Shown: positions 1 through 64,000 of the stretch, in pieces
Layout of the letters: every line of letters begins with the position of its first letter
Numbering within the stretch: the first letter of the stretch is position 1
Source: Rhodobacter sp. SGA-6-6
GTDB lineage: Bacteria; Pseudomonadota; Alphaproteobacteria; Rhodobacterales; Rhodobacteraceae
Reading direction: 5' to 3'
Assembly (NCBI RefSeq): GCF_011043545.1
Contig: NZ_JAAKGP010000003.1
Location: 248,001-312,000 of the forward strand
Length of the DNA: 64,000 nucleotides
Translations under genes and position numbers: made by a program
Notes under the pieces: generated by a model
The model's database searches: none
Seen by the model: the letters and a program-made list of their open reading frames with translations, nothing else
Told to the model about the DNA's origin: nothing

Positions 1-56
1 GTTGATGCGATGCGCACGGGCGGGGGCGAGGCAATGCCTCGCCTTTCTCCGCCCGG
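1..56 (+). repeat. Composite intergenic repeat, copy 1 (right end only)
   Basis: These bases match the last quarter of the 210-bp repeat seen in full at 59424-59636, starting with the same GTTGATGCGATGCGCACG string. They hold the terminal palindrome, a GCGAGGCAATGCCTCGC core nested inside CGGGCGG...CCGCCCG arms. The rest of the copy lies outside the window. No gene is needed to explain this stretch. Confidence 0.85.
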
Positions 57-143
57 GGAGGACGGCGGAGCCCGGGGTGACCTCGCCCTCGGTTGCGGGG
101 ACCGCCGATCCGCTCTAGCCTGCCGCCGCGAAAGGGAGCGGTC

Positions 144-803
144 ATGCGGGCAGGGGCGGCACTGGTCTGGGCGGTCGTGGCGGGGGCGGGCGGCCCGGCC
201 CTCGCGCATCCGCATGTCTTTATCGACACCTCGGTCGAAATCCTCCTCGACGACCAGGACCGGGTGACGGCGGTCAGGATCGGCTGGGTCTATGACGAGC
301 TGTTCTCGCTGATGGTCATCGCCGACCGCGAGCTGGACACCGACGCCGACGGCGCCCTGTCGCCGGAAGAAGCGGCGGGGCTGAAGGGCTTCGACATGGA
401 GTGGATGGAGGGCTACCCCGGCGACAGCTACGCGCTGATCGAGGGCCGCGAGCTGACGCTCGGCCCGCCGGAGGAGCCGACGGCGGATTGGGACGGCAGG
501 AACATCCGCACCACCCACTTGCGCCACCTGCTGGCGCCGGTGGAGATCGGCCCCGATACATTCATCGTGCAGGTCTACGACCCGGGCTATTACACCGCCT
601 ATTTCATCCCCTTCGACCCGGTGATCACCGGCGGCACCGGCGCCTGCCGGGCCGAGGTCTGGGGGCCAGACCCCGATGCCGCGGACCAGGCGCTGAAGGA
701 TGCGCTGCTGGAATATGCGCCGGACCAGGACCTGGAGGCGGATTTCCCCGCCGTGGGCAAGAATTTCGCCGAGGAGGTGCGGGTGACATGCGCCGCGCCC
801 TGA
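144..803 (+). CDS. DUF1007 family periplasmic protein
   Basis: 219-residue secreted protein. Residues 1-21 form a signal peptide ending ALA, followed at once by HPHVFID, the hallmark of the DUF1007 family (annotated in databases as an ABC-type periplasmic component, true role unsettled). Residues 65-76 form a canonical EF-hand loop (D-x-D-x-DG-x-L-x-x-x-E), so a bound divalent metal is plausible. I chose the ATG at 144 because AAAGGGAG precedes it and the signal peptide starts there; an in-frame start at 93 would bury the signal. The gene overlaps the NicO-type transporter by 16 bp. That pairing is recurrent and suggests a part in nickel or cobalt handling (inference). Confidence 0.85.
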   Translation: MRAGAALVWAVVAGAGGPALAHPHVFIDTSVEILLDDQDRVTAVRIGWVYDELFSLMVIADRELDTDADGALSPEEAAGLKGFDMEWMEGYPGDSYALIEGRELTLGPPEEPTADWDGRNIRTTHLRHLLAPVEIGPDTFIVQVYDPGYYTAYFIPFDPVITGGTGACRAEVWGPDPDAADQALKDALLEYAPDQDLEADFPAVGKNFAEEVRVTCAAP

Positions 804-1696
804 TCCTCGCCGGCCTGCCGGTGGCCGTCCTGCTGGGCCTTCTCTGGCTGGCGGGCGGCTTCGACGGCATCCTGCGGGCCGCGGCGGCGGCGCAGCGCGA
901 GACGCAGGATGCGCTGGCCGGCGCGGTGCGGGCGATCCGCTCCGGCGAGCCGGGGGCGGTGGCGGGGCTTCTGGCCGTCAGCTTCGGCTATGGCGTTCTC
1001 CATGCGGTGGGGCCGGGCCACGGCAAGGCGCTGATCGGCGCCTACGGGCTGGCGCGGCGGGTGCCGGTGCTGCGGCTGTCGGCGCTGGCGCTGGTCTCCT
1101 CGCTGGCGCAGGCGGCGGTGGCGGTGGCGCTGGTCTACGGTTTGGTGGCCCTTCTGGGCCTGACCCGGCAGGCGGCGACCGGACTGGCCGAGGGGATGGT
1201 GCCCCTGATCGGCAACCTGATGATCGCCGGCCTTGGCCTCTGGCTGCTGGCGCGCGGCCTTGCCGGACTGCTGCGGCGGCAGGCGCAGGAGCGCGACTAT
1301 GACCACCATCATCCCCACCACGACCATGGCCCCGACTGCGGCTGCGGCCATGCCCACGGGCCGACCGTCGAACAGGTGGAGCGGCTGACCGGCTGGCGCG
1401 ATGCCGCGCTGCTGGTGGCCGGGATCGCGCTGCGCCCCTGTTCCGGCGCGCTGTTCCTGCTGATCCTGACCTGGCAGCTGGGCATCGGCGCCGCCGGCGT
1501 GGCCGGGGCCTTCGCCATGGGCCTGGGCGTGGCGCTGGTCACCATGGCGGTGGCCGCACTGGCGGCCTGGGCGCGGGAAGGCGCGGTCCGGCGCCTCTCC
1601 GGCGGCGCGCTGGCCCGCGCCCTGCCGCTGGCCGAGGCGCTGTTCGGCGCGGTGATCCTGGCGGCCGGGCTGGTGCTGGCGGGCCGCGCACTCTGA
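788..1696 (+). CDS. NicO/RcnA-type nickel/cobalt transporter
   Basis: 302-residue polytopic membrane protein. It shows the NicO family signatures HAVGPGHGK (residues 72-80) and RPCSGAL (216-222), about six to seven hydrophobic segments, and a His/Cys-rich cytoplasmic stretch at 170-190 (YDHHHPHHDHGPDCGCGHAH) that should bind metal. Members export or import Ni2+/Co2+; direction cannot be told from sequence. It starts inside the end of the DUF1007 gene (16-bp overlap), so the two are probably translationally coupled. No metal regulator (RcnR/NikR) is visible next to it. Confidence 0.88.
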   Translation: MRRALILAGLPVAVLLGLLWLAGGFDGILRAAAAAQRETQDALAGAVRAIRSGEPGAVAGLLAVSFGYGVLHAVGPGHGKALIGAYGLARRVPVLRLSALALVSSLAQAAVAVALVYGLVALLGLTRQAATGLAEGMVPLIGNLMIAGLGLWLLARGLAGLLRRQAQERDYDHHHPHHDHGPDCGCGHAHGPTVEQVERLTGWRDAALLVAGIALRPCSGALFLLILTWQLGIGAAGVAGAFAMGLGVALVTMAVAALAAWAREGAVRRLSGGALARALPLAEALFGAVILAAGLVLAGRAL

Positions 1697-1769
1697 GCCG
1701 CTGCCACACGCTGCGCTGCGGCGGATTTCGCCCCTTGCCCCGGCAAAAATGCCCCGGCATACCGGCGCG

Positions 1770-3122
1770 ATGACCCGCAACCTGACCTATTCCGCCCATG
1801 CACGGGCCACGCTCGTGCTGGGGCTGCCGCTGATCGGCTCGCATCTGGCGCAGATGGCGCTGCATGTGGTCGATACGGTGATGATGGGCTGGTATGGCAT
1901 GGTGCCGCTGGCGGCGGTGGTGCTGGGCTCGGCCAGCTTCTTCATCGTCTGGGTGCTGGGCGCGGGCTTCTCCAAGGCGGTGATGCCGATGGTTGCCGGC
2001 GCGCTGGCGCGGGGCGACGAGACCCAGGTGCGGCGCGACACGCGGATGGGGCTCTGGCTGTCGATCCTCTACGGGCTGGCGGTCTATCCGCTGTTCTGGT
2101 GGTCCGGCCCGATCCTGGACGCGCTGGGGCAAAGGCCGGAGGTGGTGGAGATCGCCGAGGGCTTCCTGCGCATCGCCGGCCTCGGCATGGTGCCGGCGCT
2201 TTGCGTCGCGGTGCTGCAAAGCTATCTGGCGGCGCTGGGCCGGACCCAGGCGGTGATGTGGGTCACGCTGGCGGCGGTGGGGCTGAACGCGGCGCTGGCC
2301 TGGGCGCTGATCTTCGGCAACTGGGGCGCGCCGGAACTGGGCGCGCGCGGTGCGGCGCTGGCCTCGCTGACCGTGCAGGTGGCCTCGCTGCTGGCGCTCT
2401 GGGCCTATGCCGCCTGGTTGCCGGCGCTGCGCCGATTCCACCTGTTCCAGCGCTTCTGGCGGCCGGACTGGGCGGCCTTCGGCCAGGTGCAGCGGCTGGG
2501 CTGGCCGATCGGGCTGACCTCGGTGGCCGAGGGCGGCCTCTTCCACGCCAGCGCCCTGATGATGGGCTGGGTCGGCACCGCCGAGCTGGCGGCGCATGGC
2601 ATCGCGCTGGAGGCCGCGGCGCTGGCCTTCATGCTGCATGTCGGCTTGTCCAGCGCGGCGACGATCCGGGTCGCCAGCTTCCTCGGCACCGGCGAGGTGC
2701 GGGCTCTGCGGCGGGCGGCGGCGGTGTCGGTCGTGCTGTCGGTGGCGGTCGCGGTCGTGGTGATCGGCCTGTTCCTGAGCTGGCCCGAGTTCATCATCGG
2801 CCTCTTCCTCGACGAAACCAAGCCGGAAAGCGGCGCGATCCTGGCCTTCGGAGTGACGCTGCTGGCGCTGGCGGCGCTGTTCCAGCTGGCCGATGCGATG
2901 CAGGTGATGGCGCTCGGCCTGCTGCGCGGGTTGCAGGACACCAAGGTGCCGATGGCGCTGGCGGCGGTCAGCTACTGGATGATCGGTGTGCCGGCCAGCT
3001 ATGTGCTGGCCTTCCCGCTGGGCCATGGCGGCGTCGGGCTCTGGCTGGGGCTGGTGATCGGGCTGATCGCGGCGGGGGCCAGCCTGATGCTGCGGTTCTG
3101 GGCGCTGGCCCCGAAGGGGTAG
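1770..3122 (+). CDS. MATE family efflux transporter
   Basis: About 450 residues with 12 predicted hydrophobic segments in two similar halves, the MATE/NorM layout. It opens with the family-like GLPLIGSHLAQMALHVVDTV and carries the repeated pattern (GLTSVAEGGLFHASALMMG) at the start of the second half. These proteins expel cationic drugs or metabolites using Na+ or H+ gradients; the substrate here is unknown. An ATG at 1749 is in frame, but the 1770 ATG gives a normal N-terminus. It lies 70 bp after the metal transporter on the same strand. Confidence 0.88.
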   Translation: MTRNLTYSAHARATLVLGLPLIGSHLAQMALHVVDTVMMGWYGMVPLAAVVLGSASFFIVWVLGAGFSKAVMPMVAGALARGDETQVRRDTRMGLWLSILYGLAVYPLFWWSGPILDALGQRPEVVEIAEGFLRIAGLGMVPALCVAVLQSYLAALGRTQAVMWVTLAAVGLNAALAWALIFGNWGAPELGARGAALASLTVQVASLLALWAYAAWLPALRRFHLFQRFWRPDWAAFGQVQRLGWPIGLTSVAEGGLFHASALMMGWVGTAELAAHGIALEAAALAFMLHVGLSSAATIRVASFLGTGEVRALRRAAAVSVVLSVAVAVVVIGLFLSWPEFIIGLFLDETKPESGAILAFGVTLLALAALFQLADAMQVMALGLLRGLQDTKVPMALAAVSYWMIGVPASYVLAFPLGHGGVGLWLGLVIGLIAAGASLMLRFWALAPKG

Positions 3123-3149
3123 CCGTTGCGCCTGTGGCCGGCCCCCGGG

Positions 3150-3190
3150 GCGCTGCCCCGGACCCCGGGATATTTATGGACAGATGAAAC
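3150..3190 (+). repeat. Short element with GGGATATTTATGGACAGATG
   Basis: The 20-mer GGGATATTTATGGACAGATG follows a GC-rich hairpin (CCCCGGGGCGCTGCCCCGG) here and recurs exactly at 56672-56691 after another C-rich run. It resembles the GGGGATATTT part of the two larger elements at 35172 and 63824, so it is probably a partial member of that family. Here it separates the convergent MATE and kpsC genes. Confidence 0.6.
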
Positions 3191-3195
3191 GGGGG

Positions 3196-5256
3196 TCAGC
3201 GCCAGAGGTTTGCATGGCTGGCGAAACGGCCCTGCAGCTTGGCGACCAGCCGGTTCCACGCGCCCGAATGGGGGATGTCGCCCGTCGCCAGCCGCTCCAG
3301 CGCCACTTCGGGCGGGCAGGGGCGGCGGCTCACCGGGTCCCAGTAGCGCGGATAGGCGATCAGCGCGGCATGGACCAGGTGGAGCAGGTCGGGCCGCGGC
3401 TGCAGGCTGCCGTCCTCGCGCCGCAGCCGGCGGCGGGGGACCGGGCCGAGGTCGGTGGTCAGCCCCCAGCCGGCATAGAAGGGCGCGCCGAGGGTCGTCA
3501 CCTTCTTGCCGCGGAGCAGCGCCTCGAAGCCGGTGAGCGAGGTCATGGTCCAGACCTCGTCCACCTGCGGCAGCAACGCGGCGATGTCGGTGCGGGGAAG
3601 GATCATGTCGGCATAGTCCAGCGCCTCCGCCTCCGGGATCGCGCCGGGGCGCAGGCCGGCCTCCACATCGGGATGCGGCTTGTAGAGGATCACCGCCTCC
3701 GGGTTGGCCTCCCAGGCTGCGCGCAGCAGGCCCAGGTTCGTGCGCACCTCGCCGCCGCCCTTCAGGATCGAGGCGTCGTCCTCCACCTGGCCGGGGACGA
3801 GGATGCGGCGGCCCTCCGGCAGGGCGGGGGCGCCGCCGCCGAGGTTGTATTTGGTCAACTGCGCGGCGCGGAGCGCTTCCAGCAGCCGCTCGGCCCGGGC
3901 GCGGCCGCCGGGGGGAAGGGGAGAGAGCAGCAGTTTCTCCAGCCGCGAGGGGCGGCTGGGATCGTAGTAGATGCCGAGGTCGTCGGTCACCAGCGACAGC
4001 GGCGGCACCAGTTCCGCGCCAAGTCCGCGGGAGCGCAGGAAGCCGTCCTCCACCCGCAGGCAGGGGGCGGCGAAGCCCTCCGGTTCCTTGCCGGCCCAGA
4101 TCAGCAGGGGGCGGTCCAACCGCGCGGCGGTGGCAGCGGCGGCGGCAGGGTCGTCTTTGAAGATCAGCGGCTTCTCGTGCCCGAATACCGCCTGCAACCG
4201 GCTGCGCTTCCAGGCCCGCATCCCGGCGGCGACATGGCCGCGGCGGTCCTGCCGGAAGGCGCGGGTCTCGGCCTCCAGCTGGTCCAGCGCCTCCTCGAAG
4301 CTGCACAGCCGGTCGCGGCAGGGATCATACCAGACCGGCGCCAGGATCATCGCCGCGGCGAAAAGCTGGTTGCGGGTCAGGGTCCGGCCGCGGCGCGGCG
4401 GCGGCGTGCGGTCATGGGTCAGGCCCCAGCCGGCATAGAAGGGCTGGCCCCAGACATGGGGGCGGTGGCCGGCCAGGATCGCCTCGAACCCCAGTTGCGA
4501 GGAGATGGTGTAGACCGCAATGGCCCCGTCCAGCAGCGCCCAGGGGGAGACGGGATCGGCCAGCAGGGTGATGCCCGGCCCGGCATGGCGGGGGCCGTGA
4601 TGGCCGGGGCGCAGGCCGGTCGCGGTCTCGGGGTGGGTCTTGATCACCACCGGCGCATGGGGATGGGCCTCGCGCGCATGGGCCAGCATCTCGTCGAAGC
4701 TGGCCTGCGTCGCGCCCGAGGCGCGGACCGAGGCATCGCCGGCGGTCTGGTCCACCACCAGCACGTATCCGGGCGGCGGGGGCGGCAACTCCGGGGCGTG
4801 GATGTTGTATTTGGACAGGTCCAGCTGACGGATACGCTCATATCCCTCCCTCGCGCGGGCAAGGAGATTGGAATTGTCCAACAGATCCGTGGCGAGGATA
4901 TGCTCCAGCGCCGAGGGCGCCGCGGGGTCGAAATGCACCCCGCGCGGGTCGACCAGCAGGCCGAGCGGCGGATCGCCTGCCCGCCCGAGGCGCAGGCTGC
5001 GCAGGAAGGCATCCTCGATCCGCACCAGCGGCAGGCTGCGGCGGGCGGCCAGCCGCTCCCCCCGCCAGGCGGTTGGGCTGGCACCCCAGACCGCCACGCC
5101 GTCGCCCGCCCCCGGAAGGCCGAAGCGCAGCTCGTGGCCCATCAGCGCCAGGATGCGCCGCAGCCGGCGGTCGCGCAGGAAGGACAGGTTCTGGTGGAAA
5201 AGCCGCCGCGGGATCGCCACGGCGGCCTCGGGCTTCGGATCGCGTTCGACGGCCAC
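3196..5256 (-). CDS. kpsC: Capsular polysaccharide biosynthesis/export protein, KpsC-like
   Basis: 686-residue cytoplasmic protein of the KpsC/LipA family. Two halves share the same pattern (LPLVRIEDAFLRSLRLG ... GLLVDPRGVHFDP; then PCLRVEDGFLRSRGLG ... LVTDDLGIYYDP), each later followed by VIxKTHP or ILYKPHP and by YTISSQLGFEA or WTMTSLTGFEA. Established work on the family shows two beta-Kdo transferase domains that build the poly-Kdo linker of group 2-type capsules. It lies 7 bp behind the Wza-like gene, so the two probably form an operon. The ABC exporter (KpsMT/KpsE) is not in the window. Confidence 0.9.
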   Translation of the reverse strand: MAVERDPKPEAAVAIPRRLFHQNLSFLRDRRLRRILALMGHELRFGLPGAGDGVAVWGASPTAWRGERLAARRSLPLVRIEDAFLRSLRLGRAGDPPLGLLVDPRGVHFDPAAPSALEHILATDLLDNSNLLARAREGYERIRQLDLSKYNIHAPELPPPPPGYVLVVDQTAGDASVRASGATQASFDEMLAHAREAHPHAPVVIKTHPETATGLRPGHHGPRHAGPGITLLADPVSPWALLDGAIAVYTISSQLGFEAILAGHRPHVWGQPFYAGWGLTHDRTPPPRRGRTLTRNQLFAAAMILAPVWYDPCRDRLCSFEEALDQLEAETRAFRQDRRGHVAAGMRAWKRSRLQAVFGHEKPLIFKDDPAAAAATAARLDRPLLIWAGKEPEGFAAPCLRVEDGFLRSRGLGAELVPPLSLVTDDLGIYYDPSRPSRLEKLLLSPLPPGGRARAERLLEALRAAQLTKYNLGGGAPALPEGRRILVPGQVEDDASILKGGGEVRTNLGLLRAAWEANPEAVILYKPHPDVEAGLRPGAIPEAEALDYADMILPRTDIAALLPQVDEVWTMTSLTGFEALLRGKKVTTLGAPFYAGWGLTTDLGPVPRRRLRREDGSLQPRPDLLHLVHAALIAYPRYWDPVSRRPCPPEVALERLATGDIPHSGAWNRLVAKLQGRFASHANLWR

Positions 5257-5263
5257 GGGGGCC

Positions 5264-6406
5264 TCAGCTGCCGCTGCCGTTCAGCGTGTCGGCGGTGGAG
5301 GCGATGTTGGCCGTGGCCCCGGTCGCCCCGGTCAGCGCCGAGAGCGTCTTGTTCCACTGGACATAGGGCGCCTCGGTCACATAGACGGTGTCGCCGTCGC
5401 GGATCAGGAAGTCGCGCGCCTCGAACATGCCGTTGGGCCGGGTCAGGTCCAGCACATAGACCATGCGCTGGTCGCCGCGCAGGTCGTTGCGCCCGAGCAC
5501 GATATTGGCGATCTCCGCCGGCTCGTTGCGGAAGACGAAGACGCCGGTCGGGTCGGCGGCCATGGTCTGCAGGCCCCCCACGGTGGCGATGGCCTCGATG
5601 GCCGAGAGGGTTTCCGACTCGAAGGGCACCAGCGCCTGGCTGCCGGTGGCGCCGAGTGCGGTGAAGCGGCGTTCGTCCTGCTCGATCACGATCTGGTCGC
5701 CGGGGCGCAGCGCGATGTCCAGCGCCGGGCTGGACCACAGGTCCTTGAGCCAGACCTTGCCGGTCTTGCCGGCGCGGGTGACGCGGACGATGGCGACGGC
5801 GGGCTCGATCGCCACGCCGCCGGCCTTGGCCAGCATGGCGGCGAGCGTCCGCGTCGGCCGCTCGATGGGGTAGACGCCGGGCGCCATGACCGAGCCGGAG
5901 ATGGTGACCGAGGAGCCGTCGCCAGCCAGGCGGCTGACGGTGACCTGCGGGTCGGGGGTCTGGGCGTCCAGCTTGCGGGTGATCGCCTGCCGCAGCCCGT
6001 CGGGCGTCTGGCCCGCCGCCCTGATCCTGCCGGCATAGGGGATGAAGATATAGCCCTGCCCGTCGACCTGCACCTCGGTCAGGGCGCTGACGCGCTGGCC
6101 GGTGTTGCCGAGAAGCGGGTCGTCCTTGACGTTCTCGAAGATGGTGATCGCCAGCGTGTCGCCGGGCGACAGCGTGTCCGAGCCGACGACGCCGGCCCCC
6201 TTGAAGGCCGAGGAGAAGCCGAAGGAGGGCAGCACCGCGGTGGCCCGGGTGACGCGAGGGTTTACGGTGACGACGAAGGCATCGCCGCCGTTCAGCACCG
6301 AGCCTGCGAAGATTTCCTTCTTGTTCGGACCGGGGCGCGGCAGACCGCAGCCTGCGGCCGTCGTAAGGCACGCAAGCGCGCCGAGGACCGAGGCCCTCCG
6401 GGTCAT
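5264..6406 (-). CDS. Polysaccharide export outer-membrane lipoprotein, Wza/KpsD-like
   Basis: 380 residues, starting with a lipoprotein signal whose lipobox is TAAGC (Cys20). Then come the polysaccharide-export domain (LSPGDTLAITIFENVKDDPL) and SLBB-type repeats (DGQGYIFIPYAGRIRAAGQT; ISGSVMAPGVYPIERPTRTL; LRPGDQIVIEQDERRFTALG). Such proteins form the outer-membrane channel for capsule or exopolysaccharide. The ATG at 6406 is preferred because the signal peptide starts there; an in-frame start lies 42 bp upstream. It precedes kpsC on the same strand and lies 102 bp downstream of kpsS. Confidence 0.88.
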   Translation of the reverse strand: MTRRASVLGALACLTTAAGCGLPRPGPNKKEIFAGSVLNGGDAFVVTVNPRVTRATAVLPSFGFSSAFKGAGVVGSDTLSPGDTLAITIFENVKDDPLLGNTGQRVSALTEVQVDGQGYIFIPYAGRIRAAGQTPDGLRQAITRKLDAQTPDPQVTVSRLAGDGSSVTISGSVMAPGVYPIERPTRTLAAMLAKAGGVAIEPAVAIVRVTRAGKTGKVWLKDLWSSPALDIALRPGDQIVIEQDERRFTALGATGSQALVPFESETLSAIEAIATVGGLQTMAADPTGVFVFRNEPAEIANIVLGRNDLRGDQRMVYVLDLTRPNGMFEARDFLIRDGDTVYVTEAPYVQWNKTLSALTGATGATANIASTADTLNGSGS

Positions 6407-6508
6407 CCTGATGTCCACTGCTCGGGCTCCTTCTCGGATTTGCCTCAAGTTTTGCCCGCAAGCATAGGGAATCCGCGGGGAAAATGAAAGCGCGGCGTTT
6501 TTGCGGCC

Positions 6509-7798
6509 TCAGTTCACCACGCGCAACTGTTGCCGAGGTGCCGCGTTGCCGCTTTCCAGCGCGTCGTAGGGGTCCTGCGCGGAGAGCATCATGTCTACCA
6601 CCTGTCGTAGCAATTCGCGCCGCCCCCGCGAAGAGTAGAAGCCGCCGGGCACCTGGCTGGTTTCCAAGAGGTAGTGGCGGTAATCGCGGTAGGCGCGGGT
6701 GTCGGGGCGTGTGGCTTGGGCGAAAAACTGCTCGATCGGCTGCGGCGAGACGAATTCCGGCTTGGAATAGACCGCCCGGCCGAAGGCCTTCAGCGGCAGC
6801 GACCGCCACAGCACCTGCTGCCCGGCGGTGGAATTCACCGTGACGGCGCTGCGCGCCTGGTTCAAGAGACCGGCTAGCTTGCCGCCGCGGACGAAATGCA
6901 CCCGCTCGGCCACGCCATGTTCTCGGGCCAGCCGGTAGATCTCGCGCTTCATCGCCACGCGGCCGTCTTCCAGCGGGTGGGCCTTGAACACCAGGTGGTG
7001 ATGCGGCGCCGCGCCCTTGGCGAAGCCCTCGGTGACCAGCGTCAGGAACTCGGTCATGGTGGTGAAGGGGGAATGGTCGCGGAAGCTGGCGTCATGCGCC
7101 AGTTGCAGGATGACCAGGTGGTAAGGGAAGCCGCCGAAGCGGATGCGCCAGGTGGCGAGCCGGCGTTCCAGCGCGTGGAAGGGCATCAGCGCCAGCCGCT
7201 TGAGGTAGAGCCGGAACTCCTGCCGCACGGTCAGGGCGCGGTGGGGGCGGAAGTTGCGGTAGTCCCAGAAGCCGGTCATCACGAACCAGTGGTAGAGCGC
7301 GCCCCAGAACACATGCTGGCGCATGTCGCCCCAGCGGGCGGGGGCGTCGGGCAGGTCCATGTCGGCCTTCTCCAGCGCCCGGCGCATGTCGGCGACGGTC
7401 AGGTCCATCAGCCGGGAATGGCCGTTCGCCCCGCCGCGTTCGTAGGTGATCCAGTAGGGGCGGAGATAACCTTCCTCGAACACATGCACGATGATGTTGC
7501 GGGCGCGGGCGATCTCCACCGCGCGGGCGTGGATCGGGCGGGTGTCGCCGTAGAGCACCAGGTCGGTGACGGATTTCTCGTCCAGCAGGGCGGCGAAGGT
7601 GGCGGGCCAGTCCTGCGCCGTGCCGCGGAAGGGGATGTAGGACCTGCCGTCCGGCCAGAACGCCCGGTCGCCGCGGTTGAAGCCGACGCGCCAGCAGGTG
7701 GCACCCGACCGCCGCAGCATGGCGGCAAGGCGCGCGAACCAGGGGCCGTGCGGGCCCTGGAGAAAGAGGAATGTCCTGCCCTGGCCTGATAGCCGCAT
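6509..7798 (-). CDS. kpsS: Capsule biosynthesis protein, KpsS-like
   Basis: 429-residue protein of the capsule synthesis/KpsS-LipB family. Visible signatures are LFLQGPHGPWFARLAAMLRR at the N-terminus, YGDTRPIHARAVEIAR near residue 100, VFEEGYLRPYWITYE, and a C-terminal HHLVFKAHPLEDG ... TVNSTAGQQVLWRSLPLKA. KpsS adds the first beta-Kdo to phosphatidylglycerol, after which KpsC extends it (established for the family). Its ATG at 7798 follows the unrelated repeat-rich leader. With kpsC and the Wza-like gene it makes a minus-strand capsule block. Confidence 0.88.
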   Translation of the reverse strand: MRLSGQGRTFLFLQGPHGPWFARLAAMLRRSGATCWRVGFNRGDRAFWPDGRSYIPFRGTAQDWPATFAALLDEKSVTDLVLYGDTRPIHARAVEIARARNIIVHVFEEGYLRPYWITYERGGANGHSRLMDLTVADMRRALEKADMDLPDAPARWGDMRQHVFWGALYHWFVMTGFWDYRNFRPHRALTVRQEFRLYLKRLALMPFHALERRLATWRIRFGGFPYHLVILQLAHDASFRDHSPFTTMTEFLTLVTEGFAKGAAPHHHLVFKAHPLEDGRVAMKREIYRLAREHGVAERVHFVRGGKLAGLLNQARSAVTVNSTAGQQVLWRSLPLKAFGRAVYSKPEFVSPQPIEQFFAQATRPDTRAYRDYRHYLLETSQVPGGFYSSRGRRELLRQVVDMMLSAQDPYDALESGNAAPRQQLRVVN

Positions 7799-7944
7799 CG
7801 TTACCGCACCCTTGCCCCGCCCATAGGCCCGGATCGCGCTTCTGTGAAGGGGGAACCTCGCGGGTGCGACATCCCTAACTGCGGAGAAGGGCGGAAATGG
7901 GGCGATGGGGTGGCCTATACCCTCGGGGTCTTCCCCGACCGTGT

Positions 7945-8154
7945 TGGCGAAGGCGCGTGCCTTCGCCACAGTGCGCCATTTCAACCAGGACCGGCCGGGC
8001 CCTCAAGGCCCGGCCAGCGCCCGCCCCGCCCTCGGCGGGCGCTTCTCGCCCGCCGGGTCGGGCGCTGGCCTCTCGGGGTCTCGGGCTGTCAGCGTTTCCG
8101 GGTGATAAGTTTCGCACGGGCGGGGCGAGGCAATGCCTCGCCTGTTCCCGCCCG
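7945..8154 (+). repeat. Composite intergenic repeat, copy 2 (full)
   Basis: Full 210-bp copy between the divergent kpsS and ribE genes. Modules in order: P1, a TGGCGAAGGC/GCCTTCGCCA hairpin; P2, GGCCGGGCC (7993-8001) pairing with GGCCCGGCC (8007-8015); P3, a CGCCCGCC/GGCGGGCG region; and P4, a GCGAGGCAATGCCTCGC palindrome inside CGGGCGG/CCGCCCG arms. The rest of the 452-bp gap (7799-7944 and 8155-8250) shows no gene and nothing resembling an FMN riboswitch. Confidence 0.9.
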
Positions 8155-8250
8155 ACGCGGTGGTCCTGAGGGAAGCTGGTCGCCCCAAGGGCTTGCCTTG
8201 CCGCTTGCCACAGGCTTAGGTCTCAGCCGGACAAGACGGGAGAGGCGGCC

Positions 8251-8856
8251 ATGTTCACCGGTATCGTGACCGACGTGGGGCGGGTTCTGGATCTGCGGCA
8301 GGAGGGCGACCTGCGGGTGCGGATCGGCACCGCCTACGACCCGGGCGGCATCGACATCGGCGCCTCCATCGCCTGCGAGGGCATCTGCCTGACGGTGGTG
8401 GACCGCGGCACCGCGGCGGGGCAGGGCTGGTTCGACGTGCAGATCAGTGCCGAGACGGTGGAGAAGACCAACATCGGCCGCAACTCCTGGGCGCCCGGGC
8501 GGCGGCTGAATCTGGAGCGCGCGCTGAAGGTCGGGGACGAACTCGGCGGCCATATCGTCAGCGGCCATGTCGACGGCGTGGCCGAGGTGGTGGCGCTGCG
8601 CAGCGAGGGCGACTCCCTGCGCGTCACCTTCCGCGCGCCGGAAGACCTGGCCCGTTTCATCGCGCCCAAGGGCTCGGTGGCGCTGAACGGCACCTCGCTG
8701 ACGGTGAACGAGGTCGAGGGCCGCGACTTCGGCGTCAACCTGATCCCGCATACCCAGGCGGTGACGACCTGGGGCGAGGTGGCCGTGGGCGATGCGGTCA
8801 ACCTGGAGGTGGACACCATGGCCCGCTATGTGGCGCGGCTGCGGGACTGGGGATAG
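8251..8856 (+). CDS. ribE: Riboflavin synthase subunit alpha
   Basis: 201 residues, the usual length. It begins with the invariant MFTGIVTDVG and has two lumazine-binding barrels: residues 1-95 (start MFTGIV, with CEGICLTV) and about 96-195 (start GGHIVSGHVDG, with LNGTSLTVNEV). The enzyme dismutates two 6,7-dimethyl-8-ribityllumazine molecules to riboflavin and the pyrimidinedione. It lies 8 kb from ribH and the ribB-like gene, so the pathway is split. GGGAGAGG stands before the ATG. Confidence 0.95.
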   Translation: MFTGIVTDVGRVLDLRQEGDLRVRIGTAYDPGGIDIGASIACEGICLTVVDRGTAAGQGWFDVQISAETVEKTNIGRNSWAPGRRLNLERALKVGDELGGHIVSGHVDGVAEVVALRSEGDSLRVTFRAPEDLARFIAPKGSVALNGTSLTVNEVEGRDFGVNLIPHTQAVTTWGEVAVGDAVNLEVDTMARYVARLRDWG

Positions 8857-8954
8857 GCGGCTCCTCGTCGCATTTCATGCGCTCGTCGCGGGCGGGCGGA
8901 CAGCGAGGACAGCGAGGACAAGGCGAAGCCGCCGGACGAGCCCTGCCGGAACGA

Positions 8955-8982
8955 AAACGGCGGCTCCGAAGGGCCGCCGTTT
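8955..8982. terminator. Bidirectional terminator-like hairpin between ribE and carD
   Basis: A 10-bp perfect stem (AAACGGCGGC with GCCGCCGTTT) closes an 8-nt loop. Short T and A runs flank it on each side, so it could stop transcription from both convergent genes. The direct repeat GGACAGCGA occurs just upstream (about 8900-8925). Confidence 0.65.
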
Positions 8983-9004
8983 CCGCATTCCTGATCCGCA
9001 AGCC

Positions 9005-9514
9005 TCAGGCGGCGCGGCTCAGCAGCACGTCGTCCACCTTCTTCTGCGCGGCGGGCGGTTCCAGCCCGGCAACGGCGGCCACTTCGCGGGTCAGCCGTTC
9101 CAGCGCCGCCTCGTAGAGCTGGCGCTCGGAATAGGACTGCTCGCGCTGGTCGTCGGTGCGGTGCAGGTCGCGGACCACCTCGGCGATGGCCATCAGGTCG
9201 CCCGAGTTGATCTTCTGTTCGTATTCCTGCGCCCGGCGCGACCACATCAGCCGCTTGACCTTGGCCTTGCCCTTCAGCGTGTCCAGCGCCTTCGACACCA
9301 CGTCGGGGGCCGAGAGCGGGCGCATCCCGATCTCGGTCGCCTTGTGGGTGGGCACCCGCAGGGTCATCTTGTCCTTCTCGAAATGGATGACGAACAACTC
9401 CAGCCGGAAGCCGGCGATTTCCTGTTCCTCGATGGACAGGATCTTGCCGACGCCATGGGCGGGATAGACGACGAACTCGTTGGGACGGAACTCGGGCTTC
9501 TTCGACTTGGTCAT
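9005..9514 (-). CDS. carD: CarD family transcriptional regulator
   Basis: 169 residues. Residues 8-70 match the RNA-polymerase-interacting Tudor-like domain (FRPNEFVVYPAHGVGKI ... LFVIHFEKDKMTLRVPTHKA). The C-terminal half is the helical DNA-binding part (RRAQEYEQKINSGD ... LYEAALERLTREVAAV). CarD binds the polymerase beta subunit and stabilises open complexes, notably at promoters lacking a good -7 T in alphaproteobacteria. It is the last gene of the minus-strand run that starts at 14126, but a 312-bp gap with its own promoter suggests separate transcription. Confidence 0.95.
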   Translation of the reverse strand: MTKSKKPEFRPNEFVVYPAHGVGKILSIEEQEIAGFRLELFVIHFEKDKMTLRVPTHKATEIGMRPLSAPDVVSKALDTLKGKAKVKRLMWSRRAQEYEQKINSGDLMAIAEVVRDLHRTDDQREQSYSERQLYEAALERLTREVAAVAGLEPPAAQKKVDDVLLSRAA

Positions 9515-9667
9515 TCAGTCTCTTCCTCGGGGCGGAGCCAACCGCGACAACTGCCGCCCTGCCGAAGACGATGCCTTCGGCCAGATGGCGGCCATGTCAC
9601 GAAATTTCCTGTCCCAGGCGAGCAGCTCTGAGGCAGGCGGAAGTCTCCAGTGGATTTCTGTGAAGAT

Positions 9668-9696
9668 CATATAACACAGAATCGGCCCGATTCCAA
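9668..9696 (-). promoter_or_regulatory. Putative sigma70-type promoter of carD
   Basis: On the minus strand, TTGGAA (9691-9696) and TATATG (9668-9673) are separated by exactly 17 bp. They stand about 150 bp before the carD start codon in a comparatively AT-rich patch. The rest of the 312-bp gap (9515-9826) holds a small CCCCTGCGGGG hairpin just after fdxA and no gene that I can support. Confidence 0.45.
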
Positions 9697-9826
9697 CGGG
9701 CACGCGCGGCGAGGCAAGGCGCAGGGGCGCCTGATCCGCAAGGGAAATCCGCCAATGTCACGAAAAACGGACGCCGCGTTTGCGAATCGTGAACAGGTTC
9801 AGCGACTCACCCCCTGCGGGGCGGGC

Positions 9827-10165
9827 TCAGTCGCCGGTGCCGGGCGCCTCGGAGAAATACTTCTGCAACTTGTTCGGTTCGCCGTCGCGTTCCTCGTAGC
9901 CCGGCAGCGGGTCCTTCTTCTGGGTGATCACCGGCCAGACCTGGGCATATTTGCGGTTGAACTCCACCCATTCCTCCATGTCCGGCTCGGTGTCGGGACG
10001 GATGGCGTCGGCGGGGCATTCCGGTTCGCAGACGCCGCAGTCGATGCATTCGTCCGGGTGGATGACCAGGGTGTTCTCGCCTTCGTAGAAACAGTCGACC
10101 GGGCAGACCTCGACGCAGTCGGTGTATTTGCAGGCGATGCAGTTGTCGGTGACGACATAGGTCAT
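9827..10165 (-). CDS. fdxA: 7Fe ferredoxin FdxA
   Basis: 112-residue ferredoxin. Cysteines 9, 17 and 21 and then 40, 43, 46 and 50 give the 7Fe pattern (one [3Fe-4S] and one [4Fe-4S] cluster), with Cys12 replacing no ligand. The C-terminal extension (about residues 60-112) is typical of the Azotobacter FdI-like/FdxA group. It serves as a soluble low-potential electron carrier. Placement between the S4 protein and carD recurs in Rhodobacterales; a functional link to them is not evident. Confidence 0.94.
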
Positions 10166-10242
10166 GGTCGGGTTCCGGCGCGGATGGCGTGAGCCGATTG
10201 GCTTGGCGGGTGCTCAGGGTCTAGCTAGTCCAGCCCTGCGGA

Positions 10243-10575
10243 TCATTCAAGCGGCCCCGGTGCCGCAGCGGGCGCGTCGAGGTCAATAAAGAGCGTCGTC
10301 GCCTCCGAGGCCGGGCCGCGGCGGACGCCCGTTCCGAGAATTCTTATAAGCCGGATATTTCTTCCCTGCGGGAAGGTCAGCACGTCGCTGGGGCCGACCT
10401 CGCGCGAGGGGCGGGCGACCGGCTGGCCGTTCACCCGGACATGGCCCTCTTCCACCACCGCCGCCGCCAGGCTGCGGGTCTTGAAGAACCGCGCCTGCCA
10501 GAGCCACTTGTCGATCCGCAGGCGGGGGGCAGGGGCGGGTTGGCCGCCCGTGTCCCTGCTGCCCGGCCCGGCCAA
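10243..10575 (-). CDS. S4-domain RNA-binding protein (Hsp15-like)
   Basis: 110 residues with an S4 domain at 18-80 (LRIDKWLWQARFFKTRSLAA ... GHVRVNGQPVARPSREV). This is the form found in the ribosome-associated heat-shock protein Hsp15, which rescues stalled 50S subunits carrying nascent chains. No ATG or GTG occurs before the domain, so translation seems to start at the TTG at 10575, four bases after the helicase stop. This implies coupling to the helicase gene. Pro/Ala-rich tails flank the domain. Confidence 0.85.
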   Translation of the reverse strand: MAGPGSRDTGGQPAPAPRLRIDKWLWQARFFKTRSLAAAVVEEGHVRVNGQPVARPSREVGPSDVLTFPQGRNIRLIRILGTGVRRGPASEATTLFIDLDAPAAAPGPLE

Positions 10576-10578
10576 GCG

Positions 10579-13500
10579 TCAGACCTTGCCCTTCAGCGCC
10601 AGCAGGGCGGCGAAGGGGTTGTCGGGGTCGATGGGCTTTTCGGCGCGCGGGGGACGGGCCTCGAACTTGCGTTCGCGAGGGGCGTCCTTGGCGCCGTCGC
10701 GCTTGCCCTTGGGCCCGGGCTTGCCGCCCTTGCCGTGGAAGTCCTTGCGGCCCTCGCCCTCTTTCCGCTCGCCGCGCGGGCGGTCGCCCTGCGGCTTGTC
10801 GCCCCGGGGCCTGTCTCCCTGCGGCCTGTCTCCCTGAGGTCGTTCCCGGCGGGGCTGGCCTTCGGGGCGCGGCCCGCGTTCGGGGCGCTGGAAGCGGGGG
10901 CGGGGCGCCCAGGTGAAGGTGAAGAACACCTCCATCTCGGCCGGTGCAGCCTCCTCGCCGGCCTCGGCGGGCGGCGCCTCGGGCTCGTCCGGCACCGGCG
11001 CCAGCAGCGAGACCTCTTCCGGGATCGGCTGGCCTGCGGCGGCGGCGGCCTCGATGGCCTCGTCGATGGCGGCGGGCGGAACGACGGGTTCGGCCACCTT
11101 CACCTTCGGTCGCTCGCCCTTCTCGCCCTTGTAGCCGAGGCCGGCCATCAGGTCGGCGAACTGCTCCAGCGTCATGCCGGTGATCGACAGCATGTCCGGC
11201 GTCGCCTCGAAGCCCGCCCGGCTGTCCTTCTGCCGCAGGATGTCGGCCAGACGCTCCAGCATGTCGATGCGGATCGCCCGCGTCCCGGCGGGGTGGTAGC
11301 CCGACAGGGTGTAGTGCTGCTTCGGCACCTCGGCGATGTTGGGGATGGTCACCAGCCCCGGGGGCGGGCTTTCGGGGAACTCGGCCAGACCGTTCCACAG
11401 CGACCACAGCACCAGCCGCAGCCGCGTCGGCGCGGGCTTCAGCAGCGCCGGCAGGAAGACGGTATACTGGCCGAAGCGCACGCCATGCTTGCGCAGGGAG
11501 GCCCGGGCCTCCTGGTCCAGCTCCTTCACCTCCTGCGCCACCGCCTCGCGCGGCAGCACGCCGAGCGATTCCGTCAGGCGGAAGGCGAAGCCGCGGGCCA
11601 GGCCCTGCAGCGCCTCGTCCCGGCCAAGGGCCAGCAGCGGCTCATACTGTGCGGCCACCTTGCGGTCGATGAAATGCTGCAGGCGGCGGCGGACCTTCTC
11701 GGCCACCTCCTCGCCCGCTTCCTCGTCCACGAAAGGCTCGACCGAGGGTTTCAGCGGATCGGCGCCCTTCACCAGCTTGCCCACCGCGGAAGAGCCCCAC
11801 ATCAGGCCGCCCTGTTCGGTGAAGTCCATCTCGGTGTCCGGCGCGTTGTAGAAACGGTCGGCGCGCAGCGAGAACTCCGGCCGCAAGGCGGCGATGGCGG
11901 CCTGGCGCAGGGTCTTGCCCTCGTCGGCGGAGACGGTGGAATCCTGCTGGAAGCGGAAGCCTTCCAGCCGCCCGACGAACTGCCCCTCCACGGTCACTTC
12001 GCCCCGGTTCTCGCCCTTGTCGTTCACCTCGGCCACGAGGTCCTCCTTCTGCTTCAACCGCCGCAGCAGCACGGATGTGCGCCGGTCGACAAATCGTTGC
12101 GTCAGCGCGGCATGGAGCGCATCCGACAGCCGGTCTTCTACAGCGCGGGTCTCCTCGCGCCAATGCGATTCGTCATCCACCCAGTTCCGCCGCTGGGTGA
12201 CGTAGGTCCATGTGCGGATATGCGCCAACCGGCGCGACAATGTGTCGATGTCGCCGGTGGTCTTGTCGATCCGCTCGATGGCCTTGGCCAGCCAGTCCGA
12301 GGGGATGCGGCCGCCGCCGATCCCGCGGCCGCAGAGGAAGTCGAAGATGCGGGCGAGAAGGGCGAAATGGTCGGACTCCGCGCCGTTGCGGAAATCCGGG
12401 ATGCGGCAGACATCCCAGAGGAGCCGCACCCGTTTCGCATCGGTCACCCGGGCCGTGACCTCGGGCATCGCCGACAGCGCCTTCAGCGCCAGCACGTCGT
12501 CGGCATCCCGGGCGCGGCTGAGCCAGTCGTTCGAGGTCGGCGCCTCCAGGCTGCGGATCAGCCGTTCGGAGGAGCCGAAGTCGAGATCGGCGTTGCGCCA
12601 CATCAGCTTCTTCACCGGGGCGAAGCGGTGGCTCTCGATGGCCTCCACCAGGTCTTCATCGAAGGGCCGGGCCTCGCCGGTGACGCCGAAGGTGCCGTCC
12701 TCGGTATGCCGCCCGGCGCGGCCGGCGATCTGGCCGATCTCCTGCGCGGTCAGCGGCCGCATCCGCCGCCCGTCGAATTTCGAGGTGGAGGAGAAGGCGA
12801 CATGCTTGATGTCGAGATTCAGCCCCATGCCGATAGCATCGGTGGCGACCAGGTAATCCACCTCGCCCGACTGGTAGAGCGCGACCTGCGCGTTCCGGGT
12901 GCGGGGGGACAGCGCCCCCATCACCACCGCGCAACCGCCCTTCTGCCGCCGGATCAGTTCGGCGATGGCATAGACGTTTTCGACGGAAAACCCGACGATG
13001 GCCGACCGCGGCGGCATCCGGCTGATCTTCTTCGATCCGGCATAGCTCAGCGTCGAGAAGCGGTCGCGCTTCACATAGGAATGCTGGTGGACGAGGCCCG
13101 AGATGGCGCCCCGCATGGTGTCGGCGCCAAGGAACAGCGTCTCCACCAGCCCGCGGGCGTGCAGCAGCCGGTCGGTGAAGACATGCCCCCGCTCCGGGTC
13201 GGCGCAGAGCTGGATCTCGTCGACGCAGACGAAATCGGCGCCGATCTCCTGCGGCATCGCCTCGGTGGTGCAGACCCAGTATTGGGTGCGGTCGGGGACG
13301 ATCCGCTCCTCCCCCGTCACCAGCGCCACGGTGGAGGGGCCGATGCGGGCGACGATGCGGTCGTAGACCTCGCGCGCCAGAAGACGCAGCGGCAGGCCCA
13401 TGACGCCGGTGCGATGGGTCAGCATCCGCTCGATCGCGTGATGGGTCTTGCCGGTGTTCGTCGGCCCGAGGACCGCCGTCACCCGCCCCGCGGATAGCAT
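10579..13500 (-). CDS. SUV3-like DEAD-box RNA helicase with disordered tail
   Basis: 973 residues, resembling the mitochondrial SUV3 degradosome helicase. Walker A GPTNTGKT is at 12-19 and is followed by the SUV3-type GLPLRLLAREVYDRI. The DExx motif is CVDEIQLCADPERGHVFTDR, and motif VI is EIGQIAGRAGRH. The middle part is helical (SUV3 C-terminal-like). The last ~110 residues are low-complexity (repeated GDRPQ/GDRPRG units, K/R/G-rich) and end in DPDNPFAALLALKGKV. It probably unwinds structured RNA during decay (inference from the family). It starts 5 bp after the TPR gene. The ATG at 13500 places Walker A at the normal distance from the N-terminus. Confidence 0.9.
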   Translation of the reverse strand: MLSAGRVTAVLGPTNTGKTHHAIERMLTHRTGVMGLPLRLLAREVYDRIVARIGPSTVALVTGEERIVPDRTQYWVCTTEAMPQEIGADFVCVDEIQLCADPERGHVFTDRLLHARGLVETLFLGADTMRGAISGLVHQHSYVKRDRFSTLSYAGSKKISRMPPRSAIVGFSVENVYAIAELIRRQKGGCAVVMGALSPRTRNAQVALYQSGEVDYLVATDAIGMGLNLDIKHVAFSSTSKFDGRRMRPLTAQEIGQIAGRAGRHTEDGTFGVTGEARPFDEDLVEAIESHRFAPVKKLMWRNADLDFGSSERLIRSLEAPTSNDWLSRARDADDVLALKALSAMPEVTARVTDAKRVRLLWDVCRIPDFRNGAESDHFALLARIFDFLCGRGIGGGRIPSDWLAKAIERIDKTTGDIDTLSRRLAHIRTWTYVTQRRNWVDDESHWREETRAVEDRLSDALHAALTQRFVDRRTSVLLRRLKQKEDLVAEVNDKGENRGEVTVEGQFVGRLEGFRFQQDSTVSADEGKTLRQAAIAALRPEFSLRADRFYNAPDTEMDFTEQGGLMWGSSAVGKLVKGADPLKPSVEPFVDEEAGEEVAEKVRRRLQHFIDRKVAAQYEPLLALGRDEALQGLARGFAFRLTESLGVLPREAVAQEVKELDQEARASLRKHGVRFGQYTVFLPALLKPAPTRLRLVLWSLWNGLAEFPESPPPGLVTIPNIAEVPKQHYTLSGYHPAGTRAIRIDMLERLADILRQKDSRAGFEATPDMLSITGMTLEQFADLMAGLGYKGEKGERPKVKVAEPVVPPAAIDEAIEAAAAAGQPIPEEVSLLAPVPDEPEAPPAEAGEEAAPAEMEVFFTFTWAPRPRFQRPERGPRPEGQPRRERPQGDRPQGDRPRGDKPQGDRPRGERKEGEGRKDFHGKGGKPGPKGKRDGAKDAPRERKFEARPPRAEKPIDPDNPFAALLALKGKV

Positions 13501-13505
13501 CGGGA

Positions 13506-14126
13506 TTACAGCTCCTGCCCCTCGAGGGTCTTCGCCAGCCGGTCGATGGCGTCGTTTACGTCGGCGAGGTGCGGATGTATAGCCTGCACCGCCCGATAGA
13601 CCTCCAGCGCCTTCTCCGGCCTGTCGCTTTCCTCCAAGAGCATCCCCAGCGTCGCCAGCGCGTCGAAGTTGCGCGGATCGGCCTCCAGCACATGCGCCAG
13701 ATCGGCCAGCGCCGGGCCGATCTCGCCGGCGGCGTAATAGGCCGCCGCCCGGGCGTGGTAGCCTTCGGCGAAATCGGGGGCATGGTCGACCAGCGCGGTC
13801 AGATGCTCGATCGCCGCCGGGATGTTGCCGGCCGACAGCGCGTCCGCGCCCCGCTGCAACAGCAGGTCCATCGCCGGCGAGCCGGACTTCGACCATTCGA
13901 TGCGGATCTCCGCCTCGATCCGCCCGGCCTCTGCGGCATCCTCGGCCTGCGCCAGCCGGGTATAGAGGTCGTCCAGCTTGGCCTGCCCGGTCAGCGGCGG
14001 CGGCGCGGGAACCTCGATGGCGGGCACGTCCTCGGGCGCCTCCTGCGCCAGCGCGGGGGCGCAGGCGAGAAAGACCGGCAGAAGTGCCGCAACGATACGA
14101 TTGTGTAACCCCGGGCTGGCTCTCAT
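13506..14126 (-). CDS. Secreted TPR-repeat protein
   Basis: 206 residues. A signal peptide (residues 1-28, ending APALAQ) is followed by a short acidic/Pro linker and about three tetratricopeptide motifs (MDLLLQRGADALSAGNIPAA; GYHARAAAYYAAGEIGPALA; FDALATLGMLLEESDRPEKA). It is probably periplasmic and acts as a protein-binding scaffold; no specific partner can be named. The ATG at 14126 is chosen because it begins the signal peptide. The stop lies 5 bp before the helicase start, so the two are likely co-transcribed. Confidence 0.82.
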   Translation of the reverse strand: MRASPGLHNRIVAALLPVFLACAPALAQEAPEDVPAIEVPAPPPLTGQAKLDDLYTRLAQAEDAAEAGRIEAEIRIEWSKSGSPAMDLLLQRGADALSAGNIPAAIEHLTALVDHAPDFAEGYHARAAAYYAAGEIGPALADLAHVLEADPRNFDALATLGMLLEESDRPEKALEVYRAVQAIHPHLADVNDAIDRLAKTLEGQEL

Positions 14127-14193
14127 ATGGAGATGGTAGCCGAACGGCAGGGGAATGCCAGAGGCGGATGGGTCACGAAAGGGAGACTTGGGG

Positions 14194-14481
14194 ATGAGCA
14201 CGGTGATCGATAAGGCTGTGGAGCAGCTGTCGGAGAAGGTGTCGGGCGGCTTCGACGGTGTTGCGAAATTCGTCATTCAGGGCGAGGGAGCGATCATGCT
14301 GGACGGCACGGGCGTGCGGGCGGGCGACGAGGAGGCGGATGTCACCCTGACCGCCAGCGCCGAGGTGTTCAAGGCCATCCTCGACGGCGAGATGAACCCG
14401 ACCATGGCCTTCATGACCGGCAAGCTGTCGGTCGACGGCTCGATGGGTCTGGCGATGAAGCTGGGGTCCGTGCTGTCGTGA
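14194..14481 (+). CDS. SCP2 sterol-binding domain protein
   Basis: 95 residues, a minimal SCP2-like domain: FDGVAKFVIQGEGAIMLDGTGV, then DEEADVTLTASAEVFKAILDG, then MNPTMAFMTGKLSVDGSMG. Bacterial members bind lipids or acyl chains in a hydrophobic tunnel; the ligand is unknown. The start at 14194 has AAAGGGAG upstream. Its TGA overlaps the GTG of the next gene by the classic GTGA arrangement, so it is coupled to the hydrolase. Confidence 0.88.
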   Translation: MSTVIDKAVEQLSEKVSGGFDGVAKFVIQGEGAIMLDGTGVRAGDEEADVTLTASAEVFKAILDGEMNPTMAFMTGKLSVDGSMGLAMKLGSVLS

Positions 14482-15428
14482 ACGCTCCCTTCGCCCCGCA
14501 GCCTGCCCCCTTCCACGCCGCGCTGGCCGATGGCCCGCCGGGCGGGCGGGCCTATTGGCTGCGCGCGGCGGACGGGGTGCGGATACGGGCGGGGCTGTGG
14601 GGCGGCGGGTCGAAGGGCACCGTGGTCCTGCTGCCCGGCCGCACGGAATATGTCGAGAAATACGGCCGCGCCGCCGCCGACCTTGTGGCGCGCGGCTGGT
14701 CGGTCGCCACTTTGGACTGGCGCGGGCAGGGGCTGGCCGACCGGCTGCTGCCCGACCCGATGTCCGGCCATGTGCGGGATTTCGACGACTATCAGCGCGA
14801 TCTGGATGCCCTGCTGGCGCTGGTGGCCGAGCAGGGGCTGCCGGGGCCGCTGATGCTGATGGGTCATTCGATGGGCGGCTGCATCGCGCTGCGGGCGCTG
14901 CACCGGGGCTTGGGCTTCCGCGCGGCGGTGTTCTCGGCGCCGATGTGGGGGATCATGATGGCGGCCTGGCTGCGCCCGCTGGCGCAGGTGGTCTCGGCGC
15001 TGGCCGGGCCTTTCGGCCAGGCGCATCGCTACGCGCCGGGGACCGCGGCGGTGTCCTATGTCGCCGAGGCGGAATTCGCCGGCAACGTGCTGACCACCGA
15101 CCGCGAGATGTGGGACTACATGAAGGCGCAGGTTCTGGCCGAGCCCGCCCTCGGCCTCGGCGGCCCCTCGATGGGCTGGCTGCGCGCCGCGCTGAGCGAA
15201 TGCGCCGCGCTGATGGCGCGGCCGGCGCCGGACCTGCCGGCGCTCTGCGTGCTCGGCACCGCCGAGAAGGTGGTGGACCCGGCGCCGATCCACCTGCGGA
15301 TGCAAAGCTGGCCGAAGGGCCGGCTGGACCTCTACCCCGGGGCGGAGCACGAGATCATGATGGAGGGCCCGGCCATCCGCGCCCGGTTCTTCGACGCTTC
15401 GGCAGGGTTGTTCGACGCCAGCCGCTGA
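14478..15428 (+). CDS. Alpha/beta hydrolase (lysophospholipase-like)
   Basis: 316-residue serine hydrolase of the Hydrolase_4/PldB type. VVLLPGRTEYVEKYGRAA and LDWRGQGLADR precede the nucleophile elbow MLMGHSMGGCIALRAL (Ser in GHSMG). The later VLGTAEKVVDP (Asp) and GAEHEIMME (His) complete a plausible triad. The likely substrate is a lysophospholipid or monoacylglycerol, which fits its coupling to an SCP2 lipid-binding gene (inference). It starts with GTG at 14478 inside the SCP2 stop. Confidence 0.87.
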   Translation: MNAPFAPQPAPFHAALADGPPGGRAYWLRAADGVRIRAGLWGGGSKGTVVLLPGRTEYVEKYGRAAADLVARGWSVATLDWRGQGLADRLLPDPMSGHVRDFDDYQRDLDALLALVAEQGLPGPLMLMGHSMGGCIALRALHRGLGFRAAVFSAPMWGIMMAAWLRPLAQVVSALAGPFGQAHRYAPGTAAVSYVAEAEFAGNVLTTDREMWDYMKAQVLAEPALGLGGPSMGWLRAALSECAALMARPAPDLPALCVLGTAEKVVDPAPIHLRMQSWPKGRLDLYPGAEHEIMMEGPAIRARFFDASAGLFDASR

Positions 15429-15478
15429 ACGAATTTTCGTCGAAAATTCGTGCCTTACGGGTTTTCGGTGAAAACCCG
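15429..15478. repeat. Pair of short palindromes between convergent genes
   Basis: Two hairpins in tandem: ACGAATTTTC and its complement around GTC (15429-15451), and CGGGTTTTC / GAAAACCCG around a 3-nt loop (15458-15478). They fill the gap between the convergent hydrolase and META-domain genes. The first has the TTCGNCGAA core shared by other gene-end palindromes in this window. They could terminate transcription in both directions. Confidence 0.7.
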
Positions 15479-15479
15479 A

Positions 15480-15890
15480 TCAGTCGCCGCAGGTGATGCA
15501 GGTCTCGTCGTCCGGGTCGCGGGCGAACTCCAGCACCCGCCCCTCCGGCCCGATCAGGAACAGGTGCTCCTCGGCCACCTCGGCATGGGTCGTCGCCTGC
15601 AGCGCCTCGAAATAGGCCGCTTCCGCCTCCAGCGCCGCGCAGGCCATCCTGGTCGCGCCAAGGGCCGACAGCGCGATCTCCGGCAATTCGCCGCCGTAGC
15701 TGCCGAAATAGCGGTTGCAGGGCGCCTTGCCGGAAACCTTGCCGTCGGCGGTGAAGACGATGGTCGTGCCGGCGGCGGCGCGGCTGCCGTCGATACCGAC
15801 CAGCGTCCATTCGCCGCCGATCGCGGTGGCGAGGGCAGGGGTGCAGGCGGCGGCGAGGGCAAGCGTCAGGGCGGGAAGCAGGCGGGTCAT
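15480..15890 (-). CDS. META-domain (HslJ-like) secreted protein
   Basis: 136 residues. The N-terminal signal peptide (MTRLLPALTLALAAACTPALA) includes a possible lipobox AAAC. Then follows a META domain: GGEWTLVGIDGSRAAAGTTI, GKAPCNRYFGSYGG, ATRMACAALEAEAAYFEAL. E. coli HslJ and related proteins are linked to stress tolerance, with no enzymatic role assigned. The tail carries a C-x-x-C (DDETCITCGD) that might bind metal. The start at 15890 is set by the signal peptide. Confidence 0.82.
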   Translation of the reverse strand: MTRLLPALTLALAAACTPALATAIGGEWTLVGIDGSRAAAGTTIVFTADGKVSGKAPCNRYFGSYGGELPEIALSALGATRMACAALEAEAAYFEALQATTHAEVAEEHLFLIGPEGRVLEFARDPDDETCITCGD

Positions 15891-15928
15891 GTCAGGTCCT
15901 TTTAGGATCGTCCTGTCCCTGTGACGCA

Positions 15929-16414
15929 TCAGAAGGCCGAAGGCTTGGCCTCACGCGCCATGTGGTCGAGGACGGCATTGACGAACTTCGGCTCCTTCCC
16001 CTCCGGGAAGAAGGCCTTGGCGACATCGACATATTCGGTGATCGCCACCTTCGGCGGCGTGTCCATCTGGGTGATCTCCGCCCCCGCGGCGCGGAACAGC
16101 GCCCGCAGCACCGGGTCGATGCGGTCGATCGGCCATTTCGCCACCAGCGCCCGGTCGGTCAGCTGGTCGATGGCGGCCTGCCAGTCGACCGCCTTCTCCA
16201 CCACCGCGCGGAAGTGGTCGACATTGCCCTCGGCGAATTCGCCTTCCTCGTAGGTGGCGCCGAAGCGGTGGCTCTCGAACTCGCGGCAGACCTGGGCCAC
16301 GGTCTGGCCCGAGCTTTCCATCTGGAACAGCGCCTGCACCGCGTAAAGCCGCGCCGCCGATTTCATCCGGCGCTTCTCGGCGGTCTTGTCTGCGGTCTTG
16401 TCGGGGGGGCTCAT
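15929..16414 (-). CDS. nusB: Transcription antitermination factor NusB
   Basis: 161 residues, all-helical NusB fold: RLYAVQALFQMESSGQ near the N-terminus, and the hallmark ITEYVDVAKAFFPEGKEPKF plus VNAVLDHMAREAK near the C-terminus. NusB with NusE/S10 binds boxA RNA in rRNA antitermination. Its ATG overlaps the ribH stop by 4 bp (ATGA), giving the common ribH-nusB coupling. The charged N-terminal stretch (residues 1-16) precedes the conserved domain. Confidence 0.95.
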   Translation of the reverse strand: MSPPDKTADKTAEKRRMKSAARLYAVQALFQMESSGQTVAQVCREFESHRFGATYEEGEFAEGNVDHFRAVVEKAVDWQAAIDQLTDRALVAKWPIDRIDPVLRALFRAAGAEITQMDTPPKVAITEYVDVAKAFFPEGKEPKFVNAVLDHMAREAKPSAF

Positions 16415-16911
16415 GCGCGGAACCCGATGCCCTTGGAGGCGCCGGCCCAACCCCGCGCCAGCGCGATCAGGTGCAGCGCCGCCGCCGCTGCGCCGCCGCC
16501 CTTGTCCTGTCCGGCGGGATCGGCACGCACCTCGGCCTGCTCGATATTCTCCACCGTCAGGATGCCGTTGCCGATGCAGGCGCCCTGCAGCCCCAAGAGC
16601 GTCAGCCCGCGCGAGCTGTCGTTGCAGACGGTGTCGTAATGGGTGGTCTCGCCCCGCACCACGCAGCCGAGCGCGACATAGCCGTCGTATTTCGCCAGCC
16701 GCTCGGCCATGGCGATGGCGGAGGGGATCTCCAGCGCCCCCGGCACCTCGACCAGATCGGCCTCGGCGCCCACGGCGGCAGCCATGGCCCGGGCCCCGGC
16801 GACCAGGTTGTCGGCGATCTCCTTGTAATAGGGCGCGACGACGATCAGCAGTTTCACCGGCTTGTCGAAAGCCGGCAGCGGCAGGGTGTAATGGGTGATC
16901 GAGGCAGCCAT
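16411..16911 (-). CDS. ribH: 6,7-dimethyl-8-ribityllumazine synthase
   Basis: 166 residues of the lumazine synthase fold: VEVPGALEIPSAIAMAERL, VALGCVVRGETTHYDTVCND with the catalytic His, and GNGILTVENIEQAEVRAD. It condenses 5-amino-6-ribitylaminouracil with 3,4-dihydroxy-2-butanone 4-phosphate, the product of the gene 3 bp upstream. A variable Gly/Ala-rich stretch sits at about 135-145. It is coupled to nusB downstream. Confidence 0.95.
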   Translation of the reverse strand: MAASITHYTLPLPAFDKPVKLLIVVAPYYKEIADNLVAGARAMAAAVGAEADLVEVPGALEIPSAIAMAERLAKYDGYVALGCVVRGETTHYDTVCNDSSRGLTLLGLQGACIGNGILTVENIEQAEVRADPAGQDKGGGAAAAALHLIALARGWAGASKGIGFRA

Positions 16912-16914
16912 GGC

Positions 16915-18006
16915 TTACTCCGCAATCGGATGGGTGCCGGCGATGGTCAGGCCCCAGGCGTCCAGCCCCACCACCTTCGGCGCCCTGGAATTGGTGACGA
17001 GAATGATCTTCGACAGCCCGAGAGAGGCCAGGATCTGCGCCCCCAGCCCGTATTGCCGCAGAGTCTGCGGCGAATGCTCCCCGGCCTCCACCATCTTCAT
17101 CGAGGTGTCGCGCAGAAGCACCACCGCGCCGCGCCCCTCGGCCGCGATCAGCCGCATCGCCGCGGGCAGGCTGCCGGCGGCGCCGATTCCCAGCACGTCC
17201 TCCAGCGGGTTCAGCGCATGGACGCGGACCAGCACCGGCTCGTCGGTGGACAGGTCGCCCTTGGTCAGCACCACATGATCGGCGCCCTGGGTGTCGTCGG
17301 AATAGACCCGCATCAGCCAGTCGCCGCCATGGATGGAATGGACCGGCCGCACCGCCTTTTCGTTGATCAGGTTGTCGTGGCGGCGGCGGTAGGCGATCAG
17401 GTCCGAGATGGTGCCGATCTTCAGCCCGTGTCGCTGCGCGAAGCCGATCAGGTCGGGCAGCCGCGCCATGGTGCCGTCGTCGTTCATGATCTCGCAGATC
17501 ACGCCGGAAGGGTTCAGCCCCGCCAGCCGCGCCACGTCCACCGCGGCCTCGGTATGGCCGGCGCGGACCAGCACGCCGCCGTCGCGGGCGCGCAGCGGGA
17601 AGATGTGTCCGGGAGTGGCGATGTCGGCCGCGCCCTTGGTCGGGTCGATGGCGACCGAGACGGTGCGCGCCCGGTCGGCGGCGGAGATGCCGGTGGTCAC
17701 CCCCTCGCGCGCCTCGATCGACAGGGTGAAGGCGGTTTCGTGGCGGGAGGAGTTCTTCGGGCTCATCAGCGGCAGGCCGAGCGCGTCGATGCGCGTGCCG
17801 GGCATCGCCAGGCAGATCAGCCCGCGGCCGTGGGTGGCCATGAAGTTGATGGCCGACGGCGTGCACATCTGCGCCGGGATCACCAGGTCGCCCTCGTTCT
17901 CGCGGTCCTCGTGGTCGACCAGGATGAACATGCGGCCGTTGCGGGCGTCCTCGATGATCTCCTCGGGCGAGGAGATGGCGTCGGAAAAGTCGGTGCGTTC
18001 GGACAT
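16915..18006 (-). CDS. ribB: 3,4-dihydroxy-2-butanone-4-phosphate synthase with degenerate GTP cyclohydrolase II-like domain
   Basis: 363 residues. Residues 1-205 are a complete DHBP synthase: DHEDRENEGDLVI at 31-43, RHETAFTLSI, and HTEAAVDVARLAG. The C-terminal half follows the GTP cyclohydrolase II fold (DHVVLTKGDL ... VRVHALNPLEDVLG ... YGLGAQILASLGL). It lacks the zinc-binding cysteine triplet, since the usual SLRCDCG region reads GIGAAGSLPA. It should therefore make only DHBP, the RibBX-type arrangement known in Proteobacteria, and a real RibA must lie elsewhere. The ATG at 18006 begins the domain properly. Confidence 0.92.
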   Translation of the reverse strand: MSERTDFSDAISSPEEIIEDARNGRMFILVDHEDRENEGDLVIPAQMCTPSAINFMATHGRGLICLAMPGTRIDALGLPLMSPKNSSRHETAFTLSIEAREGVTTGISAADRARTVSVAIDPTKGAADIATPGHIFPLRARDGGVLVRAGHTEAAVDVARLAGLNPSGVICEIMNDDGTMARLPDLIGFAQRHGLKIGTISDLIAYRRRHDNLINEKAVRPVHSIHGGDWLMRVYSDDTQGADHVVLTKGDLSTDEPVLVRVHALNPLEDVLGIGAAGSLPAAMRLIAAEGRGAVVLLRDTSMKMVEAGEHSPQTLRQYGLGAQILASLGLSKIILVTNSRAPKVVGLDAWGLTIAGTHPIAE

Positions 18007-18098
18007 GCGGGCGGCCTTCGCGGAGGGGGGTGTCCGCAGCGGGATAGCGCGGGTCGCGGCCAAAGGCCAGAGGCAGGATGCGCAGAGGCTCTGTGCGC

Positions 18099-18842
18099 TC
18101 AGGCCAGCACCGCCAGCGCCGCGGCGAAGGCCAGTTGCTGGCAGGCGCCGAGGATGTCGCCGGTCTGGCCGCCGATCATCCGTTGCGCCGCCAGCGCCAG
18201 CAGGGCGGGCAGCAGGGCGGCGGCCAGCACCGGGGCCAGCGCGGCCGATCCCAGCACCAGCAGCGCCAGCACCAGCGCCGCCAGCACCGCCCCCCCGGCG
18301 GCAGCGGACGAAGGGCGCCCCGTCGAGGCCGACAGCCCGCCGGGCCGGGCCGGGGGCAGGGCGGCCATCACCACCGCCATCGGCGCCCGCGACAGCGCGG
18401 CGGCGGCGATCAGCGGACCCCAGAGCCGGCCCTCGGCGATCAGCGCCTCCAGCGCCGACCAGGCGGCCAGCATCACCAGCACCAGCGCCAGCGCGCCAAA
18501 ACTGCCGATCCGGCTGTCCTTCATGATCTCCAGCCGGCGCGCGCGGTCGCGCCCGCCGAGCAGCCCGTCGGCGGTGTCGGACAGCCCGTCCTCATGCAGT
18601 GCCCCGGTCAGCAGCGCCAGCAGGACCAGCGCCGCCGCCGCCACCGGCCCGGACGGAATGGCGAGGGCGAGCAGGACCCAGGCCAGCAGCGCCGCCAGGA
18701 CCCCGAGCAGCCCGCCGACCAGCGGCCAGGCCCAGGCGGAGTCGGCCCCGGCTGGGCTGTGGCGGGGCACCGGCAGCCGAGTCAGCAGCGCCAGCGCCGA
18801 CAGCAGATGATCGCGCAGCCGCATCAGCCCGTCGCTCTCCAT
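18099..18842 (-). CDS. cobS: Adenosylcobinamide-GDP ribazoletransferase (cobalamin synthase)
   Basis: 247-residue integral membrane enzyme. It has the CobS signatures LTRLPVPRHSP near the N-terminus and GALHEDGLSDTADGLLGG followed by DSRIGSFGALALV; the rest is Ala/Leu-rich membrane helices. It joins adenosylcobinamide-GDP to alpha-ribazole in the last steps of the B12 nucleotide loop. It diverges from cobT with 84 bp between starts, so the two pathway genes share a promoter region. A second in-frame ATG lies 18 bp inside. Confidence 0.92.
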   Translation of the reverse strand: MESDGLMRLRDHLLSALALLTRLPVPRHSPAGADSAWAWPLVGGLLGVLAALLAWVLLALAIPSGPVAAAALVLLALLTGALHEDGLSDTADGLLGGRDRARRLEIMKDSRIGSFGALALVLVMLAAWSALEALIAEGRLWGPLIAAAALSRAPMAVVMAALPPARPGGLSASTGRPSSAAAGGAVLAALVLALLVLGSAALAPVLAAALLPALLALAAQRMIGGQTGDILGACQQLAFAAALAVLA

Positions 18843-18926
18843 CGCCGAACCGTCCTTTCCTGTCTGGCCCCCCGTCCTGCCTTGGGGTAGCTGCATCCCG
18901 CGACGGGTTCAATCGCGGAGGACAGC

Positions 18927-19940
18927 ATGACCGGCATCGCCACCCTGAACGACTTCCGCCAAGCGGTGCAGGCGCTTCCGGCCCCGGATGCCGCGGCCAT
19001 CGCCGCCGCCCGCGCCCGCGACGCGGTGCTGACCAAGCCGCCGGGGTCGCTGGGGCGGCTGGAACAGCTGGCGGAATGGCTGGCCGGGTGGAAGGGCCGG
19101 GTGGCGGCCGACCGTCTGCAGGTGGCGATCTTCGCCGGCAACCACGGCATCGCCGCCCGCGGCGTCTCGGCCTTCCCGGCCGAGGTGACGGTGCAGATGG
19201 TCGCCAATTTCCAGGCCGGCGGGGCGGCGGTCAACCAGCTGTCGCAGCTGGCCGGCGCAGCGATGTCGGTGCATCCGCTGGCGCTGGACCGGCCGACGGC
19301 GGATTTCACCGAAGACGCGGCGATGACCGAGGCGGAGCTGCTGGAAGCCCTGCGCACCGGATGGCAGGCGGTGGACCCGCAGGCCGACCTGTTCGTCGCC
19401 GGCGAGATGGGCATCGCCAACACCACCAGCGCCGCGGCCATTGCGGCAGCCCTTTTCGGCGGCACGCTTGGCAGTTCGGGCTGGGCCGGGCGCGGCACCG
19501 GCGTCGATGACGCCGGGCTGGCCCGCAAGGAGGCGGCGGTGGCGGCGGGGCTGGCCGCCCATGCCGGCCATCTGGATGACCCGCTGGAGGTGCTGCGCCG
19601 CCTCGGCGGGCGCGAGATCGCGGCGATGGCGGGGGCCTATCTGGCCGCGCGGATGCATCGGGTGCCGGTGGTGCTGGACGGCTTCATCAGCTGCGCCGCG
19701 GCGGCGGTGCTGCACAAAGCCAACCCCGCGGCGCTGGACCATTGCCTCGCCGGCCACCTCAGCGCCGAGGGCGCGCACGGCCGCCTGCTCGCCGCCATCG
19801 GCAAGGAGCCGCTGTTGTCCCTGGGGATGCGGCTCGGCGAAGGCTCGGGCGCGGCGCTGACGCTGAACGTGATCCGCGGCGCGGTGGCCTGCCACAACGG
19901 CATGGCGACCTTCGCCGAGGCCGGGGTCAGCGGCGGCTGA
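18927..19940 (+). CDS. cobT: Nicotinate-nucleotide-dimethylbenzimidazole phosphoribosyltransferase
   Basis: 337 residues. Signatures: [19 protein letters not shown] near residue 33, [41 protein letters not shown], and the C-terminal catalytic Glu region ([23 protein letters not shown]). It activates dimethylbenzimidazole to alpha-ribazole phosphate for B12 assembly. It faces away from cobS. A GGAG Shine-Dalgarno sits before the ATG. Confidence 0.95.
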
Positions 19941-19942
19941 TA

Positions 19943-19988
19943 CCGATTTCCGCGCGGAAATCGGGCCGGACTTCGCGCGAAGTCCGGC
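19943..19988. repeat. Two adjacent perfect palindromes between cobT and the Kef gene
   Basis: Positions 19943-19964 (CCGATTTCCGC and its complement) and 19965-19988 (GCCGGACTTCGC and its complement) are back-to-back perfect palindromes. They occupy the whole gap between the convergent cobT and antiporter genes and even touch the antiporter stop codon. They belong to the gene-end palindrome family and probably act as bidirectional terminators or processing hairpins. Confidence 0.75.
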
Positions 19989-21898
19989 TATTCGGCCGCC
20001 GTGGTCGCCGGCCGAGCCAGTCCCAACTCGTCCAGCAGCGCCGATTCCAGTTCCCGCTCCAGCTCCCGCGCGCGGGCGATGTAATCGGGGTTCTGGTCCA
20101 GCGGCTGGCCGGGCACCCACAGCTCGGCCATGTCACGCATCGCGGCGCGGTCGATGCGCCAGAACGCCTTGGTCAACTGCGCGGCCTCGTAATCGGAGAA
20201 GCCCGCGTTCTCCAGCACGTAGCGCCCGGCCCGGACCGAGCTGTCGAAGGTCTCCCGCACGATGTCGTCGGCGCCGGCCTGATACAGTTCGTAGACATGC
20301 ACCCGGTCGCGGGCGCGGGCGACGATGTGCAGGTCCGGCCGCACCCGCCGGGCGTGGCGGACGATCCGCAGCGCGTTCTCGCGGCCGTCCACCGCCACCA
20401 CCAGCACCTCGGCCTGCGACAGGCCGGCGGCCTCCAGCAGTTCGGGGCGCGAGGGGTCGCCGAAGAAGCCCTTGATGCCGAAGCGGCGCAGCGTCTCGAT
20501 CATCGCCACGTCGCTGTCCAGCACCACGGTCGAGATCCGGGCCGAGCGCAGCAGCCGGTTGACCGTCTGGCCGAAGCGGCCGACGCCGGCGATGATCACC
20601 CGGCCCTTCTCGTCGATGGCATCCGGCTCCCGCGCGTCCTGCCCGTGCGGCAGGAACCCCGCCAGCCGGTCGTAGAGCACGAAGAGAAGCGGCGTCACCA
20701 GCATGGAGAGCGAGATGATCAGCAGCGCCTTGTCCGCGGCGCCGACGGCAAGCGCGCCTTCGTCCCGGGCGAAGGAGATCAGCAGGAAGCCGAACTCCCC
20801 CGCCTGCGCCAGCCCGAGGGTGAAGAGGAAACGGTCCCTGCCGCGCAGGCCCGCAAGGATGGCGATGCCGTAAAGGATCGCCGCCTTGACCGCGATCACC
20901 GCCACGGTCAGCCCGACGATGGTGCCGGGCGCGCGGGCCAGCACATGGAAGTCGATGCCGATCCCCACCGTCATGAAGAACAGGCCGAGGAGCAGGCCCT
21001 TGAACGGCTTGATGTCGGCCTCGATCTGGTGGCGGAATTCCGAGTTGGCCAGCACCACCCCGGCGACGAAGGTGCCGAGCGCGGGGGACAGCCCGACCAG
21101 AACCATCAGGAAGGCGATGGCCAGCACGATCAGCAGCGAGATGAAGGTCGACATCTCGGGCAAGCGCGAGGCATGGACGAAGCGGAAGACCGGGGTGGAG
21201 AGGAAGCGCCCCGCCAGCACGATCAGCCCGACGATGGCCAGCGTCAGCAGGGTCTCGGCCCAGCCGGGCAGGGCGGAGACGATGTCCAGCAAGGGCGCGA
21301 TCGGCGCATCGGCGACCGCCGCGCCCACCTCGCCGTCCAGCGCGTCGGTGACGCCGAACATCCCGGCCGTCGGCCCGGCGAAGCCCGGCAGGGTCAGGAG
21401 CGGCACCACCGACAGCATCGGCACCACCGCCATGTCCTGAGACAGCAGCACCGCAAAGCTGGCCCGTCCGCCGGGGCTGCGCATCAGCCCCTTCTCGGTC
21501 AGCGTCTGCAGCACGATGGCGGTGGAGGACATCGCCAGCATCATCCCGATCACGATGGCGCTGCGCCAGTTCTGCCCCGCCATCCAGGCGGTCAGGCCGA
21601 TCACCGCGATGGTCAGCACGATCTGCGCCCCGCCGAGGCCGAGAAGCCGGTGACGCATGTCCCACAGCGCCTGCGGCTCCAGCTCCAGCCCGATCAGGAA
21701 CATCATCATCACCACCCCGAATTCCGAGATGTGGTGAAGCTCGGTCGTCTCGGCCCCGGCCAGCCCGAAGACCGGCCCCAGGAGGATGCCCGCCGCGAGG
21801 TATCCCAGCACCGATCCCAGGCCGAGCCGCACCGCCAGCGGCACCAGCATCACCGCGACGCCGAGGTAGATGCTGGCCTGGAAAAGGAAGTTCTCCAT
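19988..21898 (-). CDS. Kef-type K+/H+ antiporter (CPA2) with TrkA-N domain
   Basis: 636 residues. Residues 1-385 form a CPA2 exchanger with about 12 membrane segments (LGYLAAGILLGPVFGL; EFGVVMMMFLIGLELEPQALW; LAQAGEFGFLLISFARDEGA). Residues 410-530 form an RCK/TrkA-N Rossmann domain (GRVIIAGVGRFGQTVNRLL ... FGDPSRPELLEAAGL). Related KefB/KefC proteins release K+ and are gated by nucleotide or glutathione adducts. The charged tail (residues 560-636) is typical. Convergent with cobT. Confidence 0.9.
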   Translation of the reverse strand: MENFLFQASIYLGVAVMLVPLAVRLGLGSVLGYLAAGILLGPVFGLAGAETTELHHISEFGVVMMMFLIGLELEPQALWDMRHRLLGLGGAQIVLTIAVIGLTAWMAGQNWRSAIVIGMMLAMSSTAIVLQTLTEKGLMRSPGGRASFAVLLSQDMAVVPMLSVVPLLTLPGFAGPTAGMFGVTDALDGEVGAAVADAPIAPLLDIVSALPGWAETLLTLAIVGLIVLAGRFLSTPVFRFVHASRLPEMSTFISLLIVLAIAFLMVLVGLSPALGTFVAGVVLANSEFRHQIEADIKPFKGLLLGLFFMTVGIGIDFHVLARAPGTIVGLTVAVIAVKAAILYGIAILAGLRGRDRFLFTLGLAQAGEFGFLLISFARDEGALAVGAADKALLIISLSMLVTPLLFVLYDRLAGFLPHGQDAREPDAIDEKGRVIIAGVGRFGQTVNRLLRSARISTVVLDSDVAMIETLRRFGIKGFFGDPSRPELLEAAGLSQAEVLVVAVDGRENALRIVRHARRVRPDLHIVARARDRVHVYELYQAGADDIVRETFDSSVRAGRYVLENAGFSDYEAAQLTKAFWRIDRAAMRDMAELWVPGQPLDQNPDYIARARELERELESALLDELGLARPATTAAE

Positions 21899-22039
21899 GG
21901 AAAAGTCCGGGCTGGGGCAGGGAAAACTCTAGAAAGCCGGGGGCAGGAATTCCACGGGTTTTGCAGGGGTTGCGGGTCACAACCTTGACACATGCTGCAA
22001 TGATCTGCCCCGGATGCGGGTTTTTGCGTGAAGGGCGGC

Positions 22040-22519
22040 TCAGCCCGCAGCCAGGGGCAGCGGCGCGTCGGGTTTCACCCGGTCCAGCACGATCTGGCTT
22101 TGCACCCGCGCCACCGCCGGATGCGGCAAGAGCGCCTGCTGCACCAGGCGGCTGAGCGCGGAAAGGTCGGCGCACCAGACCCGCAGCAGGAAATCCGCCT
22201 CGCCGGTCAGGGTCCAGGCGGCGACGATCTCGGCCCGCGTGTAGCAGAGGCGGCGGAAGTCGCGGGCATTCTCCTCGGAATGGGCGGCCATCACCACATG
22301 GATGAAGGCCTCCACCCCCAGGCCGATGCGGTCGGGGGCGACGGTGGCGCGGTAGCCGGTGATCACGCCGGCCTGTTCCAGCCGCTGCCGCCGCCGCGCC
22401 GCCTGGCTGGGGGAAAGGTTCAGCCGCTCGCCCAGGTCCTGCGCCGTCAGCGTGGCGTCGCGCTGCAGCGCCGAGAGCAGGCGGGAATCGGTGGCGTCCA
22501 GGGAGTCGGTCTGTTGCAT
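22040..22519 (-). CDS. Lrp/AsnC family transcriptional regulator, divergent from hppD
   Basis: 159 residues. An N-terminal winged helix-turn-helix (DATDSRLLSALQRDATLTAQ ... LNLSPSQAARRRQRLEQAGV) is followed by an AsnC ligand-binding (RAM) domain (AWTLTGEADFLLRVWCADLS). It is divergent from 4-hydroxyphenylpyruvate dioxygenase, so it likely controls tyrosine/phenylalanine breakdown (inference from position). Starts at 22519, 22531 and 22552 are in frame; 22519 gives the usual short N-terminus. Confidence 0.87.
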   Translation of the reverse strand: MQQTDSLDATDSRLLSALQRDATLTAQDLGERLNLSPSQAARRRQRLEQAGVITGYRATVAPDRIGLGVEAFIHVVMAAHSEENARDFRRLCYTRAEIVAAWTLTGEADFLLRVWCADLSALSRLVQQALLPHPAVARVQSQIVLDRVKPDAPLPLAAG

Positions 22520-22545
22520 GATCTGGCCCATGGGTGCGAGAAATT

Positions 22546-22587
22546 CGCGCATGTCTTGGCGATCATCCTGAAGAATGCGCGCATGTC
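22546..22587. promoter_or_regulatory. Direct repeats in the hppD/AsnC intergenic region
   Basis: CGCGCATGTC occurs at 22546-22555 and again at 22578-22587, 32 bp apart (about three helical turns). The second copy overlaps the perfect palindrome ATGCGCGCAT (22575-22584). Both lie between the divergent regulator and hppD, where binding sites of the AsnC-type regulator are expected. No clear sigma70 promoter was found. Confidence 0.35.
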
Positions 22588-22636
22588 GCGCAAGCCCTGC
22601 GCTAGAATTCATGCAGACAGGATATGGAGTTTCGCC

Positions 22637-23731
22637 ATGGGTCCCTTCCCGCATGACGCCCCGAAGGCCAAGATCGGCCCGGAGAACCCCGCCGGCACCG
22701 ACGGCTTCGAATTCGTCGAATTCGCCCATCCCGAGCCGGAGGAACTGCGCGCCCTCTTCGCCCGGATGGGCTTTGCGCTGACCGCCCGCCACCGGACCCG
22801 CGCCATCGAGTTGTGGCAGCAGGGCGACATCACCTATGTGCTGACCGACGAGCCGGACAGCCACGCCCGCCGCTTCGTCGAAGAGCATGGTCCCTGCGCG
22901 CCCTCGATGGGCTGGCGGGTGGTCGATGCGCAGCACGCCTTCGATCATGCCGTGGCGCAGGGCGCGCAGCCCTTCACCGGCGCGAAGACGCTGGACTGGC
23001 CGGCCATCGTCGGCATCGGCGGCAGCCTGATCTACTTCACCGACCAATACGGCCCGGGCGCGGACCCCTGGGGGCCGGAGTTCGAGTGGCTGTCGAAGCC
23101 CAAGCCGGAAGGCGTGGGGTTCGGCTACCTCGACCACCTGACCCACAATGTCCACAAGGGCAACATGGACACCTGGTTCGACTTCTACGGAAAGCTGTTC
23201 AACTTCCGCCAGATCCGGTTCTTCGACATCGAGGGCAAGTATTCCGGCCTGCACAGCCGGGCGCTGACCAGCCCCTGCGGCCGCATCCGCATCCCGATCA
23301 ACGAGGACCGGGGCGAGACCGGGCAGATCGTCGAATACCTCAAGCGCTACAAGGGCGAGGGCATCCAGCACATCGCCATCGGCACCGACGACATCTATGC
23401 CGCCACCGATGCCATCGCCGAGCGCGGACTGAAGTTCATGCCGAAGCCGCCGATGTCCTATTACGAGCAGAGCTTCGAGCGGGTGAAGGGCCATGACGAG
23501 CCGGTGGAGCGGCTGGCGAAGCACGGCATCCTGATCGACGGCGAGGGCGTGGTCGACGGCGGCGAGACCCGCATCCTGTTGCAGGTGTTCTCGAAGACGG
23601 TGATCGGGCCGATCTTCTTCGAGTTCATCCAGAGGAAGGGCGACGACGGCTTCGGCGAGGGCAACTTCAAGGCGCTGTTCGAATCGATCGAGGCCGACCA
23701 AGTGGCCCGCGGGGTGTTGAAGGCGGGGTGA
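22637..23731 (+). CDS. hppD: 4-hydroxyphenylpyruvate dioxygenase
   Basis: 364 residues with two VOC halves. The C-terminal half carries the iron ligands: His in YLDHLTHNV, His in GEGIQHIAIGTDD, and Glu in FFEFIQRKGDDG. Other conserved stretches are NRR-like FRQIRFFDIEGKYSG and ILLQVFSKTVIGPIFFE. It converts 4-hydroxyphenylpyruvate to homogentisate in tyrosine catabolism. The downstream homogentisate genes are not present. The start at 22637 gives the normal N-terminus (FEFVEFAHPEPEEL). Confidence 0.95.
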   Translation: MGPFPHDAPKAKIGPENPAGTDGFEFVEFAHPEPEELRALFARMGFALTARHRTRAIELWQQGDITYVLTDEPDSHARRFVEEHGPCAPSMGWRVVDAQHAFDHAVAQGAQPFTGAKTLDWPAIVGIGGSLIYFTDQYGPGADPWGPEFEWLSKPKPEGVGFGYLDHLTHNVHKGNMDTWFDFYGKLFNFRQIRFFDIEGKYSGLHSRALTSPCGRIRIPINEDRGETGQIVEYLKRYKGEGIQHIAIGTDDIYAATDAIAERGLKFMPKPPMSYYEQSFERVKGHDEPVERLAKHGILIDGEGVVDGGETRILLQVFSKTVIGPIFFEFIQRKGDDGFGEGNFKALFESIEADQVARGVLKAG

Positions 23732-23732
23732 A

Positions 23733-23779
23733 CGATCCTTCGGCGAAGGATCGGAATACGATTTTTCGCCGAAAAATCG
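23733..23779. repeat. Two short perfect palindromes after hppD
   Basis: At 23733-23753, CGATCCTTCG and its complement flank one base. At 23759-23779, CGATTTTTCG and its complement flank one base. Both share the TTCGNCGAA core and lie between convergent hppD and the following minus-strand gene. They are likely bidirectional terminators. Confidence 0.75.
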
Positions 23780-23783
23780 GGGC

Positions 23784-26700
23784 TTAGCCCTGCGGCATCT
23801 TCAGTGCGATCAGCCGGCCGCCCTTCTGGTAGCGGACCTCGTTCTGGGTGATCGCCTCGATCCGGCCGCCGTCGATGCGGTCGCCGACCTGCACCTTCTT
23901 GTATTTGCCGTTGGCCTGCCGGACCAGCGCATAGCGCTTCGACGGTGTGCCGTAGACGCCGATCAGGTTCACCTTCGACAGGTTCAGCGCGTTCTTGAAG
24001 GTGGCCTGCTTGGCGACGCTGGCGCTGCTGGGGATCTTCGGCGCGGCGCTGGCGACGACTTCCGGCTCGTCCTCCTGCTCCTCGGGCTTGAGGTCCTCGG
24101 CCTTCTTCTTCGCCGCGGTCTTCTTCGGCGCCTCGGGCTCGGGCTCCGGCTCGGGCGTGCGGATGGCGGCGGCGACCGCGGCCTCGACCGCGCGGCTGAA
24201 GTCCTTGGGCCGCGCCGCCGGCCGGCGCGAGATCGCTACCACCGAGGGGTTGGCGGCCTCGGCCGCGGCGGCGGCGGCCAGGTCGGCCTCGGCCTGCGCG
24301 GCCTCCTCGGCGGTGGGGGCCAGGGCCAGCGAGGCGGTCTCGGTCTGCTGCCGGGCGGCCTCGGCGGCCGCAAGCACGGTGCGCGGGCGTTCGCGCGGCC
24401 GCAGGCTGGCCTGTCGCACCTCCGGCTCGGCGGTCAGCGCGGCCTCGTCGGGATTGGGCGCCAGGCCGGCGGGGCGTTCCTTCGGGCGGCGGTCGGCGAG
24501 GTCGGGGTTCGGCTGCGCCTCCGGCCCGACCGGCTGCTCCGCGGCGACGGCCTCGACGGCGCCTTCGGCCGAGGCGGCGGGAGTCTCGCCGAAGGGCACC
24601 GCCTCGACCAGCCCGGCGGCGGAGGCATCCGGGGCGGGCGGCACGGCGGCAGCAGCTTCGGCCGCGGCGGCAAGGGCGGCGGCCTCGGCGGCCTCGCTGC
24701 GCGAGGGCGGCAGCTTCGGCGGCTTGCCGGCGATCAGCATCACCCCGTCGGGATTGACGATGCCTTCCGGCGTGGGGATCAGCAGCCCCTGGTCGTCGAA
24801 GGCATAGACGGTGCCGAAGGGCGGCGGCGGCATCTGGCCGGCGGGCAGCGTGTCCTCGGCCGCGGCCGGGGTGGGCAGCGCCAGCGCATCCAGCGCCGGG
24901 GGCGGGGTGTCCGAGGTGGCGAGGAAGATCTCGTCCTGGTCCTCGGCCAGCACCTGCGCCGGCGGGCTGTCCGAGGAGACGGCGGTGCCCGGCGCGGCTT
25001 CGGCGGCGGGCACGGCGGTTTCCTCGGCGGCGGCGGTGTCGAGCGGTTCGGCGGTCTCGCCGGCGGCGGCGGTCTCCATGCCGATCAACTCTTCCTCGCC
25101 GTCGGCCAGCATCTCGTCCTCGATGCCGGGAAGATCGTCCCCGGCGATCTGCACCGCCTCCGGCTCGTCCTGGCCCGAGGCCAGGTAGAAGGTCGACCAG
25201 GCCGCAACCAGCGCCATGCACAAGAGCAGGATCGCCACCAGCGACAGGAACAGCGCCGCGCGCGAGCGCGGTTTCGGCGGCGGGCGGTTGCCGAAGGTGC
25301 CGCCCGGGCGGGTCAGCGACTTGGCGGCATCGGAAGAGGCGGCGACCGCCGCGGCGGTGCGGGCGGGGGCCGAGGGCTGGGGCAGCGGCTTGACCTTGGC
25401 GGCCTTGCGGCCCGCGCCCAGGCCCTGCGCCCCGACCAGCCCGCCGATCCCCTTGCCGCTGCGCACCCCGCCCACGGCGGGGGCTGCGGGCCGGGCGCCG
25501 GCCTGCGGCGGACGCGGCATCGGCGGCAGGTCCTCGACTGGCTTGCCGCGGGCGGCGCGGGCCAGCGCCGCGGCATCCGGCCGCGAAGCGGCGCCGAGCG
25601 CGGGGGCGCGGCCCTGATCCTCGGCGTTGCGGCGGCTGGCGAAGGCCACCATCGCCGCCTGCGAGGGAGCAGGGGGCAGGTCGTCCCCGGCCAGCGGGTC
25701 GGCGACCGGATCGGCAGGCTTCGCCGGTTTCGGCAGCGGCGCCGGATCGGCGGCGCGCAGGTCGTCGTCCTCTTCGGGGAAGGCGGTCTCGTCATGGACG
25801 AAGGCGAAGGGCGCCTCTTCCACGACCGGCTCGGGCGGCTCGAACGGCGCGGGAGGCGCAGGCTCGGCGGCGGTCTCGGGAACGGAGGGGGGCGGGGGAG
25901 GAAGGGCCTCGGCGGCTTTTTCCTCTTCCTCCTCGGGCCAGGCTGCGGCCGGCGCAGCCGGCACGATCCGCTCTGCCGGCTCCGGCGCCGGGGCTTCAGG
26001 GGAGGTTTCCGGGGCAGGGGCCTCGGCTGCGGAAGGTTCCGGCGCAGGGGGCTCCGCCGCGACGGGTTCGGGTTCGGGGGCCGGGGCGGGCTCCTCCACG
26101 GCAGGCTCGGCCGCGACCGGCTCGGGCAGGGGCGGCTCCGCCGCAGGCGGCTCGGCGGGCGTTTCCGCCGCACCCGAAAGATCCAGTTCGGGCTGCGGCG
26201 CCACGGGCGGCTCGGCGGCCGGCGTCTCCGCCGCCGGAGGCTCGGCTGCCGGCGCGGGCGCCGTTTCGCCCCGCGGCCCGCGGGTCAGGATGCGGATCGC
26301 GCCGCGGTCGCGTTCCACTTCCTCGCCCGGCGGCAGCAGGCCCGCCGCGGCGCCGGTCTTGCCGAACCAGGGCTCGCCGTTGAAATCGCCGTAGTCGGGG
26401 ATGGCGACGAAGGAGATCGGGTTGAACCTGTGGCTGGCCGCGAAGGCCTCGGCCTCGTCCAGCGTCTCGCGCGCAAGGACGGCGACGCGCACCAGCTTGC
26501 CCCTGCCGGACCAGTCGAACACCAGGTCGTCCACCGGATAGGGCGTCTTGCCCTCCAGCCCCGCCCGGATCTGCGCCCGCCGCTCCTCGTCCGAGGGGCC
26601 GGGGGCGTCCATCTCCATGTAGCGGATCTGCGAATTGGGGATCACCAGCTTGGTGGCGAAGCCCGCAGGCTCCAGCCCGAGCGCGGTGCGGCGCATGTAG

Positions 26701-26825
26701 TCCAGCGCCTCGTCCAGATCGGGGGCGGCGAAGGGGGTTTCACCCACGACCACCCAGCCCTTGCCTGCGCGGTGCAGGAGCTGGATCGCGTCTTCGGTGA
26801 AGCTGAGGGCAAAACTCGGTTTCAT
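23784..26825 (-). CDS. Large Ala/Pro/Glu-rich single-span protein with PilM/GspL-like N-terminus and PilP/GspC-like C-terminus
   Basis: 1013 residues. Residues 1-165 look like the actin-like cytoplasmic domain of PilM/GspL: LVIPNSQIRYMEMDAPGPSD, IRAGLEGKTPYPVDDLVFDW, VAVLARETLDEAEAF. Residues 190-510 are low-complexity Pro/Ala/Glu. One membrane helix follows basic residues at about 520-545 (ALFLSLVAILLLCMALVAAW). A long acidic/Ala-rich stretch then leads to a compact end domain (about 945-1013: NLIGVYGTPSKRYALVRQAN ... VQVGDRIDGGRIEAI) like the PilP/GspC homology region. It may be a scaffold linking cytoplasm and periplasm. No pilus or secretion genes are adjacent. The domain likeness is my reading, not a search result. 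Confidence 0.75.
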   Translation of the reverse strand: MKPSFALSFTEDAIQLLHRAGKGWVVVGETPFAAPDLDEALDYMRRTALGLEPAGFATKLVIPNSQIRYMEMDAPGPSDEERRAQIRAGLEGKTPYPVDDLVFDWSGRGKLVRVAVLARETLDEAEAFAASHRFNPISFVAIPDYGDFNGEPWFGKTGAAAGLLPPGEEVERDRGAIRILTRGPRGETAPAPAAEPPAAETPAAEPPVAPQPELDLSGAAETPAEPPAAEPPLPEPVAAEPAVEEPAPAPEPEPVAAEPPAPEPSAAEAPAPETSPEAPAPEPAERIVPAAPAAAWPEEEEEKAAEALPPPPPSVPETAAEPAPPAPFEPPEPVVEEAPFAFVHDETAFPEEDDDLRAADPAPLPKPAKPADPVADPLAGDDLPPAPSQAAMVAFASRRNAEDQGRAPALGAASRPDAAALARAARGKPVEDLPPMPRPPQAGARPAAPAVGGVRSGKGIGGLVGAQGLGAGRKAAKVKPLPQPSAPARTAAAVAASSDAAKSLTRPGGTFGNRPPPKPRSRAALFLSLVAILLLCMALVAAWSTFYLASGQDEPEAVQIAGDDLPGIEDEMLADGEEELIGMETAAAGETAEPLDTAAAEETAVPAAEAAPGTAVSSDSPPAQVLAEDQDEIFLATSDTPPPALDALALPTPAAAEDTLPAGQMPPPPFGTVYAFDDQGLLIPTPEGIVNPDGVMLIAGKPPKLPPSRSEAAEAAALAAAAEAAAAVPPAPDASAAGLVEAVPFGETPAASAEGAVEAVAAEQPVGPEAQPNPDLADRRPKERPAGLAPNPDEAALTAEPEVRQASLRPRERPRTVLAAAEAARQQTETASLALAPTAEEAAQAEADLAAAAAAEAANPSVVAISRRPAARPKDFSRAVEAAVAAAIRTPEPEPEPEAPKKTAAKKKAEDLKPEEQEDEPEVVASAAPKIPSSASVAKQATFKNALNLSKVNLIGVYGTPSKRYALVRQANGKYKKVQVGDRIDGGRIEAITQNEVRYQKGGRLIALKMPQG

Positions 26826-26997
26826 TGCACGGGTCTAACACAGGGAAACCGGACGCGGAAACGCGCCCCGGACGGCTGCGGTCTTCCTACAGCAGCTTTT
26901 TGCCGAAAGAAAGAAAAAGGGCCGTTACCTGACCAAGGATGGCCTTGCGCGCTGCGTTACAGGTCGTGAAATGTCCGTTCAGTTCAAGGAGGACCCC

Positions 26998-27723
26998 ATG
27001 CTGAACCGTCTGATGCCCGCCCCCGCCGCAGCTCTTGGCCTCGGCCTTCTCCTGGCCCTGCCGCTGACCGCGCCCGCCGCGCTGGCCGACCGCGCCCCCG
27101 CGCAACTGACGGTCACCGGCGAGGGCGCGACCGAGATCGCCCCCGACCTGGCGACATTGCAGGTGGGCGTCACCACCACCGGCGCCACCGCGGCCGAGGC
27201 GCTGGCGGCGAATTCCGCCGCGCTGGAGGCGGTGCTGGCCCGGCTGCGCGAGGCGGGGGTGGAGGGGCGCGACCTGCAGACCTCCAGCCTGTCGGTCACG
27301 CCGAACTGGACCGGCTATGAAAGCAGTTCCTCGGGGCCGCAGATCAGCGGCTACACGGCGATGAACATCGTCACGGTGAAGGTGCGCAAGCTGGACACCC
27401 TTGGTGCGGTGCTGGATGCCGCGGTGCAGGACGGCGCCAACACGCTGAACGGGCTGACCTTCGGGCTGCAGGACCCGCGCCCGGCGATGGACACCGCCCG
27501 CCAGGCCGCGATCGAGGACGCCAAGGCCAAGGCCGCGCTTTACGCCGAGGCCGCAGGGGTGAAGCTGGGCCGCATCGCCGTGATCACCGAGAACAGCGGC
27601 TACGGCGGCGGTCCTGCGCCGATGTTCAAGGAGGCCGCGATGTCCGCCGCCCCGGTGCCGGTCGAGTCGGGCCAGCTGTCGATGCAGGCCACGGTGACGG
27701 TGGTCTGGGATCTGGCGGAGTAG
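26998..27723 (+). CDS. SIMPL-domain (DUF541) secreted protein
   Basis: 241 residues. A signal peptide (residues 1-30, ending ALA) precedes the SIMPL/BP26-type domain: LTVTGEGATEIAPDLATLQV at 34-53, SGYTAMNIVTVKVRKLDTL in the middle, and YAEAAGVKLGRIAVITE near 180. BP26-like proteins form periplasmic channel-like oligomers; the function is not settled. A strong AAGGAGGA Shine-Dalgarno at 26986-26993 fixes the start at 26998. It is divergent from the large PilM-like protein with 172 bp between starts. Confidence 0.88.
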   Translation: MLNRLMPAPAAALGLGLLLALPLTAPAALADRAPAQLTVTGEGATEIAPDLATLQVGVTTTGATAAEALAANSAALEAVLARLREAGVEGRDLQTSSLSVTPNWTGYESSSSGPQISGYTAMNIVTVKVRKLDTLGAVLDAAVQDGANTLNGLTFGLQDPRPAMDTARQAAIEDAKAKAALYAEAAGVKLGRIAVITENSGYGGGPAPMFKEAAMSAAPVPVESGQLSMQATVTVVWDLAE

Positions 27724-27849
27724 GGCGGTCGGTTGATGCTCCAGGCGTCTGGCCGGGTGGATGGTCCTGTCCGGCGAAACCGTCGAGACGCGAAAGCTGT
27801 CATCTCCTTGCGAACGGGGAGCCATTTCCCGCGGCACCCCAAGGGAAAT

Positions 27850-27928
27850 GGCGGGGTGAACCCCGCCCTACGCCGGCCCCCATCCGCCGGGCGACCGGGA
27901 ACTGCCGTAGGGCGGGGTTCACCCCGCC
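27850..27928. repeat. Inverted-repeat module M before composite repeat copy 3
   Basis: GGCGGGGTGAACCCCGCC plus CTACG (27850-27872) is matched by its inverted copy at 27906-27928 with a 33-nt spacer. Each arm is itself palindromic. The same module precedes copies 7 and 8. Just before it, GCCATTTCCC (27821-27830) pairs with GGGAAATGGC (27843-27852). Nothing coding is seen in the 476-bp gap 27724-28199. Confidence 0.85.
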
Positions 27929-27943
27929 GCTCAACGGTGTTCT

Positions 27944-28126
27944 TGGCGAAGGCGTGTGCCTTCGCCACAGCGCAACGGTTCAGTCTGGACCGGCCGGGCC
28001 CCAAAGGCCCGGCCAGCGCCCGCCGGGTCGGGCGCTGGCCTCCCGGGGTCTCGTGCCACCACCGTCTCCGGTTGATCCAGTTCGCACGGGCGGGGGCGAG
28101 GCAATGCCTCGCCTTCTCCCGCCCGG
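27944..28126 (+). repeat. Composite intergenic repeat, copy 3 (183 bp, central deletion)
   Basis: This copy has P1 (GGCGAAGGC/GCCTTCGCC), P2 (GGCCGGGCC/GGCCCGGCC) and the terminal P4 palindrome. It lacks about 26 bp of the central P3 region present in other copies. It lies between the convergent SIMPL and metY genes. Confidence 0.9.
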
Positions 28127-28199
28127 TCGAGCCGCGCATTCCTGATGTTTTTCGCCGATCCCGTGGATGGGACGGACAATCACCCGAAACGGCGGCGAC

Positions 28200-29477
28200 T
28201 CACCCCATCGCCTGATCCAGATCGGCGATGATGTCCTCGACATCCTCGATCCCGATCGACAGCCGCACCATGTCCGGCGGCGCCCCGGCGGCGATCAGTT
28301 GCTCGGGCTCCAGCTGGCGGTGGGTGGTCGAGGCCGGGTGGATGATCAGGCTGCGGGTGTCGCCGAGGTTCGCCACATGGCTGAACAGCTTCACCCGGTT
28401 GATCAGGTCGACGCAGCCGTCGTAGCCCGACTTCAGCGCGAAGGTGAACAGCGCCCCGGCCCCCTTCGGAACGATCTTCTTCGCCCGCTTGTAATAGGGG
28501 CTGGACTTCAGCCCGGCATAGGTGACCGATTCCACCCGCGGGTCCTTCTCCAGCCATTCCGCCACCTTGCGGGCGTTCTCGACATGGCGCTGCATCCGCA
28601 GGCCCAGCGTCTCGATCCCCATCAGCGTGTAATGCGCCCCCTGCGGGTTCATGGTCATGCCGAGGTCGCGCAGCCCGACGGCGATGGAGTGGAAGGTATA
28701 GGCCATCGCCCCGAGCGCGGGGTGGAAGGTCAGGCCATGATAGGCGGGCTCGGGCTGGCTGAGGCTGGGGAACTTGTCCGAAGCGGACCAGTCGAACTTG
28801 CCCGAATCCACCAGGATGCCGCCGGTGACGGTGCCGTTGCCGGTCAGATACTTGGTGGCGGAATGCACGACCAGCGTCGCCCCCATCTCGATCGGCCGGC
28901 ACAGCCAGGGCGTCGCGGTGGTGTTGTCGACGATCAGCGGCACGCCCTTGCGGTCGGCGATCTTCGCCAGCGCCGGGATGTCGGTGACATAGCCGCCGGG
29001 GTTGGCGATGGTCTCGCAGAAGATCGCCCGGGTGTTCTTGTCCACTGCCCGCGACACCGCGCCCAGGTCGTCGGTGTCGACGAATTTCGCCGACCAGCCG
29101 AAGCGCTTGATGGTCTGGCTGAACTGGGTCATCGTGCCGCCGTAGAGCCGGGTCGAGGCCACCACGTTCCTGCCCGGCCCCATTAGCGGGAACAGCGCCA
29201 TGATCTGCGCCGCATGGCCCGAGGAACAGCCGATGCCGCCCGCGCCGCCCTCCAGCGCCACCACCCGGTTCGCCAGCGCCGCCACGGTAGGGTTGGTCAG
29301 GCGCGAGTAGATCCAGCCGACCTCTTCCAGGTTGAACAGCCGGGCCGCATGGTCGGCGTCCTTGAAGACGAAGGCGGTCGATTGGTAGATCGGGATCTGC
29401 CGTGCGCCGGTGGCCGGGTCGGGGGCCGTCCCGGCATGGATCGCCAGGGTGTCGAAACCCATCGGTCTGTCTGTCAT
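28200..29477 (-). CDS. metY: O-acetylhomoserine (thiol)-lyase
   Basis: 425 residues of the Cys/Met-metabolism PLP family. Signs are GFDTLAIHAGTAPDPATGAR at the N-terminus, YSRLTNPTVAALANRVVALE, the PLP-lysine motif VVHSATKYLTGNGTVTGG, and a C-terminal ASTTHRQLEPEQLIAAG. The length and GFDTLAIHAG opening fit O-acetylhomoserine sulfhydrylases, which make homocysteine or methionine from O-acetylhomoserine. O-succinylhomoserine specificity cannot be excluded. The ATG at 29477 was chosen because GAGGATGAC precedes it; a start 81 bp upstream is unlikely. Confidence 0.9.
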   Translation of the reverse strand: MTDRPMGFDTLAIHAGTAPDPATGARQIPIYQSTAFVFKDADHAARLFNLEEVGWIYSRLTNPTVAALANRVVALEGGAGGIGCSSGHAAQIMALFPLMGPGRNVVASTRLYGGTMTQFSQTIKRFGWSAKFVDTDDLGAVSRAVDKNTRAIFCETIANPGGYVTDIPALAKIADRKGVPLIVDNTTATPWLCRPIEMGATLVVHSATKYLTGNGTVTGGILVDSGKFDWSASDKFPSLSQPEPAYHGLTFHPALGAMAYTFHSIAVGLRDLGMTMNPQGAHYTLMGIETLGLRMQRHVENARKVAEWLEKDPRVESVTYAGLKSSPYYKRAKKIVPKGAGALFTFALKSGYDGCVDLINRVKLFSHVANLGDTRSLIIHPASTTHRQLEPEQLIAAGAPPDMVRLSIGIEDVEDIIADLDQAMG

Positions 29478-29599
29478 GTCATCCTCCGCTGTCCTTTGCC
29501 GCGAGGTTAGGGGAGCGGCCGTCCCGCGGCAATGGCCGCCGCGATGCGGATTTCTCATGCCGATGATGAAGATCGTTCCTTCCGGGCCGGAGCCGGAGA

Positions 29600-29622
29600 A
29601 CGATCCTTCGCCGAAGGATCGT
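29600..29622. repeat. Short perfect palindrome after the Lrp gene
   Basis: ACGATCCTTCG and its complement surround one base, with the TTCGNCGAA core, immediately next to the stop codon of the minus-strand Lrp gene. It probably ends that transcript before metY on the same strand. Confidence 0.7.
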
Positions 29623-30075
29623 CTACGCCCTGTCGTCCTTGGGGCTGCCCATGACGACGAAGGTGGTGACCGCCTGCACCTGCGGCAGCACGCCCAGGAC
29701 CTCGGTGTGCCAGTGCTTGTAGGCGGGCAGGTCGGCGGTCTCGACCCGCAGCAGGTATTCCACCGTGCCGGTGACGTTGTGGCATTCGCGGACCTGCGGC
29801 GCGCGGGCGACGGCGCGCTCGAAAGCCTCCTGCGCCGCCTTGGTATGGCTGTTCAGGCCGACGGTGACATAGGCGGTGAAGCCGATCCCCAGCTTGTCGG
29901 GGTCGAGCACGGCGCGGTAGCCGCGGATGACGCCGGCCCGTTCCATCTCCTGCACCCGGCGCAGGCAGGCGGAGGGGGACAGGCCCACCCGCTCGGCCAG
30001 CTGCAGGTTGGTCTGGCGGCCGTCGCGCGTCATCTCGCGCAATATCCGGCGGTTCATATCGTCTATCTTCGTCAT
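29623..30075 (-). CDS. Lrp/AsnC family transcriptional regulator, divergent from LysE
   Basis: 150 residues. The winged helix-turn-helix is at 5-60 (DDMNRRILREMTRDGRQTNL ... VGLSPSACLRRVQEMERAGV), and the RAM domain includes VRECHNVTGTVEYLLRVETA and VQAVTTFVVMGSPK. It is 72 bp from, and divergent to, a LysE-family exporter. That is the usual arrangement for a sensor of the exported amino acid. The starting ATG is at 30075. Confidence 0.9.
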   Translation of the reverse strand: MTKIDDMNRRILREMTRDGRQTNLQLAERVGLSPSACLRRVQEMERAGVIRGYRAVLDPDKLGIGFTAYVTVGLNSHTKAAQEAFERAVARAPQVRECHNVTGTVEYLLRVETADLPAYKHWHTEVLGVLPQVQAVTTFVVMGSPKDDRA

Positions 30076-30078
30076 TCG

Positions 30079-30138
30079 TTGCGAATATTGCGTTCCGGCG
30101 CAAGAGATTGCAATCCTTGATGGCGATTCCTCGGCAAT
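30079..30138. promoter_or_regulatory. Operator-like region between Lrp and LysE genes
   Basis: This short AT-rich stretch has GCGAATATTGCG (30081-30092), the palindrome GATTGCAATC (30106-30115) and further GCAAT motifs near 30134. ATTGC/GCAAT half-sites spaced like this suit an Lrp/AsnC octamer. The assignment rests on position and pattern only. Confidence 0.4.
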
Positions 30139-30147
30139 GATTGCGCC

Positions 30148-30747
30148 ATGACATACGAGCTGTTCCTCGCCCTTCTCGGCTTCGGCATCGTGACCTCGGT
30201 CACGCCGGGGCCGAACAACATGATGCTTCTGGCCAGCGGGGTGAATTTCGGCCTGCGGCGGACGGTGCCGCACATGCTGGGGATCAGCCTCGGCCATGCG
30301 CTGATGGTCTTCCTGGTCGGGCTGGGGATCGCCGGGATGTTCCGCGCCTGGCCTCCGGCGCTGACGGTGCTGAAGACCGGCTCGGTCTGCTACATGCTGT
30401 GGCTGGCCTGGAAGATCGCCAACTCCGGCGCCCCGGGCGAGGGCAAGGCGCGGGCCGAGCCGCTGAGCTTCCTTCAGGCCGCCGCCTTCCAATGGGTCAA
30501 CCCGAAGGCCTGGGCGATGGCGCTCGGCGCGGTGACGGCCTATGTCGCCACACCCTCGGCGGCGGCCTATCTGCTGGTCGCGGTGATCTTCATGGTGGTG
30601 AACTTCCCCTCGGTGATGATCTGGGCAGCGGCGGGGCAGGGGCTGCGGCGCTGGCTGGAGGACCCGGCCCGGCTGCGCGCCTTCAACTGGACCATGGCGG
30701 TGCTGCTGATCGCCTCGCTCTGGCCAGTGGTGACGATGGAGATGTGA
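30148..30747 (+). CDS. LysE family amino-acid exporter
   Basis: 199-residue membrane protein with six hydrophobic segments. It carries the LysE/RhtB N-terminal signature VTPGPNNMMLLASGVNFG (about 17-34) and AAFQWVNPKAWAMALGAVTAY (about 112-132). Such proteins export amino acids (lysine, threonine, homoserine lactone and others); the substrate is unknown. A divergent Lrp regulator probably controls it. Confidence 0.92.
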   Translation: MTYELFLALLGFGIVTSVTPGPNNMMLLASGVNFGLRRTVPHMLGISLGHALMVFLVGLGIAGMFRAWPPALTVLKTGSVCYMLWLAWKIANSGAPGEGKARAEPLSFLQAAAFQWVNPKAWAMALGAVTAYVATPSAAAYLLVAVIFMVVNFPSVMIWAAAGQGLRRWLEDPARLRAFNWTMAVLLIASLWPVVTMEM

Positions 30748-30767
30748 GGGCGGGTTCCACGTCTCGC

Positions 30768-30976
30768 TGGCGAAGGCCATCGCCTTCGCCACAGCGCACC
30801 GTTTCAATCGGGACCGGCCGGGTGCCCCAAGCACCCGGCCAGCGCCCGCCCGCCCCTCGGCGGGCGCTTCTCGCCGCCCGGTCGGCGCTGGCCTCTCGGG
30901 GTCTCGGGCTGACAGTCTCCGGTTGACATGCTGCGCACGGGCGGGGCGAGGCAGTGCCTCGCCTGTTCCCGCCCGG
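30768..30976 (+). repeat. Composite intergenic repeat, copy 4 (full)
   Basis: A 209-bp copy with P1-P4. P2 differs from copies 2, 3, 6 and 8: GGCCGGGTGC (30816-30825) pairs with GCACCCGGCC (30831-30840), so both arms changed together and the stem is kept. P4 is the perfect GCGAGGCAGTGCCTCGC form. The 297-bp gap between convergent genes (30748-31044) holds nothing else. Confidence 0.9.
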
Positions 30977-31044
30977 CCGAACGGTGGCTTTCCAGAGCCG
31001 ACTGCCGATCCGTTCGGACGGCCGCGATTCGGCGGCACCGCCCC

Positions 31045-31461
31045 TCAGGGCATCAGCACCGCCTTGCGCTCGTAGCTGGCGGTCTCCACCGAGCCGTCGT
31101 CGAAGGTGACGGCGACGGTAAGGCTGGCGATGCTGCCCAGCGGCGCCTCGGCATAGGGCAGCATCTCTTCCATCTTCAGCGCGTTCGGCTGCGCCTCGCC
31201 CTCGTGGCAGGGCTCCATCGGCATCGCGGTTTCCGCCGCGCCGCCGTTGATGCCCCAGGCCACCTGCGTCAGCCCGCAGCGCCAGGCCAGGAGATTGGTG
31301 AAATAGATCAGGTCCTTGCCGTCGTATTCGCGGATGGCGACCCATTGGTCCTTCGTCGCGGTCAGGATCGGCTTCACTTCGGCGGCGGTGGTGAAGTCCT
31401 GGGCAGGGGCAGGCAGCGGCAATGCCAGGAGCAGGGCGGTCAGGCACAGGGGACGGGACAT
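31045..31461 (-). CDS. Secreted conserved hypothetical protein
   Basis: 138 residues with a signal peptide (residues 1-20, ending PAPAQ). The mature part contains two cysteines (WRCGLTQVAWGINGG; EPCHEGEAQPNALK) and reads like a periplasmic beta-rich domain (DQWVAIREYDGKDLIYFTNL). I do not recognise a named family. The ATG at 31461 begins the signal peptide. It is divergent from the glycosyltransferase-like gene with 118 bp between starts. Confidence 0.7.
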   Translation of the reverse strand: MSRPLCLTALLLALPLPAPAQDFTTAAEVKPILTATKDQWVAIREYDGKDLIYFTNLLAWRCGLTQVAWGINGGAAETAMPMEPCHEGEAQPNALKMEEMLPYAEAPLGSIASLTVAVTFDDGSVETASYERKAVLMP

Positions 31462-31579
31462 GGAAAAACCTCGTGCTGTCGAACCTTTCGCCCGCGGGGG
31501 GCGGCCCCTATAGTGCGGCCCCGGGCGGCGGCGGACAAGTCCGCGTCCGGTATCGGTAAAGGGGTCGGGAGACAGGCAG

Positions 31580-32593
31580 GTGACGGCGAGGCCGCAGGAA
31601 ACCAAGGGGGCGCAGGTCCCCTATACCATCGCCGCTGTGGTGCAGGGCGGGCGGCTGGGATACGAGGCGCTGCTGCTGGCCGCCTCGCTGCGCGCCACCA
31701 ACCCCGGCTTCGCCGGCCGCCTCTGCCTGATGGAGCCGCAGCCCGGGCCGAAATGGACCGCGGACCCGCGGCTGACCGACCCCGCCCTGCGCGAGCGGTT
31801 GCAGGAGCTGGGGGCCGAGATCCTCCCCTTCGAGAGCCGCGTCTTCGGCTCCGCCTATCCGCACGGCAACAAGATCGAGGGGCTGGCCGCGCTGCCGGAC
31901 GGGCCCTTCCTCTTCCTCGACACCGACACGCTGGTGACCGGCAACCTCGCCACGCTGGAAATCGACTTCGCCCGCCCCTCGGCCTCGATGCGGCGCGAGG
32001 GCACCTGGCCGGTGATCGAGCTTTACGGGCCGGGCTATGCCGCCACCTGGAAGGCGCTCTACGACCGTTTCGGGCTGGATTTCGCCGCCTCGCTGGACCT
32101 GGGCCAGCCGGAGGAATACTGGCAGCGCCATCTCTACTTCAACGCCGGCTGGTTCTTCCACGAAAGCGCCCACCGCTTCGGCGCCCGCTTCCTGTCCTAC
32201 GCAAGGGAAATCCGCGACAACCGGCCGCCGGAGCTGGTCTGCCAGGAAATCTATCCCTGGCTCGACCAGATCGCCCTGCCGCTGGTGGTGCAGTCCTTCG
32301 GCGGCGGCAGGCCGGGGCCGGGGCTGGCGGGGCTGGACGGCGATGTGACCTGCCACTACCGCACCCTGCCGCTGCTTTACGCGCGCGAAGGCGACCGGGC
32401 GGTGGAGGTGCTGGAACAGGTGGCGGCGGAGAAGGAGAACCGCCGGCTCCTGCGCGACTGGCCGCAGGCGAAGCAGATGATCTACCAGAACAAGGGCCGC
32501 AAGGCGCGGGCGCTGTTCGACCGCGAGGACCTGCCGCACCGGGAGCAGGCGATCCGCAACACGCTGAAACGCGCGGGGCTGTGGCTGCGGTAG
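31580..32593 (+). CDS. Putative GT-A-fold glycosyltransferase
   Basis: 337 residues. The N-terminal half has the layout of nucleotide-diphosphosugar transferases: an early beta-strand VQGGRLGYEALLLAASLRAT and the DxD-type motif FLFLDTDTLVTGNLA near residue 113. Later features are YFNAGWFFHESAHRFGARFL and CHYRTLPLLYARE. It starts with GTG at 31580 after GGGAGACAGG. The sugar and acceptor are unknown, and no carbohydrate gene is adjacent. No signal peptide, so it is probably cytoplasmic. Confidence 0.68.
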   Translation: MTARPQETKGAQVPYTIAAVVQGGRLGYEALLLAASLRATNPGFAGRLCLMEPQPGPKWTADPRLTDPALRERLQELGAEILPFESRVFGSAYPHGNKIEGLAALPDGPFLFLDTDTLVTGNLATLEIDFARPSASMRREGTWPVIELYGPGYAATWKALYDRFGLDFAASLDLGQPEEYWQRHLYFNAGWFFHESAHRFGARFLSYAREIRDNRPPELVCQEIYPWLDQIALPLVVQSFGGGRPGPGLAGLDGDVTCHYRTLPLLYAREGDRAVEVLEQVAAEKENRRLLRDWPQAKQMIYQNKGRKARALFDREDLPHREQAIRNTLKRAGLWLR

Positions 32594-32619
32594 GGTGAAG
32601 CACATCGTCCCGCCATCCG

Positions 32620-32671
32620 GCCGGTCCCGGTTGACATGGTGCGATGTGGCGAAGGCGATGGCCTTCGCCAG
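32620..32671 (+). repeat. Composite intergenic repeat, copy 5 (fragment)
   Basis: A remnant in rearranged order. CCGGTTGACATGGTGCGATG, like the linker between P3 and P4, is followed by a P1 hairpin (TGGCGAAGGC/GCCTTCGCCA, 32647-32670). It lies between the convergent glycosyltransferase and DDAH genes. Confidence 0.75.
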
Positions 32672-32712
32672 TCAGGTCGGGCGGCATTGTTGCCGGATGC
32701 CGATCCGCCCCC

Positions 32713-33507
32713 TCAGGACGGCGTGAAGCGCAGCGACAGGCAGGACATGCCGCCGTCGATCTTGGCGCATTCGCTGTTGCCGATCTCGGTCACCGCGTAG
32801 CCCGCATCGACCAGCCGGTCGCGGGTGCGCGGGAAGCCGGCGGGGAACAGCAGCGAGTCGTTGAAGCGGATCGCATTGGCCGAGGCTTCCTCGCCCGCCG
32901 CCACCGGGATCACCCGGTAGTCCCTGAAACAGCCCGAGGCCGCCAGCCGGTCGGTCGACAGCACCGTCTCGGCATCCATCAGGCTGCAATCGGTCTTGAA
33001 ATGCAGCACGCCCGGCGGGGTGTGCAGTTCGCGCACCTTGTGGCCCCAGTCGGCCACCAGCCGCGCCAGTTCCGCCACCCCTTCGGCATTGGTGCGGGCC
33101 GAGCGGCCGACGAGGATCTCCCGCTCCGTCACCAGGATGTCGCCGCCCTCGATGAAGCTGTCCTCGCCCTCGATCCGCCGGACGGTGGAATAAAGCCGCT
33201 CCAGCACCGGCGCCATCTCGGCCGCCTCTCCCAGCCGCGAGGGCGCGCCGGGGCGCATGATCACCGCCCCCTGCGGCAGGCACAAAGCGGTATCCTCGAC
33301 GAAGACCGAATCCGGATAGGCGTCCAGCGCCTCCAGTTCGATCACCTCGGCCCCGGCGGCCTTCAGCGCGGCGATGTAGTCGGCATGGTGGCGCTGCATC
33401 AGCGCCAGGTCCGGGTTGCCGGTGTCCACCGCCCGCAGGCCGCGGATGATGCTGGCAGAGGGGCGCCGGGTCACGGCATGGGTGAAGCGGTAGGAACGGT
33501 CGGACAT
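32713..33507 (-). CDS. ddaH: Dimethylarginine dimethylaminohydrolase (DDAH)
   Basis: 264 residues, the DDAH length. Catalytic residues are visible: His169 in GVLHFKTDCSLMDAE and Cys256 in KIDGGMSCLSLRF; substrate-binding SVFVEDTALC is at 67-76 and FIEGGDILV at 118-126. It hydrolyses methylated arginine to citrulline and a methylamine. Close amidinotransferase relatives (arginine deiminase-like) are an alternative, but the short length and these motifs favour DDAH. The ATG at 33507 is next to the tRNA gene. Confidence 0.9.
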   Translation of the reverse strand: MSDRSYRFTHAVTRRPSASIIRGLRAVDTGNPDLALMQRHHADYIAALKAAGAEVIELEALDAYPDSVFVEDTALCLPQGAVIMRPGAPSRLGEAAEMAPVLERLYSTVRRIEGEDSFIEGGDILVTEREILVGRSARTNAEGVAELARLVADWGHKVRELHTPPGVLHFKTDCSLMDAETVLSTDRLAASGCFRDYRVIPVAAGEEASANAIRFNDSLLFPAGFPRTRDRLVDAGYAVTEIGNSECAKIDGGMSCLSLRFTPS

Positions 33508-33596
33508 GCGGTCTCTCCTGGAGGTGCCGCCACCCTGCCACGGGCAGGGCCGCCCCTGCAACGGGGGGCGCATCGGTCCACGATCCCTGGGAAGGA

Positions 33597-33680
33597 TGGT
33601 GGGTGACCCTGGAATCGAACCAGGCGTGGGTCGCCCCGGCGGAGTTACAGTCCGCTGCCGCACCTTGCAGCTCGTCACCC
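33597..33680 (-). tRNA. tRNA-Tyr (GTA)
   Basis: 84 nt including an encoded CCA. The acceptor arms GGGTGAC and GTCACCC pair perfectly. The anticodon stem GCGGA/TCCGC closes the loop CTGTAAC (anticodon GTA). A 13-nt variable arm marks a class II bacterial tRNA-Tyr, and the T arm is CCTGG-TTCGATT-CCAGG. It lies between ddaH and rlmB. Confidence 0.93.
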
Positions 33681-33777
33681 GATGGAGGCGGGGTTTAGCC
33701 GGGCGCCGGGGGGGCGTCAAGGGTGGATCGGGACCCGTTCGCCCGCTATAGGAAGGCGGTGCAAATCGGAGAGCCAG

Positions 33778-34566
33778 ATGAAGCCGGGGTCGAAGAAACC
33801 CACCTGGGTGGTGGACAAGGAACGCAAGGCGAAGGCCGAGGCGAAGGAGACCGTCTGGCTGTTCGGCCTCCATGCCGTGCGCGACGCCCTGGTCAACCCG
33901 CGGCGCGAGAAGCTGCGGCTGGTGGTGACCAAGAACGCGCTGGACCGTCTGGCCGATGCGGTGGCCGAGGCCGGGATCGAGCCGGAGATCGCCGATCCGC
34001 GCAAGTTCACCGCGCCCATCGACGAAGGCTCGGTCCACCAGGGCGCGGCGCTGGAGGTCAGGCCGCTGAACTGGGGCAGGCTGGCCGATGTGGCGGTCTC
34101 GGGCGAGGGCGCGCCGCTGGTGGTGCTTCTGGACCGGGTGACCGATCCGCACAACGCCGGCGCCGTTCTGCGCTCGGCCGAGGTGTTCGGCGCCCGCGCG
34201 GTGATCGCGCCGCGCCACCATTCGGCGCCGGAGACCGGGGCGCTGGCCAAGACCGCCTCCGGGGCGCTGGAGCGGCAGCCCTACCTGCGGGTGACCAACC
34301 TTTCCGAGGCGATGGAAGAGCTGAAATCGGCCGGCTACCTGCTGATCGGGCTGGACGGCGGGGCCGGGCTGACGCTGGGCCAGGCGCTGGAGCAGGCGGG
34401 GACGCGGGCCATCGGCCTTGTCCTCGGCGCCGAGGGGCCGGGGCTGCGCGACAAGACCCGCGAGACCTGCGACCTGATCGCCCGCATTCCCTTCGCCGGG
34501 GGATTCGGCAGCCTGAACGTGTCGAACGCGGCGGCGGTGGCGCTCTATGCCGCGGCCACGCGGTGA
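33778..34566 (+). CDS. rlmB: 23S rRNA 2'-O-ribose methyltransferase, RlmB/TrmH family (SPOUT)
   Basis: 262 residues. Residues 30-100 form the RNA-binding substrate domain (LFGLHAVRDALVNPRREKLR ... VHQGAALEVRPLNW). Residues 105-262 form the SPOUT domain with the knot motifs LLDRVTDPHNAGAVLRSAEV, GLVLGAEGPGLRDKTRETCD and IPFAGGFGSLNVSNAAAVAL. It methylates G2251 of 23S rRNA (family knowledge). The start at 33778 has GGAGAGCCAG upstream. A rho-independent terminator follows at 34683. Confidence 0.92.
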   Translation: MKPGSKKPTWVVDKERKAKAEAKETVWLFGLHAVRDALVNPRREKLRLVVTKNALDRLADAVAEAGIEPEIADPRKFTAPIDEGSVHQGAALEVRPLNWGRLADVAVSGEGAPLVVLLDRVTDPHNAGAVLRSAEVFGARAVIAPRHHSAPETGALAKTASGALERQPYLRVTNLSEAMEELKSAGYLLIGLDGGAGLTLGQALEQAGTRAIGLVLGAEGPGLRDKTRETCDLIARIPFAGGFGSLNVSNAAAVALYAAATR

Positions 34567-34682
34567 TCACGCTTGCGCGATGCGGGCTTTAACCCGGGCT
34601 TCATGGTTCTAAATCATGGTGATGAGGCGCGGGACCGGAACCCCCGCACCTTGATTTCACTGTCCCTCGTTCCGCAACTTCC

Positions 34683-34714
34683 GCGCCCGGTCCGCTTGGC
34701 CCGGGCGCTTTTTT
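34683..34714 (+). terminator. Rho-independent terminator after rlmB
   Basis: GCGCCCGG (34683-34690) pairs with CCGGGCGC (34701-34708) and is followed by six T residues. It stands 116 bp after the rlmB stop and 17 bp before the CoA-binding gene, so that gene needs its own promoter or read-through. The spacer 34567-34682 shows no gene; a small RNA ending here cannot be excluded. Confidence 0.85.
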
Positions 34715-34730
34715 CTGCTTGGGTGACGAC

Positions 34731-35150
34731 ATGAGCGAAGACGACACCATCCGCGACATCCTGACCGATGCCCGCACCATCGCCGTGGTGGGCTGGTCGC
34801 CGAAGCCCGACCGCGCCAGCCACGGCGTCGCCGCCTTCCTTGCCCGCCGCGGCTACCGGGTGATTCCGGTCAACCCCGGCCAGGCGGGCCAGGAGGCCCT
34901 TGGGGCCACCGTCCGCGCCTCGCTGGCCGAGGTGGTGGAGAAGGACGGCCCGGTCGACATGGTGGACGTGTTCCGCCGCAGCGAGGAGGCCGGCGCCGTG
35001 GTGGACGAGGCCATCGCCATCGGGGCGAAGGCGGTCTGGCTGCAACTCGGGGTGACCGACGATGCGGCCATGGCCCGCGCCCGGGCGGCCGGGCTGAGGG
35101 CGGTGCAGAACCGCTGCCCGGCGATCGAGATTCCCCGGCTGGGCCTCTGA
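34731..35150 (+). CDS. CoA-binding domain protein (YccU-like)
   Basis: 139 residues, a single Rossmann-type CoA-binding domain: ARTIAVVGWSPKPDRASHGV at 14-33, YRVIPVNPGQAGQEALGA, DMVDVFRRSEEAGAVVDEAI, and AKAVWLQLGVTDDAAMARAR. Stand-alone members bind CoA or nucleotides; their cellular role is not established. The ATG at 34731 is just behind the terminator of rlmB. Confidence 0.88.
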   Translation: MSEDDTIRDILTDARTIAVVGWSPKPDRASHGVAAFLARRGYRVIPVNPGQAGQEALGATVRASLAEVVEKDGPVDMVDVFRRSEEAGAVVDEAIAIGAKAVWLQLGVTDDAAMARARAAGLRAVQNRCPAIEIPRLGL

Positions 35151-35171
35151 TCCCCGCGGTTGCGATGATGA

Positions 35172-35335
35172 GCGCCTTGCGGCGCAAGCCTTTTGTCTCG
35201 CCTCTGCGCCTTTCAGGCGCAACCGGCTCGGGCGTGCCTCCGGCGGGGATATTTATCATCCAGAAAGAGGGGAAGGTCTTATCCTCTTTCTTGACTTGAA
35301 TATCCTCAGGGGGTTTGGGGGCAGAATGCCCCCAT
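35172..35335 (+). repeat. Second intergenic repeat family, copy A
   Basis: About 164 bp, closely matching 63824-63986. It begins with the hairpin GCGCCTTGCGGCGC, then runs through AACCGGCTCGGGCGTGCCTC to CGGCGGGGATATTT. It then forms an imperfect inverted repeat (GGATATTT...CAGAAAGAGG with CCTCTTTC...AATATCC) and ends in GGGGGCAGAATGCCCCC. It follows the CoA-binding gene in the same direction. Nothing coding is seen in 35151-35407. Confidence 0.85.
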
Positions 35336-35407
35336 CAGCCGACAGCAGCCCCATGAGACTCCGCCGGCCGCCACGACAAGCAATGCGGCGGCAGCCGCGC
35401 CGCCGGA

Positions 35408-35722
35408 TCACCCCGAACGGGCGGCCTTCTCGGCCAGACCGGAGGTGCCCTCGCGGCGGGCCAGTTCCGCCAGCACCTCCTCCAGCGTCACGTCGCGGGC
35501 GGCCAGCATCACCAGCAGGTGGTAGAGCACGTCGGCGGCTTCCGAGGTCAGCCGGGCGCGGTCGCCCTTCACCGCCTCGATGATCGCCTCCACCGCCTCC
35601 TCGCCGAATTTCTCGGCGCATTTCTCCGGGCCCTTCGCCAGCAGCTTGGCGGTCCAGCTGCTGTCGGGGTCCGCACCCTTGCGGGCGGCGATGGTGGCGG
35701 CCAGCCGTTCCAGCGCGCTCAT
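35408..35722 (-). CDS. hisE: Phosphoribosyl-ATP diphosphatase
   Basis: 104 residues of the HisE/MazG-like fold: [24 protein letters not shown] at 22-45 with the metal-binding acidic helix, and [24 protein letters not shown] at 60-83. It hydrolyses PR-ATP to PR-AMP in histidine synthesis. Its ATG overlaps the hisF stop by 4 bp. Confidence 0.94.
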
Positions 35723-36480
35723 GTCAGCCTCATCGGGATGCCGGCCGCGGCCATATGGGCCTTGGCCTGGCCGATGGTATAGGTGCCGAAATGGAAGATC
35801 GAGGCGGCCAGCACGGCGCTCGCATGGCCCTCGGTCACCCCTTCGACCAGATGGTCCAGCGTGCCGACGCCGCCCGAGGCGATCACCGGAACCGGCACCG
35901 CATCGGCCACCGCCCGGGTCAGCGGCAGGTTGAAGCCCGCCTTCGTCCCGTCGCGGTCCATCGAGGTCAGCAGGATTTCCCCCGCCCCCTTCGCCGCCAC
36001 GGTCCGCGCGAATTCCACCGCGTCGATGCCGGTCGGGCGCCGCCCGCCATGGGTGAATATCTCCCACCGCCCGGGCGCCACGGTCTTGGCGTCGATGGCG
36101 ACCACGATGCACTGGCTGCCGAAATGATCCGCCGCCTCGGCCACCACGTCCGGGTTGGCCACCGCGGCCGAATTGAACGACACCTTGTCCGCCCCCGCCA
36201 GCAGCAGCGCCCGCACATCCGCCACCGTCCGCACCCCGCCGCCCACCGTCAGCGGCATGAAGCATTGCTCGGCCGTCCGGGTGACCAGATCGAACATGGT
36301 GCCGCGGTTCTCGTGCGTGGCATGGATGTCGAGGAAGCACAGCTCGTCCGCCCCCGCCGCGTCATAGGCCTTGGCGGCCTCCACCGGATCGCCGGCATCC
36401 ACCAGATCGACGAAGTTCACGCCCTTGACCACGCGGCCGTCGGCCACGTCGAGGCAGGGGATGATGCGGGTCTTCAGCAT
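35719..36480 (-). CDS. hisF: Imidazole glycerol phosphate synthase subunit HisF
   Basis: 253 residues, a (beta/alpha)8 barrel: [20 protein letters not shown] at the start, [47 protein letters not shown], and [13 protein letters not shown]. The acidic catalytic pair Asp11 and Asp130-region residues are present. It works with HisH (not in the window) on PRFAR. It is coupled to hisE, and a small membrane-protein gene stands between it and hisA. Confidence 0.95.
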
Positions 36481-36548
36481 GGCGCCGGTTTAGGGGTTCA
36501 GGCCGGGCGGCGCAACTGTCCGGGCAGGGCCGGCGCGGGTTCGCGCAA

Positions 36549-36842
36549 TCATTTGGGCGGCACGAAGGTCCAGATCACTGCGAACATCAGCCAGAGGAAG
36601 GCCGTGAGCGCCACGAACGGCAAACTGAACACGGCCAGCCAGGCCATCATCCCGCCGGAGGAGAGCAGTCCCCCGATATCTATTCCTGCGACGATACAGG
36701 GATAAGCGCCTCCCTCGTCCGCCCGGCAGTTGAAGACATCGGCCACGGTGGCTGTCAACAGCGCCGAAAACAGCGGCAGGAGTCCGATGATGAGCAGGAT
36801 CAGCGGCACCATGATATGCCATCTGAAAAAACGCTCAGCCAT
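36549..36842 (-). CDS. Small membrane protein in the his gene run
   Basis: 97 residues with two clear membrane segments (HIMVPLILLIIGLLPLFSAL at 9-28 and MMAWLAVFSLPFVALTAFLW at 64-83). They are joined by a loop containing two cysteines (FNCRADEGGAYPCIVAG) that may form a disulfide. I do not recognise the family. It starts 3 bp after the hisA stop, so it is co-transcribed with histidine genes, but nothing in it suggests a role in histidine synthesis. Confidence 0.7.
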   Translation of the reverse strand: MAERFFRWHIMVPLILLIIGLLPLFSALLTATVADVFNCRADEGGAYPCIVAGIDIGGLLSSGGMMAWLAVFSLPFVALTAFLWLMFAVIWTFVPPK

Positions 36843-36845
36843 CGC

Positions 36846-37565
36846 TCACCCCTTCAGCGCCGTCAGCGCCGCCGCAAGGTCGATCGCCCCGTCGTAGAGC
36901 GCGCGGCCCGAGATCGCGCCGGCGATGACGCCGGTGTCACGGAGCGTGATCAGGTCCTCCATCCGCGACACCCCGCCCGAGGCGATGACCGGGATCGTCA
37001 CCGCCCGGGCCAGCGCCTCGGTCGCCTCGATGTTCGGGCCCTGCATCGCGCCGTCGCGGTCGATGTCGGTGTAGATGATCGCGGCCACGCCCGCGTCCTC
37101 GAACGACCGGGCGAGGTCGGTGGCCTGCACCGTGGTCTCCTCGGCCCATCCCTTGGTGGCGACGAAGCCCTTGCGGGCGTCGATCCCCACCGCGACCTTG
37201 CCGGGGAAGGCGCGGGCGGCTTCGCGCACCAGCGCCGGGTTCTCCACCGCCACGGTGCCGAGGATCACCCGGGACAGGCCCTTCTCCAGCCACATCGAGA
37301 TCGTCGCCATGTCGCGGATGCCGCCGCCCAGTTGCGCCGGCACGGTGACGCGGGCCAGGATCGCCTCCACCGCCGCGGCGTTCACCGGCTGGCCGGCGAA
37401 GGCGCCGTTCAGGTCGACCAGATGCAGCCAGTCGCAGCCGGCGGCCTGGAACTTCGCCGCCTGCGCCGCCGGGTCGTCGCCGAAGACGGTGGCGGCCGAC
37501 ATCTCGCCGCGCAGCAGGCGGACGCATTTGCCGTCCTTCAGGTCGATGGCGGGATACAGGATCAT
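36846..37565 (-). CDS. hisA: Phosphoribosylformimino-5-aminoimidazole carboxamide ribotide isomerase
   Basis: 239 residues, barrel fold related to His[71 protein letters not shown], and [12 protein letters not shown]. Catalytic Asp8 and the second Asp of the YTDIDRDG motif are present. It isomerises ProFAR to PRFAR. It is the first gene of the visible minus-strand run hisA > membrane protein > hisF > hisE; hisB and hisH are not beside it. Confidence 0.95.
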
Positions 37566-37688
37566 GGCGGCCTCCGGTTGCCCGCGCCCCATGCCACGGA
37601 CCGGGCGCGAAGGGAAGGGACCCAACGTCACGCTTGATCGGCGGGACGGGCGGCGCAAAGGATTCCGCAGATCAGGGAGGAGGACCCG

Positions 37689-38078
37689 ATGAAGACATTC
37701 GCACTCGCCGCTGCCCTTGCCATGCTTGGCGCCGCCGCCTTCGCCGACCCGGTGGAGGGCACCTGGAAGACCAAGCCCGACGACAACGGCAATTTCGGCC
37801 ATGTCCAGATCAAGCCCTGCGGGCCGGCCTTCTGCGGCACGCTGGTCAAGGCCTTCGACGGGTCGGGCAAGGAGATCGAAAGCCCGAACGTCGGCCGCAA
37901 GATCGTCTGGGACATGGTGGCCTATGGCGACGGCCGCTACGACGACGGCAAGGTCTATTCGCCCGACCGCGACAAGACCTACAATTCCGAGATGCAGCTC
38001 AGCGGCAACAGCCTGACGGTGAAGGGCTGCGTCCTGGGCATCTGCCGCGACGGCGGCACCTGGACCCGGGTGAAGTAA
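37689..38078 (+). CDS. DUF2147 family secreted protein
   Basis: 129 residues. A signal peptide (residues 1-18, ending AAAFA) precedes the DUF2147 pattern [20 protein letters not shown], then [35 protein letters not shown], and a C-terminal [20 protein letters not shown]. The four cysteines probably form two disulfides in the periplasm. The biochemical role of the family is unknown. A strong GGGAGGAGG lies just before the ATG. Confidence 0.88.
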
Positions 38079-38140
38079 CCGCAGCTTCCGGGTCGCCCGG
38101 GGGGTCGTTTCGCGGGCATGAGGGCGCAAAGGAGTGCCCG

Positions 38141-39043
38141 ATGACCCGCCGCGACTGGAGCCTGCTGCTGACCCTGTCCCTGCTCTGGGGCGGGTCTTTC
38201 CTGTTCGTCGAACTGGCGCTGCGCGGCCTGCCGCCCCTGACCATCGTCATCGGCCGGGTGGGGGTGGCGGCGCTGATCCTGGGCCTCGTGCTGTGGGGAG
38301 GACGATTTTTCGGCGAAAAATCGGTCACTTCCGCGCTGCCGCGGCGGGCCTGGGGCGCGGCGCTGGTGATGGGGTTCCTGAACAACGCCGTTCCCTTCAC
38401 CCTCTTCGCGCTGGCGCAGGGGCGGATCGACGGGGCGCTGGCGGCCATCGTCAACGCCACCACCCCGCTCTGGACGGTGGTCGTGGCGCATCTTTGCACG
38501 GCGGACGAGCGGATCACCCCGGCCAAGGCCGCGGGCCTCGGCTTCGGTTTCGCCGGAGTTGCCGCAATGACGGGCCGGGCCGGCGGGGGCGAGGCGCTGG
38601 CCATCCTCGCCTGCCTGGCCGCGGCGCTGTCCTACGGGCTGGCGGCGGTCTGGGGGCGCAGGTTCCGGCGGATGGGGGTCTCGCCGCTGGCGACCGCCTT
38701 CGGCCAGACCGCCGGGGCGACGCTGCTGCTGGCGCCGCTCTGGCTGGCGCTGGACCGGCCCTGGGCGATGCCGGCGCCGGCGGCGGGGCCGCTGCTGGCC
38801 GTCTTGGCGATGGCGGCGCTGTCCACCGCGCTGGCCTATCTGATCTATTTCCGCCTGCTGGCCAGCGCCGGGGCGACCAACCTGTCGCTGGTCACTTTCC
38901 TGATCCCGGCCAGCGCCGCCCTGCTGGGCATGGCCTTCCTGGGCGAGGTGCTGCTGCCGCGGCACCTCCTCGGTTTCGCGCTGATCGCGGCGGGGCTGCT
39001 GGCGATGGACGGGCGGCTGATGCGGAGGAGGGCGAGGCCATGA
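38141..39043 (+). CDS. DMT/EamA family transporter containing an in-frame palindrome
   Basis: 300 residues with ten membrane segments in two EamA halves ([60 protein letters not shown]). These proteins move amino acids, nucleosides or other metabolites; the substrate is unknown. The loop after the second helix (residues about 54-62, GRFFGEKSV) is encoded by a perfect palindrome at 38303-38323. AAAGGAG before the ATG at 38141 supports the start. It overlaps the next gene by 4 bp. Confidence 0.87.
38303..38323. repeat. Gene-end-type palindrome inside the DMT transporter gene
   Basis: CGATTTTTCG and its complement flank one G. The identical 21-bp sequence lies at 54493-54513 between convergent genes. 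Here it is read through in frame as FFGEK in a loop between membrane helices. Confidence 0.8.
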
Positions 39044-39267
39044 GGACAGCAGGACGGGCGCCGGAGGATGCGGAATGGGCGGCGCATGAGGCGGGGGCGG
39101 CCACCGGCCTTGTCTGGGCGGTGGTCACCACCGGCATCCATTGCCGCGACGGTTGCCCGGCCCGGCCGCTGCGGAAGAACACGCGGGTGTTCGACAGTCG
39201 GGCCGAGGCGGAGGCGGCGGGCTTCCGCGCCTGCAAGCGCTGCGGCGGGGGAGGGGCTGCGGGGTGA
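39040..39267 (+). CDS. Stand-alone Ada metal-binding domain protein
   Basis: 75 residues, almost entirely the N-terminal zinc domain of Ada. Cys35 and Cys39 (HCRDGCPARPLRKN) and Cys66 and Cys69 (FRACKRC) match the four zinc ligands, including the methyl-acceptor cysteine (Cys35). In full-length Ada this domain takes methyl groups from DNA phosphotriesters and then activates transcription. The AraC-type DNA-binding and O6-methylguanine domains are absent here. It starts in the ATGA overlap with the transporter gene. Confidence 0.85.
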   Translation: MRTAGRAPEDAEWAAHEAGAATGLVWAVVTTGIHCRDGCPARPLRKNTRVFDSRAEAEAAGFRACKRCGGGGAAG

Positions 39268-39303
39268 GCCCGGCTCGTGAAGGTGGTCCTCCCCCCGCTG
39301 CTG

Positions 39304-39512
39304 TGGCGAAGGCCGTCGCCTTCGCCACGGTGCACCATGTCAACCTGACCGGCCGGGCCCTCAAGGCCCGGCCAGCGCCCGCCCCGCCCTCGGCGGGCGC
39401 TTCTCGCCCGCCGGGTCGGGCGCTGGCCTCTCGGGTAGGTGCTGCCACCGTCTCCGGTTGATCCGCCGCGCACAGGCGGGGGCGAGGCAGTGCCTCGCCT
39501 TCTCCCGCCCGG
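39304..39512 (+). repeat. Composite intergenic repeat, copy 6 (full)
   Basis: A 209-bp copy with all four palindromic modules and the common P2 form (GGCCGGGCC/GGCCCGGCC). It lies between two genes on the same strand (Ada-domain gene and VOC gene). The remaining parts of the gap 39268-39617 show nothing else. Confidence 0.9.
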
Positions 39513-39617
39513 ATCAGCGGGCAGGAAAGCCGGGCCGTTCCACGGTTTCCCGCCGCATCGTTCCCCTCCGCCGACCCGGCGCTTGACGCCCCGCCCGCAT
39601 CGGCGCAGCCTTGGCCC

Positions 39618-40022
39618 ATGCGCCCCTCTGCCATCCTCGAAGCCGCGCTCTATGCCGACGACCTCGCCGCCGCCGAGGCGTTCTACAGCGGCACCCTCGG
39701 CCTGCCGGTGATCGTCCGGGCCGAGGGGCGGCATGTGTTCTTCCGGGTCGGACCCGGCGTCCTGCTGATCTTCAATCCGGCCGCCACCGAAGTGCCCACA
39801 CCGGACGCCAGGCTGCCGGTCCCGCCCCATGGCGCCCGCGGCCCGGGACACCTTTGCCTTGCCGCCAGCCGCGAGGAGATCGATCGCTGGCGCGACCGGC
39901 TGACCGGGGCGGGCGTGGAGATCGAGGCGGAGTTCGACTGGCCCGGCGGCGGCCGCTCGCTCTACTTCCGCGACCCGGCCGGCAATTCGTTGGAATTCGC
40001 CGAGCCGCGGATCTGGGACTGA
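39618..40022 (+). CDS. VOC family protein (glyoxalase/bleomycin-resistance-like)
   Basis: 134 residues with the two beta-alpha-beta-beta-beta units of the vicinal oxygen chelate fold: LEAALYADDLAAAEAFYSGT at the N-terminus, HVFFRVGPGVLLIFNP, GHLCLAASREEIDRWRDRL, and SLYFRDPAGNSLEFAEPRIW at the C-terminus. Metal-ligand positions resemble glyoxalase-type dioxygenases. The substrate cannot be inferred. Confidence 0.85.
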   Translation: MRPSAILEAALYADDLAAAEAFYSGTLGLPVIVRAEGRHVFFRVGPGVLLIFNPAATEVPTPDARLPVPPHGARGPGHLCLAASREEIDRWRDRLTGAGVEIEAEFDWPGGGRSLYFRDPAGNSLEFAEPRIWD

Positions 40023-40133
40023 CCGCCCCGGCATCCCCCGGACAATCCGCCCGCTTGCGCCCGTTGCCCGGCCTGCACCATAGTCCTGCCCGGATTGCCG
40101 CCCATCACGGGCCGGACCGAAGAAGGCGCCAGT

Positions 40134-40925
40134 ATGTCCGGCCTGACCGAATTCGCCTATGCCGCCGCGCTGGCGGCGCTGACCGGGCTGACGCTCCATG
40201 CCCTGCGCGGCGGGTTGCGCGGCGCCACCGTCACCGGCTTCGACCCGCAGTCGCTGGGCCTCGGCGCGCTGGCGGTCCTTGCGGCGGGCTGGCTGTGGGG
40301 GCCGCTGTTCGGGGCGGCGCTGATCGTCGCCGTGGTCGTCCACGAATTCGGCCATGTCGCCGCGCATCGGGTGATGGGCCATGTCGATGCCCGCTTCCGG
40401 CTGGTGCCGCTGATGGGGGGCGTCACCATCTCGGACCGGCTGCCGGCCACCCAGGCGCAGGACTTCTTCATCGTGCTGCTCGGCCCGGGCATCTCGGTGG
40501 CGCCGATGGGGCTGGCCTATGCGTTGTCGGCGCTGACCTGGGACCTGTCCGAGGGGGTGTCGGACTTCCTCTACGTCCTCGGCATCGTGATGGCGGTGCT
40601 CAACCTGTTCAACCTGATGCCGTTCTGGCCGCTGGACGGCGGCAGGCTGCTGCGCATCCTGGCCTACCGCATCCACCCCGAGCTGGCGCGGCAGCTGACC
40701 TTCGCCATGTCGGCGGCGCTCGGGGTCTGGGGGCTGTTGTCGATGTCCACCCTGCTGGTGATCTTCGCGCTTCTGGGCGCGACCAGCGCGATCCAGGCCG
40801 ACGGGCTGGCCCGGGCGCAGCGGGCGATGGACTGGCGGCAATGGGGATGGGCGCTGGCGGCCTATCTGGCCTGCTTCGCCGCCCATCTGGCCGGGGCCTG
40901 GGGCTTCATCGGCGGCTGGTTCTAG
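40134..40925 (+). CDS. Site-2 protease family (M50) membrane metalloprotease
   Basis: 263 residues with about six membrane helices. The zinc motif HEFGH is at 70-74, and the third ligand lies in NLFNLMPFWPLDGGRLLRIL. A short loop region between them (GGVTISDRLPATQAQDFFIV) fits the M50B layout. These proteases cleave membrane substrates within the bilayer, often anti-sigma factors, but no such partner is adjacent. The ATG at 40134 gives a normal first helix; an upstream start at 40095 would add 13 unconserved residues. Confidence 0.87.
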   Translation: MSGLTEFAYAAALAALTGLTLHALRGGLRGATVTGFDPQSLGLGALAVLAAGWLWGPLFGAALIVAVVVHEFGHVAAHRVMGHVDARFRLVPLMGGVTISDRLPATQAQDFFIVLLGPGISVAPMGLAYALSALTWDLSEGVSDFLYVLGIVMAVLNLFNLMPFWPLDGGRLLRILAYRIHPELARQLTFAMSAALGVWGLLSMSTLLVIFALLGATSAIQADGLARAQRAMDWRQWGWALAAYLACFAAHLAGAWGFIGGWF

Positions 40926-40931
40926 CCGCCG

Positions 40932-42719
40932 TCATTCCCAGCAGGAGACCAGCACCGTCATGCCCGTGGCGCGCTTCGTCAACTGCGCCGGCGGCAGGCG
41001 CTCGGTCAGCGCGGCTTCCTTCACCGCGATGCCCGCGCCCTTCAGGAAGGCGGCGACCGCGGCCGAGGAGGCGGCGAAGGACACCCCGGGCGGCAGCTCC
41101 CGCGCCGGGTCGGCAGCGGCATCGGGCGGCAGCAGCATCCCCATCACCCCGCCCGCGGCATCGACCACCGGGCCGCCGGCATCGCCGGGCAGGGCGGACA
41201 GCGCCAGCCGCTTCACCCCGTCCTCGCCGTTCAGGCCGGTGCTTTCTTCCAGCGTGCCGAAGGTCAGCACCGGGGCGGGCAGGCGGTCCTCGTAGGAATA
41301 GCCGGCGACCGAGACTTCGGCGCCGATGCGGTCGGGGGAAAGCTGGAACTCGGCCACCGCAGCGGGGGCCAGCGGGGCCGAGGGGACCAGCAGGGCAAGG
41401 CCCTGGCCCCCGGCCTGCACCGTGGCCTCGACCTCGCGCTCCAGCGTGATGCGGCTGCAGCCCGAGATCGCCTCGGCGGTGGTGACCACCGATCCGGCCT
41501 CGTCGACGAAGAAGCCCGAGCGGCTGAACTTCGGCTTCCTGACCTCAAGCCCCGCCAGCAGGCCGCGGCGGGCGCTTTCCTCCATCGGCACCATGCCGGG
41601 GTCCAGCGCGGTGGCGCCGGTGGATTTGAAGCTGGATTCCAGCACCTGCAGGATGCGGGCATCCCGTTCCTCGTTGCCGGGGGCGGAGATCAGCATGAAG
41701 CCCTTCACCGTGCCGCTGACCAGCTGCGCCCAGGCGTGGCTGTCGCGGGTGGCGGAGGTGCCGTGGATGCGGAAGTCCTTGTCGGTCTTCGCCCGTTCGC
41801 CGGTGGCGGGCATCGCCTCCAGCGTCTGCAAGACGTCGTAGAGGCCGGACAGCGCCGCCGCGTCGCCGGGCTGCGAGATCAGCACCAGCGTCAGGCCGGA
41901 GCCGTCCTTCTCGCGGAAATGCACGAAGGGCGGCTCGTAATGGTCGAACTCGACCAGCGCCAGCGGCAGGGTGGCCTGGATGCCGGCCTCTTCCTCGACC
42001 ACTTCGGCGAAACCGAATTCGGCGACCTCGGCCTGGTAGTTGGCGACCAGGGTGGCGCGCTGGCGGCTGGTCAGGATGCCGGTTGGCTCCAGCCCCATCG
42101 CCTCCTGCCAGGCGGCCATCGAGGCGCGGGTGCCGCGGCCGAAGGCGCCGTCGATGCCGCCTTCGTAGAAGCCGAACCATTGCAGGGCGACCTGCAACAG
42201 CTTGCGGTCCTCGGCCGACAGTTCCGCCTCGCTGGCGCGGGCCTGCTGCGTGGTTTCCTCGGGCTCCGCCACCGGCGCCGGCTCGGCCAGGAGCCCGGGA
42301 TCGGCGATGGCCTCGGCCTCGGGCAGCGCCTGCTCCAGGATGGTTTCCGGGGCGTCCAGCGGCGTGGCCTCGGGCTCGGGCGCAAGTCCCGACGCGGGCC
42401 AGAACTGCTCGGTGAATTCCCGGCCGTCGGCAATGAAACTGTCGCGCGGGATCAGGTTCTCGCGCTTCAGCGCGTTCAGCCGCGCCGCCCCTTCGGCCAC
42501 CCCGTAGGGGCCGAGCGCGATGGCATACCAGCCCGAGCGCAGGTGGAAGCCGTTGGTCTCCGGGAAGACGGCGGAATAGGCCTCGGCCCGGTCGCGGGCC
42601 TCGGCCAGCGTCGGCTGCGCCTCGATCTGGAGCCAGACCCGGTCCTGCGCATGGGCGGGGGCAAGGGCGGAAAGCAGGGCGGCGGCAAGAAACAGAAGGG
42701 CGCGCAAGGCAGCTGGCAT
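40932..42719 (-). CDS. Secreted protein with peptidoglycan-binding and catalytically dead trypsin-like domain
   Basis: 595 residues. The signal peptide (1-24, ending AHAQ) is followed by a SPOR-like repeat (IEAQPTLAEARDRAEAYSAV), an acidic/Pro linker and a PG_binding_1 unit (LQWFGFYEGGIDGAFGRGTR). The C-terminal trypsin-like domain (about 395-560) has all three catalytic positions changed: SVVTTAEAISGC has Glu416 where His is expected, GQGLALL has Gly440 for Asp, and GDAGGPVVD has Ala514 for Ser. It should therefore act as a binding or regulatory pseudoprotease at the cell wall (inference). It lies 6 bp from the convergent M50 protease gene. Confidence 0.83.
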   Translation of the reverse strand: MPAALRALLFLAAALLSALAPAHAQDRVWLQIEAQPTLAEARDRAEAYSAVFPETNGFHLRSGWYAIALGPYGVAEGAARLNALKRENLIPRDSFIADGREFTEQFWPASGLAPEPEATPLDAPETILEQALPEAEAIADPGLLAEPAPVAEPEETTQQARASEAELSAEDRKLLQVALQWFGFYEGGIDGAFGRGTRASMAAWQEAMGLEPTGILTSRQRATLVANYQAEVAEFGFAEVVEEEAGIQATLPLALVEFDHYEPPFVHFREKDGSGLTLVLISQPGDAAALSGLYDVLQTLEAMPATGERAKTDKDFRIHGTSATRDSHAWAQLVSGTVKGFMLISAPGNEERDARILQVLESSFKSTGATALDPGMVPMEESARRGLLAGLEVRKPKFSRSGFFVDEAGSVVTTAEAISGCSRITLEREVEATVQAGGQGLALLVPSAPLAPAAVAEFQLSPDRIGAEVSVAGYSYEDRLPAPVLTFGTLEESTGLNGEDGVKRLALSALPGDAGGPVVDAAGGVMGMLLPPDAAADPARELPPGVSFAASSAAVAAFLKGAGIAVKEAALTERLPPAQLTKRATGMTVLVSCWE

Positions 42720-42896
42720 CGTCACAAAGTCCCATGGGGCGGGGCTTGGGCCAAGGCCTTGCCCGGTTCGATCATCGGTGCGGCACATTAACCGTGGCCC
42801 CCGCGAGGGCAAGGCCAAAGGCCGCGGCTTTCGGGGAATTGACCATGTCCGGCCCGGGGGGTAGGGAGGGCGCGCATCATCACGGGGGCAGGGACG

Positions 42897-43844
42897 ATGG
42901 CCGAAACGAGTGCCGCGCCGCGCAGTTTCCAGGAGATCATCCTGCGGCTTCAGGCCTATTGGGCCGCGCAGGGCTGCGCTGTGCTGCAACCCTACGACAT
43001 GGAGGTCGGCGCCGGCACCTTCCACCCGGCGACCACCTTGCGCAGCCTGGGGACGAAGCCCTGGGCGGCGGCCTATGTCCAGCCCTCGCGCCGCCCGACC
43101 GACGGCCGCTATGGCGAGAACCCCAACCGGCTGCAGCACTACTACCAGTATCAGGTCATCATCAAACCCTCGCCGCCCGACCTGCAGGCGCTGTATCTAG
43201 GGTCGCTGGCCGCGATCGGCATCGACCTTTCGGTCCACGACATCCGCTTCGTCGAGGACGACTGGGAAAGCCCCACCCTGGGCGCCTGGGGCCTGGGCTG
43301 GGAGGTCTGGTGCGACGGGATGGAGGTCAGCCAGTTCACCTATTTCCAGCAGGTCGGCGGGCATGACTGCCGCCCCGTCTCGGGCGAGTTGACCTACGGG
43401 CTGGAGCGGCTGGCGATGTATGTCATGGGAGTGGATCATGTCATGGACATGCCCTTCAACGATCCTTCCGCACCCATTCCCCTGACCTATGGCGACATCT
43501 TCCGCCAGACCGAGGAGGAATATTCCCGCCACAACTTCGACGGCGCCACCACCGAGATGCTGTTCCGGCATTTCGAGGATGCCGAGGCCGAATGCCAACG
43601 CCTGCTGGACTTCCCGGCCGAGGACCCGAAGACCGGCAAGCATATCGTCATGGCCCATCCGGCCTATGACCAGTGCATCAAGGCCAGCCATATCTTCAAC
43701 CTACTGGACGCCCGCGGCGTGATCTCGGTCACCGAGCGGCAGGCCTATATCGGCCGGGTCCGCGCGCTGGCGAAGAAATGCGCCGATGCTTTCCGGCTGA
43801 CCGAGGCCGGGGCCGATGCGCCCCTTGCGGAGGCGGGGGCGTGA
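42897..43844 (+). CDS. glyQ: Glycine--tRNA ligase subunit alpha
   Basis: 315 residues with class II motifs: [60 protein letters not shown], and [20 protein letters not shown]. The C-terminal [20 protein letters not shown] is typical of the tetrameric alpha2beta2 bacterial form. It binds glycine and ATP; glyS gives tRNA binding. It overlaps the next gene by 4 bp. The ATG at 42897 precedes the conserved domain. Confidence 0.96.
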
Positions 43845-44374
43845 ATGCGGGCAAGCTGGCGGCGGGGGGGATCGTGGTGACGGCGCTTGTGGCCGGCATC
43901 GCCATGTGGTGGCTGCAGGTCTACGCCTTCTACGACGAGGTGGTGTTCGAGCCGGGCAACGAGATCCGGCTGATGCCGGTCGCGGGCGATATGCCCGAGG
44001 CGATCATCGCCGACGACGTGAAGGGGATCGACGCCGACAGCTCGCCCCTGCGCTTCCGCGCCTGCTTCACCACGCCGATGAGCCAGGCGATGCTGACCGA
44101 GACCTACCGCCTCTACGAGGTGCCCGAGCCCACCATCGGCCCCGGCTGGTTCGACTGCTACGACGCGCAGGCCATCGGCGAAGCGCTGGAGGCGGGCGAG
44201 GCGCTGGCCTTCCTGTCCGAACACCTGCCGCATTACGGCATGGACCGCGTGGTCGCGGTCTTCCCCGACGGCCGGGCCTTCGCCTGGCACCAGATCAACG
44301 AATGCGGCAAGGCGTTCTACGACGGCCGCGACCTGCCGGCCGGCTGCCCGCAGCCCCCCGAACGGAGCAACTGA
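43841..44374 (+). CDS. Membrane-anchored protein between glyQ and glyS
   Basis: 177 residues. The N-terminal membrane helix is at 7-27 ([20 protein letters not shown]) with a short cytoplasmic head. The soluble part ([20 protein letters not shown] ... [20 protein letters not shown] ... [20 protein letters not shown]) contains four cysteines. It matches what I remember as a conserved Rhodobacteraceae family (possibly DUF6446, not verified). It starts with GTG inside the glyQ stop and ends one base into the glyS ATG, so it is tightly coupled to both synthetase genes. The function is unknown. Confidence 0.8.
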
Positions 44375-46641
44375 TGCCCGACCTGCTGATCGAACTCTTC
44401 TCCGAGGAAATCCCCGCGCGGATGCAGGGCATGGCGCGCGACGAGTTGCGCAAGCGGGTGACGGACGGTCTGGTGGAGGCCGGGCTGACCTATGCCTCGG
44501 CCGGGGCCTTCTCCACCCCGCGGCGGCTGGTGCTGGCGGTGGAGGAACTGACCGCGGAGTCGCGGCCGGTGCGCGAGGAACGGAAAGGTCCGAACACCTC
44601 CGCCCCCGCGGCGGCGCTGGAGGGCTTCCTGCGCTCCACCGGGCTGACCGTCGATCAACTGGAGAAGCGGGCGGACAAGAAGGGCGAGGTCTGGTTCGCG
44701 GTGATCGAACGCCCGGGCCGCACCGCGGCGGAGATCGTCGCCGAGGTTCTGGAAGCCACGATCCGCAATTTCCCCTGGCCGAAGTCGATGCGGTGGGGCG
44801 CGGGGTCCTTGCGTTGGGTGCGGCCGCTGCATTCCATCCTCTGCATCCTGTCGGACGAGGGCGGCGCCTCGGTGGTGCCGCTGACGGTCGAGGGCATCGC
44901 CGCAGGCAACAGCACCGAGGGGCATAGGTTCATGGCGCCGGGGCGCTTTGCCGTGAGTTCCTTCGAGGATTACGCGGCCAGGCTGCGCCGGGCCAGGGTG
45001 ATGCTGGACCAAGGCGAGCGCGAGGCGGCGATCTGGTCACAGGCGCAGAACCTGGCCTTCGCGCAGGGGCTGGAGGTGGTCGAGGACAAGGGCCTGCTGG
45101 CCGAGGTCGCCGGGCTGGTGGAATGGCCGGTGCCCCTGATGGGCCGCATCGGCGAGGATTTCCTGGGCCTGCCGCCCGAGGTGCTGCAGACCTCGATGAA
45201 GGAACACCAGAAGTTCTTCTCGGTGAAGAACCCGAAGACCGGCCGGATCGAAGGGTTTGTGACGGTGGCGAACATCGAGACCCCGGACCATGGCGCGACG
45301 ATCCTGAAGGGCAACCAGAAGGTGCTGGCCGCCCGGCTATCCGACGCGCGCTTCTTTTGGGAGAACGACCTGCGGGTGGCGCGGGCCGGAATGGGCGAGT
45401 GGGCCGAGGGGCTGAAATCCGTCACCTTCCACAACAAGCTGGGGTCGCAGGCCGACCGGGTGGAGCGCATCGCGGCGCTGGCGCGCGAGATCGCGCCCTT
45501 GGTGGGGGCGGATGCCGGGGATGCCGAACGCGCCGCGCGGATCGCCAAGCTGGACCTGCGGTCCTCGATGGTCGGCGAGTTCCCCGAATTGCAGGGCACG
45601 ATGGGCCGCTACTATGCGCTGGAGGCGTTGAAGTCCGACCCGCCCCGGCCCCCGAGCGAGCCCGCCCCGGGCTTGACCCGGGGCCTCGGCGAGGCGGAAG
45701 GAGGCCCCGGGTCAAGCCCGGGGCGCGGCGGAAACCCGATCGCCGACGCCGCCCGCGACCACTACTCGCCGCTGGGGCCTTCGGACGCGGTGCCGACCGA
45801 GCCGGTATCGGTGGCGGTGGCGCTGGCCGACAAACTGGACACGCTGACCGGGTTCTGGGCCATCGACGAGAAGCCCACGGGGTCTAAGGACCCGTTCGCG
45901 CTGCGGCGGGCGGCCCTGGGGGTGATCCGGCTGGTGCTGGGGAATGGGGTGCGAGGGCTTGAACTGTATCATACCTTTGCTATCGGCTGGAATGCGCACA
46001 CGATTCCGGGCTTTTGGGCGAAGATCGCTGCGGGCAACGCCAGCCTGAAGGCTGGAAAAGTTCCCCCTCCAGAGCCGATTGACATGGAGTGGATCACTCG
46101 CCGGAATGCCGTCATCGCGGATCTGGTTTCCTTCTTCTATGATCGTCTGAAAGTCTATCTCCGCGACCAGGGCGTCCGGCACGATGTCATAGATGCCTGC
46201 TTGTCCCTGCCCGGCGCCGACGACCTGACCCTGCTAGTGAAGCGGGCCACCGCGCTTTCGGACACCCTCAAGACCGAGGACGGCGCCAACCTGATCCAGG
46301 GCTTCAAGCGGGCCAACAACATCCTGACCCAGGCCGAGCAGAAGGATGGCGTCGAATACTCCTTCGGCGCCGATCCGACCTATGCCGAAGGCCCCGAGGA
46401 ACGCGCGCTCTTCCGCGCGCTTGACGAGGCGGAGGCGAGGATCGGCCCGGCGATGCAGGCCGAGGACTTCCCCGCCGCCATGGCCGCGATGGCGGCGCTC
46501 CGCGCGCCCATCGACGCCTTCTTCACAGCGGTGCAGATCAACACCGACAACGCCACCGTGCGCAGGAACCGGCTGAACCTGCTGCACCGCATCCGCGCCG
46601 TCTGTTCCGGCGTCGCCGATCTTTCGCGCATCGAGGGCTGA
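44374..46641 (+). CDS. glyS: Glycine--tRNA ligase subunit beta with an in-frame palindromic insertion
   Basis: 755 residues. N-terminal [24 protein letters not shown]-type KEHQKFFSVKNPKTGRIEGF, and an HD/anticodon-binding C-terminal part (VKRATALSDTLKTEDGANLI, FKRANNILTQAEQKDGVEYS) identify GlyS. Two oddities stand out. Residues about 420-455 are an extra Pro/Gly-rich stretch, encoded around a perfect 24-bp inverted repeat (45664-45724). The stretch 45961-46200 is only about 56% G+C by hand count against roughly 69% around it. Neither breaks the frame. TGATG joins it to the preceding gene. Confidence 0.95.
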   Translation: MPDLLIELFSEEIPARMQGMARDELRKRVTDGLVEAGLTYASAGAFSTPRRLVLAVEELTAESRPVREERKGPNTSAPAAALEGFLRSTGLTVDQLEKRADKKGEVWFAVIERPGRTAAEIVAEVLEATIRNFPWPKSMRWGAGSLRWVRPLHSILCILSDEGGASVVPLTVEGIAAGNSTEGHRFMAPGRFAVSSFEDYAARLRRARVMLDQGEREAAIWSQAQNLAFAQGLEVVEDKGLLAEVAGLVEWPVPLMGRIGEDFLGLPPEVLQTSMKEHQKFFSVKNPKTGRIEGFVTVANIETPDHGATILKGNQKVLAARLSDARFFWENDLRVARAGMGEWAEGLKSVTFHNKLGSQADRVERIAALAREIAPLVGADAGDAERAARIAKLDLRSSMVGEFPELQGTMGRYYALEALKSDPPRPPSEPAPGLTRGLGEAEGGPGSSPGRGGNPIADAARDHYSPLGPSDAVPTEPVSVAVALADKLDTLTGFWAIDEKPTGSKDPFALRRAALGVIRLVLGNGVRGLELYHTFAIGWNAHTIPGFWAKIAAGNASLKAGKVPPPEPIDMEWITRRNAVIADLVSFFYDRLKVYLRDQGVRHDVIDACLSLPGADDLTLLVKRATALSDTLKTEDGANLIQGFKRANNILTQAEQKDGVEYSFGADPTYAEGPEERALFRALDEAEARIGPAMQAEDFPAAMAAMAALRAPIDAFFTAVQINTDNATVRRNRLNLLHRIRAVCSGVADLSRIEG
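45664..45724. repeat. Perfect 24-bp inverted repeat inside glyS
   Basis: Arms at 45664-45687 and 45701-45724 are exact inverse complements with a 13-nt spacer. Each arm contains its own smaller hairpin (CCCCGGG and CCCGGGG around CTTGA). The sequence is read in frame as APGLTRGLGEAEGGPGSSPG. This looks like a palindromic repeat element that entered a coding gene, as known for Rickettsia palindromic elements; the family here is not the same sequence. Confidence 0.9.
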
Positions 46642-46711
46642 AACAGCGCAAATATGTTACGCTTGCGCCAAGGCGCAGGCGGCGTATGCTGCGGGCGCGA
46701 AAGGTGCCGCA

Positions 46712-49258
<2,547 letters not shown>

Positions 49259-49410
49259 TCGTCCACAATATCATGTGATTGTGATTGTTTCTTAATCCGA
49301 AACATTAGCTTTGTCGGCGAATTCCTGCCGAGCGGATGCGGAATTCCGTGGCATTTCTGCATCATCCCGTGGACCGCCCCGGCCCGATGCCCGTAAGCCC
49401 CGCCTCTGTT

Positions 49411-49432
49411 GCGTGACGGTGCTGCGTCACGC
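49411..49432. promoter_or_regulatory. Inverted repeat ahead of the cell-wall hydrolase gene
   Basis: GCGTGAC (49411-49417) and GTCACGC (49426-49432) flank 8 nt, 25 bp before the hydrolase start codon. This could be an operator or a 5' UTR hairpin. The region just upstream (49259-49320) is unusually AT-rich for this genome, as expected of a promoter. Confidence 0.35.
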
Positions 49433-49457
49433 TGGGGGCAATATACGGAACCTTGCC

Positions 49458-50180
49458 ATGAACCGCCTGGTCAGGCACGCGGCACCCGCCCTTGTGGTCA
49501 TCTCGATGACCCTGGGGGCAGCCGCCAACCAAGCAGCGGCCGACATCTCGGTCAGCACGAAGAACTCGCCCACCGGCCAGATCGGCCTGGAACTGGGCGA
49601 CCTTTTGGGGCTGGAGCGCAAGGGGCTGCAACGGCTGCCCGACGGCGCGCTCGGCGCCATCGCCAGCGGGCCGGCGAAGCCTGCGCCCGCCGCAACGCCC
49701 AAGGTGAAGCTGAAGAAGATCCAGCCCAAGCTGGAGCCCGGTGTCCGCTACGACGCCGCCTGGCTGGCGGCGCTGCCGGCGCCGGAAGGCGGGCAGGACT
49801 GGCAATGCCTGACCGAGGCGCTTTACTTCGAGGCCCGCGGCGAAAGCATCAAGGGCCAGTTCGCGGTGGCCGAGGTGATCCTGAACCGGGTCGATTCGGG
49901 GCTTTACCCGCGCTCGGTCTGCGGTGTCGTGAACCAGCGCGGCAGCGGGGCCTGCGCGTTTTCATATGTCTGCGACGGCCATTCCGACACCATGCGCGAC
50001 CGCGCCAGCCGCGACCGCGCCGGCCGCATCGCCCGCCTGATGCTGGACGGGGCGCCGCGGCTCCTGACCGAGGGCGCGACGCATTTCCACACCCGCGCGG
50101 TGCGGCCCGGCTGGGCACGCAAGTTCCGCCACACCGCCACCATCGGCGCGCATGTGTTCTACCGCCAGCCCGGCGCCTGA
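49458..50180 (+). CDS. Cell wall hydrolase (SleB/CwlJ family, Hydrolase_2)
   Basis: 240 residues. A signal peptide (residues 1-29, ending QAAA) and a basic/Pro linker (PAPAATPKVKLKKIQPKLEP) precede the catalytic domain. That domain begins CLTEALYFEARGESIKGQFA with the family's essential Glu, continues AEVILNRVDSGLYPRSVCGV, and ends with ATHFHTRAVRPGWARKF. It should cut peptidoglycan glycan strands in the periplasm. The ATG at 49458 starts the signal peptide; a longer frame from 49311 lacks sense. Confidence 0.88.
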   Translation: MNRLVRHAAPALVVISMTLGAAANQAAADISVSTKNSPTGQIGLELGDLLGLERKGLQRLPDGALGAIASGPAKPAPAATPKVKLKKIQPKLEPGVRYDAAWLAALPAPEGGQDWQCLTEALYFEARGESIKGQFAVAEVILNRVDSGLYPRSVCGVVNQRGSGACAFSYVCDGHSDTMRDRASRDRAGRIARLMLDGAPRLLTEGATHFHTRAVRPGWARKFRHTATIGAHVFYRQPGA

Positions 50181-50264
50181 CGCCTGACGTCTGAGGGCGC
50201 TTGCCTTGCCGCCCGCATTGGGGCAAGGGCAGGGCAGTCGCCCGACGCGCCGGGAGGGGCCGCG

Positions 50265-51158
50265 ATGACCACCGATACGAAGCTTGCCTTCGCCCATCCC
50301 GAGGAGCGGGCCGAAGCCTCGGCCGGCGGCGATCCGCGCGACCGCATCTCCCTGCGCGACCATGTGGTCGAGGCCGACATCGGCGCCTTCCAGAAGGAGC
50401 GCGGCCACAAGCAGCGGCTGCGCTTCAACGTGGTGGTCGAAGTGCGGCCTGCGCCGGCGCCGCTGGACGACGACGTCGACCGCATCCTCTCCTACGACCG
50501 GATCACCGAGGCCATCGCCGCCGAACTGGCCGAGGAGCGGCTGAACCTGCTGGAGACGCTGGCCGAGCGGCTGGCCGAGCGCATCCTGGCCGAGCCGCAG
50601 GCGATGCGCGCCTTCATCCGCATCGAGAAGCTGGATGTCGGCCCTTATGCGCTCGGGGTGGAGATTGTGCGCTCCCGCGCCGAGGTGCCGCTGCGGGCGG
50701 AGGGCGAGGCGGTGCATCCGCTGGTGGTCTATTTCGACAATGCCACCGCCCAGGCCCCCGACCTGGCCGCGCGCCTGGATGTCCTGCTGTCGCGCGGCGT
50801 GCCGGTGGTCTTCTGCGTCGGCCTGCCGGATTTCCCCCGCCCCGTCACCGGCCACAAGCCGACGCAGCGCCGCATCGACCTGCTGGCGATCGAGCAGAAC
50901 GCCTGGGCGCTGGCCGCCCGCGATCCGCGCTGCGTGGTGGTGGCCAGCCGGACGGAAATCGACTGGGCGGTGAAGCGGGGCCGGTCCGTGGTCTGGGCGC
51001 CGTCGAAGATCGTGCTGGATGCGGTGGACGGGCCGAAGGCCACCGATCCGGTGGCGCTGGCGCTGTGGCTGGCCGAGGAACTGGCCGCCGAAAGCCTGCT
51101 GGTTCACGGCCCTGTTTCATTGCCGGCGGGAAGCCGCGTCCAGGTCGAGCGCGGCTGA
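50265..51158 (+). CDS. folB: Dihydroneopterin aldolase with C-terminal extra domain
   Basis: 297 residues, more than twice the usual 120. Residues 25-145 form a FolB domain (DRISLRDHVVEADIGAFQKE, LNLLETLAERLAERILAEP, FIRIEKLDVGP). Residues 155-297 are an added domain with alternating beta/alpha pattern (HPLVVYFDNATAQAPDLAAR; VPVVFCVGLPDFPRPVTGHK; LWLAEELAAESLLVHG) that I do not recognise. FolB cleaves dihydroneopterin to 6-hydroxymethyl-dihydropterin for folate. folP follows 46 bp later, then glmM. GGGAGG stands before the ATG. Confidence 0.85.
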   Translation: MTTDTKLAFAHPEERAEASAGGDPRDRISLRDHVVEADIGAFQKERGHKQRLRFNVVVEVRPAPAPLDDDVDRILSYDRITEAIAAELAEERLNLLETLAERLAERILAEPQAMRAFIRIEKLDVGPYALGVEIVRSRAEVPLRAEGEAVHPLVVYFDNATAQAPDLAARLDVLLSRGVPVVFCVGLPDFPRPVTGHKPTQRRIDLLAIEQNAWALAARDPRCVVVASRTEIDWAVKRGRSVVWAPSKIVLDAVDGPKATDPVALALWLAEELAAESLLVHGPVSLPAGSRVQVERG

Positions 51159-51204
51159 TCCTTCCCCCTTGCCAACCTCCGCGTCCTCCGGCATCCCCGG
51201 GCGC

Positions 51205-52209
51205 ATGATCTACTGGCGTCCCCTCGTGCAATCCGGCGCGGCCCGGCCGAAAGGCGCGGTGCCGCTGGCGGGCGGCGGGCTGTGGTTCTCCCACGTCGAG
51301 CGGCTGGAGCGGGGCAGGGCGGGCGAAGTGGTCCCCGCCGCCGAGGCCGGCGCGGCGCTGGAGCCGCTGGCCGCCCCCCGCGCGGATTTCGCCGGGCTGT
51401 CGATGGCCGCGCCGCGGATCATGGGCATCCTGAACGTGACCCCCGACAGTTTCTCGGACGGCGGGCTGTTCCTTGCGGCCGGGGATGCCCTGGCGCAGGC
51501 CCGGGCGATGGCCGAAGGCGCCGACATTCTGGACATCGGCGGCGAAAGCACCCGGCCGGGCGCGGCGCCGGTGCCGGTCGCCGAGGAAATCGCCCGCACC
51601 GCCCCGGTGATCGCCGCCCTGCGCGCGGGCGGGTTGCAGACGCCGGTCTCCATCGACACCCGCAAGGCTGCCGTCGCCGCCGCGGCGCTGGACGCCGGGG
51701 CGCAGGTGGTGAACGACGTGGCGGCGCTGACCTTCGACGCAGCACTCGGCCCGCTGGCCGCCGCAAGGGGCGCTCCGGTGATCCTGATGCACCATCAGGG
51801 CACGCCGGAAACCATGCAGGCCGACCCGCGCTATGACGATGTTCTGCTGGATGTCTACGACTGGCTGGCCGAACGGCTGGCGGCGGCGCAGGCTGCGGGC
51901 ATCCCGCGCGAGAGGATCGCGCTCGACCCGGGCATCGGCTTCGGCAAGACCGTCCAGCACAACCTCGCGCTGCTGCGCGGGCTGTCGCTGTTCCACGGTC
52001 TCGGCTGCCCGATCCTTCTGGGCGCCAGCCGCAAGCGCTTCATCGGCAGCATCGGCGGCGGGGCGGAGGCGCAGGCGCGGATGCCCGGCTCGGTCGCGGT
52101 GGCGCTGGCGGGCGTGGCGCAGGGGGTGCAGATGATCCGGGTGCATGACGTGCCCGAGACGCGACAGGCGCTGCTTCTGTGGCAGGCCGTGAACGGAGGA
52201 CAGGCATGA
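51205..52209 (+). CDS. folP: Dihydropteroate synthase
   Basis: 334 residues. The catalytic barrel starts at about residue 70: [80 protein letters not shown] and LLGASRKRF. The first 69 residues ([20 protein letters not shown] ...) are a short domain seen in related alphaproteobacterial enzymes. It joins DHPP and p-aminobenzoate to dihydropteroate and is the sulfonamide target. Its TGA overlaps glmM. Confidence 0.94.
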
Positions 52210-53549
52210 GCCGGAAACTCTTCGGCACCGACGGGGTGCGCGGGCAGGCCAACAGCTTCCCGATGACGGCCGAGGTGGCCCTGCGCCTCGGCGCCGCCGC
52301 GGGGCGGTATTTCCGCCGCGAGGGATCGGCCGCGCATCGGGTGGTGATCGGCAAGGACACCAGGCTTTCCGGCTACATGCTGGAGAACGCGCTGACCGCG
52401 GGGCTGACCTCCACCGGCATGAACGTGCTGCTGCTCGGCCCAGTGCCGACGCCGGGCGTGGGCTTCCTGACCCGCTCGATGCGCGCCGACCTGGGCGTGA
52501 TGATCAGCGCCAGCCACAACCCGCATCAGGACAATGGCATCAAGTTCTTCGGCCCGGACGGGTTCAAGCTGTCCGACGCGGCCGAGGCCGAGATCGAGGC
52601 GATCCTGGCGGGCGAGATCCAGCTGGCGCAGGCTGGCAACATCGGCCGGGCGAAGCGGATCGAGGACGGCCGCGGCCGCTATCAGGAATTCGTCAAGACC
52701 AGCTTCCCGGCCGGCTTGCGGCTGGACGGGCTGAAGGTGGTGGTCGATTGCGCCAACGGCGCCGCCTACCGCGCCGCGCCCGAGGTTTTGTGGGAGTTGG
52801 GGGCCGAGGTGATCCCCGTCGGTGTCTCCCCGAACGGCACCAACATCAACGACCGCTGCGGCAGCACCCATACCGAGACCGCGGCCGAGGCGGTGGTCGC
52901 CCACGGCGCCCATGTCGGCATCGCGCTGGACGGCGACGCCGACCGGGTGATGATCCTGGACGAGAACGGCCATGTCGCCGACGGCGACCAGATCATGGCG
53001 CTTCTCGCCGCCCGCTGGGCCGAGGACGGGCGGCTGAAGGGCGGCACCCTGGTGGCGACGGTGATGTCCAACCTGGGGCTGGAACGCTTCCTCGATGCCC
53101 GCGGGCTGCGGCTGGAACGCACCGCGGTCGGCGACCGCTACGTGGTCGAGGCGATGCGGGCGGGCGGCTTCAACCTCGGCGGCGAGCAGTCGGGCCATAT
53201 CGTGATGACCGACTACGCCACCACCGGCGACGGGCTGATCGCCGGGCTGCAGTTCCTGGCCGAGATGGTGCGGACGGGGCAGAAGGCCAGCGCGCTGGTC
53301 CGCCAGTTCGAGACCGTGCCGCAGATGCTGAAGAACGTGCGCTTCGCCGAGGGGGCGCGGCCCCTGGAAGAGGCCAGCGTCAAGCAGGTGATCGAATCCA
53401 ACGCCGCCCGCATCAAGGGCAAGGGCCGCATCCTGATCCGCAAGTCGGGGACCGAGCCGCTGATCCGGGTGATGGCGGAATGCGAGGACCCGGGGCTGCT
53501 GGAGGCCGTGGTGGACGAGATCGTCGGCGCGGTGCAGGCGGCGGTCTGA
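52206..53549 (+). CDS. glmM: Phosphoglucosamine mutase
   Basis: 447 residues, the GlmM length. Signatures: [20 protein letters not shown] at the N-terminus, active Ser in [20 protein letters not shown], metal loop [16 protein letters not shown], sugar-binding GGEQSGHIV, and phosphate-binding [14 protein letters not shown]. It converts glucosamine-6-P to glucosamine-1-P for UDP-GlcNAc. The ATG lies inside the folP stop (4-bp overlap). Confidence 0.96.
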
Positions 53550-53658
53550 GGCCGTTTCGGCCGATGCCCGCCTTTCCGGCCCGGGTCCGGCATTCCCGCT
53601 CTGGCCTTGCCGCGGCAGGGGCGGGTAGCCTTGGAACGCAACATCTGCGGGAGGTCGC

Positions 53659-54459
53659 ATGAAACCCGTCACCCTGACCCTGCTGGCGGCGCTGCTGCCG
53701 GGGATTGCCGCGGCCGAGGACTGGCAGCTGGCCGGACACAGCGTCACGCTGGAGGACGTGGCCGACGGCGGTTCGCGGCTGTCGGCCGATGGCGCGGTGG
53801 TGCTGGAGGACTGGCTGCTGCTGACGGACGGCGCCGGGCCGATGCCGGGCGGGGCGGCGGTCTGGGGCGTCTCCGGCCCGGGCGGCAATGCCTGCGACGC
53901 CGCACCCTTCGTCCTCTGGCTGCCCGAGGGCGGCGCGGCGCGGCTGGACGGGCCGGTCGACACCTGCACCACCCTTGAAGCCCAAGTCGGCCCGGACAGC
54001 ATCACCTGGGACAGCGAGCCGGTGCCGGGCGAGATGAGCGAAAGCTGGATCTGGACCCCCGCGGGCGGCATCGTCGCCGGCCCCTCGACCCCCTTCGCCC
54101 CGGATGCGGGCCGCGGATGGGAGGCGCTGCCGGAGCTGGCCGATGCCCACCCCGCCGATGCCCTGCGGCTGGAGCCGGTCTACCGGGCGCTGGAAGCCGG
54201 GCTCGGGCCGGATTTCCCTGCTTATGAGGAACGGATTTCGGGCCTCGGCTCCGGCGGGCTGGAGGGGGCGGACTATGCCGGCCGCGCCTGCATCAAGCTG
54301 GTCTGCGAGACCGATTTCGCCGGCCTCTGGCTGGACGCCGCCCGCCGCGAGGTCTTCGCCTGGTGGCGCAACGACGCCGACGGCGCGCTGCGGCTGTTCC
54401 CCGCCGACCGCGTGCTCTGGCCCGAGGGCGCGCTGGCGAAGCTGGCGGAAGAGGATTGA
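53659..54459 (+). CDS. Secreted hypothetical protein
   Basis: 266 residues with a signal peptide (residues 1-18, ending GIAAA). The mature part has five or six Trp-rich beta-like segments (AEDWQLAGHSVTLEDVADGG; EDWLLLTDGAGPMPGGAAVW; ESWIWTPAGGIVAGPSTPF) and four cysteines (NACDAA; DTCTT; GRACIKLVCETDF). I do not recognise a family; it is probably periplasmic. It starts 110 bp after glmM, with GGGAGG before the ATG, and a terminator follows. Confidence 0.75.
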   Translation: MKPVTLTLLAALLPGIAAAEDWQLAGHSVTLEDVADGGSRLSADGAVVLEDWLLLTDGAGPMPGGAAVWGVSGPGGNACDAAPFVLWLPEGGAARLDGPVDTCTTLEAQVGPDSITWDSEPVPGEMSESWIWTPAGGIVAGPSTPFAPDAGRGWEALPELADAHPADALRLEPVYRALEAGLGPDFPAYEERISGLGSGGLEGADYAGRACIKLVCETDFAGLWLDAARREVFAWWRNDADGALRLFPADRVLWPEGALAKLAEED

Positions 54460-54468
54460 GAAGCGAAA

Positions 54469-54500
54469 GGGGCCGGAGGTTTCCCCCGGCCCCGATTTTT
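54469..54500 (+). terminator. Rho-independent terminator after the secreted hypothetical gene
   Basis: GGGGCCGG (54469-54476) pairs with CCGGCCCC (54486-54493), followed by GATTTTT. It overlaps the short palindrome at 54493-54513, so transcripts from both the hypothetical gene and convergent ilvC may end here. Confidence 0.8.
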
Positions 54501-54513
54501 CGGCGAAAAATCG
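54493..54513. repeat. Short perfect palindrome between convergent genes
   Basis: CGATTTTTCG and its complement around one G, identical to the sequence inside the DMT transporter at 38303-38323. It adjoins the rho-independent terminator and the ilvC stop. Confidence 0.75.
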
Positions 54514-54523
54514 AATACTTCGA

Positions 54524-55582
<1,059 letters not shown>

Positions 55583-55643
55583 CTAGGGATCGGGGTGTGA
55601 GGATGGCTGCAAAGTTTAAACACCGGGCCTCTCTTTTCGATTG

Positions 55644-55672
55644 ATCATTCGCAATGGTGCAATTACTTGCAA
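55644..55672 (-). promoter_or_regulatory. Possible ilvC promoter overlapping AsnC-type half-sites
   Basis: On the minus strand TTGCAA (55667-55672) and AATGAT (55644-55649) are 17 bp apart, about 100 bp before the ilvC start. The stretch contains three GCAA motifs (GCAATGGTGCAATTACTTGC) and is AT-rich, fitting regulation by the adjacent AsnC pair. The first regulator starts only 6 bp away on the other strand. Confidence 0.4.
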
Positions 55673-55677
55673 AATTC

Positions 55678-56133
55678 ATGCTAGACGACACCGACCGCCG
55701 CCTCCTGCGCCATCTGCTGGCCGAACCTGCGCTCTCCACCGCCGAGCTGGCGGGGCGGGCCGGCGTCACCACCGCGACCTGCTGGCGGCGGCTGGAGAAG
55801 CTGACCGAGGCGGGGGTGATCCGCAGCCGGCAGGCGGTGATCGACTGGCGTGCGCTCGGCTATGCGGTGGAGGTCTCCTTGCGCTTCACCCTGGACAAGA
55901 CCGACCCGCGCGCCTTCGACCAGTTCATCCTCGCCGCCCGCGAGGTGCCCGAGGTGATCGGGATCGAGACCTTCCTCGGCCGCGTCGACCTGCGGCTGAA
56001 CGTGATCGCCCGCGACATGGGCCACTGGACCGAGGTCTACCGGACCCGCATCCTGCCGCTGCCGCATATCGCCGAGGTGGAGGCGCTGATGCTGGTCTCC
56101 ACCATCAAGGACAGCGCGGGGCTGCCGCTGTGA
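55678..56133 (+). CDS. Lrp/AsnC family regulator, first of an overlapping pair
   Basis: 151 residues. The winged helix-turn-helix is at 2-60 (DDTDRRLLRHLLAEPALSTA ... AGVTTATCWRRLEKLTEAGV), then a RAM domain (VIGIETFLGRVDLRLNVIAR; IAEVEALMLVSTIKDS). It is divergent from ilvC, suggesting branched-chain amino-acid control (inference). An ATG at 55654 is in frame; 55678 gives the standard N-terminus. The stop overlaps the GTG of the next regulator. Confidence 0.88.
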   Translation: MLDDTDRRLLRHLLAEPALSTAELAGRAGVTTATCWRRLEKLTEAGVIRSRQAVIDWRALGYAVEVSLRFTLDKTDPRAFDQFILAAREVPEVIGIETFLGRVDLRLNVIARDMGHWTEVYRTRILPLPHIAEVEALMLVSTIKDSAGLPL

Positions 56134-56606
56134 CTTCTTCCGTGATCGACCTCGACGATACCGACCGGGCGCTGCTGCGGGCCCTGGCGCTGGACGGCAC
56201 GCTGTCGGCCGGCGAACTCGGCCGCCGCTTCGGCCTGTCGCAGCCGGCGGCCTGGCGGCGGGTGCGGCGGATGGAGGAGGCCGGCGTGCTGGCCGGGCGG
56301 CGGATCGAGGTGGACCGCGAGCGGCTGGGCTTCGGCGTCACCGTCTTCCTGGGGGTGAAGCTGGCCACCAAGGGCCGGGTCTCGCTGGAGGATTTCGAGC
56401 GCGCGGTGACGGCGATCCCCGAGGTGCAGGTGGTGCAGCACGTGCTCGGCCTGTTCGACTACCGCCTGCGGGTGGTGGCCCGCGACCTGGCGGATTTCGA
56501 ACGGGTGCTGCGGCGGCGGATCATGACCCTGCCGGGGGTGGGCAACGTCGAGGCCAATGTGCTCTTGACCGAGGAGCGGCGGCCGGGTCCCTTGGGGCTG
56601 GCCTAG
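56130..56606 (+). CDS. Lrp/AsnC family regulator, second of an overlapping pair
   Basis: 158 residues, same fold as its neighbour: HTH at 8-60 (DDTDRALLRALALDGTLSAG ... FGLSQPAAWRRVRRMEEAGV) and RAM domain (VQVVQHVLGLFDYRLRVVAR; VGNVEANVLLTEERR). It starts with GTG overlapping the previous stop (GTGA), so both are made from one message and may form a hetero-oligomer (inference). The two share the DDTDRxLLR opening but differ in their recognition helices. Confidence 0.88.
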   Translation: MTSSVIDLDDTDRALLRALALDGTLSAGELGRRFGLSQPAAWRRVRRMEEAGVLAGRRIEVDRERLGFGVTVFLGVKLATKGRVSLEDFERAVTAIPEVQVVQHVLGLFDYRLRVVARDLADFERVLRRRIMTLPGVGNVEANVLLTEERRPGPLGLA

Positions 56607-56611
56607 GGAGC

Positions 56612-56691
56612 GGGGGCCAGCCCCGTCGCCAGTGGTTCTCGAACCGATGGCGCACCACTGGCGACCCCCGGGATATTTATGGACAGATGAA
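56612..56691 (+). repeat. Hairpin plus GGGATATTTATGGACAGATG element
   Basis: CGCCAGTGGTTCTCG is matched by the inverse CACCACTGGCG (about 56629-56663) to form a stem-loop. It leads into the same 20-mer found at 3162. It separates the second AsnC gene from the enolase-superfamily gene and could hold that gene's leader. Confidence 0.6.
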
Positions 56692-56705
56692 GCCGGATGG
56701 GTGGA

Positions 56706-57806
56706 ATGAAGATTGCGAAGCTGGAGACCTTCGGCACGGCGGACGTCTGTTTCGTGCGGGTGACGGCGGATACCGGCGAGACCGGCTGGGGCCAGTGCTC
56801 CACCTACATGGCCGACATCACCGCCGAGGTCTTCCACCGGCAGGTGGCGCCCCATGCCCTGGGGACGCGGGTAGAGGATCTGGAGGACACGCTGCGACTG
56901 ATCTACGAGCGCGAGCACAAGTTCCCCGGCAGCTACCTGCGCCGGGCGCAGGCGGGGCTGGACACCGCGGTCTGGGACCTGATGGGCCGGGTGCAGGGCA
57001 AGCCGGTGGCGGAACTGCTGGGCGGCTCGGCGGGGCGGGTGCGGGCCTATGCCTCGTCGATGAAGCGCGACATCACGCCCGAGGACGAGGCGGCGCGGTT
57101 CCTGCGGCTGCGCGACGCCCATGGCTTCACCGCCTTCAAGTGGCGGGTCGGCGCCGAATGCGGCCGCGACCGCGACGAATGGCCGGGGCGGACCGAGGCG
57201 GTGATCCCGGTGGTGTCGAAGGCGCTCGGCGACGGGGTGGACAAGCTGGTGGACGGCAATTCCTGCTACTCCCCGGCGAAGGCCATCGAGGTCGGCCGGA
57301 TGCTGGAGGACCACGGCATCGGTCATTTCGAGGAGCCCTGTCCCTATTGGGAAGTGGATCAGACCGCCGAGGTGCGGCGGGCGTTGAAGATCGACGTGGC
57401 CGGGGGTGAGCAGGATTGCGAGCTGACCGCCTGGCAGCTGGCGATCGAACATGGCGCGGTGGACATCCTGCAGCCCGACATAATGTATATGGGCGGCATC
57501 TGCCGCACGCTTGAGGTCTGCCGGATGGGCCATGCCGCCGGCTTGGCCGTAACGCCCCATGCGGCCAACCTGGGGCTGGTGACGCTGTGCACCATGCACC
57601 TGCTGCGGGCGATCCCGAACGCCGGGAAATACCTGGAGTTCTCCATCGAGGGGCCGGACTACTACCCCTGGCAGGAGGGGCTGTTCCTCGGCGATCCCTA
57701 CCGGATCGAGGACGGCCACGCCACGGTGACCGACGCGCCCGGATGGGGGGTGGAGGTGAACCCGGAGTGGCTGGCGGCCGCGCGGCACAGGGTGAGCGAG
57801 CGGTAG
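56706..57806 (+). CDS. Enolase-superfamily (mandelate racemase/muconate lactonizing) enzyme
   Basis: 366 residues. The N-terminal capping domain (residues 1-125) is followed by a barrel with KWRVG near residue 143, metal ligands in VDGNSCYS (Asp), FEEPCPYWE (Glu) and GGEQDC (Glu), and the His region AVTPHAANLGL. The first Lys of the usual K-x-K is kept, but the second position is Arg. It should abstract an alpha proton from a carboxylate substrate; dehydratase or racemase activity on a sugar acid is likely. No sugar-acid operon is adjacent. ATG at 56697 is an alternative start. Confidence 0.82.
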   Translation: MKIAKLETFGTADVCFVRVTADTGETGWGQCSTYMADITAEVFHRQVAPHALGTRVEDLEDTLRLIYEREHKFPGSYLRRAQAGLDTAVWDLMGRVQGKPVAELLGGSAGRVRAYASSMKRDITPEDEAARFLRLRDAHGFTAFKWRVGAECGRDRDEWPGRTEAVIPVVSKALGDGVDKLVDGNSCYSPAKAIEVGRMLEDHGIGHFEEPCPYWEVDQTAEVRRALKIDVAGGEQDCELTAWQLAIEHGAVDILQPDIMYMGGICRTLEVCRMGHAAGLAVTPHAANLGLVTLCTMHLLRAIPNAGKYLEFSIEGPDYYPWQEGLFLGDPYRIEDGHATVTDAPGWGVEVNPEWLAAARHRVSER

Positions 57807-57807
57807 C

Positions 57808-57873
57808 GGCGGGGTGAACCCCGCCCTACGCTGACCTGACGAGCCCACGCTGTAGGGCGGGGTTCACCCCGCC
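57808..57873. repeat. Inverted-repeat module M before composite repeat copy 7
   Basis: GGCGGGGTGAACCCCGCC plus CTAC (57808-57829) and its inverted copy (57852-57873) around a 22-nt spacer. It begins one base after the enolase-superfamily stop codon, so it is transcribed with that gene. Confidence 0.85.
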
Positions 57874-57889
57874 GTTCCCTCCGCTTCCA

Positions 57890-58101
57890 TGGCGAAGGCC
57901 ATCGCCTTCGCCATAGCGGAACATATCCCCATGGACCGGCCGGGTGCCCAACGCACCCGGCCAGCGCCCGCCCCGCCCTCGGCGGGCGCTTCTCGCCCGC
58001 CGGGTCGGGCGCTGGTCTATGTGGTCTCGGGCTGACAGGTCTCCGGTTGAACCCTCGCGCACGGGCGGGGGCGAGGCAGTGCCGCGCCTCATCCCGCCCG
58101 G
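57890..58101 (+). repeat. Composite intergenic repeat, copy 7 (full)
   Basis: A 212-bp copy. P2 carries the covaried stem GGCCGGGTGC (57938-57947) with GCACCCGGCC (57953-57962), as in copy 4. P4 has one arm changed (GCAGTGCCGCGCCTC). With module M it fills most of the 379-bp gap 57807-58185 between two genes on the same strand. Confidence 0.9.
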
Positions 58102-58185
58102 CCGGATGTGGCCTGCCAAGTTCCCGCTCCCCCTTGCGGTTCCCGGCGCGACCGCCGACACTCGCCGCGACAGAAGGAGGAACCC

Positions 58186-59310
58186 ATGCCCGGACTGCAC
58201 CCGAATATCGACCCCGAGGGGCTTGAGGAATTCTCGGTGGTCTTCACCGACCGCAGCCTGAACCACATGTCCGCCCGCTTCCAGACCGTGATGCGCGATG
58301 TCTCGGCGATGCTGAAGGAGGTCTACAAGGGCAGCGCCACGGCGCTGGTGCCCGGCGGCGGCACCTATGCGATGGAGGCGGTGGCGCGGCAGTTCGGCAA
58401 GGGCAAGGCGCTGATCGTGCGGAACGGCTGGTTCAGCTATCGCTGGACCCAGATCTTCGAGGCCGGCGGCTTCGCGGCCGAAACCCATGTGGCGATGGCG
58501 CGGGCGTCGGGCAACGCGCCGCAATCGGCCTATGCCCCGCCGCCTGTCGAGGAGGTGGTGGCGAAGATCCATGAATTGCGCCCCGATGCCGTCTTTGCCC
58601 CGCATGTGGAAACCTCCAGCGGCATCATCCTGCCCGACGATTATGTGGCGAAGCTGGCAACTGCGGCGCATGAGGTGGGGGCGCTGATGGTGCTGGACTG
58701 CATCGCCTCGGGCTGCATCTGGGTGGACATGGCGGCGACCGGCGTGGACGTGCTGATCTCGGCGCCGCAGAAGGGGTGGTCGGCCTCGCCCTCGGCCGGG
58801 ATCGTGGTGCTGTCGCCGGCGGCGGAGACGCGGCTGGAGGAGACGGCTTCCAATTCCTTCGCGCTGGACCTGAAGAAGTGGCGGGCGATCATGAAGGCCT
58901 ACGAAGACGGCGGCCACGCCTATCACGCCACCATGCCGACCGATGCGATCCTCGGCCTGCGCGACGCCATGGCGGAGACCAAGGCGATGGGGTTCGAGGC
59001 CGCGCGCGCGGCGCAATGGGCGCTCGGCCGGGCGGTGCGGGGGATGCTGGCCGCGCGGGGCGTGAAGTCGGTCGCGGCCGAGGGCTTCCAGGCCCCGGGC
59101 GTGGTGGTCAGCTTCACCGAGGACCCGGGCGTGCAGAGCGGCGCCAAGTTCCGCGAGAAGGGCGTGCAGATCGCTGCGGGCGTGCCCTTGCAGGTGGGCG
59201 AGGGGGCCGAGTTCCGCACCTTCCGGCTGGGCCTGTTCGGGCTGGACAAGCTGAAGGACGTGGAGGGCACGGTGGCCCGGCTGGAACGGGCGGCGGAGGG
59301 GGTGCTGTAG
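58186..59310 (+). CDS. Class V aminotransferase
   Basis: 374 residues, fold type I PLP enzyme. The PLP lysine lies in SAPQKGWSASPSAGIVVLS; the acid partner is in MVLDCIASGCIWVDM; GGGTYAMEAVARQFGKGKAL and NGWFSYRWTQIFEAGGF bind phosphate and substrate. Its closest-looking relatives are alanine/serine-glyoxylate aminotransferases, but the GWSASP segment is not the typical QKGLMLPPG of serine-glyoxylate enzymes. AGAAGGAGG before the ATG at 58186 fixes the start. It follows the enolase-superfamily gene but is cut off from it by 379 bp of repeats. Confidence 0.82.
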   Translation: MPGLHPNIDPEGLEEFSVVFTDRSLNHMSARFQTVMRDVSAMLKEVYKGSATALVPGGGTYAMEAVARQFGKGKALIVRNGWFSYRWTQIFEAGGFAAETHVAMARASGNAPQSAYAPPPVEEVVAKIHELRPDAVFAPHVETSSGIILPDDYVAKLATAAHEVGALMVLDCIASGCIWVDMAATGVDVLISAPQKGWSASPSAGIVVLSPAAETRLEETASNSFALDLKKWRAIMKAYEDGGHAYHATMPTDAILGLRDAMAETKAMGFEAARAAQWALGRAVRGMLAARGVKSVAAEGFQAPGVVVSFTEDPGVQSGAKFREKGVQIAAGVPLQVGEGAEFRTFRLGLFGLDKLKDVEGTVARLERAAEGVL

Positions 59311-59327
59311 GCCATCGGGGGAGGGAC

Positions 59328-59408
59328 GGCGGGGTGAACCCCGCCCTACGCCGGGCCCCACCCGCCGGCCCGGTCGGGATGGTCCCGTAGGGCGGGGTTC
59401 ACCCCGCC
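59328..59408. repeat. Inverted-repeat module M before composite repeat copy 8
   Basis: GGCGGGGTGAACCCCGCC plus CTACG (59328-59350) and its inverted copy (59386-59408), with a 35-nt spacer that contains a smaller CCGGGC/GCCCGG pairing. Confidence 0.85.
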
Positions 59409-59423
59409 GCTCCGCCGGTGCAA

Positions 59424-59636
59424 TGGCGAAGGCCATCGCCTTCGCCACGGCGCAACCGTTCCCCATGGACCGGCCGGGGCCCAAAGGCCCGGCCAGCGCC
59501 CGCCCCGCCCATGGCGGGCGCTACTCGCCCGCCATGGGCGGGCGCTGGCCTCTCGGGGTCTTGGGCTGCCAGCGTCTCCGGTTGATGCGATGCGCACGGG
59601 CGGGGGCGAGGCAGTGCCTCGCCTTCTCCCGCCCGG
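59424..59636 (+). repeat. Composite intergenic repeat, copy 8 (full)
   Basis: A 213-bp copy with P1-P4. In P3 both arms changed from the usual GCCCTCGGCGGG form to a CCATGG-centred form (GCCCATGGCGGGCG and CGCCCGCCATGGGC), which keeps and extends the pairing. The last 56 bp are nearly identical to copy 1. The gap 59311-59664 between convergent genes holds nothing else. Confidence 0.9.
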
Positions 59637-59664
59637 CTACGCAAGATCGGGTTTCGGGAAAACC

Positions 59665-60762
59665 TCACGCCACCCGCAACAGCCGCCCCTCCCGCCCGGC
59701 GATCTCGGGCCGGATCAGGGCCTGCGTCCAGGGGCTGTCGGGGAAGACCGCGTCGATCTCGGCCCGGGCCTCGGCGTCCAGCGCCACCAGCGCCTGCCGG
59801 CCGAGGTAGAGGCTTTCCACCGGCGCGCCCTCGGCCAGCAGGATCTCGTGGCCGTCCAGCAACAGGTGGAAATACTCCACCTCTGCCCGCGGCTCCACCC
59901 GCACCCAGCGGCCGTCGACCAGGTGGCGCACCGCGACCAGCACCTCGGCCTCGCCGAACAGCAGTTCCGCCATCGGCCCGCTGACCAGCACCCGGTGGTT
60001 CGGCGACAGGCAGAGGTCGCGGCTGTTGCCCAGATGGCCGGCGCTGATACGCACCGGGGCCAGCTTGCCGGTGCCCGGCACCCGGGAGGACCCCGCCCAG
60101 CGGAGCGGCTGCGGCCCGTGGTCCAGCGTCATCACCAGGTCGCCCGCCACAAGGTCCTCCACCGGGCGCGGGCCCTGCGGCGTCTCGATCAGGCTGCCGC
60201 GCAGGAAGCAGGGCGCGGTGGAGGGATCGACGGTCAGCCCCGGAATCGGCGATGAGGTCGATCCGGTGTAGGTCGACTGGCCCTGGATGTAATAGAGCGC
60301 CGTCCCCACCGGCGGCGCCTCGCCCAGGAAGGCGATGCCCACCACCTGGGTGTCGTAGCCCGAGGTGATCGACACCCCCACCAGCTCATAGGCGTTGCCC
60401 TGATCGTCGAACAGGGTGACGTGATATTCGTCCTCGACCGTCACCGGCGGCGGCGACTGCCAGCGGACGGTGGAGGCCGAGGGCGTCCAGGTCCGCCCGC
60501 CGATGGTGACGGCCTGCGTCAGCTGCTGGTCCACCACGGTGGAGCCGCTGTAGGGATCGTCCGACAGGATGCCGTTGCTGTCGGCGAAATTCAGGGTGGC
60601 CGTGTTCGAGAAGTCGAAGGTCAGCCTCAGATCGTTGGGATTTTCCCAGCTGAAGGCATCGCCGTTGAGCGCCTTCTCGACCGGATGGCCGTTGCGCGGC
60701 GCACCGCCGGCCATGTCGGTGACGGTCACACCCCCGACGGAGATGATGGTTAGCGTTGCCAT
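59665..60762 (-). CDS. Hint-domain protein
   Basis: 365 residues. The N-terminal half (1-180) is a beta-rich, Ser/Thr-rich region with no signal peptide (MATLTIISVGGVTVTDMAGG). A Hint (hedgehog/intein-like) domain begins at about 182: CFLRGSLIETPQGPRPVEDL, then VMTLDHGPQPLRWAGSSRV, then LCLSPNHRVLVSGPMAELLF. The leading Cys and the SPNHR His are the residues used for acyl shift in self-processing Hint domains. No C-extein Asn/His end is seen, so splicing is not implied. Such proteins are common in Rhodobacterales and often secreted by type I systems. Confidence 0.85.
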   Translation of the reverse strand: MATLTIISVGGVTVTDMAGGAPRNGHPVEKALNGDAFSWENPNDLRLTFDFSNTATLNFADSNGILSDDPYSGSTVVDQQLTQAVTIGGRTWTPSASTVRWQSPPPVTVEDEYHVTLFDDQGNAYELVGVSITSGYDTQVVGIAFLGEAPPVGTALYYIQGQSTYTGSTSSPIPGLTVDPSTAPCFLRGSLIETPQGPRPVEDLVAGDLVMTLDHGPQPLRWAGSSRVPGTGKLAPVRISAGHLGNSRDLCLSPNHRVLVSGPMAELLFGEAEVLVAVRHLVDGRWVRVEPRAEVEYFHLLLDGHEILLAEGAPVESLYLGRQALVALDAEARAEIDAVFPDSPWTQALIRPEIAGREGRLLRVA

Positions 60763-60861
60763 GCCGTCTTCTGAACTGCTCGAGACGTTTTGTGTTTCCG
60801 CCAGTCTAGCAGCAATCGCCTCACCGCGAAACCGGCAATCGGGCGCATGCGGCGGAAAGGG

Positions 60862-62058
60862 TCAGCGCAGTCCGAGGCCCGCGCGCATCATCGTCCGGCG
60901 CAGGGGCGCGAGGGAGTAGAGCATGTCCAGCGCCCCCGCCCGCAGGTCCCGCAGGCCCTGCGCGCCCAGCATCGAGGCGCGGTTCAGCGCATCGACCCCG
61001 GCGACCCGCAGCTTCACCTCGGCATGGCGGGCGCGGTGGTAGGCGTCCAGCATCCGCGCCGACCCCAGCCCGGCCGGATCGGCGGCGGCGAGGTCCAGCA
61101 GGCAGCGCAGGTCGGCGAGGCTCATGTTCAGCCCCTGCGCGCCGATGGGGGGCACGACATGGGCGGCCTCGGCCAGAAGGGCGGTGCGCTCGCCCGCCAT
61201 CCTCTCGGCGACCTGGGCGATGATCGGCCATTGCGTCAGCCGCGACACCACCGTCAGCGGGCCGAGGATGCCGCAGGAGCGGGCGTTCAGCGCCGCCGCG
61301 AAGTCCTCTGGCGGCAGGGCGGCCAGCCGGGCGACCTCCGGCCCGCGCTCCATCCAGACCACGGCCGAGGCGGGCTTGCCGCCGCGGTCGGGCAGCGGCA
61401 CCAGCGTGAAGGGGCCGCCGGAGCGGTGGATCTCGGTCGAGACATTGCCGTGCGGGATCGAGTGGGTGACGGCGAAGGCCAGCGCCTTCTGGCCGTAGCG
61501 CAGGGTCTTCACCGGGATGCCGAGCGCCTGCCGCATCGTCGAATTGCGGCCGTCGGCGGCGGCGACCAGGCGGGCGGCGACGGTGGTGCCGTCGCCGAGG
61601 CTCACCAGCGCCTCGGCCTCGCGGGTCAAGAGGCCGGTCGCGGCGGTGCCGGGGCGGAAGGAGACGTTGGGCATCCCGGCCAGCCGGGCGGAGATTTCCC
61701 GGCGCAGCAGCCAGTTGGGCAGGTTCCAGCCGAAGGGCTGGTCGGAAATCTCGGCGGCGTCGAAGTCCTTGACGATGCGCGGCTCGGCCACCGGCCCGCC
61801 GGCATCGACGATCCGCATGACCTGAAGGGGGGCGGCGAAGGGCAGGAGCCGCTCCCACAGGCCGGCGGCCTGCAGGACGGCGATGGAGGGCTGCAGGAAG
61901 GCGGTGGAGCGCAGGTCCGATCCGCTGGCGTCTTCCTGCGTCACCGGCGGGTCGGGGTCGACGCAGATCACCCGGAAGCCGGCCGCCCCGAAGGCCGCCG
62001 CTGCGGTCAGCCCGGCGATGCCGCCGCCGGAGACCAGGATGTCGGTGGTTTCACGCAT
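60862..62058 (-). CDS. UbiH/Coq6 family FAD-dependent monooxygenase
   Basis: 398 residues. The FAD dinucleotide motif is ILVSGGGIAGLTAAAAFGAA at 7-26, DG motif LVAAADGRNSTMRQALGI, and the second FAD motif ALLAEAAHVVPPIGAQGLNM. These identify the UbiH/UbiF/VisC group, which hydroxylates the ubiquinone ring. The exact ring position cannot be told. The usual GDAAH is AEAAH here. The C-terminal helical tail is normal. Confidence 0.9.
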   Translation of the reverse strand: MRETTDILVSGGGIAGLTAAAAFGAAGFRVICVDPDPPVTQEDASGSDLRSTAFLQPSIAVLQAAGLWERLLPFAAPLQVMRIVDAGGPVAEPRIVKDFDAAEISDQPFGWNLPNWLLRREISARLAGMPNVSFRPGTAATGLLTREAEALVSLGDGTTVAARLVAAADGRNSTMRQALGIPVKTLRYGQKALAFAVTHSIPHGNVSTEIHRSGGPFTLVPLPDRGGKPASAVVWMERGPEVARLAALPPEDFAAALNARSCGILGPLTVVSRLTQWPIIAQVAERMAGERTALLAEAAHVVPPIGAQGLNMSLADLRCLLDLAAADPAGLGSARMLDAYHRARHAEVKLRVAGVDALNRASMLGAQGLRDLRAGALDMLYSLAPLRRTMMRAGLGLR

Positions 62059-62118
62059 GTCGCCTGCCTTATAGGCCGCGGCGGCGGCAGGGAACAGGCG
62101 GCAAAGCGCCCCGGCGGG

Positions 62119-62307
62119 TCAGGAATTCGACTTGCCGGGCCAGGCGATGGCGACGAAGAACCAGAACACCAGCGGCACCATGACCAGCGCGGCCAGGGTG
62201 AAGACCACCGCCCCCCATTGCAGCGCCGCCAGCACCAGCAGCACCAGCGCGGCGGCGATGGCGAGAAGCACGCGCGGTGCGGAGGAAGGGGTGTTGCGGG
62301 GGGTCAT
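62119..62307 (-). CDS. Small membrane protein
   Basis: 62 residues with two hydrophobic segments (VLLAIAAALVLLVLAALQWG and VVFTLAALVMVPLVFWFFVA) and a short polar tail (WPGKSNS). I do not recognise the family. GGAG at the proper distance supports the ATG at 62307; an ATG at 62319 is an alternative. It is on the same strand as, and just upstream of, the UbiH-like gene. Confidence 0.65.
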   Translation of the reverse strand: MTPRNTPSSAPRVLLAIAAALVLLVLAALQWGAVVFTLAALVMVPLVFWFFVAIAWPGKSNS

Positions 62308-62385
62308 CGGGGGCTCCATCAATGCTGCCCCGAAAATACAGGATTGCGGCGGCCGGCCCATCGGACCGAATGACGCATCCCGAAT

Positions 62386-63036
62386 TCAGCTTTCGACCAG
62401 CCGGGCCAGGAACTCCGACAGGTCCTCGGCATGGTGGTGGATATGCGGCGCCTCCAGCCGCTGCGGCGCGATATGGACGGTCCGCATCCCCAAGGCGTGC
62501 GGCACGGCGAGGTTGCGCGGGTCGTCCTCGAACATCGCCGCGGCGCCGGGGTCCAGCCCGTCGGCGGCCAGCACCGCGTCGAAGGCTTCGCGGGCGGGCT
62601 TGGGGCGGAACAGCGTCTCCTCCACCCCGTAGATGGCGTCGAACAGGTCGTGCAGGCCGCGGGCCTTCAGCACCCGGCGGGCATAGGCGGCATCGGCATT
62701 GGTATGGACGATCCGCCGCCCGGGCAGCGCCGCCAGCCGCGCCGCCAGCACCGGATCGGGCAGCAGGGGCGAGAAGTCGATGTCGTGCACCGCCGCCAGA
62801 TAGTCGCCCGGGGCGATGTCGTGCTCGGCCATCAGCCCGGCCAGCGTGGTGCCGTAAAGCGCCCAGTAATGCCGGCGCAACTGGTCGGCGTGCTCCCGGC
62901 CGACCTGCAGGCGTGCCATCACCCAGTCGGTCATCTTGGCCTCGATCTGGTCGAACAGCCGCGCCGAGGGCGGGTAGAGCGTGTTGTCGAGATCGAAGAC
63001 CCAGGTCTTCACATGGCGGAAATCATGGCGGGGCAT
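62386..63036 (-). CDS. HAD-family hydrolase (pyrimidine 5'-nucleotidase-like)
   Basis: 216 residues. HAD motifs: WVFDLDNTLYPPSARLFDQI with the nucleophile Asp near residue 15, RRIVHTNADAAYARRVLKAR (motif II Thr), FRPKPAREAFDAVLA (Lys) and AAMFEDDPRNLAVPHALGM (acidic pair). The FDLDNTLYP opening with a following helical cap resembles the SDT1-like pyrimidine 5'-nucleotidase subgroup common in alphaproteobacteria. Its substrate is not certain. Confidence 0.88.
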   Translation of the reverse strand: MPRHDFRHVKTWVFDLDNTLYPPSARLFDQIEAKMTDWVMARLQVGREHADQLRRHYWALYGTTLAGLMAEHDIAPGDYLAAVHDIDFSPLLPDPVLAARLAALPGRRIVHTNADAAYARRVLKARGLHDLFDAIYGVEETLFRPKPAREAFDAVLAADGLDPGAAAMFEDDPRNLAVPHALGMRTVHIAPQRLEAPHIHHHAEDLSEFLARLVES

Positions 63037-63169
63037 GTCCCCGTCATAGGCCGCGGCGGCGGGGTTGGAAAGGCCGATCTGCCGCGGACGGTCCTGCTTG
63101 ATCGGGGGGCGGGCGGGGGCTAGGGTGCGCGGCGCATGACGGAATTGTGACGGAAGGGCCGGGAGAGCG

Positions 63170-63805
63170 GTGCAGAAGGATGCCTATACGCTGATCCTCG
63201 AACAGATCGAGGGCGGGACCTACAAGCCCGGCGACCGGCTGGTGGAAAGCGAGCTGGCCGAACGGCTGGGGGTGTCGCGCACGCCCGTGCGCGAGGCGCT
63301 GCAGCGGCTGGAGACCCAGGCGATGCTGACCCGCGACGGCCGCAGCCTGATCGTCGCCAGCCTCGACCACAACCAGCTGGCCGAGCTGTATGCGGTGCGG
63401 ACGGAACTGGAAGGGCTGGCCGCCCGGCTGGCCGCCCGCCACGCCACCGAGGAAGAGATCCGGGTGCTGCAAAGCATGGTGGCCGAGGACCGGGCGCTGC
63501 TGGGCGGCGATCCGCGCGAGCTCAGCCGGGCCAACAAGCGCTTCCACAAGCAGATCCACCTGGCCAGCCACAACCGCTTCCTGGTGCAGCAGCTGGACCT
63601 GGTGCACCGCTCGATGGCGCTGATGGCCAACACCTCCTTCGCGGCCGAGGGCCGCGACGAGGTGGCGCTGGCCGAGCATGACGAGATCGTCGCCGCCATC
63701 GCCGCCCGCGACGGCGAGGCCGCCTACCAGGCGCTGAAGACCCACATCAGCCGCGCCTTCGAGACCAGGCTGCGGGTCGAGGCCGGAGAAATCCGCACCC
63801 GGTAA
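63170..63805 (+). CDS. GntR-family (FadR/FCD) transcriptional regulator
   Basis: 211 residues. The N-terminal winged HTH covers 1-65 (DAYTLILEQIEGGTYKPGDR ... LAERLGVSRTPVREALQRLE). An FCD ligand domain follows (LYAVRTELEGLAARLAARHA ... ANKRFHKQIHLASHNRFLVQ ... LAEHDEIVAAIAARDGEAAY), with His/Asp positions that bind metal or carboxylates. It starts with GTG after GGGAGAG. The regulated genes are not evident; nearest neighbours are the divergent HAD gene and unseen genes to the right. Confidence 0.9.
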   Translation: MQKDAYTLILEQIEGGTYKPGDRLVESELAERLGVSRTPVREALQRLETQAMLTRDGRSLIVASLDHNQLAELYAVRTELEGLAARLAARHATEEEIRVLQSMVAEDRALLGGDPRELSRANKRFHKQIHLASHNRFLVQQLDLVHRSMALMANTSFAAEGRDEVALAEHDEIVAAIAARDGEAAYQALKTHISRAFETRLRVEAGEIRTR

Positions 63806-63823
63806 CTCCGGTTGCCATATTGC

Positions 63824-63986
63824 GCGCCTTGCGGCGCAAGCCTTTCGTCTCGCCTCTGCGCGCAAGCGCGCAACCGGCTCGGGCGTGCCTCCGGCGGGGA
63901 TATTTTCGTCCAGAAAGAGGACAAAGGTCCCTCCTCTTTCTGGACTTAAATATCCTCTGGGGGTCCGGGGGGCGAAGCGCCCCCGG
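63824..63986 (+). repeat. Second intergenic repeat family, copy B
   Basis: About 163 bp, matching 35172-35335. It has the GCGCCTTGCGGCGC hairpin, the shared AACCGGCTCGGGCGTGCCTC string, GGATATTT with CAGAAAGAGGA, and the inverse TCCTCTTTCTGG with AAATATCC, then a GGGGG/CCCCC end. It follows the GntR gene in the same direction and runs to the window end; no gene is seen after 63805. Confidence 0.85.
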
Positions 63987-64000
63987 TCCGACGGCAGCCG

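Follow-up and report, generated by a model that had tools for sequence, protein, structure and literature searches.

A BIME-like repeat of four hairpins that follows the inferred replication fork in one Rhodobacteraceae genome

In a 64,000-nt stretch of a Rhodobacteraceae genome (hereafter the window, contig C23:248001-312000 of the 4.29-Mb, 67-contig genome G000), a non-coding element of 210 bases recurs between genes, and nearly all of its copies read in the same direction, which raises the question of what kind of element it is and what gives it its direction. Alignment and profile search over the window resolved the element into four hairpins, or palindromic modules, in a fixed order. Full composite copies carrying hairpins 1–4 lie on the plus strand at 7945–8154 (nhmmer, profile positions 1–211, E = 1.2e-54), 27944–28126 (E = 2.0e-41; 29 aligned positions are missing from hairpin 3), 30768–30976 (E = 1.5e-48), 39304–39512 (E = 3.8e-52), 57890–58101 (E = 3.4e-49) and 59424–59636 (E = 5.3e-56), the last of which served as the query in a BLAST search against its own genome. 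The first-pass annotation had counted six full and two partial copies, all in one orientation. Its modules and their order were reproduced by alignment and nhmmer, and the partial copy at 1–56 (plus strand) was identified in the profile search as belonging to one more full copy, the seventh (G000:C23:247846-248055), which is split by the window edge and has its right end here. The other partial copy, at 32617–32670, consists of hairpin 1, the following spacer and the start of hairpin 2 (nhmmer, profile positions 1–54, E = 2.9e-7) and lies on the minus strand, which can be read because the spacer and the start of hairpin 2 adjoin hairpin 1, itself a palindrome without direction; therefore seven of the eight copies in the window, not all eight, are co-oriented. 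Within the window, palindrome 1 was found 7 times against 0.01 expected, and palindrome 4 gave 14 matches, both strands counted, against 0.03 expected.

In the copy at 59424–59636 (all modules on the plus strand), hairpin 1 (59424–59447) has a 10-bp stem, TGGCGAAGGC/GCCTTCGCCA, closed by a 4-nt loop. A spacer of some 22 nt leads on to hairpin 2 (59472–59494, GGCCGGG...CCCGGCC), and next comes hairpin 3 (59495–59550), which is the core that the family conserves (AGCGCCCGCC / GGCGGGCGCT / CGCCCGCC / CGGGCGCTGGCC) and whose tracts allow two alternative pairings. After a second spacer of about 43 nt comes hairpin 4 (59597–59635), with the outer stem CGGGCGGG, the inner stem GGCGAGGCA/TGCCTCGCC and an unpaired TTYT. 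Over 138 copies, stem sites of hairpins 1 and 4 were mostly 95–99% conserved and many loop and spacer sites were down at 35–60%; the mean pairwise identity between copies was 0.961 for stems versus 0.639 for loops and spacers. The 5′ flank of hairpin 1 showed a weak TTCC[T/A] preference (T52% C72% C74% T55%, 138 copies), and no target-site duplication was seen (observed 1.78 versus 1.89 in shuffled data, sd 0.10). Pairing of arms across the entire element ('stem A', with GCGCAACGGTTCAACC on the left and GGTTGAACCGTTGCGC on the right) was rejected, since the arms paired no better within than between copies (z = −1.9, 111 copies); the consensus arms look complementary, and shuffling the letters inside the left arm lowered the pairing (4.17 versus 5.01). 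An outer flank stem was weak (z = 2.1) and is not claimed.

RNAalifold on the 138 copies gave no useful consensus because the palindromes hardly vary within one genome, and cross-species alignments were used instead. For hairpin 1 (11 sequences from eight or more genomes), 98.2% of cells were paired, and changes on both sides were observed in 5 of 10 pairs, which was equalled by 1 of 500 shuffles; its covariation score of 0.409 was equalled by none of 500. For the inner stem of hairpin 4 (12 sequences), 98.1% of cells were paired, both-side changes in 4 of 9 pairs were equalled by 41 of 500 shuffles, and the covariation score of 0.411 by none of 500, while further pair types did not exceed the shuffles (410/500). 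The outer stem of hairpin 4, whose 3′ arm is out of register, was left uncounted, and the alignments contain several sequences per genome in places and thus not only independent ones. Compensated pairs were also present within G000, in hairpins 2 and 3 (columns 72–80, 99–127 and 105–109). In these alignments, the structure of the element is kept by compensatory change across species at hairpins 1 and 4. G-U pairs were scarce between species (1 of 110 cells in hairpin 1, 4 of 108 in the inner stem of hairpin 4), a scarcity that would fit a palindrome or hairpin of DNA better than one of RNA.

The whole genome holds roughly 160–225 copies. Counted as forward/reverse matches, the hairpin-1 pattern occurred 99/130 times (2/2 for the reversed control), the exact core 66/91 times (0/0) and a looser core pattern 73/124 times (0/0), whereas a pattern for hairpins 3–4 with three mismatches allowed gave 182/213 against 30/27 in the control and hence includes chance matches. 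A profile search over 41% of G000, a sample enriched for copies in that it joins alternate stretches of the large contigs with loci from the element searches, returned 146 matches, 138 of them of full length at a stricter cut or 139 at a looser one. None of these 139 was overlapped by more than 80 nt by a called gene, in keeping with the initial view that the element encodes no protein; the genes were called by a codon-usage script, whose calls are approximate, with some genes missed or misplaced.

Beyond this genome, a covariance-model search for the core found it in 32 of 198 genomes of the family (198 genera; up to 22 candidates were scored in each genome, so the per-genome counts are lower bounds), and a strict core pattern matched 105 of 394 genomes, some of the single matches being due to chance, as the reversed control also matched 16 of 394. 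The richest genomes by the strict pattern were G000 (197), G310 (122), G283 (40), G121 (27), G241 (22) and G257 (19). Among 12 congeners, exact cores numbered 0–2 (two in G011, one in G006, none in the other ten), so that G000 alone is rich within its genus. The full order of hairpins 1-2-3-4 was found in two congeners (G011 and G010) and six other genera (G024, G214, G062, G283, G241 and G310), and stem sequences differ among several of the genomes that share it. The site of the copy at 7945 is empty in the relatives' loci L090 and L088, and that of C23:247846 in L090; conversely, the G000 site corresponding to the G011 copy (L053) lacks the element. The sole exact core of G006 shares its gene boundary and orientation with the G000 copy C12:402331 and is flanked by no G000-like hairpins 1 and 4. 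With both shared and empty sites in relatives, a part of the sites may be of old date and the rest younger.

To define direction genome-wide, the fork direction of each contig was inferred from GC skew, from the GGGNAGGG octamer, which we take to be a KOPS-like marker, and from third-position skew, compared between genes of either strand; the leading strand is G-rich. GC skew of single stretches was noisy (several stretches of C1 were positive), and third-position skew had the same sign as octamer polarity on 8 of 8 contigs. Polarity was weak on C1 (octamer p = 0.15, third-position skew p = 0.18), and on C65 the skew was weak (p = 0.12) and the octamer clear (p = 7e-13). Among the matches listed, 127 of 161 on eight contigs were oriented with the inferred fork (p = 8e-14), leaving a minority orientation of about 21%; this set omits 12 places found by a short pattern only, C65 101297 (likely a chance match) and contigs without inferred polarity. 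Agreement was similar for full copies on contigs with inferred polarity (95/121), for places other than profile matches in the sampled sequence (32/40, p = 2e-4, among the matches listed) and for the five contigs significant by third-position skew, C44 aside (77/96, among the matches listed). A test that makes no use of polarity found 113 of 153 adjacent copies on one strand (p = 3e-9, again among the matches listed). The first-pass annotation had suspected a link to replication direction and named random genome-wide orientation as the finding that would speak against it; such randomness was not found in G000, and the link stood there with one contig as an exception. On C44, 6 copies were oriented with and 9 against the fork among the matches listed, which differs from the rest (p = 6e-4).

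C44 combines a strong octamer bias and a clear gene skew with mixed orientation of the element; the last six copies listed there all run against the fork, and hardly any copy precedes ~139 kb among the matches listed.

In G283, which belongs to another genus and has this architecture too, the fork was followed by 17 of the 27 copies listed for three contigs (p = 0.25), a weak, non-significant trend; 13 of its 40 copies lie on contigs outside the 27, and polarity was taken from the octamer, with mixed GC skew on C24. The two genomes did not differ at the 5% level (p = 0.09). Fork polarity is thus well supported for G000 and not established for the family, and in G000 the copies are oriented as though DNA replication were the route by which the element spreads or is maintained. 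A precedent for such polarity is possibly offered by Pseudomonas fluorescens SBW25, in which tandem arrays of REPs are reported to run forward at around 2 Mbp and in reverse at around 4 Mbp (PMC3116915).

GC skew itself was rejected as the cause of the orientation, as the top strand of the consensus is C-rich (skew −0.084), opposite to the G-rich strand that the element follows. Folded as DNA, the two strands are nearly equal (−91.7 and −93.0 kcal/mol), and therefore the asymmetry must stem from recognition of sequence or from selection. Of the 58 variable sequence columns, none is claimed to go with orientation (the largest z was 3.0), and stem differences averaged 2.40 in copies against the fork versus 1.88 in those with it, which was not significant (p = 0.33).

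Gene direction was also rejected as the cause. For 121 full copies, the proportion oriented with the fork was 29/34 where both neighbouring genes run with the fork, 24/34 where both run against it, 34/44 in convergent gaps and 8/9 in divergent gaps. The bias thus has the same sign in all four arrangements, which bears out the earlier claim that orientation is independent of the neighbouring genes, and the two tandem classes did not differ significantly (p = 0.24). Placement, on the other hand, does depend on the genes: the element avoids divergent (promoter) gaps (9/121 copies versus 224/774 in the background) and favours convergent ones (44/121 versus 121/774). This preference for gene ends is what would be expected if the hairpins were terminators or mRNA-end structures whose orientation follows the genes, and GTAG-type REPs have likewise been described as preferring convergent and unidirectional gaps (PMC3733652). 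We nevertheless regard such a transcription element as very improbable, since 24 of the 34 copies whose neighbours both oppose replication still follow the fork, G-U pairs are rare between species, and Rfam 15 gave no match at the gathering threshold in the window. A known structured RNA family was likewise rejected for six loci of relatives (E up to 1); next to the G214 copy (L306:1345-1412), one of these six loci, a sub-threshold match to the sRNA BjrC68 was recorded (23.7 of 39 bits).

What, then, ties the element to the fork? A strand read 5′ to 3′ in the direction of fork movement is the template for lagging-strand synthesis. Copies have presumably spread between genes, and the strand reading from hairpin 1 to hairpin 4 would be the lagging-strand template, single-stranded there and able to fold. 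A putative enzyme recognising the folded strand could cut or copy the element at this point, and the element could then be inserted into single-stranded DNA at other forks; such insertion would in turn produce the orientation bias. The insertion sequences IS608 and ISDra2 are described as acting on the lagging-strand template through their folded ends (PMC6006769), and the same rule applied to this element would yield the observed polarity. Tentatively, and at somewhat less than an even chance, we favour reading the element as a composite, non-autonomous DNA repeat of BIME-like type that probably uses single-stranded DNA of the lagging-strand template for its copying or insertion and would be recognised there in folded form. 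Against this reading, no mobilising gene, target duplication or recent copy was found (the best pair is 94.7% identical), and the strong constraint on the stems could mean a function in place rather than mobility. The mixed orientation on C44, the non-significant trend in G283 and its small linkage excess at long distances, the nearly equal folding of the two strands and the two hairpin 4 measures that do not clearly exceed shuffles speak against it as well.

One rival is that of selected polar sites, each copy binding a putative protein that reads direction (a nucleoid organiser, a translocase or a repair factor), with selection preserving orientation and palindromes locus by locus in a KOPS/FtsK-like manner. 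The contrast between stems (96% identical) and spacers (64%), the compensatory changes in the stems and the match of the majority orientation to the excess of the GGGNAGGG octamer on 7 of 8 contigs (all but C44; the octamer excess is not significant on C1) all speak for it. Three observations weaken it, and we consider it unlikely, though it keeps an appreciable share of the probability: the 12 congeners with 0–2 exact cores indicate that there is no general requirement for the element, the strong octamer bias of C44 is not matched by the element, and decay is not significantly greater in copies that oppose the fork.

Near-identical copies are absent (median nearest neighbour 90%), and loop types of several bases (CATC and GCGT in hairpin 1, for example) recur in many copies nearly independently of the types of the other modules; the strongest link between modules, that of spacer B and the bulge of hairpin 4, reached z 3.2 versus z 20.8 inside spacer A. 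In G000, the excess mutual information between variable sites fell from 0.24 bits at 1–3 nt to 0.014 at 9–20 nt and 0.001–0.002 beyond 50 nt, so that linkage is nearly gone past ~20 nt; G310 (27 copies) was alike, and G283 (32 copies) kept a small long-distance excess (0.02–0.03 bits). The copies behave like a shuffled population. We read this loss of linkage as exchange of short segments between copies, which would keep the palindromes alike and shuffle loops and spacers; parallel mutation among a few tolerated states might produce it as well. The loss of linkage also makes the concerted evolution of short repeats measurable.

A bolder form of the favoured reading, which we find unlikely and put forward as speculation, would make the copies an intragenomic 'sexual' population, in which some 200 copies of 210 nt, bound to the direction of replication, spread at forks via single-stranded DNA with the help of an enzyme other than the known Y1/RAYT kind and swap segments of 10–20 nt until sites are unlinked, the palindromes being kept by selection.

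Another possibility is random insertion, after which minority-facing copies recombined with others within a replichore, made inversions and vanished. Copies do appear to exchange sequence, and co-orientation within a replichore would spare intra-replichore inversions. We judge such selection against inverted pairs improbable, however, because about 21% of copies among the matches listed face the minority way with no significant extra decay, and the conserved tracts are short, about 20 nt.

Inverted pairs of GTAG-type REPs, with the GTAG ends face to face, occur at 27850–27928, 57808–57873 and 59328–59408 and end 15, 16 and 15 nt, respectively, before the copies at 27944, 57890 and 59424. In the sampled sequence (41% of G000) there are 67 GTAG-type REPs in total; 32 of 138 copies have one no more than 18 nt beyond their ends, and in 29 of 34 such matches the GTAG end faces away from the element. 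These neighbours would suit a classical REP/REPIN mobilised by a RAYT still present in the genome. The Y1_Tnp domain (PF01797), however, gave 0 matches in G000, with a control search positive in 5 of 14 known genomes; when 14 genomes were tested, 13 lacked it, G310 and G241 with their many copies among them. The RAYT partner proposed in the first-pass annotation was accordingly rejected. Neither GTAG nor CGTC was found at the hairpin foot: hairpin 1 is preceded by the weak TTCC[T/A], and GTAG belongs to the separate adjacent REPs. We give a classical REP/REPIN very little credence. The sole borderline Y1_Tnp-like frame in the 14 genomes is in G283 (L384, G283:C28:59645-59878; 22.7 bits).

Among known systems, the element resembles the BIME/REP/REPIN repeats described in Enterobacteria and Pseudomonas, which are high-copy, mosaic, intergenic composite palindromes that avoid promoter gaps (PMC2817692, PMC6006769), and some of its copies stand beside GTAG-type REPs. 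As in a BIME, palindromic modules form a mosaic with variable spacers and many intergenic copies. A BIME, however, alternately inverts the same REP unit, whereas the present element arranges four different palindromes in one fixed order; its own ends carry no GTAG, G000 has no Y1 transposase, and its replication polarity is strong. It is best filed as a BIME/REP-like kind that fails two defining features of the REP/RAYT system. With the IS200/IS605 family (IS608, ISDra2) it shares hairpins near both ends (1 and 4) and an orientation such as insertion into the lagging-strand template would give (PMC6006769), a fork bias seen in G000 (127/161 among the matches listed) except on C44 and not significant in G283 (17/27). 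It differs from that family in having no TnpA (Y1) gene, a length of only ~210 nt and the internal hairpins 2 and 3. IS200/IS605 elements have a fixed target tetranucleotide on the left; the four bases before hairpin 1 of the present element are T52% C72% C74% T55%. In being GC-rich and having three alternately complementary tracts, as in hairpin 3, it is also like the BoxC or intrastrand-triplex repeats, which have another sequence; the E. coli motifs are given as 34–36 nt, and the sections describing them mention no replication polarity (PMC4666352).

It is short, non-coding, multi-copy and sharp-ended, with empty sites in relatives. These are traits of MITEs and of RU/ERIC-type repeats, but unlike MITEs it has neither a target-site duplication nor a copy-specific pairing of left and right arms. 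The rhizobial intergenic mosaic elements (RIME) are another alphaproteobacterial palindromic intergenic mosaic, to which the element is likened by description only. Searches of open-access literature listed nothing that describes this repeat, and carriage by a plasmid or phage was rejected, one full copy having no match in the collections of either. With a fork polarity that is strong in one genome, copies that are numerous in few species and rare in congeners, and no RAYT, the family offers a clean test bed for asking whether BIME-like repeats spread via single-stranded DNA at forks, and it suggests that Rhodobacteraceae have a mobilising enzyme yet to be discovered.

Several minor observations concern the wider family of cores and copies. 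A second type of core, CATGCGCCCG...GGCGGGCGCATTC...GCGCCCACCCGG...CGCATGCC, occurs in other Rhodobacteraceae (L309, L314, L315, L317, L320 and L324) with no obvious hairpins 1 and 4. In G121, where 27 core matches were counted, the ten that are listed agree at every matched base, unlike in other species; this uniformity suggests a recent spread there. G310 contains tandem pairs about 240 nt apart (L342, L346, L432, L441 and L451), and many of its copies sit close to the ends of contigs, so that their number may be underestimated in the assembly. Truncated copies are present in G000 at C6:51754-51800, C65:203719-203756, C1:212086-212168 and C23:498445-498516; those on C6 and C65 lie within ~100 nt of full copies, and the truncated copies are perhaps remnants of former tandem pairs. 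One IMG/VR contig matches the core pattern (L385:10436-10472). Finally, a gene in the window encodes a lumazine-binding domain of the riboflavin synthase type, the nearest relatives of which, in a search that may omit records of G000 itself, are in Fuscovulum, Gemmobacter and other Rhodobacteraceae (best amino acid identity 83%).
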